A program made the position numbers and the translations under genes. The notes beneath the pieces are model-generated. The model was not told the DNA's origin. It saw only the letters and a list, made by a program, of their open reading frames with translations, and did no database searches. Shown here piece after piece: positions 1 to 37,890 of a stretch of 37,890 nt of DNA. Origin of the DNA: a virus. Position 1 is the stretch's first letter. The number at the start of each line of letters is the position of its first letter. The stretch covers positions 1 through 37,890 of the IMG/VR virus record IMGVR_UViG_3300030098_006281; one strand, 5' to 3'.

Positions 1-1634
1 ATAATCTAAAAGAAGATTTATCAAAACCATTTACATTCTTAATGGATGCTTCAATGGTTGGAGTTGGTGTAGGATTTGACACAAAAGGTGCAGGACAATT
101 TGTAGTAAGAGGTCCTAAAACTGATAGAAAAACAGAAACATATGTTATACCAGATACAAGAGAGGGTTGGGTTGAGTCAATGGCTAGATTACTTGATTCA
201 TATTTTCTTGGTATTACAAATGTAGACTTTGACTATTCGGAGATAAGAGAAGAAGGTGCACCAATTAAAGGTTTTGGTGGTGTTTCAAGTGGACATAAAC
301 CACTTAAAGAAGTACATCAAGCTGTTAGAGAATGTTTAGATAAAAATATAGGTGAACCGATAACAATTACAACAATTGTAGATATTATGAACTTAATTGG
401 TAAATGTGTTGTAGCAGGTAATGTAAGAAGAACTGCTGAAATTGTATTTGGTGACCCTCAATCAGAAGAATATATTAATCTAAAAAATTATAAGAAAAAT
501 CCTCATAGAGAACAATATGGTTGGACATCTAACAATTCAGTATTTGCTGAGTTAGGACAAGACTATACAGATATAGCAGAAAGAATTATAGACAATGGAG
601 AACCAGGACTTGCGTGGTTAGAGAATATGAAACACTATTCAAGAATGAAGAATGGTGGTGATGATAAAGACCATAGAGTTGCAGGTGGTAATCCTTGTCT
701 TGAACAATCACTAGAATCATATGAGTTATGTTGTCTTGTAGAAACATTTCCACATAACCACGAAGATTTAGATGATTATTTAACAACATTAAAATATGCT
801 TATTTATATGCTAAGACGGTAACACTTGGAAAAACACATTGGCCAGAAACTAATCGTGTGATGTTAAGAAACAGAAGAATCGGATGTAGTGTGAGTGGTA
901 TTGCACAATTCATTACTCACAGAGGACAAGGTGAGTTGAGAAAATGGTTAGAAACAGGTTATGACGCTTTACAGAAATATGATAAAGGATATTCAGATTG
1001 GTTTGCTGTTCCACGTTCTGTAAAAACTACATCAGTTAAACCAAGTGGAACTGTTTCATTATTGGCGGGCTCCACCCCAGGACTTCATTATCCAGAAAGT
1101 AGGTTCTATATTAGAAGAATAAGATTATCGGTGAACTCACCACTAATCAAACCTTTAGAAAAAGCGGGATATACAATTGAACCTGCTTTCGGTAGTGAAG
1201 ATTCTACTGTAGTGATTGAAGTACCTGTTGATGTAGGTGAAGGTATTAGAACTGTAAGTGAAGTTCCGATGTGGGAACAGATGGCCCTTGCAGCATTTAT
1301 GCAGAGATATTGGGCTGATAATCAAGTAAGTTGTACGGTAACATTTGACCCTGAAAAAGAAGGTCCTCAAATAGCTACAGCTCTAAACTACTTTCAATAT
1401 CAATTAAAAGGTATTTCATTCTTACCTAAGTTAGAATTAGGTGCTTATAAACAAATGCCTTATGAAGAAATTACTGAAAAGAAATATAATAAGATGGTTA
1501 GTGAATTATCATTCTTATCATTCAGACAAGTAAAAGGTAATGAAGCTGATATAGATAAATTCTGTAACAATGATACTTGTGAAATTGATTTTGAAGCGTT
1601 AAAGGAGAAAAAAGAATTATTAAAAGAGGTTTAG
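1..1634 (+). CDS. nrdJ: Adenosylcobalamin-dependent ribonucleotide reductase, class II (5'-truncated by window)
   Basis: C-terminal part of a monomeric class II reductase that makes deoxynucleotides using adenosylcobalamin and a cysteine thiyl radical. The frame is open to the window's left edge, so the N-terminus lies outside. Counting from the Met at 42, an NPCLEQ motif gives Cys219 and Glu221, and Cys230 follows 11 residues later. This matches the Cys408/Glu410/Cys419 spacing of the Lactobacillus leichmannii enzyme. A C-terminal Cys508-x4-Cys513 pair corresponds to its shuttle cysteines. The GVGVGFDTKG segment just after the edge is also typical. It supplies dNTPs for replication and needs no oxygen or separate radical subunit. 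A DUF6356-type gene follows after 1 bp. Confidence 0.93.
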   Translation, partial: NLKEDLSKPFTFLMDASMVGVGVGFDTKGAGQFVVRGPKTDRKTETYVIPDTREGWVESMARLLDSYFLGITNVDFDYSEIREEGAPIKGFGGVSSGHKPLKEVHQAVRECLDKNIGEPITITTIVDIMNLIGKCVVAGNVRRTAEIVFGDPQSEEYINLKNYKKNPHREQYGWTSNNSVFAELGQDYTDIAERIIDNGEPGLAWLENMKHYSRMKNGGDDKDHRVAGGNPCLEQSLESYELCCLVETFPHNHEDLDDYLTTLKYAYLYAKTVTLGKTHWPETNRVMLRNRRIGCSVSGIAQFITHRGQGELRKWLETGYDALQKYDKGYSDWFAVPRSVKTTSVKPSGTVSLLAGSTPGLHYPESRFYIRRIRLSVNSPLIKPLEKAGYTIEPAFGSEDSTVVIEVPVDVGEGIRTVSEVPMWEQMALAAFMQRYWADNQVSCTVTFDPEKEGPQIATALNYFQYQLKGISFLPKLELGAYKQMPYEEITEKKYNKMVSELSFLSFRQVKGNEADIDKFCNNDTCEIDFEALKEKKELLKEV

Positions 1635-1635
1635 T

Positions 1636-1863
1636 ATGTATAATCCGTTTACAAAACACCCAAGAGAAACAGTTGGAGAGACTTGGTGGGAACATTGTAA
1701 ATTTTCAACTGGAATTGGATTAAGATTATTATTAACAAGTTTATATTTCATAATACATGGAATGTTTCCATTTATAGAAATTAATAGAAAGTATAATTTG
1801 GAAGATTCTTCAGAATGGTTGTGGAATAAAAATAAAAATAGAGAACAAAAGAGGAATAAATAG
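1636..1863 (+). CDS. DUF6356-like small membrane protein
   Basis: A 75-residue protein beginning MYNPFTKHPRETVGET and containing WWEHCKFSTGIG. This resembles DUF6356, a family of small proteins of unknown function found in phages and bacteria. Residues about 27-47 (RLLLTSLYFIIHGMFPFI) form one likely hydrophobic membrane segment, and the C-terminus is strongly charged with Lys, Asn and Arg. An AGAGG sequence lies just upstream of the ATG. It sits 1 bp after the reductase stop and is probably cotranscribed. No function can be assigned beyond an inner-membrane location, which is inferred. Confidence 0.7.
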   Translation: MYNPFTKHPRETVGETWWEHCKFSTGIGLRLLLTSLYFIIHGMFPFIEINRKYNLEDSSEWLWNKNKNREQKRNK

Positions 1864-1864
1864 A

Positions 1865-2470
1865 TTGAGTAATACAACTTTGGTATATGTTAATCCTAAA
1901 TTTACTGATCAAGAAGATTTTAGAGATTTATTTAATTTACATTTTAATAATGATTTTATAAATTCTGTATTGGATAAAGATGATAAGTATTGGTTAGATT
2001 CTAATATTAAAAGTAATGAAGAAGTAGATTTACAGTCAGTACTGGGTAAAAATGAATTAGAAAAAATAATGAATGATAAGACACATAATTATTCTGTTGC
2101 TAAACATATGGATATGTGGAGGTTATCTTTAAAGAAAAATGATTCATTTGAATCCTTTAGAAAGAAGTTAAAAGAAAATTTTTTTAATGGATTTCAAGTG
2201 AAATATAAAGGGTGTTTTTATTATAATGGTGATGGGTATATGGGGTGGCATACCAATTGTGAATCACCTGGTAGAAGATTATATATGACTTGGAATTCTT
2301 CAGATAAATCTTATTTTATGTGGCATGATGGAGAAATGATTAATAATTTTAAAGAACCGGCTGGATGGTCATTTAAATTATTTGATATTAACAAATGCAG
2401 TGAAAATAAAACTTGGCATTCTGTTTATGCTGGTGCCGAAAGAATAAGTATAGGAATGCAAATTAGTTAG
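1865..2470 (+). CDS. Putative 2-oxoglutarate/Fe(II)-type oxygenase fold protein
   Basis: A 201-residue protein with a TTG start preceded by an AGAGG ribosome-binding site about 10 bp upstream, starting 2 bp after the previous stop. The C-terminal half has a pattern expected of a 2-oxoglutarate-dependent dioxygenase barrel. There is H129-T-N131 in a GWHTN context, a distal H185, and R193 eight residues later where the 2-oxoglutarate carboxylate would bind. The middle ligand is Asn rather than the usual Asp or Glu, which could weaken metal binding. The N-terminal 80 residues are acidic and unassigned. The family call is inferred from residue spacing only, and the substrate is unknown. Confidence 0.45.
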   Translation: MSNTTLVYVNPKFTDQEDFRDLFNLHFNNDFINSVLDKDDKYWLDSNIKSNEEVDLQSVLGKNELEKIMNDKTHNYSVAKHMDMWRLSLKKNDSFESFRKKLKENFFNGFQVKYKGCFYYNGDGYMGWHTNCESPGRRLYMTWNSSDKSYFMWHDGEMINNFKEPAGWSFKLFDINKCSENKTWHSVYAGAERISIGMQIS

Positions 2471-2478
2471 GAGTTATT

Positions 2479-2997
2479 ATGAGTAGTCAATTTAATATAG
2501 ATTGGAGAAAATCAATTATCATTTTAAGTGGTGGATTTGATCCCGTACATAAAGGACATCTTAGAATGTTCAGAGAAGCAAGTAACTTGGCTCATCAAGT
2601 TATAGTAGGATTAAATTCAGATGAGTGGTTGACAAGAAAAAAAGGTAAACCATTTATGAAATTTGAAGAGAGAAAAGAAATCATTGAAGGATTTAAATAT
2701 GTAAATCAAGTATTACCATTCAATGATAAAGATGATACGGCTAGTGATTTAATTCAAAGAGTACATGATATTTATGATGGTGAGGAACATGAACATGATT
2801 ATGAAGATGCAGGTCATATGGGAATGGTAGGATATTATAAATTATACTTTGCGAATGGTGGAGATAGAACAACAGATAATGTTCCTGAAATGAAAGTATG
2901 TAAAGAATTAGATGTAACAATGTTATGGGGTGTTGGTGGAGGAAAAATCCAATCATCATCTTGGTTAATTAATGGAGGTAAAGATGGCAATGAATAA
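2479..2997 (+). CDS. HxGH-type nucleotidyltransferase (RfaE/cytidylyltransferase-like)
   Basis: A 172-residue protein of the nucleotidyltransferase superfamily that joins a phosphorylated sugar or alcohol to a nucleotide. It has the N-terminal signature GGFDPVHKGH (about residues 18-27), including the catalytic HxGH. GLNSDEW and EERKEII segments follow, as in HldE/RfaE C-terminal domains and glycerol-3-phosphate cytidylyltransferases. Near the C-terminus SSSWLI takes the place of the usual (I/S)SST nucleotide-binding loop. An acidic, His-rich insertion around residues 92-112 (DIYDGEEHEHDYEDAGH) is unusual. The ATG has an AGGAG site. The substrate is unknown; surface-sugar or cofactor synthesis are possibilities. 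Confidence 0.78.
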   Translation: MSSQFNIDWRKSIIILSGGFDPVHKGHLRMFREASNLAHQVIVGLNSDEWLTRKKGKPFMKFEERKEIIEGFKYVNQVLPFNDKDDTASDLIQRVHDIYDGEEHEHDYEDAGHMGMVGYYKLYFANGGDRTTDNVPEMKVCKELDVTMLWGVGGGKIQSSSWLINGGKDGNE

Positions 2998-3220
2998 ATT
3001 ATTAAAAGCTGCAGTAGCTTTTTATGTATCACAAAAATCAGAGGCTCAAGCTCATTTAGAAATTTTATTTAAAAATTCGGTTGGTATAGGTGAACATACG
3101 GATTTACTTACTGAAGTAAAAAATTGGACAGAGAAACTTTCACAGGCTGAAGAAAATTTATCGACTTTAGATAAAAATTTTGATGAATATGGAGATTTTA
3201 AAAGTGGAGAAATAAAATGA
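2984..3220 (+). CDS. Small hypothetical protein, helical
   Basis: A 78-residue protein with no recognised family. I chose the ATG at 2984 rather than the in-frame ATG at 2972, because GGAGG at 2974-2978 sits 5 bp before it. The sequence is mostly helix-compatible and acidic towards the C-terminus (LSQAEENLSTLDKNFDEYG), suggesting a short coiled coil. It overlaps the end of the preceding nucleotidyltransferase by 14 bp and the start of the protease gene by 4 bp. It therefore belongs to the same transcription unit. No function is proposed. Confidence 0.65.
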   Translation: MAMNKLLKAAVAFYVSQKSEAQAHLEILFKNSVGIGEHTDLLTEVKNWTEKLSQAEENLSTLDKNFDEYGDFKSGEIK

Positions 3221-4428
3221 AAAGAGTATGGAATTATTCACTAATTTGGAAAATAATTAAAGTAGCTATGGCTTTGGCAGTATTTTTATTCTTTTTTAAT
3301 AGTTGTGATGAATCATCAAATCCATTAGCAAACGATGTACCTTGTTGTGTTACACCACCTGATCATGAAGTGATGTCAATGGAACAACACACAATGATGC
3401 CTGGTGAATTACCACAACCAATGATTGTGGGTGGTTATCCAGTAGACCCAGCCTGTCCTAATTGTAAATATGACTTTATGGTTTCATTACAATCAAGTGG
3501 ATGGTGGGGTGGACACTTTTGTGGTGGTTCATTAGTTAGACCTGATTGGGTTGTAACTGCGGCTCATTGTGTTCAAGGAGAATCACCTAATAATGTAGAT
3601 GTAGTTATTGGATTACATAATGTTAATGGAACAACAGGTTCACAAACAAGAGATGTCGCAGAAATAATCATACATCCACAATATAGTGGTAACTCATTAA
3701 ACAATGATTATGCACTTTTAAGATTATCATCACCTATTACAGATTTTGAACCAATTCAATTGTGTACAGATACAGCTCACGATGAAGAACCTGTAATGTC
3801 TACAACAATGGGTTGGGGTGCAACTCAATCTGGTGGTTCAAGTTCTAATATATTATTAGAGGTTGATGTTCCAATTGACGATAGTTGTGGTAGTTATTCT
3901 AATTCAGATATAACAAACAATATGATATGTGCTGGTGATAATAATGGTGGTGAGGATTCCTGTCAAGGAGATTCGGGAGGGCCGTTAATTATGACAAACT
4001 CTGATGGTGAATATGAATTAATAGGTATAGTCAGTTGGGGATATGGTTGAGCGGAAGCTCAGTACCCGGGCGTGTACTCAAAAATACATAGTAGATTAAA
4101 TTGGTTCTTTGGTTACATTGGAGAACCTGAAGATGATTTTGAAGTAGAATTATATGGTGATGTAAATTTTGATGGTGAGATAAATATTACAGATGTAATA
4201 ACAATGATTAATTTTGTTTTAGGACAAACACCAACAGAAGAAGAATCACTAACTGCAGATATGAATCAAGATGGAATCATTAATATTCTTGATGTAATAA
4301 CATTAGTTGGTGAGATACTTGGAACTAACTTTGCACAATCAGTTAATTGGTTAGAAGAAAACTTTCCTTCATTAAATACAAAGGAAAGATTAAGTAAATT
4401 AAATAAAGAACAATACTTTAGTAAGTAG
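3217..4428 (+). CDS. Trypsin-like serine protease with dockerin domain, lipoprotein, in-frame UGA (candidate selenoprotein)
   Basis: A 403-residue secreted S1-family protease if the UGA at codon 278 is read. Residues 12-30 form a hydrophobic signal ending FNSC, a possible lipobox. A propeptide precedes IVGG at 70-73. The triad is His117 (TAAHC), Asp164 and Ser253 (GDSGGP). Asp247 at the base of the S1 pocket predicts cleavage after Arg/Lys. UGA replaces the conserved Cys in SWGYG-x-A, whose partner is Cys249. The frame then continues with AQYPGVYSK, typical of trypsins, and a dockerin module with two calcium-loop repeats (GDVNFDGEIN, DMNQDGIIN). Read as a stop, the product would be 277 residues, lacking part of the pocket and the dockerin. 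Sec insertion is inferred. Confidence 0.85.
4048..4050 (+). other. In-frame UGA, candidate selenocysteine codon
   Basis: TGA replaces the Cys codon at the position equivalent to chymotrypsin Cys220. The reading frame continues for 125 more residues of well-conserved trypsin and dockerin sequence before a true TAG. Elsewhere in the window TGA ends many genes, often as ATGA overlaps, so it is not a reassigned codon. Selenocysteine is the best-fitting reading because Sec usually occupies Cys positions. Readthrough inserting another residue, or a mutation, is not excluded. Confidence 0.65.
4048..4078 (+). promoter_or_regulatory. SECIS-like RNA hairpin after in-frame UGA
   Basis: Two adjacent stem-loops can form. 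The first is TGAGC/GCTCA (4048-4052 with 4057-4061) closed by a GGAA tetraloop. The second is AGTAC/GTACT (4061-4065 with 4074-4078), extendable by a C4066-G4072 pair with a bulged U4073, leaving the loop CGGGC. They share A4061, so they either compete or stack. With the extended stem the apical loop starts 16 nt after the UGA and has G as its second base, fitting general rules for bacterial SECIS elements. G+C over 4051-4078 is 18 of 28 bases, with codons such as GCG, CCG, GGC and GTG that are uncommon here. Function is inferred. Confidence 0.55.
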
Positions 4429-4437
4429 GAGAATGAA

Positions 4438-4824
4438 ATGGGAAAACAAGTTAAAAAATATGGTTATAGTTGTAAATTGGAAAGAGTTGTTGACGGTGAT
4501 ACTTGTGACGCTCTTATTGATTTGGGTTTTAACACTTGGGCTAAGAGAAGAATACGATTTTATGGCGTGGACACCTGGGAAAGTAGAACTCGTAATCTTG
4601 AAGAAAAGAAAAAAGGTTTAGCAGCTAAAGAGTATGTTAAGGACTTACTTGAAAACTCTGATGATGGTAAATTTTCAATCATATCTCATGGAGTTGGAAA
4701 ATATGGTAGAGTGTTAGGTGAGATATTTGTAAAAGGTCACGAACAATCAGTAAATGAATTATTAAAAGAAAACGGACACGCCTATGAATATGATGGCGGT
4801 AAGAAAAAAGTATTTGGAGGATAA
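4438..4824 (+). CDS. Staphylococcal-nuclease-like (SNase) endonuclease
   Basis: A 128-residue calcium-dependent nuclease of the SNase/thermonuclease fold, which cuts DNA or RNA. The key residues are all present at canonical spacing: VVDGDT with Asp21, Arg40, Asp45 and Glu48 in RFYGVDTWE, and Arg91 in GKYGRVLG. These correspond to Asp21, Arg35, Asp40, Glu43 and Arg87 of the Staphylococcus enzyme. No signal peptide is visible, so it probably acts in the cytoplasm, perhaps in host DNA breakdown. The ATG at 4438 has a GGAGA site upstream and follows the protease stop by 9 bp. Confidence 0.92.
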   Translation: MGKQVKKYGYSCKLERVVDGDTCDALIDLGFNTWAKRRIRFYGVDTWESRTRNLEEKKKGLAAKEYVKDLLENSDDGKFSIISHGVGKYGRVLGEIFVKGHEQSVNELLKENGHAYEYDGGKKKVFGG

Positions 4825-5292
4825 ATGAATAAAGAAATAGTAGGATTTACAGCAGGTAACTTCGACTTGTTACATCCTGGTTATATTATAACATTCGAGG
4901 AAGCTAAAAAACATTGTGATAAGTTCTTAGTGTTTTTACAGATAGATCCATCAGCACATAGAAAGAGTAAATATAAACCAGTAATTCCATTATATGATAG
5001 ATATAAAGCTTTGATGGCTATAAAATACATAGATGAAGTTTATACTTATCAGACAGAAGAAGAGTTATATGAGTTAATAAAGTTTTGGAAACCTGATGTT
5101 AGAATATTAGGTGAAGATTATATGGGTGTAAAAGATTTTACAGGTTCAGATTTACCACCTAAAATTATTTACACTAGCAGGTCACATGGATGGTCTACTA
5201 CAAGACTAAAAGATTTAATTACTAAACAAACTATAAAACAAAATCCAGATATAGTTGACAAAAATTTATTAGAGCTTTGGAATAAAAAATAA
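4825..5292 (+). CDS. Nucleotidyltransferase, RfaE/cytidylyltransferase-like, with HPGY variant
   Basis: A 155-residue protein of the same superfamily as the gene at 2479, starting directly after the SNase stop. Its signature is AGNFDLLHPGY (about residues 10-20). The second His of HxGH is replaced by Tyr, which would affect catalysis if the alignment is right. The YDRYKALMAIKYIDEV and GEDYMG segments match the family, and SRSHGWSTTRL at the C-terminus resembles the ISSTxLR nucleotide-binding loop. A role in CDP- or ADP-activated precursor synthesis is inferred. A promoter for the polymerase gene follows its stop. Confidence 0.75.
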   Translation: MNKEIVGFTAGNFDLLHPGYIITFEEAKKHCDKFLVFLQIDPSAHRKSKYKPVIPLYDRYKALMAIKYIDEVYTYQTEEELYELIKFWKPDVRILGEDYMGVKDFTGSDLPPKIIYTSRSHGWSTTRLKDLITKQTIKQNPDIVDKNLLELWNKK

Positions 5293-5295
5293 AGC

Positions 5296-5325
5296 TTGAC
5301 TTTCATAGAAAAAAGGTTGTATATT
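5296..5325 (+). promoter_or_regulatory. Promoter for DNA polymerase gene
   Basis: TTGACT (5296-5301) and TATATT (5320-5325) are separated by 18 bp, giving a sigma70-like promoter. The block 5291-5326 matches 11348-11383, upstream of the clamp gene, at 32 of 36 positions including the spacer. The likely start of transcription is near 5331-5333, at the polymerase ATG itself. The conservation in two independent places supports it; which polymerase reads it is not visible. Confidence 0.72.
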
Positions 5326-5330
5326 AGAGT

Positions 5331-7832
5331 ATGTATCAGAACATATATGTAAAGCGCACAAAAACATCAAGTGAGGTTCATCTTTGGGATGACCAAATCG
5401 GATATCAAAAATTTACTTACAAACCATATGCCTATCTTAAATCAGGTTCTGGAGTTTATAGATCTATATATGGAGATAAACTTAAGAAAGTCAATTACTG
5501 GACTGGTGATGATTTACAAAAGGGTAATGTGTTTGAATCTGATATTCCAATAGAAACTAGAGTATTAGTTGATAAATATGGTGAATCAGATGAAATATCT
5601 AAAGGTTCTAGAGAATTAATAATTGATATTGAGGTTGAAGTTAAAGGTGGATTTCCAGATCCAAGTAGAGCTGATAATAAGATAACCGCGATAGCAATCT
5701 ATGATAAGGTTGCTGATAAATATTCTTGTTTTATATTAGGTAATGTACCTAACACAGATGTGGTTGAATCCTTTCAATCAGAAGAAGAATTATTACAAAG
5801 ATTTTATCAGAAATATCTTGAAATTAATCCTACCATTATTACAGGTTGGAATGTTGATGGTTTTGATATACCTTATTTATATAATAGAACTGAAAGAGTT
5901 ATGGGTAAGCCGATTGCAAATGCTCTGTCACCGATTGGTGAAGTATTCTATTCTGAACATAAAAAGAAATACAAAATAGCTGGTGTTTCAGTTCTTGATT
6001 ATTTAGCTTTATATAAATTATATAATTACACACAGAAATCTTCATATAGATTGGATGTGATTGGTCAAGATGAAGTTGGACTTGGTAAGATAGAATATGA
6101 AGGAACACTACAAGATTTATATGAAACAGATATTAATAAATATGTTGAATACAACTTGAATGATGTTGTGATTGTAAAAGAACTTGATGACAAGTTAAAG
6201 TTTATTGATTTAGCAAGAAGTATAGCACATGTAGGACATGTTCCTTATGAAGATGTATTCTTTAGTAGTAGATATTTAGAAGGTGCTATTCTTGTTTATA
6301 TGCAGAAACTCGGTGTGATTGCTCCAAATAAAGATTTTGCAGCAAGAGAGAAAATGAATAGTGATGAGAAGTTTAGTGGTGCATTTGTTAAAGATCCAAA
6401 TCCTGGTAGATACGAATGGGTTTTTGATTTAGATTTAACATCTATGTATCCTTCAGTTATTATGACTTTGAATATATCTCCTGAAATGAAGATAGGTAAA
6501 TTGGATGGTTGGAACGCTCAAGAATTTGTAAAGGGTGTTGAAAAAACATATACATTCAACAAGAGTGGTAGAAAAGATAAGGATATGTTGAATAGTGATG
6601 AGTTAAGAAAAATATTATCTAATAATAAAGTTGCAATTTCATCTAATGGTGTTTTATATAGGAATGATAAGAAGGGTTTAATACCATCTATACTTGAAAA
6701 GTGGTTTGATGAAAGAGTTGAGTATAAAAAATTGATGAAGAAGTATGGTGACGAGGGGGATAAAGAGCAGTATGAATATTTTGGTAAGAGACAATTAGTA
6801 CAAAAGATTATTCTAAATTCATTGTATGGTGTCTTGGGATTGCCAGTATTCAGATTCTATGATGTAGACAATGCGGAGGCAACTACCACTACAGGTGTGG
6901 AGTTGATTAAGTTTACAGAGAAAATGGGAAACTACTATTACAATAAAGAGTTGGATGAAGATAAGGATTATTGTATCTATACAGATACTGATTCAGTATT
7001 TTATCCTGCAATTCCATTAGTAAAGAGTAGATATCCAGATGCTAATGTAGAAGATGAAGAGTTTATGACTGAAAAGATATTAGAGGTTGCGGATGAAGTA
7101 CAAGGATTCTTAAATCAAACTTATGATCAGTTTGCTAAAAGATTCCTCAATTGTGATGAACATAGATTTGATATCAAACAGGAGTTGATTGCGAGGTCGG
7201 CATTTTGGGTTACAAAGAAGAGATATGGACAATGGATTATCAATGATGGTGGAGTAAAATGTGATAAGTTAGATGTGAAGGGATTAGATATTGTAAGAAG
7301 TAGTTTCCCACCTGCTTTTAGAAAATTAATGACGGAAGTTTTACAGGGTATATTGTCTAATAGAGATAAAGAAGAGTTGGATGATATGATTGTCACTTTT
7401 AAGAAGAGTATGAAGCAATTACCACTTGATGATATATCTCTTCCAACTGGTGTCAAAGGTTTAAGTAAATTTGCTGATAAAAGAAATAAAAATAGTAGTA
7501 TCTTTACACCAATGCACAAAGGTACTCCTGTTCATGTAAAAGCGGCGTGGGTTTATAATGATTTGTTGAAACACTATGGATTGGAAAATGTTGAGAAGAT
7601 AAAGAATAGTGAAAAGATTAAGTGGGTGTATCTGAAACAAAATCCATTGAGTATTACACAGATTGCATTCAAAGGTTATGATGACCCACCTGAAATTATG
7701 GATTATATAAATCAGTATGTAGACCACGATAAGTTATTTAAGAAAGGTTTACAGAAGAAGATAGATATGTTTTATGATTCAATGGAGTGGGTATTGATAG
7801 ATAAAGAGAATACATTAGAGAGGTTTTTTTAA
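5331..7832 (+). CDS. Family B DNA polymerase (gp43-like) with 3'-5' exonuclease
   Basis: An 833-residue replicative polymerase, a little shorter than T4 gp43 (898). The exonuclease domain shows IIDIEVE (Asp99, Glu101), GWNVDGFDIPYL and YNLNDVVIV as Exo I-III. The polymerase domain shows DLDLTSMYPSVI (motif A), KRQLVQKIILNSLYG (motif B) and YTDTDSVF (motif C, the two catalytic Asp). The start is fixed because an in-frame TAG lies at 5325-5327 and no Shine-Dalgarno fits. With the promoter's -10 at 5320-5325 the mRNA may be leaderless. It would work with the clamp at 11409 and the loader at 12128 and 13741. Confidence 0.96.
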   Translation: MYQNIYVKRTKTSSEVHLWDDQIGYQKFTYKPYAYLKSGSGVYRSIYGDKLKKVNYWTGDDLQKGNVFESDIPIETRVLVDKYGESDEISKGSRELIIDIEVEVKGGFPDPSRADNKITAIAIYDKVADKYSCFILGNVPNTDVVESFQSEEELLQRFYQKYLEINPTIITGWNVDGFDIPYLYNRTERVMGKPIANALSPIGEVFYSEHKKKYKIAGVSVLDYLALYKLYNYTQKSSYRLDVIGQDEVGLGKIEYEGTLQDLYETDINKYVEYNLNDVVIVKELDDKLKFIDLARSIAHVGHVPYEDVFFSSRYLEGAILVYMQKLGVIAPNKDFAAREKMNSDEKFSGAFVKDPNPGRYEWVFDLDLTSMYPSVIMTLNISPEMKIGKLDGWNAQEFVKGVEKTYTFNKSGRKDKDMLNSDELRKILSNNKVAISSNGVLYRNDKKGLIPSILEKWFDERVEYKKLMKKYGDEGDKEQYEYFGKRQLVQKIILNSLYGVLGLPVFRFYDVDNAEATTTTGVELIKFTEKMGNYYYNKELDEDKDYCIYTDTDSVFYPAIPLVKSRYPDANVEDEEFMTEKILEVADEVQGFLNQTYDQFAKRFLNCDEHRFDIKQELIARSAFWVTKKRYGQWIINDGGVKCDKLDVKGLDIVRSSFPPAFRKLMTEVLQGILSNRDKEELDDMIVTFKKSMKQLPLDDISLPTGVKGLSKFADKRNKNSSIFTPMHKGTPVHVKAAWVYNDLLKHYGLENVEKIKNSEKIKWVYLKQNPLSITQIAFKGYDDPPEIMDYINQYVDHDKLFKKGLQKKIDMFYDSMEWVLIDKENTLERFF

Positions 7833-8570
7833 ATGTGTGGACCAGGTATAGAAATGTTTGAAGATTGGGAAGATGATATAAAAATGAGTAAACTTATTTT
7901 GGGTGATGGATTACTTGGTAGTGCATTACTTATGAAAACAAAATGGAATCACATTAGTAGATCAGGTAGTGGTATTGATTTTACAAAACCAGAAACTTAT
8001 GAATATTTAATTGATACTTTTGATGTTATAGTGAATTGTATAGCACATACAGATACATATGATAAAGATAGACAAAAACATTGGGATGTAAATTATAAAG
8101 GTGTTATAGATTTAGTAGATATTTGTAATAAGTATAATAAAAAATTAGTACATATATCTACAGATTATATTTATGCGAATAGTAAGGAAGAAGCTTCTGA
8201 AGAAGATGTACCTGTACATTGTGAAAATTGGTATGGTTATACTAAATTATTAGGTGATAGTTATGTCCAAGCTAAATCAGATAATTACTTAGTTATAAGA
8301 TGTGGTCATAAAAAAGAACCATTTACATATGATAAGGCTTGGTTAAATCAAGTTGGTAATTTTGATTATGTTTCTGTTATATCAGATTTGATAGTTCAAC
8401 TTATAGAAAAAGATTGTAGTGGTGTTTATAACGTAGGTACAAAGAAAAAAACTATGTATGATTTAGCTAAAAAAACTAAATCAGATGTTAGTTGTGATGT
8501 GTATTTACATCCACAGATTCCAAAAAATATTTCTATGAATTTAGAAAAATTAAATGAGGTTATAAAATGA
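7833..8570 (+). CDS. dTDP-4-dehydrorhamnose reductase-like SDR (RmlD-like)
   Basis: A 245-residue short-chain dehydrogenase with LILGDGLLGSALL (GxxGxxG cofactor loop), HISTDYIYA (catalytic Ser/Thr) and YGYTK (YxxxK). These fit RmlD-type reductases that form dTDP-L-rhamnose. It is shorter than typical RmlD (about 290), lacking part of the substrate domain. The 17 residues before the in-frame ATG at 7884 (MCGPGIEMFEDWEDDIK) do not look like the fold. I kept the first ATG because GAGAGG lies upstream, but 7884 is possible. It overlaps the RmlB gene by 4 bp (ATGA). Confidence 0.72.
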   Translation: MCGPGIEMFEDWEDDIKMSKLILGDGLLGSALLMKTKWNHISRSGSGIDFTKPETYEYLIDTFDVIVNCIAHTDTYDKDRQKHWDVNYKGVIDLVDICNKYNKKLVHISTDYIYANSKEEASEEDVPVHCENWYGYTKLLGDSYVQAKSDNYLVIRCGHKKEPFTYDKAWLNQVGNFDYVSVISDLIVQLIEKDCSGVYNVGTKKKTMYDLAKKTKSDVSCDVYLHPQIPKNISMNLEKLNEVIK

Positions 8571-9505
8571 AAATATTAGTTACTGGTGGTAGTGGTTTTA
8601 TAGGTAAGAATTATATTTTAAAAAGATTGGATGAGTATCCAGATGATGTTATTTTAAATGTTGATAAATTAACTTATGCAAGTAATAAGGAAGATATAGT
8701 TGATGAAAGATATGAACATAAGAAGATTGATATTTGTTCTAAAAGAATTTCAAAGGTAATATCAGATTTTAAACCAGATTCTATTGTACATTTTGCAGCT
8801 GAATCACATGTAGATAATTCAATAGATGATCCAAGTGATTTTATAAAAACTAATGTTGTTGGTACTTTTAATTTATTGAAAAATAGTCTTGAATATTATA
8901 AAAATAATAAAAAGTTTAGATTTCTTCATGTATCTACGGATGAGGTTTATGGTAGTTTAGGGGAGACTGGTAAATTTAAAGAGACAACATCTTATGATCC
9001 TAAATCACCTTATTCTGCAGCTAAAGCTTCATCTGATCATTTAGTGAGAGCTTATTGTCATACTTATGGATTTCCTGGTATGATTACAAATTGTTCTAAT
9101 AATTATGGTCCTTATCAACATAAAGAAAAATTTATACCTAAAATTATTTCAAAGATGAGATATGGTGGTATAATTCCAGTATATGGTGATGGAAAAAATG
9201 TACGTGATTGGTTATATGTTGAAGATCATTGTGATGCTCTTAACATTGTTTTAGATAAAGGTAAGATTGGTGAGACATATAATATTGGTGGTGATTGTGA
9301 GATGGAAAATAATGAAATACTTGCTGAAGTATCAAGAACTATTGGTGTTGGAAAATACTTGATGTCATATGTCACGGATAGATTAGGTCATGATTTTAGA
9401 TATGCAATTGATCATTCTAAAATTACAAAAGAATTAGGTTGGAAACCAAAAACAAAATTTAAAGATGGAATTAAAAAAACAGTGGAGTGGTATTTAAATG
9501 AGTAA
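8567..9505 (+). CDS. dTDP-glucose 4,6-dehydratase (RmlB-like)
   Basis: A 312-residue extended SDR that converts dTDP-glucose to dTDP-4-keto-6-deoxyglucose. The NAD loop TGGSGFIG is at the N-terminus, followed by FAAESHVDNSID, STDEVYGSLGE (catalytic Asp-Glu), YSAAKASSDH (YxxxK) and NNYGPYQHKEKFIP, all characteristic of RfbB/RmlB. The C-terminus has DWLYVEDHCDA. It forms a pair with the reductase upstream, and an RmlC homologue is at 34089. An RmlA thymidylyltransferase is not in this window and would come from host or elsewhere. It overlaps the next gene by 8 bp. Confidence 0.92.
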   Translation: MKILVTGGSGFIGKNYILKRLDEYPDDVILNVDKLTYASNKEDIVDERYEHKKIDICSKRISKVISDFKPDSIVHFAAESHVDNSIDDPSDFIKTNVVGTFNLLKNSLEYYKNNKKFRFLHVSTDEVYGSLGETGKFKETTSYDPKSPYSAAKASSDHLVRAYCHTYGFPGMITNCSNNYGPYQHKEKFIPKIISKMRYGGIIPVYGDGKNVRDWLYVEDHCDALNIVLDKGKIGETYNIGGDCEMENNEILAEVSRTIGVGKYLMSYVTDRLGHDFRYAIDHSKITKELGWKPKTKFKDGIKKTVEWYLNE

Positions 9506-9851
9506 TTATATAGAAAATAGACCTTGGGGTTCATTTGAAAATTTACTTGATGAAGAATATTGTAAAGTAAAAAGGATAATTGTAAAACCAGGACAAAGAT
9601 TGAGTTACCAATATCATTATAAAAGAGATGAGTGTTGGGTTATAGTTCAAGGTAAAGCTACTGTCACATTGGATGATAAAGTTTTTACATATTTAGAAGG
9701 TGAAGTAGTTCAAATAGAATATGGAACAAAACATAGAGTTCAGAATGAACAAGAAGAAGATTTAATATTCATAGAAACACAAACAGGAACATACTTCGGT
9801 GAAGATGATATTGTCAGAATCGAGGATGACTACGGGAGAAATAAAAAATGA
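9498..9851 (+). CDS. Cupin, mannose-6-phosphate isomerase type II-like
   Basis: A 117-residue single cupin resembling the C-terminal domain of bifunctional ManC/type II phosphomannose isomerases. It starts with RPWGSFENLL, then KVKRIIVKPGQRLSYQYHYKRDE, with the metal-binding His-x-His-like pair replaced by QYHYKRDECW. It continues with GKATVTLDDK and GTKHRVQNE. This fragment isomerises fructose-6-phosphate and mannose-6-phosphate in full enzymes. As a free-standing domain its activity is inferred. It would feed GDP-mannose for the Gmd gene at 27509. It overlaps RmlB (8 bp) and GroES (4 bp). Confidence 0.78.
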   Translation: MSNYIENRPWGSFENLLDEEYCKVKRIIVKPGQRLSYQYHYKRDECWVIVQGKATVTLDDKVFTYLEGEVVQIEYGTKHRVQNEQEEDLIFIETQTGTYFGEDDIVRIEDDYGRNKK

Positions 9852-10162
9852 GATTAAGACCAGTAAATGACAAAATAGTTGTAAAAGAAAAACAAAAAGA
9901 AGATGATAATATTACATCGGGTGGTATAATTTTACCAGATACTGCACATGATGGTTCGTTAGTTGAAGGTGAAGTTGTAGCAGCTGGTAATGGAATGTAT
10001 TCTTCTAATGGAACACTTATTCCAGTTGTAGTTGAGGTTGGAGATAAAATTCTATATAGTAAAAATACACATAAAAGTGAACATAAAATTGATGGTGAAG
10101 AATATATCATAATGAGTGTAAATGAAGTAATGTCAGTAATTGAGGATAAAAATGAAAATTAA
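9848..10162 (+). CDS. groES: GroES-like co-chaperonin
   Basis: A 104-residue homologue of the GroEL lid, comparable in role to T4 gp31. Residues 1-12 (MRLRPVNDKIVV) match the GroES beta-strand start. The mobile loop is DNITSGGIILPD (about 20-31), which would contact the host chaperonin. GEVVAAGNGMY and VEVGDKILYSKNTH complete the barrel. No GroEL is in the window. Phage versions allow host GroEL to fold large capsid proteins, so the same job is likely here. Its start overlaps the preceding gene by 4 bp and its end overlaps the next cupin by 11 bp. Confidence 0.93.
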   Translation: MRLRPVNDKIVVKEKQKEDDNITSGGIILPDTAHDGSLVEGEVVAAGNGMYSSNGTLIPVVVEVGDKILYSKNTHKSEHKIDGEEYIIMSVNEVMSVIEDKNEN

Positions 10163-10481
10163 ATTAGACAAAACAGATAGTAAAGTAATACACTCAAATG
10201 AAACATATAATGTGATAGACAATACATTTTTAAATGGATTGATAGTATCAAAAACAGAGTTACATCCAGGTAAAGAAACTGGTGGTCACAATCATAGTGG
10301 ACAGGAAGAAGTTTACATTTTCACCAATGGTAATGGTAGAATGGTTGTCGGTACTAAAACATATAATGTTAGTACCGGTGATATAGTATTAATACCAGAT
10401 GGTGATTTTCATAAAGTATGGAATGAAGGTGAAGATGATTTAATTTTCACTTGTGTATTTGATGGGGGGAGAAATCATTAA
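10152..10481 (+). CDS. Cupin-domain protein
   Basis: A 109-residue single-domain cupin. I place the start at ATG 10152, with GAGG at 10142-10145, rather than the TTG at 10140. It shows HPGKETGGHNHSGQEEVYIF (metal His pair and Glu) and GDIVLIPDGDFHKVWNEG (fourth His), the two conserved cupin boxes. It could be a sugar isomerase or epimerase relative acting on nucleotide-sugar intermediates in the neighbouring pathway, but the substrate is not visible. It overlaps GroES by 11 bp, and its 3' end contains the likely Shine-Dalgarno of the methyltransferase. Confidence 0.75.
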   Translation: MKIKLDKTDSKVIHSNETYNVIDNTFLNGLIVSKTELHPGKETGGHNHSGQEEVYIFTNGNGRMVVGTKTYNVSTGDIVLIPDGDFHKVWNEGEDDLIFTCVFDGGRNH

Positions 10482-11280
10482 TAAAATAATAAATCAAGAA
10501 TGTATAGAAGGACTAAAACAACTTGAAGAAAATTCAGTTGACTTATGTGTAACATCACCACCATACAATGTTGGTATAGAATATGAATCTTGGGATGACA
10601 ATATGCCTATGGATAAATATCTTCAATTCGCAAAGGATTGGTTGACAGAAGTTTATAGGGTATTGAAACCGGATGGTAGAATAGCCGTCAACATTCCTTA
10701 TGAGGTGAATATGAAAAAGTTGGGTGGACATAACAGAATGTTGATTCAGTCAGAGTATCATCAAATAATGAAAGAGATAGGTTACGGATTTGCTGGTATT
10801 GTAGACTTGGATGAGAAAGCTCCACAGAAAGTTAAGTTTAGTGCTTGGGGTAGTTGGTTATCAGCTTCAGCTCCATATATGCACAATCCAAAAGAGTGTA
10901 TTTTATTAGGTTTCAAAGACCAATGGAAGAAACTTGAGAAGGGTGAGAGTTGGTATGATGGTAGTGAGGAAAGTAAAAAAGAGTTTATGGAATATGTGTC
11001 AGGTATGTGGGGTTACTTTGCAGAAACAAGAGGTATGACAGATGCAAACTTTAGCTTGGATATTCCAGACAAGGCAATTAAGTTTATGACATATAAAGAT
11101 GATTTAGTATTGGATCCATTTATGGGTAGTGGTACTACTGCAGTATCTTGTATTAATTTAGATAGAAGATATATCGGTTTTGAAATAAGTCAAAAATATC
11201 ATAAAATAGCAACTGATAGAGTTAATAAAGTACTATCTAAAAAATTAACAACAGAAAAAGCTAGTGATTTCTGGAGTTGA
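10462..11280 (+). CDS. DNA methyltransferase, N4-cytosine/N6-adenine type
   Basis: A 272-residue SAM-dependent DNA methyltransferase of the beta class. The catalytic motif SPPYN (motif IV, about residue 30) precedes the SAM-binding DPFMGSGTTA (motif I, about residue 220). YIGFEIS follows near the C-terminus. It methylates a base to protect phage DNA or alter recognition. The start is uncertain. ATG 10462 is in frame, but GGGGGGAG at 10464-10471 ends 5 bp before ATT 10477 (IINKIINQE), and typical relatives begin near there. It is followed by the only large intergenic gap, with terminator-like and promoter sequences. Confidence 0.9.
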   Translation: MGGEIINKIINQECIEGLKQLEENSVDLCVTSPPYNVGIEYESWDDNMPMDKYLQFAKDWLTEVYRVLKPDGRIAVNIPYEVNMKKLGGHNRMLIQSEYHQIMKEIGYGFAGIVDLDEKAPQKVKFSAWGSWLSASAPYMHNPKECILLGFKDQWKKLEKGESWYDGSEESKKEFMEYVSGMWGYFAETRGMTDANFSLDIPDKAIKFMTYKDDLVLDPFMGSGTTAVSCINLDRRYIGFEISQKYHKIATDRVNKVLSKKLTTEKASDFWS

Positions 11281-11308
11281 TAAAAAAATAATTTAGATGA
11301 TTATTTTG

Positions 11309-11332
11309 AAAAAATTTTCGGTCAAATTTTTT
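11309..11332 (+). terminator. AT-only hairpin, terminator-like
   Basis: In the 128-bp gap after the methyltransferase, AAAAAATTT (11309-11317) and AAATTTTTT (11324-11332) are perfect inverted repeats around the loop TCGGTC. The stem has 9 A-T pairs, and the 3' arm ends in six T. It could act as a weak intrinsic terminator between operons. The stem has no G-C pair, so its strength is doubtful and chance in AT-rich DNA is possible. Confidence 0.35.
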
Positions 11333-11352
11333 GTCTATATAGAAAAAAAAGC

Positions 11353-11382
11353 TTGACTTCAATAGTAAAAAGTTTGTATATT
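11353..11382 (+). promoter_or_regulatory. Promoter for sliding clamp operon
   Basis: TTGACT (11353-11358) and TATATT (11377-11382) with an 18-bp spacer. The sequence is near-identical to the polymerase promoter. Transcription should start near 11389, leaving a 20-nt leader with AGGAG (11398-11402) 6 bp before the clamp ATG. Duplication of the whole block including the spacer suggests a dedicated promoter class for replication genes. Confidence 0.75.
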
Positions 11383-11408
11383 AATATATAATTCAATAGG
11401 AGAATAAG

Positions 11409-12128
11409 ATGCAAAAAACAAAGTTAAATAGATTTATACAGAAGTATAATTTAAATGGGAATGTAAATAGTGTTAAATGGTCTGCGAAAGATAATTCATT
11501 GTCTACTTCATTTGTAACTTCTGATAAGTCTTTGATGGGAAATGTCACTGTTGACAATTTCCAGTTTGATGATGGTGATGTTGGAGTTTATACAACAGAT
11601 CAATTGGTAAAACTATTAAATGTGTTGGGTGAAGATGTGACTATGGATGTTTCAAGGTTTGGTGACAAAGCTGTTACTTTAAAAGTGAAGAATGGTGTAG
11701 TTTCTATAGATTACACACTTTCTGACCTTTCAGTTATACCTGATCCACCAACATTAAAAAGATTACCAGATTTTCAAACTCAAATAAAAGTAGATTCAAG
11801 TTTTATTGATACTTTTATTAAAGGTAAATCTGCATTGTCAGAAGCCGAAACATTTACAGTTGTGAATGGTAATACAGGTCCTCAAGTTGTTATTGGATAT
11901 GCTTCTACTAATACTAATAGGGTAAATATTCCTGTGGAAACTACATCTAATGGATTGACAGATAATGTTTCTTTCAATGCTAATTTATTCAGAGATGTAT
12001 TATCTGCTAATAAAGAATGTACATCAGCGACACTTGAAGTTTCAAATGAAGGATTGGCGAGAATTAATTTCAAAGTTGATGATTATAGTTCTGAATATTT
12101 TATTGTAGCAACTCAAGGAGTTGATTAA
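11409..12128 (+). CDS. DNA polymerase sliding clamp (gp45-like)
   Basis: A 239-residue protein that fits the T4 gp45 clamp (228) in size and in position next to the clamp loader. It has the alternating hydrophobic strand pattern expected of a clamp, with MGNVTVDNFQFDDGDVGVYTTDQLVKLLNVLGEDVTMDV in the first half. FNANLFRDVLSANKECTSATLEVSNEGLARINFKVDD resembles the final clamp domain. As a trimeric ring it would hold the polymerase on DNA. The start has AGGAG at good spacing. Its TAA overlaps the loader ATG in TAATG. Confidence 0.85.
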   Translation: MQKTKLNRFIQKYNLNGNVNSVKWSAKDNSLSTSFVTSDKSLMGNVTVDNFQFDDGDVGVYTTDQLVKLLNVLGEDVTMDVSRFGDKAVTLKVKNGVVSIDYTLSDLSVIPDPPTLKRLPDFQTQIKVDSSFIDTFIKGKSALSEAETFTVVNGNTGPQVVIGYASTNTNRVNIPVETTSNGLTDNVSFNANLFRDVLSANKECTSATLEVSNEGLARINFKVDDYSSEYFIVATQGVD

Positions 12129-13036
12129 TGTCTGAACACTCTTTATGGGTAGAGAAATATAGACCAACTGACTTAACAACTTATATTGGTAATGAGCATC
12201 TTAAAAGTAAAGTGAGTGTATATCTTGAATCGGAGGATGTACCTCACTTATTACTTTATGGAAAAGCTGGTACTGGTAAAACAACATTAGCTAAGATTGT
12301 TACTAATAATATAGATTGTGATTATTTGTATATAAATGCAAGTGATGAGAATAATGTGGATAATGTTAGAACAAAGATTAAGAATTTTGCTTCATCTGTA
12401 GGTTTTAAATCATTGAAGGTTATCATTCTTGATGAGGCAGATTTCTTAACACCTAATGCTCAAGCCGCGTTGAGAAACCTAATGGAAACATTCTCAAAAC
12501 ATACAAGATTTATTTTGACTTGTAATTACGTAGAAAGAATCATAGACCCAATCCAATCAAGATGTCAATCATTTAAAATTGTCCCACCTTCAAAGAAAGA
12601 GGTTGCACAACATATGGTAAATATTCTTGACAAGGAAGGTTGTTTATATAAATTAAATGATATTGCTATGATTGTAACCGCTGGTTATCCAGATATCCGA
12701 AGAGTGATTAATTCAGCTCAGAGACAAGTTGTTGATGGTAAGTTGAAGGTAGATGTTCTATCTGTAATTCAAAATGATTATAAAATACAATTAGTAGAGA
12801 TGTTGTCTAACGGAGCTAAATTTAATGATATGAGGAAACTAATTGCAGATAATTCAGTAAGCGATTATTCAGATTTGTATAGATTGTTATATGATGAGGT
12901 GTTCACATACGCTAGTGGTAAAGAAGCTGAATGTATACTTGCAATTGCAGAAGCTCAGTATCAAGATGTACATGTTGTAGATAAAGAGATTAATTTTATG
13001 TCTACAATAGTTAAATTGAAAAGGATAATTAAATGA
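12128..13036 (+). CDS. Clamp loader ATPase subunit (gp44/RFC small subunit-like)
   Basis: A 302-residue AAA+ ATPase that opens the clamp and loads it on primed DNA. WVEKYRP at the N-terminus is the RFC box. Walker A is GKAGTGKTTLA (residues 45-55), Walker B is IILDEAD (99-105), and the arginine-finger SRC is at 144-146. TCNYVERIIDP matches sensor 1. The length matches T4 gp44 (319). The partner small subunit is likely the product at 13741. The gene immediately follows the clamp and overlaps the next by 4 bp. Confidence 0.95.
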   Translation: MSEHSLWVEKYRPTDLTTYIGNEHLKSKVSVYLESEDVPHLLLYGKAGTGKTTLAKIVTNNIDCDYLYINASDENNVDNVRTKIKNFASSVGFKSLKVIILDEADFLTPNAQAALRNLMETFSKHTRFILTCNYVERIIDPIQSRCQSFKIVPPSKKEVAQHMVNILDKEGCLYKLNDIAMIVTAGYPDIRRVINSAQRQVVDGKLKVDVLSVIQNDYKIQLVEMLSNGAKFNDMRKLIADNSVSDYSDLYRLLYDEVFTYASGKEAECILAIAEAQYQDVHVVDKEINFMSTIVKLKRIIK

Positions 13037-13239
13037 AAACATTTTTAGTAGAAAATAGAAGAAGAGGTGTGACAATAAAAGTAACAATAAATCAGCCACC
13101 CTATGAAAATGAAAATATTCTATATAAAACAGGATGGAAAGAAAAAGATTGTACTATAACTGAAGTTTATAATGGTTATGATGATGAAGTTAGAGATCCA
13201 TCCGTGATAGATACTATAGATATTGAAGGAGAAGAATAA
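13033..13239 (+). CDS. Small hypothetical protein
   Basis: A 68-residue protein of unknown family. It has a basic N-terminus (VENRRRGVTIKVT) and an acidic C-terminus. It lies between clamp loader genes with ATGA overlap at the start and 1-bp overlap at the end, so it is almost certainly translated. No motif allows a function. Confidence 0.6.
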   Translation: MKTFLVENRRRGVTIKVTINQPPYENENILYKTGWKEKDCTITEVYNGYDDEVRDPSVIDTIDIEGEE

Positions 13240-13496
13240 TGACAGTAGTAAAAGGTAATTTTGGTGGAGACGGTGGTCCTCCAACATTAGATAATATAGA
13301 TTTAACACATGCTAAAGATATAGTATGTGAAGAATGTGGTGGTAAGGGATTTAAATCAACAATGATGTTAAAAAAATTATCAGCTTTAGTTTCACCAACT
13401 GGACAAGAAGCAATAATACCTATACAAGCATTTGGTTGTGACTCTTGTGGTCATATTAACAAAGAGTTTCAAGAAGCAGATATAAAACAAGCTTAA
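13239..13496 (+). CDS. Zinc-ribbon protein, unknown function
   Basis: An 85-residue protein with Cys30-x2-Cys33 (CEECGGKGF) and Cys67-x2-Cys70 (CDSCGH), which would bind one zinc ion. The acidic C-terminus and the location between clamp loader genes hint at a transcription or replication helper. This is inference only. It overlaps both neighbours by 1 bp. Confidence 0.68.
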   Translation: MTVVKGNFGGDGGPPTLDNIDLTHAKDIVCEECGGKGFKSTMMLKKLSALVSPTGQEAIIPIQAFGCDSCGHINKEFQEADIKQA

Positions 13497-13744
13497 TGCC
13501 TTTCTATACCTTTAAGTGTCCCAATTGTAATAAAGAAAAAGAAATATTACAGAAGATGAATTCGTCTAATCCGAAGTGTGGAGATTGTGCAGAATGTGGT
13601 TGTAATAGAGCAGATGGAACTTGTGGATGTGAAGGAAAGATGAAAACTTTTGAAATGGAAAGAGTTTTTTCAAATGTAGGTAAACCACAATTCAAAGGTA
13701 GTGGTTTTTATGAAACTGATTATAAAACAAAGGATAAACCATGA
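13496..13744 (+). CDS. FmdB-family zinc-ribbon protein with extra cysteine cluster
   Basis: An 82-residue protein. The N-terminal MPFYTFKCPNC and C-terminal GKPQFKGSGFYETDY are both hallmarks of the FmdB putative regulatory family. Between them lies a run of further cysteines at residues 28, 31, 34, 36, 43 and 45, giving eight in all with Cys8 and Cys11. That is more than one zinc site needs, suggesting two sites or a metal-sensing role. The molecular function of FmdB proteins is not settled. It overlaps the downstream gp62-like gene by 4 bp. Confidence 0.83.
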   Translation: MPFYTFKCPNCNKEKEILQKMNSSNPKCGDCAECGCNRADGTCGCEGKMKTFEMERVFSNVGKPQFKGSGFYETDYKTKDKP

Positions 13745-14160
13745 CGATTATAGATTGGATGAATCAAGTTTTGGTTCACAAAAAGCCTTGGGATTCATTT
13801 TCCGAATCGGATAAGAAAACATTTAGTCCTTTTATATTAAATAGATTTCTTTCAATGGATATTGAATTTATTGAAATTGTAAATATGTTTCAGAAGTATT
13901 CGGTGGGTATGTTAGAAAATAAAGATATTTATGAATTTTATAGAAGATTACTTCCAAAAGGTAAAAGATTCAACAAATATATTAAAGGAAAGAAATCTAA
14001 AAAATATGATCCAGAATTAATTAGTTTATTGTGTAATCACTACAAAGAGGGAAAAAATAATATTATAGATTACATAGATCTTATAGAGAAAGAAGAATTA
14101 AAAGAAATATTAGAAATGTATGGAACAAATGAAAAAACAATAAAAAGGTTATTAAAATGA
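13741..14160 (+). CDS. Clamp loader small subunit (gp62-like)
   Basis: A 139-residue protein similar in layout to T4 gp62 (187) and its cyanophage relatives. The features are SPFILNRFLSMD (about residues 30-41), the basic LLPKGKRFNKYIKGKK (about 69-84) and a C-terminal helix ending in GTNEKTIKRLLK. It has no ATPase motif, which is expected, as gp62 is the structural collar subunit of the loader with gp44. In T4 it lies directly after gp44; here three small genes are interposed. Its start overlaps the FmdB stop. Confidence 0.75.
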   Translation: MTIIDWMNQVLVHKKPWDSFSESDKKTFSPFILNRFLSMDIEFIEIVNMFQKYSVGMLENKDIYEFYRRLLPKGKRFNKYIKGKKSKKYDPELISLLCNHYKEGKNNIIDYIDLIEKEELKEILEMYGTNEKTIKRLLK

Positions 14161-14537
14161 AAATAAATGAAAAAGAAGTATCATCTCCTGAATCTGGTTA
14201 TGTAGATGCTATTGATTATATAGAAAAAAACTATCCAGAAACTGCTAGAGAATTTAGAAGTTTACAGGCTGAACAATATGCATTGTTCTGTAAAAAACAA
14301 ATGGATTATGGTCCAAGTAATATTGCTATGGGAACTGATTTAGCTACAACTGAACAAAAAAGATTGAGTAAAATTGGTCTTATAGTTAGGATAAATGATA
14401 AAGTTCAAAGATTGATAAATTTAGTTATTAAAAATAACAGAGAAGCACAAAATGAACCAACAATAGATGCTTTTAAAGATTTGGCTTGTTATGGGATAAT
14501 AGCTCAAATAGTTCAGAATGGTAAATGGGGTAAATAA
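14157..14537 (+). CDS. DUF1599/nucleotide-modification-associated-like protein
   Basis: A 126-residue protein containing KKQMDYGPSNI, IGLIVRINDKVQRLINL and a C-terminal DAFKDLACYGIIAQIVQNGKW. This pattern is typical of DUF1599/Nmad1-type small phage proteins, suspected to act in nucleotide metabolism or base modification. The residues NDK and D.F.DLA.YG recall the metal-binding helices of all-alpha NTP pyrophosphohydrolases. The family call is from memory of motifs, and the reaction is unknown. It overlaps the previous gene by 4 bp. Confidence 0.7.
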   Translation: MKINEKEVSSPESGYVDAIDYIEKNYPETAREFRSLQAEQYALFCKKQMDYGPSNIAMGTDLATTEQKRLSKIGLIVRINDKVQRLINLVIKNNREAQNEPTIDAFKDLACYGIIAQIVQNGKWGK

Positions 14538-15398
14538 TTGAAAAGAATATCATATAGTCAAATATCAATGTTTAGTGAGTGTCCTCAAAGATGGAAACTT
14601 AATTATGTTGATGAACTTAGAATATCAGAATCAAATATACATTTGATATTTGGAACGGCTATGCATGAGACTTTACAAAAATATCTTGATGTTCTTTATA
14701 ATTTTACGGCTAAACGTGCTGATAGTATTGGTTTAGATAGGGTTCTTCGTGAGAAAATGGTAGAAGGATTTAAATATGCAGAAGAACAAGATGGTAAAGC
14801 ACCTTGTACTAAAGAAGAATTACAAGAATTTTATGAAGATGGACTACTTATTATTGACTTTATTAAAAAGAAAAGGAACATGTATTTTGGAAAAAGAAAC
14901 TATGAGCTCATAGGTTGTGAAGTTCCAATTGAAGTAGATTTAAAAAATAATATAAAAATGGTAGGATATTTAGATGTAGTTTTAAGACATAAACCTACTA
15001 ATGTTATTACAATAATGGATATAAAAACATCCACAAAAGGTTGGAACAAGTGGATGAAAAAAGATGAAAACAAAACACAACAATTATTATTATATAAACA
15101 ATTCTATGCTAAACAATACAATCATCCAATAGATAAAATTGAAGTAGAATATTTCATAGTGAAAAGAAAACTATATGAAAATGTTGATTGGCCACAGAAA
15201 AGAGTACAACAATGGGCACCTGCTAGTGGTAAAATTAGTATGAATAGGGTTGCTAAAAGATTGGATACATTTATCAATGAGGCATTTGATGAAAATGGTA
15301 AGTATGATGCTGATGACTTATATCCAACACCAAGTAAGAAAGCTTGTAGGTTTTGTGAATTTAACCAAACGGAATATTGTAATGTTGGGATTAAATAG
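14538..15398 (+). CDS. PD-(D/E)XK nuclease, Cas4/RecB-like, with Fe-S cysteines
   Basis: A 286-residue nuclease with a TTG start and no gap after the previous gene. SYSQISMFSECPQRWKL opens the fold. GTAMHETL gives His43, GYLDVV gives Asp146 and DIKTS gives Asp161-x-Lys163, completing the PD-(D/E)XK site. Cys15 and C-terminal Cys270-x2-Cys273-x7-Cys281 resemble the [4Fe-4S] ligands of Cas4 and AddB nucleases. There is no CRISPR array or cas1 nearby, so it is a phage recombination or end-processing exonuclease, inferred to act in DNA repair. Confidence 0.9.
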   Translation: MKRISYSQISMFSECPQRWKLNYVDELRISESNIHLIFGTAMHETLQKYLDVLYNFTAKRADSIGLDRVLREKMVEGFKYAEEQDGKAPCTKEELQEFYEDGLLIIDFIKKKRNMYFGKRNYELIGCEVPIEVDLKNNIKMVGYLDVVLRHKPTNVITIMDIKTSTKGWNKWMKKDENKTQQLLLYKQFYAKQYNHPIDKIEVEYFIVKRKLYENVDWPQKRVQQWAPASGKISMNRVAKRLDTFINEAFDENGKYDADDLYPTPSKKACRFCEFNQTEYCNVGIK

Positions 15399-15400
15399 AT

Positions 15401-15769
15401 ATGATGCAAAATTATTATTCTATCAGGATTAATTTAAAAGAAGTTTTAGTTGACGAGAAAGTAGAAACTAAAATATTAAATAAATTAGAAGAATGTGCAA
15501 TATTAGCTCAAAATACTTTTAAAGTTATTTTTTATCATGATGGAATAAAAAGGAAAGATTCAGAAAAATTTGTAGATCGCAATTCTGAATTATTATCTAA
15601 ATTAAATTCGGAAATAACTAAAGATAAAATTAAATGTTGGTTTGTTATAGATAATGGTGTAAGATTAGGTCATGGTAGTTATAGATATCAATGGAAAGGT
15701 GATATAGTTGAAGGATTAGATCAATATATAAATCTAATCAATCATATGATTAAAAGGGATAAAAGATGA
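15401..15769 (+). CDS. Hypothetical protein
   Basis: A 122-residue protein with no recognised family. It has predicted alternating strands, with a repeated aromatic pattern near YRYQWKGDIVEGLDQYINLINHM. There is no signal peptide or membrane segment. The ATG is 2 bp after the nuclease stop, and its end overlaps the SLOG gene by 4 bp. Confidence 0.6.
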   Translation: MMQNYYSIRINLKEVLVDEKVETKILNKLEECAILAQNTFKVIFYHDGIKRKDSEKFVDRNSELLSKLNSEITKDKIKCWFVIDNGVRLGHGSYRYQWKGDIVEGLDQYINLINHMIKRDKR

Positions 15770-16167
15770 AAGTAGGGATTGTAGGTAGTAGAAGATATGA
15801 AAATAAAAAAAAGATAAAGGATTTCATATTCAAACTTAAAAATGAATATGGAGAAGATACAAAAATTATAAGTGGTGGTGCAAAAGATGGTGCTGATAGA
15901 TATGCAAAAAAGTATGCACTTGAATTAGGATTACAATATGAGGAGTATCCACCATCACATTTCCCACACAATTTATATTGTCCTTTACCTGAATCAAGAT
16001 ATGGTAAAGAATATAGTCCAAAGAATTATCATGTGAGAAATAAAATTATAGCAGGTACAAGTGATTATGTAGTTGCTTTTATTCCTGATGGGATTGAATC
16101 TAAAGGAACTATGTCAACTATAAATTATTGTAAAAAATTTGGAAAAAAATATGTAATTATAAAATAA
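15766..16167 (+). CDS. SLOG-fold (DUF2493/YspA-like) nucleotide-binding protein
   Basis: A 133-residue Rossmann-like protein. MKVGIVGSRRY and ISGGAKDGADRYAKKYA are the signature of the SLOG superfamily (as in YspA/DprA-like proteins), which bind nucleotides or related ligands. RNKIIAGTSDYVVAF and GTMSTINYC complete the C-terminal part, with STINY in place of the usual GT..T motif. Phages carry SLOG proteins in nucleotide signalling and metabolism, but the ligand here is unknown. Confidence 0.85.
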   Translation: MKVGIVGSRRYENKKKIKDFIFKLKNEYGEDTKIISGGAKDGADRYAKKYALELGLQYEEYPPSHFPHNLYCPLPESRYGKEYSPKNYHVRNKIIAGTSDYVVAFIPDGIESKGTMSTINYCKKFGKKYVIIK

Positions 16168-16205
16168 AATCAATGTTTTTTGGATTTTGTATATATGTAT
16201 ATATA

Positions 16206-16409
16206 ATGAGTATTAAAAGTAAAATAAAATTAACTTCTGTAAAAATTGTTCAAGATTTATATAATGAATTTAAACATGTTAGTCTTGATGAAAATTTAAA
16301 TCTTCAAAAATTAGTAAATAGATGTATTCTGTTGTATATTGAAGATGAAAATTTTAGAGACAAAATTAATAAATCAATTGATCTCAAAGAATCTGGTAGC
16401 AGTTTTTAA
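16206..16409 (+). CDS. Ribbon-helix-helix-like small DNA-binding protein (putative)
   Basis: A 67-residue protein starting at ATG 16206. An upstream in-frame ATG at 16173 would add MFFGFCIYVYI, which does not look natural. A short strand (KIKLTSVKIV) followed by two helices (QDLYNEFKHVSLDENLNLQKLVNRCILLYI) resembles Arc/CopG ribbon-helix-helix repressors. If so, it would bind DNA as a dimer and might regulate the glycan block that follows. TATAAT at 16202-16207 overlaps the ATG, so a promoter there is possible but unproven. Confidence 0.5.
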   Translation: MSIKSKIKLTSVKIVQDLYNEFKHVSLDENLNLQKLVNRCILLYIEDENFRDKINKSIDLKESGSSF

Positions 16410-16429
16410 AATAAAAGGAATTCGGTTAT

Positions 16430-17791
16430 ATGAAAAAGAAAAAGATATTATTATTATCAGATGATATGAGAATGCATTCTGGTGTGGCTCGGATGTCCAG
16501 AGAATTTGTATTAGGAACAGTAGATAAATATGATTGGGTACAAATCGGAGGGGCTATAAAACATCCTGAAGAGGGTAAAAGGATAAAAATAGAGGGTGAT
16601 GAAAATTTTAAATTACCAAAAGACTCTAATATAGTAATTTATCCTGTAAGTGGTTATGGTAATCCTGATTTGCTTAGACAATTATTGATACAAGAAAAAC
16701 CTGATGCCATATTACATTTTACAGACCCAAGATTTTGGCTTTGGTTATATCAAATGGAACATGAAATAAGAACAAAAATTCCTATTATGTATTATAATAT
16801 TTGGGATGATATACCAGATCCACTTTACAATACCCATTTCTACAGAAGTTCAGATTTACTTATGGGTATTTCAAAACAAACCTATGGTATTAATAAAAGA
16901 ATACTTTCTAAATATGGTTATGAAGATTGGCAAACTACGTATGTCCCTCATGGTATTTCTGAAGAAAGATTATTTAAAGTAAGAGAAAATGATTTAAAAT
17001 ATAAACAATTTCAAATGAAATTTGGATTGGATAAATATAAATTTAAACTTTTATATGTTAATAGAAACATCAGAAGAAAAAATCCAGCTGATGTGGCATT
17101 AGCATATAAACATTTTATGGATGGACTTACACCTGAACAAAGGAAAGAATGTGTATTTGTATTTCATTCATCACCAGTTGATGATAATGGAACAGATATG
17201 AGAGCAGTTTGTAACAATTTATTACCAGATTATCCAGTTTTATTTACAGATGCAAAATTAGATGATATTGAAATGAATTATTTATTTAATGCATCTTCTG
17301 TTTATATTAATATGGCTTCAAATGAAGGATTTGGGTTAGGTTCAGCTGAATCTCTTATGACTGAAACACCAATCATAGTAAATGTAACGGGTGGATTACA
17401 AGACCAATGTGGATTCAAAAAAGAAGATGGTTCATATCTAACTGCTGAAGATTATGTTGAGTTAAAATCTAACCACAGAGGAACTTACAAAGATCATGGT
17501 GAATGGGTTAAACCTGTATTTCCAAGAAGCATAAGTTGTCAAGGTTCGCCAATGACACCATACATTTTTGACGATAGATGTCAATTTGAAGATGGGGGTG
17601 ATGCGATAAGATATTGGTATGATCAAGGTAAAGATGGAAGAGAAAAAGCTGGAAAAAAAGGTAAAGAATTTTTACTTGATAAAAATATTGGTATGTCTGG
17701 TAAACTTATGTCAGATAAAATGTCAGAATCTATAGAAAATTTATTTAAAAACTGGAAACCAAGAGCGAAATATACAATGGAGGTTATTTAA
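16430..17791 (+). CDS. Glycosyltransferase family 4-like
   Basis: A 453-residue GT-B transferase. The N-terminal Rossmann half contains KKILLLSDDMRMHSGVARMS, a common opening for family 4. The C-terminal half has LYVNRNIRRKNP and ASNEGFGLGSAESLMTETPII, the E-x7-E type motif that binds the nucleotide sugar. It probably adds a hexose to a surface polymer, donor unknown. It leads the glycan block and overlaps the next glycosyltransferase by 1 bp, suggesting they work in series. Confidence 0.88.
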   Translation: MKKKKILLLSDDMRMHSGVARMSREFVLGTVDKYDWVQIGGAIKHPEEGKRIKIEGDENFKLPKDSNIVIYPVSGYGNPDLLRQLLIQEKPDAILHFTDPRFWLWLYQMEHEIRTKIPIMYYNIWDDIPDPLYNTHFYRSSDLLMGISKQTYGINKRILSKYGYEDWQTTYVPHGISEERLFKVRENDLKYKQFQMKFGLDKYKFKLLYVNRNIRRKNPADVALAYKHFMDGLTPEQRKECVFVFHSSPVDDNGTDMRAVCNNLLPDYPVLFTDAKLDDIEMNYLFNASSVYINMASNEGFGLGSAESLMTETPIIVNVTGGLQDQCGFKKEDGSYLTAEDYVELKSNHRGTYKDHGEWVKPVFPRSISCQGSPMTPYIFDDRCQFEDGGDAIRYWYDQGKDGREKAGKKGKEFLLDKNIGMSGKLMSDKMSESIENLFKNWKPRAKYTMEVI

Positions 17792-19143
17792 TGAGTAAGA
17801 AGAAACAGAAATTATTAATGGTTGCTCCATTTGGAACAAGGAGTGGATACGGAGATCATGCTAGAGATTTATTTTGGTCATTTTATAATTTAGATAGATT
17901 TGATATAAATTGTATAGATGTACCTTGGGGAGCTACTCCTAGAAATGCTATATCTTATGATAATCCAAAAGATAAAATTCTGATAGATTGTATGGTAAGT
18001 CCTAATGAAATTAAAGAACAACCTGATATATGTGTTGATATTAGAATACCAAATGAATTTAATCCTGTTGGGAAATTTAATATTGGTATAACTGCTGGTG
18101 TTGAAACAACAGCAGTATCACAGGTTTTTTTAGAAGGTTGTAACAAAATGGATTTAGTTATAGTTCCATCTGAACATTCAAAAGCTGGTTTTGTGAATAG
18201 TAGATATGACAAACTTCAACAAATGCCTGATGGTTCACAACAACCTGTGGGTCAATTAAAACTTGAAAAACCAATGGAAGTTTTATTCGAAGGTACAGAT
18301 TTAAATGTTTGGAAACCATTAAAAAAAGAAGAAATAGAAAAAAATATTTTAGATGATATAAATAATATTGTTAAAGAAAAATTTGCTTATTTATTTGTTG
18401 GACAATGGTGTGCTGGTAATTATGGTGAAGATAGAAAAGATATAGCTAGAACAGTAAAAGTATTTTATGAAACTTTTGCAAATAAAAAAAATCCACCGGC
18501 TTTAATTTTAAAAACAAGTGGTGCTACATATTCTATATTAGACAGAGAAGATACTTTAAATAAATTAAAACAAGTAAAATCTAAATTTCCTTCTTTTATG
18601 AAATTACCAAATGTGTATTTATTACACGGTGATTTTACTAGGAGTGAACTCAATAGTTTATACAATCATCCAAAAGTAAAAGCTATGGTTTCATTTACAC
18701 ACGGAGAAGGATTTGGAAGACCGATGTTAGAAGCTACATTAGCTGGACTTCCTGTAATAGCTAGTGGTTGGAGTGGTCAGTTAGACTTTTTAGACAAAGA
18801 TAAGAGTGTGTTGGTTAATGGTACAATGGGTAAAGTACCAGAATCAGTTCATTGGCAAGATATAATTATTCCTGAAAGTCATTGGTTTAATGTTGATGAG
18901 GGAGAGGCATCTGCTAATTTAGAATTGGTTTATAATAATTATAATGCTGTTGAACAAAATGCAAAAGAGTTGATGGATATCAATAGAAACAAATTTTCAC
19001 ACGATGCTATGACTGTAAAATTAGGAGAAATATTAGATAATCATGTTAATATATCTTCTACTGTTAATTTAAATTTACCAAAACTAAAAAAGGTAAAAAC
19101 AGAATCGGAAAAACCAAAAATAAAATTACCACAATTATCTTAA
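17791..19143 (+). CDS. Glycosyltransferase family 4-like
   Basis: A 450-residue second GT-B enzyme, paralogous in layout to the preceding one. It opens with LLMVAPFGTRSGYGDHARDLFWSF. The C-terminal half has TKDGEGF-like FTHGEGFGRPMLEATLAGLPVIA, again the nucleotide-sugar E-x7-E motif. A lysine-rich tail (KKVKTESEKPKIKLPQLS) follows. The tandem pair may act on one chain. The start ATG overlaps the previous stop (TAATG). Confidence 0.87.
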   Translation: MSKKKQKLLMVAPFGTRSGYGDHARDLFWSFYNLDRFDINCIDVPWGATPRNAISYDNPKDKILIDCMVSPNEIKEQPDICVDIRIPNEFNPVGKFNIGITAGVETTAVSQVFLEGCNKMDLVIVPSEHSKAGFVNSRYDKLQQMPDGSQQPVGQLKLEKPMEVLFEGTDLNVWKPLKKEEIEKNILDDINNIVKEKFAYLFVGQWCAGNYGEDRKDIARTVKVFYETFANKKNPPALILKTSGATYSILDREDTLNKLKQVKSKFPSFMKLPNVYLLHGDFTRSELNSLYNHPKVKAMVSFTHGEGFGRPMLEATLAGLPVIASGWSGQLDFLDKDKSVLVNGTMGKVPESVHWQDIIIPESHWFNVDEGEASANLELVYNNYNAVEQNAKELMDINRNKFSHDAMTVKLGEILDNHVNISSTVNLNLPKLKKVKTESEKPKIKLPQLS

Positions 19144-19155
19144 AAGGAGTAAAAA

Positions 19156-19662
19156 ATGGAAAAACAACAATCTGAAAGAATAGTAACCACTTGTCCTTTA
19201 TGTGGTAAAAAAGAATTACAAATATTAGAAGATAAATATAGAGTCATAGATGGTAATCCTTCTAGAAACTTTCAATGTTTATCTTGTGGATATTCTACTA
19301 ATGATGATTATAAAGGTGATATTGAAACTAATGAGGCATATAAAGCTACTTCTGAAACATTAAAACAATGGGTCAAATTAGCTGATGGTTATATTTGGTT
19401 ACCTTCAGTAGTAAATTTACCTGTTGGTGTATTATATCCTCACGATGGTGGTGAAGAAATGAAATGGGCTTTTGCTCCAATTGTAGAAATACCAGAAGAA
19501 GAACAAAAAAACTATCCAGTAGAAAATAAAGAAAATGAATTTTATAAAACTAGATTGGATACTAATAACGAGGTATATTTTAATACATTTAAACAAGGTA
19601 TTTTTGAAATAGAAATTATAGTTGGTGCTTCAAAAGAGGTAAATAGTGGCAAAAATACCTAG
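19156..19662 (+). CDS. Zinc-ribbon protein of unknown function
   Basis: A 168-residue protein with an N-terminal zinc ribbon made by Cys13-x2-Cys16 and Cys41-x2-Cys44 (CPLCGKK and CLSCGY). The remaining 120 residues are acidic with a core like YIWLPSVVNLPVGVLYPHDGG and no known motif. AAAGGAG precedes the ATG. It lies between glycosyltransferases and a basic protein and overlaps that one by 17 bp. It could be a structural or DNA-associated protein; I do not recognise it. Confidence 0.65.
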   Translation: MEKQQSERIVTTCPLCGKKELQILEDKYRVIDGNPSRNFQCLSCGYSTNDDYKGDIETNEAYKATSETLKQWVKLADGYIWLPSVVNLPVGVLYPHDGGEEMKWAFAPIVEIPEEEQKNYPVENKENEFYKTRLDTNNEVYFNTFKQGIFEIEIIVGASKEVNSGKNT

Positions 19663-20305
19663 ATCTAAAAAAAGAGGATTAAGAATAAGAAGCCACAGAA
19701 GAAGGATACAAGGTATGAAACCTGTACCTTTATCAAAAATTGAAAATGGAATGATATTATCATTTGATTATGGTGGAAAAAAAGGTTTAATTTTTGATGA
19801 AAAACCATTAGTTTTATTTCTTTATTTAGAAAAAACAACAACTACAGGTAAAAAATTATTACATGGTATCAATTTAAATTACATAAGAGAAAGTGTTGTT
19901 CAAGATATTTTTGATGAGATATCTAAAGTAACAGCCGTTGAATATGGTGATCAACCTGATGTTGGGAAAAGAGAAATTGGTATAAATCATACATCCATTC
20001 AATTAGGAAGTGATAGAGATAGAAAAAATATAAATCCCAAAGCTTTCTATGACAAATTTATTAAACCTAGAATATTAAATACTACAGCTGGATCAAATAG
20101 TTATAGAACTTATGATGTGACTAAAGTTACTGGAATTAAAGTAATAGATTATAAATTAGATGTAGTTGAAAAAGAAGTCAGAGAAATAACAGGAGTAACA
20201 AAAGGTAAACTTAGTACTGCCGAATTACATAAATCATTAAAAGAAAGTGATAGTTATGTAAATGTAGATAATTCAAAAAAACCAGAGAGCACAGATGAAG
20301 ATTAG
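19646..20305 (+). CDS. Phage protein with basic N-terminus, unknown function
   Basis: A 219-residue protein with a GTG start preceded by AAGAGG. Residues 4-22 are strongly basic (IPRSKKRGLRIRSHRRR). The central LLHGINLNYIRESVVQDIFDEI recalls conserved proteins of T4-like marine phages whose role is unknown. The C-terminal third is acidic and low in structure. It does not resemble a sugar enzyme. A DNA- or head-associated role is possible, but I cannot support one. It overlaps both neighbours. Confidence 0.6.
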   Translation: MAKIPRSKKRGLRIRSHRRRIQGMKPVPLSKIENGMILSFDYGGKKGLIFDEKPLVLFLYLEKTTTTGKKLLHGINLNYIRESVVQDIFDEISKVTAVEYGDQPDVGKREIGINHTSIQLGSDRDRKNINPKAFYDKFIKPRILNTTAGSNSYRTYDVTKVTGIKVIDYKLDVVEKEVREITGVTKGKLSTAELHKSLKESDSYVNVDNSKKPESTDED

Positions 20306-20921
20306 TTATAGTATACTTACACATAATGAGGATGATTCTTTATTAAAATTACTTGAATTTTTAGTTGAACATAAAAATGAAGAAGATGAAATAGTAATCC
20401 TTGATGATTTTTCAGATAATCCAAAAACAATTCAGATATTAGATACAATGACATCCATGTACGAGATGAAGTTTGATCAAAGAAATTTAAATAAAGATTA
20501 TGCTTCTCAAAAAAATCACTTGACTTCTATGTGTTCAAATGATTATATTATTAATATAGATGCTGATGAGATTCCACATAAATTTTTAATGAATAATGTA
20601 AAAGATATAATAAAAGCAAATCCAACAATAGATTTATACTGGGTGCCAAGAGTAAATACTGTTGATGGTATAACTCAAGAACATATTAACAAATGGGGAT
20701 GGATAGTTAATGATAAAGGTTGGGTTAACTTTCCAGATTATCAAGGTAGAATATGGAAAAATAGATCAAATATAAGATGGGAAAAACCCGTTCATGAAAT
20801 TTTAGTTGGTCATAAAGAACATACTTATTTACCCCCAGAAGAAAAATTCTCATTCTATCATCCCAAGACAATAGATAGACAAGAAAAACAAAATTTATTT
20901 TATTCTAAAATAGGACAATAA
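20295..20921 (+). CDS. Glycosyltransferase family 2-like
   Basis: A 208-residue GT-A domain transferase. ISYSILTHNEDDSLL opens the fold, IVILDDFSDNP holds the first Asp pair and IINIDADEIPHKF gives the metal-binding DAD. WEKPVHEIL and a C-terminal FYHPKTIDRQ match lipopolysaccharide core-type GT2 enzymes. It is short, comprising just the catalytic domain. Sugar and acceptor are unknown. It overlaps the preceding gene by 11 bp and is followed 2 bp later by a dehydratase. Confidence 0.85.
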   Translation: MKISYSILTHNEDDSLLKLLEFLVEHKNEEDEIVILDDFSDNPKTIQILDTMTSMYEMKFDQRNLNKDYASQKNHLTSMCSNDYIINIDADEIPHKFLMNNVKDIIKANPTIDLYWVPRVNTVDGITQEHINKWGWIVNDKGWVNFPDYQGRIWKNRSNIRWEKPVHEILVGHKEHTYLPPEEKFSFYHPKTIDRQEKQNLFYSKIGQ

Positions 20922-20923
20922 AT

Positions 20924-21844
20924 ATGAAAATATTAATTACAGGTGGTTCAGGAACAATTGGGAAAGCTTTTATAAAAGAATTTCCAGAACATACCTACTA
21001 CAATGTTAGTAGGAATGAAAAGTTTTTAACTGATTTGATGCGAGAACACCCAGATACAAAAAACTTTATTGGTAATATAGAAGATGAAAGTTTTTTAATG
21101 AGAGTATTTAATAGTGTCAAACCTGATGTAGTTATTCACGCCGCGGCTATGAAACATATAAACATAGCGGAAGAGAATCCAATACAAACTTGTCAATCAA
21201 ATGTGATTGGTAGTATAAATGTTATTAATGCTAGTATTAGAAATGATGTTCCAATAACAATAGGAATTAGTACAGATAAAGCATGTTCCTCTGCTAGTGT
21301 ATATGGTGATACCAAATCATTAATGGAAAAATGTTTTATGGAAGCTAATACAATGAAAAACAGATTTGCACTGACAAGGTTTGCAAATGTAGCTCATAGT
21401 AATGGGTCTGTATTACCATTTTGGTTAAAGTGTAAGAAAGAAAATAAACCTATTAAAATAACAGATCCAGAAATGAATAGATTGATATTTTCTAAATCAG
21501 ATGCGGCTAATCTTATCAAACATGCTATAGATAAATGTGAAGGTGGAGATGGTGGTTTTGTTTGTTCATACAAAATGAAGTCTGTAAATATGATGGAAGT
21601 TGCTAAAATTATAGCTTATGAAGGACATATATCGGACATTGAAGTTATAGGGAAAAGACCAGGGGAGAAGGTAAATGAAGATTTGATCAGTGTTAATGAA
21701 TTACCATTTACTTATGTGCATGGTGATATGATTTATATTTACAATCAAGAAAATTTAGAAATGCATACATTATCAGAACCTTATTCATCTGCGACAGCTG
21801 AAAAAATGACAGAAGAAGAAATAAAGGATTTAATATGGCCATAA
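20924..21844 (+). CDS. UDP-sugar 4,6-dehydratase/epimerase, FlaA1/PseB-like
   Basis: A 306-residue extended SDR. It has TGGSGTIGKAF at the NAD site and HAAAMKHINIAEENP, a sequence characteristic of the FlaA1/PseB/CapD family that acts on UDP-GlcNAc. STDKACSSASVYGDTKS carries the Tyr-x3-Lys pair. KRPGEKVNEDLIS is the conserved C-terminal segment of the family. It would start amino-deoxy sugar synthesis of the pseudaminic or QuiNAc type. It overlaps the next gene by 10 bp. Confidence 0.85.
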   Translation: MKILITGGSGTIGKAFIKEFPEHTYYNVSRNEKFLTDLMREHPDTKNFIGNIEDESFLMRVFNSVKPDVVIHAAAMKHINIAEENPIQTCQSNVIGSINVINASIRNDVPITIGISTDKACSSASVYGDTKSLMEKCFMEANTMKNRFALTRFANVAHSNGSVLPFWLKCKKENKPIKITDPEMNRLIFSKSDAANLIKHAIDKCEGGDGGFVCSYKMKSVNMMEVAKIIAYEGHISDIEVIGKRPGEKVNEDLISVNELPFTYVHGDMIYIYNQENLEMHTLSEPYSSATAEKMTEEEIKDLIWP

Positions 21845-23112
21845 CAATGAATCCATTAAAATTAGTTACATCTGGTAGATTTGATATATTGCCAAAATAT
21901 GTATATGCTAAATTTAGAGATAGAAATTTACAAACGTCTTTCGGACTTGATATTTATTTGGAACATCTGAGGGTATGGAATAATTTTGGTCAAGATGGGT
22001 TGAGTTGGGATGGAAAAACAGGTCCTGAAACTTATTTATCTTCTTTTAATTTACTATTAGATTCTCTTAAACATTATAGATTCGATTCTAATAAGTCAAG
22101 AGTAGTAATAAATGAAAATAAAAACTTGTTACATGGGAGTCATAGAACTGCTGGATGTATTTTTTATAATAGACCTATAGGATGCGAAATTGGTAATGAA
22201 GGTGCATGTGATTTTGATTACAATTTTTTTAAGAATAAAACAATTCATGTTCCTGAAGGATTATCTCAAGATTTTAGTGATTATATAGCTTATGAATATT
22301 GTAAATTAAAATATAATACTTTTATAGTAACTATTTTCCCAACAGCTGTTGGTAATACTGAATTAGTTGAAAATATATTAAAATCTAATGGTGATATTTT
22401 TTACAAAAAATCAGTACATTTAAATAATAATGGAGCTTTTAATTTAATTAAACAAATGTATAATGGTGAATCCTGGGGTGGTAATGAATTTGATAATTTT
22501 TCTGGTTTTAGAAATAAAACTAATTTATGTTTTAAACATTCAGGACCTGCTATAGTTTATGTAGTGAATTTTAATTCAGATAATCTTCAAGATATAGAAT
22601 CAGTTAAATCAGAAATAAGAAACATATTTAATGAAGGTAAACATTCAGTTCATATTAATGATACTAAAGAAGAGACTATTAGATTAGCTAGATGTTTATT
22701 AAATCAAAATAGTGTTCATTTTATGAATAATTCAAAAGAATCAAATTATTCAAATTTTAAAGAACAATTAAATTATTTTAAGAATTATATTAATAATAAT
22801 AATTTGAATATAGAAGATTATTGTATTACAGGTAGTTCAATATTATCAATGTATGGTTTGAGAGAAGGTGCTGATTTAGATTATTTACATAATGGTGATG
22901 AAATAGTTGGGCATAACATGATACACAGTCATAATGAATATAGTGAAGGTAGATATTCTACAAGTATAGATGACATAATTTATAATCCAAAAAATCATTT
23001 TTATTATGATGATGTTAAAGTAGCTACTTTGGGTATAATAGATTATGTTAAAAGTAACAGAAAAGAAGAAAAAGATATAAGAGATATTGAATTGATAAGG
23101 AGTGTTTCATGA
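21835..23112 (+). CDS. Bimodular protein: ParB-like N-terminus and nucleotidyltransferase-like C-terminus
   Basis: A 425-residue protein. The N-terminal third includes INENKNLLHGSHRTAGCIFYNR (about residues 92-113), like the ParB/sulfiredoxin-type 'GxHR' segment. The C-terminal part has YCITGSSILSMYGLREGADLDYL, which fits the GS-x-D-x-D of Pol-beta-fold nucleotidyltransferases. Cytidine- or phospho-group transfer to a sugar chain (LicD-like) is conceivable. The sequence is Asn-rich. The combination is unusual, and the substrate is not visible. It overlaps FkbM by 4 bp. Confidence 0.6.
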   Translation: MAITMNPLKLVTSGRFDILPKYVYAKFRDRNLQTSFGLDIYLEHLRVWNNFGQDGLSWDGKTGPETYLSSFNLLLDSLKHYRFDSNKSRVVINENKNLLHGSHRTAGCIFYNRPIGCEIGNEGACDFDYNFFKNKTIHVPEGLSQDFSDYIAYEYCKLKYNTFIVTIFPTAVGNTELVENILKSNGDIFYKKSVHLNNNGAFNLIKQMYNGESWGGNEFDNFSGFRNKTNLCFKHSGPAIVYVVNFNSDNLQDIESVKSEIRNIFNEGKHSVHINDTKEETIRLARCLLNQNSVHFMNNSKESNYSNFKEQLNYFKNYINNNNLNIEDYCITGSSILSMYGLREGADLDYLHNGDEIVGHNMIHSHNEYSEGRYSTSIDDIIYNPKNHFYYDDVKVATLGIIDYVKSNRKEEKDIRDIELIRSVS

Positions 23113-23732
23113 GAACATTAGTTTATTGTGGTACTAATATGTGTTCAGATTTTATTGAGTTAATTAATAGTGGTGAATATGATATGTGTTATGGGTTTGA
23201 AGCTCATCCAACTTTATATAATCGTGCTAAAAAGATATTCAATAATATGAACAATGTTGAAATGTACAATGTTATATTAGGTGAAGAACATGATACTATA
23301 AAGGAATTTTTTATACAGGATCCCAATCATAGTGGGTGTGATTTTGCATCTAGTACAGGTAAAATTACAGAAGAATATGGAAAAGTTTCTGGTAATGAAA
23401 TAGAATTAAAAGATACGGTTAATATTAAAACTATGAATTTATATAAATTTTTACAAGAAAAAAATATATCTGAAATAGATTTTCTATTAACTGATTTAGA
23501 AGGAAGTGACTTAGATGTTATAAAAACTTTAAAACCTATGATAGAAACTAAATCAATTAAGAAAATTCAATGTGAAGTAGAGCCTGATAAAATGCCTATA
23601 AAGTATGATGGTTTAGATAATAAATTTAGTGGTTTTGATAATATTCTAAAAGAAAATTATAGACTGACTTGGATTGATCCTGTGGCTGAAGAAGATTGGT
23701 TTTCTATTGATCATAGATGGGAGTTAAAATAA
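23109..23732 (+). CDS. FkbM-family methyltransferase
   Basis: A 207-residue SAM-dependent methyltransferase. YCGTNMCSDFIELI stands in for the first glycine motif and YGFEAHPTLY supplies the acidic residue for SAM ribose. LLTDLEGSDLDVIKTL and KKIQCEVEP match the FkbM family, which typically O-methylates sugars. It would cap or modify the glycan. It ends 1 bp into the next gene. Confidence 0.82.
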   Translation: MRTLVYCGTNMCSDFIELINSGEYDMCYGFEAHPTLYNRAKKIFNNMNNVEMYNVILGEEHDTIKEFFIQDPNHSGCDFASSTGKITEEYGKVSGNEIELKDTVNIKTMNLYKFLQEKNISEIDFLLTDLEGSDLDVIKTLKPMIETKSIKKIQCEVEPDKMPIKYDGLDNKFSGFDNILKENYRLTWIDPVAEEDWFSIDHRWELK

Positions 23733-24601
23733 TGAAAAAGGTAATATTCATTGGTAATTGGGGAGAATCTCCGACAGATATGTTAAAAAGATATTCTAAT
23801 CAAACTCCTGGTAATAGTGGTATATGGGAAGATATACAGGGAGTGGACAATCCTATGGAAGCTGATTATTGTGTAGTGATGGATGGTGTAGATGATGAAT
23901 TACTACCAAGATTAGATTGGTCTAAAGTTATCTATTTTCAGAGAGAGCCAGATACGGTTAAACCTCATTATCTTGGACATATGTTTCCACAAGATATATT
24001 CTTTAAAGGTACTTATGAACATTTTCATAATGTTCCTACTTGGTGGATAAATCTTTCTTTTGATGAATTAGTTGAACTACCCTATCCAAGTAAAACTAAA
24101 AAAATCAGTACTGTAACTAGTGGAAAGCGTGGATTGGAAGAAAGGTCTAAAAGATTAGATTTTTTACAAAGATTTGTAAATGAGTATAAGAATATAGATG
24201 TTTATGGTAGAGCTGGTACTCAATCTATAGTTGGAGATTGTTGGAAAGGTGAATTAAACTATGATGGTAATTGTAAGTTTAAAGGACATATAGATTATGA
24301 ATATTCTATAGTTTTAGAAAATGTATTGTATCCAAATTCTTGGACAGAAAAACCATGTGACTCAATACTTTCGTGGGCATTTCCAATTTATTCGGGTGCT
24401 AGTAACTTTGGTGAATATTTTCCATTGGAATCATTCTATCAATTGGATACAATGTATTCTAATATATCAGATATCATAGAATTTATTTCAGAACCACCTA
24501 CTAAACTTCAAATAGAATCATTGGCGGAGGCTAGGAATTTATTGTTACATAAATGGAATATATGGCCATCTGTAAAAAGGATAATAGATGAAAGATCATA
24601 A
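23732..24601 (+). CDS. Glycosyltransferase family 10-like (fucosyltransferase type)
   Basis: A 289-residue transferase. ATG 23732 is chosen over 23717 because GGGAG at 23719-23723 suits it. The C-terminal IVLENVLYPNSWTEKPCDSILSWAFPIYSG matches the GT10 pattern 'ENS..YiTEK..da...g.iPiy.G'. This binds GDP-fucose in alpha-1,3-fucosyltransferases. EYFPLESFYQLD follows, as in the family. The Gmd gene at 27509 would make the GDP-sugar precursor, though a fucose synthase is not evident. It overlaps the next gene by 14 bp. Confidence 0.78.
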   Translation: MKKVIFIGNWGESPTDMLKRYSNQTPGNSGIWEDIQGVDNPMEADYCVVMDGVDDELLPRLDWSKVIYFQREPDTVKPHYLGHMFPQDIFFKGTYEHFHNVPTWWINLSFDELVELPYPSKTKKISTVTSGKRGLEERSKRLDFLQRFVNEYKNIDVYGRAGTQSIVGDCWKGELNYDGNCKFKGHIDYEYSIVLENVLYPNSWTEKPCDSILSWAFPIYSGASNFGEYFPLESFYQLDTMYSNISDIIEFISEPPTKLQIESLAEARNLLLHKWNIWPSVKRIIDERS

Positions 24602-25337
24602 ATTAGAAATACCATTTTATATATCTACTAATAATAAACATATGAGATGTTTAGAAGTTTTTGTAGAAATATTTAATTTTTTCTTACCAAATCAAAAATT
24701 AAATATATTGGGTTATGATAATCCTGACTTTAAATTGTCTGATAATTGTAATTTCATATCTATGGGTAAACAAGGTTCAGTTAATGAATGGTCAACTGAT
24801 CTTGGTAAATATTTTATGGATTGTAAAGATAAATATTTTATATATGGTACTGAAGATACGTTTTTTTATAAACAACCAAATATTGAATTTATAAATTATT
24901 TGATAAAATTAATTAAAGAAAATAAAGATGTTGGTAGAATCAATTTAGTTGATGGAACTGAATCTGATAATTGTACTTTAGAGAACAGTCCTCATTATAG
25001 AGTTGATTTGTTGAGTGAATTTGATAGTTCAAGTTGGGGTAAATGGAAACTATATCAACAAAATAAATATAGTGATTTTGCTATAACTACTCAATTCTCT
25101 ATATGGGATAGAAATTATTTTTTAAAATATATGAAACCTAATAGAACTCCGTGGGAGTTTGAAGGTAAAGGTAGTTTAGAAGCTATGTCTGATATGGATT
25201 ATAGAGTTTTGATGGTAGATGAAAATTTTCCTATAAATAAAAAAGAAGGATATAAAAGAGGTACATGGGAAAATACAACTTACTGGAAACATTTTTTGAA
25301 AAATAAAACTAAACAACATTTGGGGAGTGGATTATAA
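24588..25337 (+). CDS. Putative glycosyltransferase
   Basis: A 249-residue protein of the type seen in phage and bacterial glycan clusters. LEIPFYISTNNKHMRCL suggests a Rossmann-like start, and IYGTEDTFFYKQP is an acidic pair that could bind metal. No named family is clear. A Trp-rich C-terminus (WENTTYWKHFLKNK) is notable. The function is inferred only from context between a fucosyltransferase-like gene and a cupin. It overlaps the preceding gene by 14 bp and the next by 1 bp. Confidence 0.5.
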   Translation: MKDHKLEIPFYISTNNKHMRCLEVFVEIFNFFLPNQKLNILGYDNPDFKLSDNCNFISMGKQGSVNEWSTDLGKYFMDCKDKYFIYGTEDTFFYKQPNIEFINYLIKLIKENKDVGRINLVDGTESDNCTLENSPHYRVDLLSEFDSSSWGKWKLYQQNKYSDFAITTQFSIWDRNYFLKYMKPNRTPWEFEGKGSLEAMSDMDYRVLMVDENFPINKKEGYKRGTWENTTYWKHFLKNKTKQHLGSGL

Positions 25338-25768
25338 TGGAATTGATATATTCAAAAGTAGAAACAGATAAATTATTACATATTATTCATAGGTCTAGTG
25401 ATTTTCATAATATAGAAGATGGACACCGTACAGATGTTGTTGGTGCTGATGAGTTTATACAATTGTCTGCTCTGAATATGGATAAAGGACATACATTTAA
25501 ACCACACAAACATATATGGAAACCTGGTGAAGATGAATGTATAGCTCAAGAATCATGGGTTGTTATAAAAGGTAGTGTTGAGTGTATATTTTATGATTTG
25601 GATGATACGATTATAGAGAAACCTATTTTAAAACCTGGTGATTGTAGTGTAACATTGGGTGGAGGACATACCTATAAAATTTTAGAACATGGTACATTGG
25701 TGTATGAATATAAAACAGGTCCTTATAAAGGACAGGAATTAGATAAAAAATTTATAGGAGAAAATTAA
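25337..25768 (+). CDS. Cupin, WbuC-like
   Basis: A 143-residue cupin barrel. FKPHKHIWKPGED provides the His-x-His metal site, WVVIKGSVECIFYDLDD the next strand and KPGDCSVTLGGGHTYKIL the second cupin box with its His. It resembles WbuC-type cupins of O-antigen clusters, whose exact reaction is unclear. A 1-bp overlap before and no gap after it place it in the operon. Confidence 0.78.
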   Translation: MELIYSKVETDKLLHIIHRSSDFHNIEDGHRTDVVGADEFIQLSALNMDKGHTFKPHKHIWKPGEDECIAQESWVVIKGSVECIFYDLDDTIIEKPILKPGDCSVTLGGGHTYKILEHGTLVYEYKTGPYKGQELDKKFIGEN

Positions 25769-26521
25769 ATGGGAAGAAGATTACAAGGTGAAAATAAACC
25801 AATAAGATGGCCAGATTTAACTCCGGAAGAAAGACATGAGTTTACTATGGAACATGATATTCAACAAACAAATTGGTTTATAGATGGTACAGTTTCGGGT
25901 GGAGAAACTTTTTATGATAAGGATGAAGTACAAAAATTAGTTGAACAGGCAAAAAGAAAAGAACCGAATTATTACGAAATGACAGATCCTCATGTTTATA
26001 ATTGTTTTGATAGAAATGATATATCAGGTAAATCTGTAGCTGTTCTTGGTTCTGTTCAACCTTGGTATGAGGCTGTAATTATTGCATATGGTGGAAAACC
26101 AACTACTATTGAATATAATAAAATAAAAACAAATGATGATAGATTAACTTTAATGACTGTAGATGAATATAATGAGAATCCTCAAAAATTTGACATTGCT
26201 GTTTCAATATCTTCATTTGAACACGATGGTTTAGGTAGATATGGTGACCCAATAGATCCTGAAGGTGATTTTAAAGCTATGAAAAATGTAAGAGAAAATA
26301 TTTTAGATGTAGGTGGAATATTATTTTTGGGAGTTCCTATGGGTGTGGATAGACTTGTTTGGAATGCCCATAGAATTTATGGTAAAAAAAGATGGCCTAA
26401 ATTGATAGAAGGATTTGAAATAATAGATGAATCTGGATTTAAAGATGGAAATGTTTTAGATGTAGATACTGGAAGTGGTTGTACACAACAACCTATAGTG
26501 GTATTAAAAAATAAGGGATAA
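25769..26521 (+). CDS. DUF268-like SAM-methyltransferase-related protein
   Basis: A 250-residue protein. GKSVAVLGSVQPWYEAVIIAYGG is a glycine-rich loop like that of SAM-dependent enzymes, and the acidic TIEYN follows. IAVSISSFEHDGLGRYGDPI and FLGVPMGVDRLVWNAHRIYG are the sequence marks of DUF268, a family of unknown role in polysaccharide clusters. It probably modifies a sugar; methylation is a guess. It follows the cupin with no gap. Confidence 0.75.
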   Translation: MGRRLQGENKPIRWPDLTPEERHEFTMEHDIQQTNWFIDGTVSGGETFYDKDEVQKLVEQAKRKEPNYYEMTDPHVYNCFDRNDISGKSVAVLGSVQPWYEAVIIAYGGKPTTIEYNKIKTNDDRLTLMTVDEYNENPQKFDIAVSISSFEHDGLGRYGDPIDPEGDFKAMKNVRENILDVGGILFLGVPMGVDRLVWNAHRIYGKKRWPKLIEGFEIIDESGFKDGNVLDVDTGSGCTQQPIVVLKNKG

Positions 26522-26525
26522 GTAT

Positions 26526-27152
26526 ATGAGTTTTGAAATAGTAAAAGATTTTGAAAATGAAATATCAAATTGGTTTGGTGCACCATATGGTGTTGCAGTA
26601 GATTGTTGTACACACGGAATTGAATTATGTCTAAGGTATCAACAGATTGATTGTATCACTATCCCTAAAAGAACCTATCTATCAGTTCCATTTTTAGCAG
26701 ATAAACTTGGTATTGAGTTAAGATGGAAGAATGAAGAGTGGGAAGATTATTATAAAATAGGTGGAACAAATATTTATGATGCGGCTGTATTGTGGAGAGA
26801 GAATAGTTATTTACCTGGAACTTTTATGTGTTTGAGTTTTCAGTTTCAAAAACATTTAAGTTTGGGTAGAGGTGGTATGATATTAACAGATAATAAGGAA
26901 GCTGCTGTTGAACTTAAAAAAATGTCATATGATGGTAGGATTCCAGATGTTCCGTGGAGAGAACAGAACATAAGTAGTAAAGGATACCATTACTACATGG
27001 CTCCTGAAACAGCAGCTAATGGGTTAAGAAAATTACCTGAAGCTATAAAAACAAAACCAAGACAATGGGTTATTGAAGATTGGCCAGATTTAACTGAAAT
27101 GGAAATTTTCAAATATGATCCTAATCAATATTGGCATAAAAATGAAGAATAG
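26526..27152 (+). CDS. DegT/DnrJ-type PLP aminotransferase, short
   Basis: A 208-residue protein with the core of sugar aminotransferases. NIYDAAVLW holds the Asp that pairs with PLP and FQFQKHLSLGRGGMILT includes the Schiff-base Lys109. FMCLSF is typical. Full-length DegT enzymes have about 370-400 residues, so the C-terminal domain is largely missing. It may be an aminotransferase of a reduced type or inactive. It would aminate a 4-keto sugar such as the FlaA1-like product. The ParB-like gene starts inside its end. Confidence 0.72.
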   Translation: MSFEIVKDFENEISNWFGAPYGVAVDCCTHGIELCLRYQQIDCITIPKRTYLSVPFLADKLGIELRWKNEEWEDYYKIGGTNIYDAAVLWRENSYLPGTFMCLSFQFQKHLSLGRGGMILTDNKEAAVELKKMSYDGRIPDVPWREQNISSKGYHYYMAPETAANGLRKLPEAIKTKPRQWVIEDWPDLTEMEIFKYDPNQYWHKNEE

Positions 27153-27516
27153 ATATCACATATTAAAAAACGAGTGGAAAATTGATGATTATACTCATGT
27201 GGAAATAAATCCAATAATAGATTATATAGAAAAAAATAATGTTAAACCAAAACTAATAAGTTTTGATGATATAAGTCATAAAAAATCTTCAAAAAATCAT
27301 AATAGATATGAAGATAGAAGATACATTGAATGTGATATAAATTATCCTGGTATATTAACCGAAGGTATAAATCCAGATAACAAAAAATATAGAATGATAG
27401 ATGGTATGAGAAGAATTTATAAAATGAAAGATATGGGTATGACCGAGTCTAAATTTTATATAGTTGATTTTAAAATTGTAGAAAAAAATTCACACAAAGG
27501 AGTTACAAATGAGTAA
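27142..27516 (+). CDS. ParB-like small protein
   Basis: A 124-residue protein starting at ATG 27142. The alternative ATG at 27115 would lie deep in the previous gene. YRMIDGMRRIYKMKDMGMTESKFYIVDF recalls the ParB/Srx N-terminal 'vIDGxhRlxAaxxlG' motif. No helix-turn-helix follows. These small ParB-like proteins occur in phage glycan clusters, but their role is unclear. It overlaps the Gmd gene by 8 bp. Confidence 0.6.
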   Translation: MKNRYHILKNEWKIDDYTHVEINPIIDYIEKNNVKPKLISFDDISHKKSSKNHNRYEDRRYIECDINYPGILTEGINPDNKKYRMIDGMRRIYKMKDMGMTESKFYIVDFKIVEKNSHKGVTNE

Positions 27517-28489
27517 AAGAAAAGCTTTTATAACAGGAATCAATGGACAAGATGGTTCATATTTAGCTGAACATTTATTAGAAAAAGATTATGAGGTATA
27601 TGGGATAGTCAGAAGAAATTCTATAGCTGAACATCAAGAAAGTAGAATAGATCATTTAGTGGGACAGGGAGTAAATACTGAATATGGTGACTTACTTGAT
27701 GTTAGTTCATTGGAAAGAATGATGGGTACAATTAAACCTGATGAGATTTATAACATAGGTGCACAATCACATGTAAGAATTAGTTTTGATGTTCCACAAT
27801 TTACAGTCCAAACAAATGCTCTTGGTGTATTGAATATGTTAGAAGCATATAAATATCATTGTCCTAATGCTAGATTTTATCAAGCCTCATCATCTGAAAT
27901 GTTTGGTAGGAGTGTTGAAGAAGATGGATTTCAGAGAGAAACTACAAAAATGGAGCCGACAAGTCCATATGGTTGTGCTAAAGTATTTGGTTACAACATA
28001 GTTAGACATTATAGATTCGCTCATAATTTATTTGCAGTAAATGGTATTCTATTTAATCACGAATCACCAAGACGAGGTTCAAACTTTGTAACTAATAAAG
28101 TTGTTAAAGCAGCTGTAAGAATTAAATTAGGATTACAAGATAAGTTAGAACTTGGTAATATGGATGCTTACCGTGATTGGGGTCATTCAAAAGATTATGT
28201 GAGAGCTATGAACATGATTGTCAATCATAATGAACCAGATGATTTTGTAGTTGCTACTGGTAGGACTCATTCAGTTAGAGAAATGTGTAACTTTGTGTTT
28301 GATTATTTGAATTTAAATTATAATGATTTTGTAACACAGAATCCTAAATTTTTAAGAGCAGAAGAATTAAAGTATCTGAAGGGTGATTCTACAAAGATAA
28401 GAGAAACATTAGGTTGGAAACCTGAATATACATTTGAAGCTATGATGGCTGAAATGGTTGATCATTGGATGGAGGTATTTAGTGAATAG
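27509..28489 (+). CDS. gmd: GDP-mannose 4,6-dehydratase
   Basis: A 326-residue extended SDR that makes GDP-4-keto-6-deoxymannose, the precursor of fucose, rhamnose and perosamine. KAFITGINGQDGSYLAEHLL is the Gmd NAD site. The catalytic ASSSEMFG follows, then SPYGCAKVFGYN with the Tyr-x3-Lys and NHESPRRGSNFVT, all family hallmarks. GDST is near the C-terminus. It has a strong AAAGGAG site. GT10 at 23732 and the GT25 that follows may use its product. It overlaps the next gene by 8 bp. Confidence 0.95.
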   Translation: MSKRKAFITGINGQDGSYLAEHLLEKDYEVYGIVRRNSIAEHQESRIDHLVGQGVNTEYGDLLDVSSLERMMGTIKPDEIYNIGAQSHVRISFDVPQFTVQTNALGVLNMLEAYKYHCPNARFYQASSSEMFGRSVEEDGFQRETTKMEPTSPYGCAKVFGYNIVRHYRFAHNLFAVNGILFNHESPRRGSNFVTNKVVKAAVRIKLGLQDKLELGNMDAYRDWGHSKDYVRAMNMIVNHNEPDDFVVATGRTHSVREMCNFVFDYLNLNYNDFVTQNPKFLRAEELKYLKGDSTKIRETLGWKPEYTFEAMMAEMVDHWMEVFSE

Positions 28490-29135
28490 TCCATTTAATT
28501 ATTTTGATCACATTTATTGTGTTAATTTAGATAACAGACCTGATAGATGGGAACAATGTAAAGTAGAATTTGATAAAATTTCTATAACTGATAGAGTTGA
28601 AAGGTTTTCAGCTGTTGAGGCTAAACCTGGATGGATAGGATGTTTGAAGAGTCATATTGAAATAACTAAAGATGCCAAGAAAAGAGGATTTAAAAACTTT
28701 TTAGTTTTTGAAGATGATTTTTTATTGAAAGATAATATAGAAGAAAATTTAAGTAAATCATTATCACAATTAACTGACTTGGCTTTAGATTGGGATTTGT
28801 TATATTTAGGTATTAATCCCGTACATCATATGCCTTATGTATCTGAAAATTTAGTTAAGTGTGCGGGTGGATTGACAACACATGCATATGCTATGTCAGA
28901 AAGATTGTATGATGATATTATTAATATAGATGTTGATAATTCAAGACAAGTTGATGTATTTTATACGGATTATGTTCAGAAGGTTAGAGGTAAATCTTAT
29001 TGTGTTTATCCAATACTTGCAATTCAAAAAGATGGTTATAGTGATGTAAATGATGAAGAAGTTAAATATGGAGATACTCACGCCAATCTAGAAGAGAGAT
29101 TTCTACAATTTACAGATAGGAGAGAATGGGAATGA
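28482..29135 (+). CDS. Glycosyltransferase family 25-like
   Basis: A 217-residue LPS-type transferase. I chose GTG 28482, because GGAGG at 28471-28475 precedes it, over the ATG at 28458. IYCVNLDNRPDRWEQC is the GT25 N-terminal motif. GCLKSHIEITKDA and FLVFEDDFLL (acidic metal site) follow, with THAYAMS in the second half. These enzymes transfer galactose or related sugars to LPS. It overlaps the previous stop by 8 bp and shares ATGA with the next gene. Confidence 0.86.
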   Translation: MNSPFNYFDHIYCVNLDNRPDRWEQCKVEFDKISITDRVERFSAVEAKPGWIGCLKSHIEITKDAKKRGFKNFLVFEDDFLLKDNIEENLSKSLSQLTDLALDWDLLYLGINPVHHMPYVSENLVKCAGGLTTHAYAMSERLYDDIINIDVDNSRQVDVFYTDYVQKVRGKSYCVYPILAIQKDGYSDVNDEEVKYGDTHANLEERFLQFTDRREWE

Positions 29136-29923
29136 AAATAATACCAATTTTTATTGTAACTTTTAATAAACTTGAAGTATTAAAAAAATCAATAGCTTCT
29201 TATTATAAAAATATAGGAACACCATTTCAAATAGTTATTCATGATAATACAAGTGATTATCCACCTTTATTAGAATACTTTGAAGAATTGAAAAAAAATG
29301 GTGTTGATGTATATTATAATGATAAGAATGATGCTTTTGAAAGTGTACATAAAACTGTAGATGATTGGTTTGAAAAAAACTCATCAGTAGCTGACGATTA
29401 TTATGTAGTGACAGATCCAGATATACAACTTGAAAATACAAATCCTGATATTTTAATGTATTATAAATATTTGTTACTCTTAAATAAAAGTTTCATGGTA
29501 CCGGATAAATATAGTGGAGAATTAACTCATCAAGAAGTTTATGGTGTAGGACCTATGTTAAGAATAGATGATATACCTGATCATTATCCATTGAAGGGTG
29601 AAGCTATACAAAGACATTATGAACAATTTTGGAGTAAGATACCTTTAAGTGTTACTTGGATGCAAAGACAATACAATTACTTACCATGTTTTATAGATTC
29701 CACATTTGCTATGTATCACAAAAGTTTTAAATTTAAAAATCATAATTTTGCTATGAGAACTCATGCTCCATATTCTGCAAGACATTTGGATTGGTACATT
29801 GATACCAAAAATCCAACAGAAGATGAACTCTACTATTATAAAACTGCAAGAGGATTTGTTAATTGGAGTTCTGGACATGGAAAAGAAATGGGTTTAAAAA
29901 TGAAGGATGATAAAGATGAATAA
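29132..29923 (+). CDS. Putative glycosyltransferase, GT2-like
   Basis: A 263-residue protein starting at ATG 29132, which overlaps the previous TGA and has GGAGAG at suitable spacing. MKIIPIFIVTFNKLEVLKKSI is a typical GT2 N-terminus. VTDPDIQ supplies a D-x-D-like metal site. The C-terminal TFAMYHKS and RTHAPYSARHLDWYID resemble GT2 acceptor-domain sequence. Donor and acceptor are unknown. It overlaps the sulfotransferase gene by 8 bp. Confidence 0.78.
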   Translation: MKIIPIFIVTFNKLEVLKKSIASYYKNIGTPFQIVIHDNTSDYPPLLEYFEELKKNGVDVYYNDKNDAFESVHKTVDDWFEKNSSVADDYYVVTDPDIQLENTNPDILMYYKYLLLLNKSFMVPDKYSGELTHQEVYGVGPMLRIDDIPDHYPLKGEAIQRHYEQFWSKIPLSVTWMQRQYNYLPCFIDSTFAMYHKSFKFKNHNFAMRTHAPYSARHLDWYIDTKNPTEDELYYYKTARGFVNWSSGHGKEMGLKMKDDKDE

Positions 29924-30602
29924 GAAATATTTGTTTGTATTAGGTATGCATAGAAGTGGTACTTCTGCTATGATTGGAGTATTAACAAAGTGTTTAAAAA
30001 TATACAATAATCATAAAGATCACCATTGGGGTGATGATAATGTTAAGGGTGGATTTGAACATAAGTATCTTGTTGATGTAAATGAAAAAATATTAGGTAC
30101 TATGAATACTGGATGGTCTGATGAAAAACCACTTGATGATGGTTGGTATAATAGTCCTATGATGCATTCTTTTTCTGACATCATAACTAATATTTTAGTT
30201 GAAGATTGTACACATCATGATTTAGTTACTATGAAAGATCCAAGGGTATGTATACTTTTACCACTTTATATAAGAGCCCTTAAGAAATCAGATATAGATC
30301 CTTTATTCCTAATAATAAATAGAGATGACATAGAAGTAGCTAATTCGCTTCAAAAAAGAAATGGAATGGAAATAGAAAAAGGATTGAAATTATGTGAAAA
30401 ATATAAACAAGGGATAGAAGATTGGACTGAAGGTTTTGATACTCTTAAATTAGATTTCAATGATCTTATAAAAAATCCAGTTGGGTGTACAGATAAACTT
30501 ATTTCTACTTTTAATTTAGATATTGATTTTGATGAAACTATGAGGGATTCTGTTATAGATTGGATAGATCCAGATTTAAAACATCATAATATTAAAGAGT
30601 AA
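29916..30602 (+). CDS. Sulfotransferase family protein
   Basis: A 228-residue protein starting at ATG 29916 with AAGGA upstream. FVLGMHRSGTSAM is the 5'-phosphosulfate-binding loop that holds PAPS. LVTMKDPRVCILLPLYIRA and FLIINRDDIEVANSL match the 3'-phosphate region of phage and bacterial sulfotransferases. It would add sulfate to a sugar hydroxyl, giving the glycan charge. It overlaps the previous gene by 8 bp and WbqC by 1 bp. Confidence 0.85.
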   Translation: MNKKYLFVLGMHRSGTSAMIGVLTKCLKIYNNHKDHHWGDDNVKGGFEHKYLVDVNEKILGTMNTGWSDEKPLDDGWYNSPMMHSFSDIITNILVEDCTHHDLVTMKDPRVCILLPLYIRALKKSDIDPLFLIINRDDIEVANSLQKRNGMEIEKGLKLCEKYKQGIEDWTEGFDTLKLDFNDLIKNPVGCTDKLISTFNLDIDFDETMRDSVIDWIDPDLKHHNIKE

Positions 30603-31150
30603 TGAAAATATCAATCCATCAACCAAATTTCTTTCCATGGTATCCATTTTTTCAGAAAATAAAATCTGTAGATAAATTTGTTATACTGACTCATTGTCAA
30701 TTTGAAAAAAATGGTTATCAGAATAGATTTAATTTTAATGATAATTGGTATACTATGAGTGTTAAGAAAGGACTTGAACCTATAAAAGACAAAGTATATT
30801 TGAATCCAAAAAATGATTGGGATAGAATAAAAAATAGGTTACCTGAATATAAATCAATTTTAAATGAGTTTGATGATTGTATTTTTGATGTTTTGGAAAA
30901 AACTAATATATTTATAATAAATAGGTTATGTGAAATGTTAAATATTACAACAGAAATAGTTACAGACTATCCAACTGAATTAAAATCAACACATAGACTT
31001 ATAGATATATGCAATCAATTTAATGGTACTGAATACATTTCTGGTATTGGTGCTAAAGACTATTTGGAAGAAAAATTATTTGAAGAAAATGGTATTAAAG
31101 TATCTTATCAGAAAGATATGGAACTTAAACATACATTGGAGGTTTTATGA
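30602..31150 (+). CDS. WbqC-family protein
   Basis: A 182-residue protein opening with ISIHQPNFFPWYPFFQKIKSVDKFVILTH, the typical WbqC-family start. ISGIGAKDYL near the end also fits. WbqC proteins are found in O-antigen and glycolipid clusters and are thought to help add amino or acyl groups, but no reaction is firmly known. It overlaps neighbours by 1 and 4 bp. Confidence 0.85.
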   Translation: MKISIHQPNFFPWYPFFQKIKSVDKFVILTHCQFEKNGYQNRFNFNDNWYTMSVKKGLEPIKDKVYLNPKNDWDRIKNRLPEYKSILNEFDDCIFDVLEKTNIFIINRLCEMLNITTEIVTDYPTELKSTHRLIDICNQFNGTEYISGIGAKDYLEEKLFEENGIKVSYQKDMELKHTLEVL

Positions 31151-31833
31151 AATTTTTAAACTATGACAGAGTATTATGTTTGTCACCACATCCAGATGAT
31201 GTTGAATATGGGATGTTGGGTACAATATGTAAATATAAAGATACTAAATTTGATATATTTGTACTTTCACAGGGTGGTGATTTTGATGATACCACAAGTA
31301 AAGAAAGACATTTAGAATCAGAAAAAGCTTTAGAACATATAGATAATGCTGTATGTTATTTCTCTAAAATAAAACATATTAAAAATAAACCTGAAGATGA
31401 GTGGGTTAGTATAATTGAGAATAAATTTAATATAAGTGATTATGATTGTATTATATATCCTCCAAAAGAAGATTCTCATTTTGAACATAGAATGATTAAT
31501 AAATTAGCACCAGCTTTGGTTAGGGGTGTAAAGTGTGGTAGAATGACTTATAAAACTGCGAGTGTTCTTGATACTTGGTTACCTAATTTATTTGTTGATT
31601 TACATCATTTAGGTGAAAGAAATGAAGAAGATGGTCATTCCAACGGAACACACCTTACATTTATGGCTATGACTTGGTATATAAAATTAAATAGAATGAA
31701 ATTATTTGAATCACAAAAAGGCAAACCATATTTTGAAGAAGATTCTATAAAGAGTTTTCATAGTAATTATGGTTGTTCTAAAAGAGGGATGAATCACGTT
31801 GAAAGTTTTAGGGTAGAAACTACATATGTCTAA
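31147..31833 (+). CDS. PIG-L/LmbE-type deacetylase
   Basis: A 228-residue zinc hydrolase of the PIG-L family, which removes acetyl groups from N-acetylglucosamine derivatives. VLCLSPHPDDVEYGMLG contains the zinc-binding HPDD (His15, Asp17, Asp18). PPKEDSHFEHRMI could supply the third ligand His. HHLGERNEEDGHS is near the active site. It fits a pathway that deacetylates an amino sugar before further transfer. It overlaps WbqC by 4 bp. Confidence 0.85.
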   Translation: MKFLNYDRVLCLSPHPDDVEYGMLGTICKYKDTKFDIFVLSQGGDFDDTTSKERHLESEKALEHIDNAVCYFSKIKHIKNKPEDEWVSIIENKFNISDYDCIIYPPKEDSHFEHRMINKLAPALVRGVKCGRMTYKTASVLDTWLPNLFVDLHHLGERNEEDGHSNGTHLTFMAMTWYIKLNRMKLFESQKGKPYFEEDSIKSFHSNYGCSKRGMNHVESFRVETTYV

Positions 31834-32533
31834 ATGGTCTAATATATTTGGTAAAAAACATTCTAAATTTGTTTCAAGTGGTAAAGAAGCTATAACCAAA
31901 GCTTTAGAATTATTGGGTTCTAAAAAAGTAGCTATTCCATCTTATACATGTAATAGAGTATTGGAAGGAACTTTGGATGCTAATTGTCAACCACATATAG
32001 TTGATTGTGGATTAGATTTGCAAATAGATTTAGAATCATTAAATAATTTTAAAGGTGATACAGTGATAGTTCCTCATATGTTTGGAATAATGTCAGATAT
32101 TAAACCAATAAAAGATTTAGGATTTAATATAATAGAAGATTGTTCTCAATGTCTTGGTTTACAAGATCTCGGAAAATATGCTGATTATGTAATAGTATCT
32201 GTTGGTGGAACTAAATGGTTATCATGTGGTGGAGGTGGAATTCTTATAGGGAATGATATGGAGGGTGGAGAAGTACCTTCAAAGATTAGTGATAGGTCAG
32301 GTGATATAAGAAAATCTTTAATTAAAAGAACTTATTTTGCACAAGAATTACTTGATGCTGGAATTGATTTGATAGGTAAAGATAAACCTAATGCGTGGAT
32401 GAGGGGAATGTATTTTACAGATACTCAAAAAAGAACACCATACATACCAATACACGAATTATATGGAAATTTTAAATGTCCTATATTAGATGGATATAAA
32501 AATAAATTAGATTGGATATCAATATATGGATAA
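31826..32533 (+). CDS. DegT/DnrJ-type PLP protein, short
   Basis: A 235-residue protein with the N-terminal two-thirds of a DegT aminotransferase. VSSGKEAITKAL and VAIPSYTCNRVLE are family features. IIEDCSQCLGL gives the PLP-nitrogen Asp (Asp105). SVGGTKWLSCGGGGILI gives Lys130 and the glycine-rich loop. It lacks the C-terminal domain of typical enzymes. With the gene at 26526 this makes two short DegT proteins in the block. Whether they pair is unknown. It overlaps both neighbours. Confidence 0.75.
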   Translation: MSKWSNIFGKKHSKFVSSGKEAITKALELLGSKKVAIPSYTCNRVLEGTLDANCQPHIVDCGLDLQIDLESLNNFKGDTVIVPHMFGIMSDIKPIKDLGFNIIEDCSQCLGLQDLGKYADYVIVSVGGTKWLSCGGGGILIGNDMEGGEVPSKISDRSGDIRKSLIKRTYFAQELLDAGIDLIGKDKPNAWMRGMYFTDTQKRTPYIPIHELYGNFKCPILDGYKNKLDWISIYG

Positions 32534-33356
32534 AATAGTTTTATATTGTAAGTCTTATAGAAATGATGTTCATAGACTTAAAGTTTTATTAGATTCTGTT
32601 ATTAAATATAATAGAGATGGATTGAAATTTTATATTTCATGTCCTGAAATTGATGTTGATATATTTAAACAAGTACTTGGAAATGATGGATATGAGTTAT
32701 TAACTGATGAACAAATAGTGAGTAAATTAGATATTCATGGAAACAAATTATCTTATATAAATCAAAATTTTGGATGGGTTCAACAACAGGTAGTTAAATC
32801 TGAATTTTGGAAACTTGATTTGTGTGTTAATTATTTGTGTTTGGATTCTGATATGTATTTCATAACTGATTTTTATGAACATGATTTTATTTATGAAGGT
32901 GACACGCCATACACTGTTATGCATGAATGTAAAGATTTATTACAATTTACTTCAAGAAACAATATGGGTTTTGTTAGAGATAGTTTTGTTGAAGATAGAA
33001 AGTATGTACAGAATATATTTAATAGAAAAGGTAAACCTTATGATTTCGGTCCTACTCCTGTAATATGGTCAAGGAAAGTATGGGAATCACTAAAAAAAGA
33101 TTATTTAGATCCAAATGGTTTAACTTTTTTAAATTTAATAGAAGCTAAACATTGTGAATTTCATTGGTATGGTGAGTGGTTATTGAAAAAAAGACCAATA
33201 GATATAGTACCAATAGACCAAATTTTTAAGAACTATCATTATAGAGAACAATATGAGGAAAGCATTAAATTAGGTGATACCGAAAAAACATTATCAGAAA
33301 ACTTTTTGGGTGTAGCTTTAGAAACTACTTGGGGAGCTCCGTTAAAATATGAGTAA
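32526..33356 (+). CDS. DUF6492-like glycosyltransferase
   Basis: A 276-residue protein. LYCKSYRNDVHRLKVLLDSV resembles the DUF6492 group of GT-A-type proteins, and YLCLDSDMYFITD has a D-x-D metal motif. TPVIWSRKVWESL and a later WYGEWLL motif also fit. It probably transfers a sugar, with donor unknown. It overlaps the preceding and following genes by 8 bp each. Confidence 0.75.
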   Translation: MDKIVLYCKSYRNDVHRLKVLLDSVIKYNRDGLKFYISCPEIDVDIFKQVLGNDGYELLTDEQIVSKLDIHGNKLSYINQNFGWVQQQVVKSEFWKLDLCVNYLCLDSDMYFITDFYEHDFIYEGDTPYTVMHECKDLLQFTSRNNMGFVRDSFVEDRKYVQNIFNRKGKPYDFGPTPVIWSRKVWESLKKDYLDPNGLTFLNLIEAKHCEFHWYGEWLLKKRPIDIVPIDQIFKNYHYREQYEESIKLGDTEKTLSENFLGVALETTWGAPLKYE

Positions 33357-34092
33357 AACATTAGCAGTTATATTAAATCATAACTTACCAGATGAAACAG
33401 ATAAATTGTATGAATCTTTAAAACCTCACGAGAAAGATGATTATGATTTAGTTGTAGTTGAAAATGGGTGTGATGATGGAGGAAAATCAAAATATTCAAC
33501 ATTCACATTAGATGAAAATGTTTATTTTGGTGGAGGTTTAAATATAATGTTTCAGTACATTCTTGATAACAAAGAATATGATTCTTTATTGTTTTTAAAT
33601 AATGATATAATAGTTCACGGATATAATTTTGTAAAAACATTAAGAGAAGAAATGTTTGAAAATGATTTTAAAATTGTTTCACCAACTATTTTTCAACCAA
33701 CGCATGATCAAGGGTTTTGGTTTACAATGCACAATTGGAATAGTAAAACTACAAGACAAGTTAAATGGGTTGATTTTAATGCACCATTGATACATAGAGA
33801 TTTGATAGAACATATAGGACAATTTGATTCGGAATTAATGTACGGTTGGGGAATTGATATGTTGTGTGGAATGGAGTGTGAAGATAAGGGATGGAAAATT
33901 GGTGTATGTGATTTTGTTCCAATATTGCATTTAGTAGCTCAAACTACAAAAAAAGGTAAATCTGATATTACTTTTGATGAGTATTGTAGTAGAGCTGATG
34001 CCGATATGAAAAATTATTTTTTGAGAAATAATTTGGCAAATAGAATGTCAGAATACATAAGTAATTCACAAAAATATAGGAGTTTCAGATGA
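33349..34092 (+). CDS. Glycosyltransferase family 2, rhamnosyltransferase-like
   Basis: A 247-residue GT2 enzyme. LAVILNHNLPDETDKL and DLVVVENGCDDGG begin the GT-A fold. FLNNDIIVHGY carries the metal-site Asp, in the NND form common in rhamnosyl- and galactofuranosyltransferases. ELMYGWGIDMLC matches the acceptor-side 'GWG.D' motif. dTDP-rhamnose from the Rml proteins would be a plausible donor. It overlaps the RmlC gene by 4 bp. Confidence 0.83.
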   Translation: MSKTLAVILNHNLPDETDKLYESLKPHEKDDYDLVVVENGCDDGGKSKYSTFTLDENVYFGGGLNIMFQYILDNKEYDSLLFLNNDIIVHGYNFVKTLREEMFENDFKIVSPTIFQPTHDQGFWFTMHNWNSKTTRQVKWVDFNAPLIHRDLIEHIGQFDSELMYGWGIDMLCGMECEDKGWKIGVCDFVPILHLVAQTTKKGKSDITFDEYCSRADADMKNYFLRNNLANRMSEYISNSQKYRSFR

Positions 34093-34571
34093 AAATAGAT
34101 CACCCATATGATACTGCAGTACATCATCCGACATTTGAAGATAGTAGAGGATCTTTTACTGCTATTGATTCTAAATTTATGAATGAAGATTGGGATCAGT
34201 TTAATATAGGAGTAAACAATAATAAATTCACTTTCAGGGGGTTACATTATCAAACTAATCCACCACAGACTAAATGTATAAAAGTTATTCAGGGTAACAT
34301 ATTAGATATATGGTATGATTTAGAAACTAAAGAAATACATACATTTGATTTAAATAACGAAGAGTTTTTGTATATTCCAAGTAAATATGCTCATGGATAT
34401 TTAACTTTAACTTCAAACACTATAGTTACTTATTTGGTGAAAGGTGAATATAATCCAGAATCTGAACATAGTATAGTTTGGGATACTATACCAAGTATTA
34501 AAAAAATAGTTGATAGTCATTTACAAGGTTGTACAATATGGTTATCAGACAAGGATAGGTTAGGTAAATGA
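34089..34571 (+). CDS. dTDP-4-dehydrorhamnose 3,5-epimerase (RmlC-like)
   Basis: A 160-residue cupin epimerase acting on the product of RmlB. HPTFEDSRGSFTAI is the RmlC start. FTFRGLHYQTNPPQTKCIKVIQGNI includes the catalytic His in RGLHYQ. LYIPSKYAHGYLTLTSNTIVTYLVKGEYNPESEH gives the remaining core. It is a little shorter than bacterial RmlC (about 180). It is 24.6 kb from RmlB, so the pathway is split. It overlaps the next gene by 4 bp. Confidence 0.9.
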   Translation: MKIDHPYDTAVHHPTFEDSRGSFTAIDSKFMNEDWDQFNIGVNNNKFTFRGLHYQTNPPQTKCIKVIQGNILDIWYDLETKEIHTFDLNNEEFLYIPSKYAHGYLTLTSNTIVTYLVKGEYNPESEHSIVWDTIPSIKKIVDSHLQGCTIWLSDKDRLGK

Positions 34572-35398
34572 ATTTAAAAGATTTAAAAAATGATATTTGT
34601 TTATTAGTTGCTGGTAATATCAATGATGAAATGGATTATGAAAAAATTACTCTTACTATGGAACACAATGAATCTGTTTTTAATGAATTTGGTAAAATAG
34701 TTTTTGTTTTAAATAGTCATGAATCATCAAATAGTAGAGAAGCTGAAAAAGTTGTTGCATTTTTAAAACTTAAATTTCCAGAATCAGTAATATTATTTGA
34801 TTTTGCAAATAGAGGACATCAAATCGGACATGTTGATTTGGATAAAATTGGATTCTTTTATATAAAAAATAATCTAAAATCTATGAAGTACACATTTAAA
34901 TTATCTATAGATATTTTAGTTAAAGATATTTTATTAAACTTAAATATAGATGAAGATACAGATTTTTTTTATCAACCTTCAATAAATTTAGTTGATTATC
35001 AAAAATATAATGATATTTATTATAGAGAGTTTACTAAAGATAATTTTTCAGATGGGTTATGTCCACAGACAATATTTTATATGTTGTCAAATAAAGTAGA
35101 CTTTCCATATGAAAAAAACGAGGTTATAGACAAAAATTATGATGACTGGATCAGAAGAGGTTATAAAGGAGTGGATCAAAAATTGGTTTTAGCTTGTGAA
35201 CATTCTTTAAATAAATCCATTATTAGAAATAAATTTAAAAGACAATCTATGATTGATGAAAGTACTTTTTATAAAATAATAAATTATATGATTAGTACAA
35301 ATAATTCAGATTGCACATTAAAAAATATTTACATACCTGAAATCGGTGTGTGTCATTGGCAGTATAAAAATAAGGAGACACTTACTTGTGCCTTATGA
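34568..35398 (+). CDS. Hypothetical protein in glycan block
   Basis: A 276-residue protein I do not recognise. LLVAGNINDEMDYEKITLTMEHN suggests a Rossmann-like first strand. CPQTIFYMLSNKVDFPYEKNE and the late ICHW-like CHWQYKN recall transferases of glycan clusters. No D-x-D or E-x7-E motif is clear. Its C-terminal 11 bp overlap the next glycosyltransferase. A glycan-related role is inferred from place only. Confidence 0.5.
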   Translation: MNLKDLKNDICLLVAGNINDEMDYEKITLTMEHNESVFNEFGKIVFVLNSHESSNSREAEKVVAFLKLKFPESVILFDFANRGHQIGHVDLDKIGFFYIKNNLKSMKYTFKLSIDILVKDILLNLNIDEDTDFFYQPSINLVDYQKYNDIYYREFTKDNFSDGLCPQTIFYMLSNKVDFPYEKNEVIDKNYDDWIRRGYKGVDQKLVLACEHSLNKSIIRNKFKRQSMIDESTFYKIINYMISTNNSDCTLKNIYIPEIGVCHWQYKNKETLTCAL

Positions 35399-36329
35399 TA
35401 TGGAAATGGAAGAGTACCAAGAGGATATATTAATGAAAGAAAATAACCCAATAACATTTTGTTGTTCAACATACAACACATTAAATTATTTAAAATGGGC
35501 TGTTAAGTCAGTTAGACAAAACGCTCACTTTAAAGATGCAGCGTTTATAGTACATGCTGAAAATTGTGATGATGGTACAAATGAATGGTTAGAAGAAGTA
35601 AAAGATAAATACAATCTTGAAATTTACATTGAACCACATACAAATCCTGTTAGGGGTATTGGTGGTGGAATGAACTTTTGTGCAGAAAAAGTTAAAACAG
35701 AGTATGTTTTATTCATACAATCAGATTTCTATTGTGCTAGAAATTTTGATATTGAATTACTGAAAGTGTTTGATGATTATGAAGATGACGATAGATTATT
35801 AGTTACAAGTCATAGAGTACAACCTGATATATTTAGAGATAGAGATAGGGGTGGTAGAGATGGAACTGTATTTACAGATTTTGATGACTTTGGTGTGTTA
35901 CATAATGATTTTAAAGAAGAAAAATTTTTAGATTGGTGTGATGAATTTAGTAAAATAAACGATTTTAGAATTAGAAGAGCAGAAGGTGCAGGTGGATATC
36001 TTTTGAAAAAAAGAGATTGGGATTATATTGGTGGTAATGATCCATTGTTTGCACCAGCTTCTTGGGAAGATATGGACATCTTTGTTAGAATGCAATTGGA
36101 AGATTTTAAATTCGTTTTAACACCAAAATCTGTTATTTGGCATTTTGCGGCTAGAACAAGTTGGTTTGAAGGTGGTGATAACTTTAATGTTAAGTCGGAA
36201 AGACAAATAAAAGCTGAAGCTGACAATCAAAGAAAATGGATGCAAAAATGGGGACAAATGCCTCAATTTGATAAACATGAATTTATTAAACCAATACAAC
36301 CACCGAAAGGAGTAAAGGTAAGATTATGA
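35388..36329 (+). CDS. Glycosyltransferase family 2-like
   Basis: A 313-residue GT2-type enzyme. I start at GTG 35388, with AAGGAG at 35372-35377. ATG 35433 with AGAGG upstream is an alternative that would begin close to the fold. ITFCCSTYNTLNYLKWAVKSV opens it, HAENCDDGTNEWLEE gives the first acidic site and LFIQSDFYCARN gives the metal-binding SD. WEDMDIFVRMQ is the later ED motif. The acceptor is unknown. It overlaps the epimerase by 4 bp. Confidence 0.84.
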   Translation: MPYDMEMEEYQEDILMKENNPITFCCSTYNTLNYLKWAVKSVRQNAHFKDAAFIVHAENCDDGTNEWLEEVKDKYNLEIYIEPHTNPVRGIGGGMNFCAEKVKTEYVLFIQSDFYCARNFDIELLKVFDDYEDDDRLLVTSHRVQPDIFRDRDRGGRDGTVFTDFDDFGVLHNDFKEEKFLDWCDEFSKINDFRIRRAEGAGGYLLKKRDWDYIGGNDPLFAPASWEDMDIFVRMQLEDFKFVLTPKSVIWHFAARTSWFEGGDNFNVKSERQIKAEADNQRKWMQKWGQMPQFDKHEFIKPIQPPKGVKVRL

Positions 36330-37195
36330 ATCATGCATTAGTAACCGGTGGATGTGGATTTATAGGAACTAATTTAGTAAATAAATTATGTGATTTGGGA
36401 TACAAAGTAATGTCGGTAGATGTCCAAGATCCTATTTATAAAAATCCAAATTGTATTTATATAAACGAAGATATCAGAAATTTTCCATCTCAATCACTTC
36501 CTCTATTTGAAAAATATAATTTTTATCCAAATCGTATATTTCATTTAGCTGCTATCACTAAAATTCAAGAGAGTTTTGAAATTCCAATGAAAACAATTTC
36601 AGTTAATGGTAGTGGTCCAAATGCAATTAGTTATTTAAATATGATAGGTGGTAATAGGGCTAAAATTATATATGCTTCTACTAGTGCTATAGATGGTGGT
36701 TATGATTTGAATCCGTATGTTTATGGAAAATGGTTAGGAGAAGAAACATTTAAATTATATAATAAATTATATAAATCAAAAGTAGCAATCGCTAGATTTT
36801 ATAATGTTTATGGTCCTTATCAAGGACACGGTACATATAAAAATGTAATACCGATATTTGAAGACAGATATACAAAAGGTAAGAAATTATCAATTACAGG
36901 AGATGGAAAACAAAAAAGAGATTTTATACATGTTGAAGATATTTGTGAAGCTTTAATAGAAATTGGAGATAGTAAATATAATAATTGTGAAGTATTTAAT
37001 TTGGGGACTGGTGAGAATATTAGTATAAATGAACTCGCTTCATATTATAATATTGATAAGTTTTATATAAAAAGGCCATCCGGTGAGATGGATGAAACTT
37101 TAGCTGACTTATCTTACACTTTTTCAAAATTGAAATGGAGACCTAAAAAAGATGTTAAAACTTATGTCGAGGGGTGGTTGAATGAAAACAATTAG
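36326..37195 (+). CDS. NAD-dependent sugar epimerase/dehydratase, GalE-like
   Basis: A 289-residue extended SDR. ALVTGGCGFIGTNLV is the NAD loop, HLAAITKIQES follows, then ASTSAIDGG and YVYGKWLGE (Tyr-x3-Lys). RFYNVYGPYQ and QKRDFIHVEDICEAL are typical of UDP-glucose/GlcNAc 4-epimerase-type proteins. The substrate cannot be told from the sequence. It could also reduce the Gmd product, but the fold is closer to epimerases. It overlaps the last gene by 14 bp. Confidence 0.83.
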   Translation: MNHALVTGGCGFIGTNLVNKLCDLGYKVMSVDVQDPIYKNPNCIYINEDIRNFPSQSLPLFEKYNFYPNRIFHLAAITKIQESFEIPMKTISVNGSGPNAISYLNMIGGNRAKIIYASTSAIDGGYDLNPYVYGKWLGEETFKLYNKLYKSKVAIARFYNVYGPYQGHGTYKNVIPIFEDRYTKGKKLSITGDGKQKRDFIHVEDICEALIEIGDSKYNNCEVFNLGTGENISINELASYYNIDKFYIKRPSGEMDETLADLSYTFSKLKWRPKKDVKTYVEGWLNENN

Positions 37196-37890
37196 TTTTA
37201 TAATAACAAATTACAATACTAAAAAATATACACAATTTGTGTATAACTCTATCAGAAAGAATCTTGGATACTTTCATGAGATAGTTATGTGTGATGATGG
37301 TTCTGATGATGGAACTTGGGAATGGTTACAGGAAATTAAGAAGACAGATCATAATATGATTATTCATAGAAATGAAACAAATATAGGTATTGCTTATTCA
37401 TACAATAAAATGGTAGAATTATCTTCTAATGAAATAATATGTATGTTGCATTCTGATATGTATGTTCCACCTAAATTTGATGAGATTATGTTGAAGTATA
37501 TGGAAGATTATGATTTTATAACTCCTGTTAGAGTTGAACCGAATGTTGGATATCCACCATCTTTAGATAAAATACTAATGAATTTTGGAACTAATTCTGA
37601 TGAATTTGATGAACTTGAATTTTTAAACTGGAATGAAAATAATATCAGAGAGAATGAAGGAAGAGTTGAACAAAGGATGTTTTTTCCTTGGATGACTACA
37701 AAAACACTTTATAATAAAGTTGGTGGTAATGATTGTTTATTTTTAAAATATATGGTAGATGATGATGACTTTTACTTAAGAATAAAAATGGCAGGTGGTA
37801 AATACACTCAATTATTTGAAACTGCCGTGTATCATATGCCGAGTAAAAGTGTTAGAATGAGAGAAGATCATACTATAGGAACAGACACTG
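37182..37890 (+). CDS. Glycosyltransferase family 2 (3'-truncated by window)
   Basis: A 236-residue N-terminal part of a GT2 enzyme, open to the window edge. The ATG at 37182 lies in the previous gene's last codons. MKTISFIITNYNTKKYTQFVYNS opens the fold, EIVMCDDGSDDGTWEWL is the first acidic motif and IICMLHSDMYVP carries the metal-binding SD. VDDDDFYLRIKMAGG is the acceptor-site ED-like motif. The catalytic domain is essentially complete. The donor is unknown. Confidence 0.85.
   Translation, partial: MKTISFIITNYNTKKYTQFVYNSIRKNLGYFHEIVMCDDGSDDGTWEWLQEIKKTDHNMIIHRNETNIGIAYSYNKMVELSSNEIICMLHSDMYVPPKFDEIMLKYMEDYDFITPVRVEPNVGYPPSLDKILMNFGTNSDEFDELEFLNWNENNIRENEGRVEQRMFFPWMTTKTLYNKVGGNDCLFLKYMVDDDDFYLRIKMAGGKYTQLFETAVYHMPSKSVRMREDHTIGTDT

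Follow-up and report, generated by a model that had tools for sequence, protein, structure and literature searches.

Is the UGA that interrupts a viral protease gene a stop codon, an error, or a codon for selenocysteine (Sec)? The gene lies in a 37,890-nt stretch of DNA (hereafter the window) at the start of the IMG/VR record IMGVR_UViG_3300030098_006281, an 80.9 kb virus fragment whose DNA polymerase B belongs to the T4 superfamily. T4-superfamily myophages, for example Microcystis phage Mel-JY01, carry a DNA polymerase B with up to 48% identity to that of this phage, but among 50,697 phage records no trypsin of this family was found, either in them or in other known phages, the sole trypsin match, in Rhodococcus phage Shagrat, being 28% identical. 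Selenoproteins are known from cellular organisms and from a small number of eukaryotic viruses. We suggest that the gene very probably encodes a phage selenoprotein, namely a lipoprotein for export that belongs to the trypsin family and in which the UGA at 4048-4050 would be translated as Sec at the position of Cys220, directed by a SECIS hairpin.

A trypsin-dockerin gene with an in-frame UGA

The gene forms a single trypsin-plus-dockerin open reading frame (3217-4428) that consists, in translation, of 277 codons, the TGA, 125 codons and a TAG. Its parts are the following.

3217-4428, plus strand: gene for the proposed Sec-containing trypsin, with lipoprotein signal, trypsin domain, in-frame UGA and dockerin, in one frame apart from TGA 4048-4050
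3217-3306, plus strand: predicted lipoprotein signal peptide, ending at Cys30 (...FLFFFNSC), recognized by eye
3565-3567, plus strand: catalytic His57 (residue 117), in the motif TAAHC
3706-3708, plus strand: catalytic Asp102 (residue 164), in the motif NNDYALL
3955-3957, plus strand: S1-pocket Asp189 (residue 247), in the motif EDSCQGDSGG
3961-3963, plus strand: Cys191 (residue 249), the expected bonding partner of Sec220, in DSCQGDSGG, from alignment to solved trypsins
3973-3975, plus strand: catalytic Ser195 (residue 253), in the motif GDSGG
4048-4050, plus strand: UGA putatively read as selenocysteine, residue 278, in the trypsin Cys220 column (the only codons there are TGA, in 20 records, and TGT, in 16)
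4061-4078, plus strand: SECIS-like hairpin AGUAC-C-C(GGGC)G-U-GUACU, from pairing, compensatory changes and the codon-use shift in TGA forms
4153-4308, plus strand: dockerin type I domain 3' of the UGA (Pfam Dockerin_1, residues 313-364, 1.9e-12)

When the TGA is read through, the Pfam Trypsin match covers residues 84-296 (7e-60) and bridges residue 278, and the translation shows the features of the Trypsin fold (PF00089), that is, the His-Asp-Ser triad and the oxyanion motif GDSGG. In the alignment to solved trypsins, the TGA falls on Cys220 of 'SWGYGCA', the partner Cys191 is present as Cys249, and the triad residues His117, Asp164 and Ser253 are all retained together with the S1 Asp (Asp247), which predicts Arg/Lys specificity. 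The initial annotation had described a frame that is intact on either side of a TGA at the Cys220 position, with its partner and the catalytic residues preserved and a dockerin following in frame; this description is confirmed, as the Trypsin domain spans the TGA and the relatives are free of frame breaks around it.

A similar signal followed by Cys is found in those trypsin relatives whose N-terminus is present. Lipoprotein signals followed by acidic/Asn residues, together with dockerin repeats, hint faintly at a Gram-negative host, possibly of the FCB group.

UGA alternates with a cysteine codon in related phages

Three scans of IMG/VR yielded a trypsin clade of 36 viral records with a readable codon (the window and 35 others). 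It had been proposed that homologues be inspected for Cys or TGA in this column, with the following outcome: codon 278 is TGA in 20 viral records (the window and 19 IMG/VR contigs, which derive from many different metagenomes) and TGT in the other 16, with no other codon in the clade and no other stops or frame breaks near the TGA in any clade record. Farther viral relatives that can be aligned at the column have mainly TGC or TGT, and the cellular trypsins matched by the same query have Cys or are unalignable there, with TGA in none. Two features of bacterial selenoprotein genes, an in-frame UGA where homologues have Cys and coding sequence that is conserved before as well as after it, are both found here. 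Moreover, the median dN/dS 3' of the TGA, past the hairpin, is 0.35 in TGA forms (120 pairs) versus 0.34 in TGT forms (78 pairs), so that purifying selection after the codon is equal in both forms and is not relaxed in those with TGA.

Metagenomic contigs may carry errors, and it could be argued that the TGA arose through faulty sequencing or assembly, or that the gene is a pseudogene. This reading, to which we assign a negligible probability, is refuted by the recurrence of TGA in 20 records (the window included) from many different metagenomes, by the unrelaxed selection downstream and by the presence of a linked hairpin.

Trees of the pre-codon sequence imply at least seven changes between TGA and TGT (eight on the protein tree, seven on the DNA tree), although well-supported branches are few on these trees and force only 2-3 such changes. 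TGA and hairpin may have been transferred between phages as one recombining block.

Elsewhere in this phage, TGA has its ordinary role as a stop (20 of 85 called genes), and the TGA of the trypsin gene is the only internal one with convincing comparative support in the 80.9 kb record. Across seven long contigs, convincing internal TGAs are confined to the trypsin gene and a thioredoxin gene. Other genes with internal TGA in these contigs gave many comparison matches, nearly all of them antisense of real genes or short overlapping frames, and were rejected as artefacts. These observations bear on a further explanation, in which UGA stands for Cys, inserted for instance by a tRNA-Cys of the host that has the anticodon UCA, or in which a changed code assigns it some other ordinary amino acid. 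Since the column alternates only with Cys, insertion of Cys would leave the protein unchanged, which speaks for this idea. However, the fact that these phages otherwise use TGA as a normal stop, and the restriction of convincing in-frame conserved UGAs to trypsin and thioredoxin, make such decoding very unlikely, and the hairpins, the thioredoxin active site and a phage tRNA described below further argue against it.

A SECIS-like hairpin follows the UGA

Codon use changes abruptly after the TGA. In TGA forms, the GC content at third positions reaches 0.79 over codons +4 to +9, compared with 0.21 in TGT forms and 0.15-0.16 in the upstream part of this AT-rich gene, and the GC-rich third positions of the TGA forms build a hairpin that begins 10 nt after the UGA, with the loop G starting at +18. 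In 15 distinct TGA sequences, 100% of hairpin cells are paired. Two pairs vary at third codon positions, pair 12-27 being G-C in 11 sequences and A-U in four, and pair 15-24 being C-G in 13 and U-A in two; pairs 13-26 and 14-25 are uninformative because they are set by two Tyr codons. The paired fraction of the TGA forms, their number of doubly changed cells (six) and their covariation score were matched by none of 500 shuffles, and the count of pairs with a double change (two) was reached by 99 of 500. The 13 TGT sequences used as a control are 83% paired, no better than shuffles, and a consensus fold was found for the TGA forms only, not for the TGT forms. In addition, codons +4 to +10 depart from random synonymous recodings under phage codon use by a mean z of -4.5 in TGA forms versus -0.1 in TGT forms. 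A tree-corrected pair test, with only three supported pairs, was not significant. Folding of the single sequence (61 nt around the TGA) gave a z of -0.6, the signal emerging only by comparison, and an Rfam search of the window returned no match.

Published limits for bacterial SECIS elements are a stem of 4-16 bp and a loop of 3-9 nt with a G in its first two positions, 16-37 nt after the UGA (PMC13188914). Given an inner C-G pair, the trypsin hairpin lies within the limits for stem, loop and spacing, with 5 bp, a C-U mismatch and the C-G pair, and loops GGGC, AGGU, GGGA or GGGU at +18. The leading G of the apical loop requires this C17-G22 pair inside the C-U mismatch, and the pair lacks covariation support because it is invariant. 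Against a free-energy guideline of at most -7.5 kcal/mol, the hairpin has -9.3 kcal/mol in the window, -8.3 in L256, -10.0 in L259 and -5.2 in L261, the last of which misses the guideline. A search for more elements with a SECIS model recovered trypsin sites only, the next matches having E values of 0.24 or worse; this model misses the element of the thioredoxin gene.

The SECIS of E. coli fdhF is a short hairpin in the coding region whose loop G residues lie ~19-25 nt after the UGA. The hairpins described here resemble it in their location in the coding region, in the spacing of the loop G and, in the thioredoxin gene, in an AGGU-type loop; they differ from it in sequence and in the gene that carries them. 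We describe the hairpin as being of the bacterial SECIS type, with SelB as its predicted ligand. At window positions 4048-4086 and in the relatives, it was also observed that close relatives, such as L236 and L237, differ in TGA and hairpin jointly.

A hairpin 3' of a stop codon can in general promote readthrough, and it might be speculated that termination at the UGA is leaky and regulated, so that both a short protease and a longer, dockerin-bearing form are made, with the hairpin stimulating readthrough and any amino acid being inserted. The catalytic triad would survive in a 277-residue product. However, termination at the UGA would delete a C-terminal part of the trypsin domain that is included both in the Pfam domain and in solved trypsins, and the sense forms invariably have Cys rather than varied residues. 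A leaky stop is in our view highly improbable, all the more as generic readthrough would leave unexplained why the same device stands at the active site of a thioredoxin and why a tRNA-Sec occurs in a relative.

A thioredoxin with UGA in the same phage group

In the related contig G004, a thioredoxin gene (35079-35423; Pfam Thioredoxin 5.7e-22) has TGA in place of the first Cys of the active site (...FYADW-UGA-GPC...). A pattern scan found the WUGPC[KR]M thioredoxin with TGA in 28 contigs, and Cys relatives of it also occur in viral contigs. One further pattern match, L329, was rejected as not being a thioredoxin. Sec at the attacking position of thioredoxin is a classical arrangement. The hairpin of the TGA forms is mostly UUGAGC-AGGU-GCUCAA, with the core GAGC-AGGU-GCUC, and in a subgroup UUUAGUA-GUG-UACUAGA; codons +5 to +12 have a mean z of -6.9 in TGA forms versus -0.3 in the nearer Cys forms. 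Both the presence of SECIS-like hairpins after the two UGAs and their absence from the Cys forms count against decoding as Cys or under an altered code, as does the position of the thioredoxin UGA at a known Sec site, WUGPC.

Trypsin and WUGPC thioredoxin occur together in five records (G004, G007, G010, G013 and G023), with TGA in both genes in all of these except G004, which combines a TGA thioredoxin with a TGT trypsin. In G004, the thioredoxin gene precedes the trypsin gene by ~9 kb, and the surroundings of the latter are collinear with the window. The thioredoxin was not found in the window's record, where the corresponding place falls beyond the contig end, so that its absence is uninformative. 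It is plausible that the phage thioredoxin reduces the phage ribonucleotide reductase, whose gene is located at 42-1634, shortly before the trypsin. In common with bacterial Sec-thioredoxins (UxxC; Trx family in PMC2398784), the phage genes have UGA at the first active-site Cys, the motif WUGPC and a SECIS in the coding region; unlike them, they are located in phage contigs, five of them alongside the trypsin gene. In G010, a second thioredoxin-like copy that has lost the active site (VDYKQSSYNF; L188:13517-13846) adjoins the WUGPC thioredoxin.

tRNA-Sec and the selenium machinery

G004 encodes a tRNA-Sec at 103633-103727, which scores 69.4 bits (Rfam cut-off 47), is full length and has the anticodon UCA and an encoded CCA. 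It is a true tRNA-Sec, not a tRNA-Cys(UCA), which again argues against decoding of the UGA as Cys. The phage that carries it has the TGT form of the trypsin but a UGA thioredoxin. No tRNA-Sec above the cut-off was found in the other 35 trypsin-group or 23 thioredoxin records searched, nearly all of which are fragments, and no tRNA-Sec similar to that of G004 was found in known phages. The window's own record, itself an 80.9 kb fragment, yielded no tRNA-Sec and no selenium gene. The C-terminal domain of SelB was not found in 36 phage records, nor SelA and full SelB in 19, and these phages would thus have to obtain at least SelA and SelB from their host. The initial annotation had proposed to look for Sec genes in the phage; a tRNA-Sec was found in a relative but none in the window's record, and SelA and SelB were not found in the records searched.

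Other viral contigs gave further observations on such tRNAs. An 11 kb contig (IMGVR_UViG_3300031673_009100, L195:4418-9984) has 16 tRNA genes, with a tRNA-Sec (64.3 bits) within the array, which suggests that tRNA-Sec is encoded by further phages too. Related tRNA-Sec genes scoring 68-74 bits are found at L211:592-762, L224:545-791, L219:4455-4548 and L230:5111-5204; two of them adjoin tRNA-Ala and one also tRNA-Cys, and they may be phage genes or integration sites. Directly after the tRNA-Sec of G004 (L186:9755-9835), an inverted repeat, ATAGGGATAC...GTATCCCTAT, resembles a structured RNA and has no Rfam match.

Relation to known systems

A trypsin-like serine protease selenoprotein (COG5640) was predicted in 2008 from nine sequences of the Global Ocean Sampling, which had a SECIS-like element and were assigned to no organism, and the words phage and virus are absent from the main text of that paper (PMC2398784). 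The suggestion of the initial annotation, which knew of no described selenoprotein of the trypsin family, that the family may be new is hence wrong. As described there, the 2008 protein shares with the phage protein the trypsin domain, TGA in place of a conserved Cys, a bacterial SECIS-like element and a marine origin, and on this published description it is very probably of the same family; it differs in that no organism, virus or gene context is given for it and the available text describes no covariation test. A 2022 review names a trypsin selenoprotein without an example accession (PMC9312934); a 2026 inventory (PMC13188914) contains neither the word trypsin nor the word protease.

Basilisk-like Bacillus phages (PMC6145125) and Salmonella phage SSBI34 (PMC8879037) are reported to carry genes annotated as tRNA-Sec. 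These phages resemble G004 in having such a gene in the genome, but in the available text of these reports no selenoprotein gene is linked to it, whereas G004 has a tRNA-Sec above the Rfam cut-off and a UGA thioredoxin. A survey of marine trace-element proteins that sought viral members found few or none beyond three non-selenium families (PMC9402790), and in a paper on pelagimyophages selenocysteine appears only in a reference title (PMC7029224). Our literature search found no paper describing a phage selenoprotein; most subscription journals and preprints were outside the search. What appears to be new is the ownership of the trypsin by phages, the accompanying Sec-thioredoxin and the tRNA-Sec.

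Proposed mechanism and implications

The proposal of the initial annotation that the gene is a candidate selenoprotein is thus supported. Strong support for the decoding step comes from what can be read from the sequences, namely the interchange of UGA and Cys with no third codon, the conserved hairpin confined to TGA forms, the selection on the downstream frame, the second UGA gene with its WUGPC active site and the tRNA-Sec of a relative, and residue 278 is almost certainly Sec on these grounds. Sec in a serine protease would be an unusual function, which counts against the selenoprotein reading. So do the TGT in the trypsin gene of the phage with the tRNA-Sec, the negative search for tRNA-Sec and selenium genes in the window's fragmentary record, the invariance of the inner pair on which the leading loop G depends, the weak free energy in L261 and the outcome of the tree-corrected pair test. 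In an infected Sec-decoding host, SelB would bind the hairpin and deliver Sec-tRNA-Sec to the UGA; the infected host would supply SelB, SelA and SelD, and the tRNA-Sec would be the host's or, as in at least one relative, phage-encoded. The same mechanism would serve the WUGPC thioredoxin of the phage group. The complete trypsin-dockerin lipoprotein would then be exported, and by homology Sec278 would most likely pair with Cys249 (Cys191) next to the S1 pocket, through a selenenyl-sulfide bond. As to the benefit of such a bond, one might guess that it forms faster than a disulfide or better resists reduction, in a protein whose site of action lies outside the cytoplasm.

More broadly, we consider it likely that this lineage of marine T4-like phages has a small selenoproteome of its own, consisting of the trypsin lipoprotein and the thioredoxin, sometimes with its own tRNA-Sec and reliant on the SelA, SelB and SelD of the host, and that these are the first recognized selenoproteins of bacterial viruses. 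If so, phages use the 21st amino acid, such phages must infect Sec-decoding hosts, which offers a route to narrowing down those hosts, and they may boost the supply of tRNA-Sec during infection. The orphan prediction of 2008 would gain an owner. The protein would also provide a natural test of Se-S versus S-S bonds in a serine protease, where a redox role is not known, for which the naturally occurring UGA and UGU versions, respectively with and without the hairpin, are ready controls.

Two other features of these phages may be mentioned. Over a long distance (window 16430-37889), the genes share one strand; they include several glycosyltransferases and nucleotide-sugar epimerases and apparently form a surface-polysaccharide island in the phage. 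At L102:3582-19027 (G000 40.6-56.0 kb), there are two neighbouring, very long open reading frames of 1845 and 3302 aa with no Pfam match.
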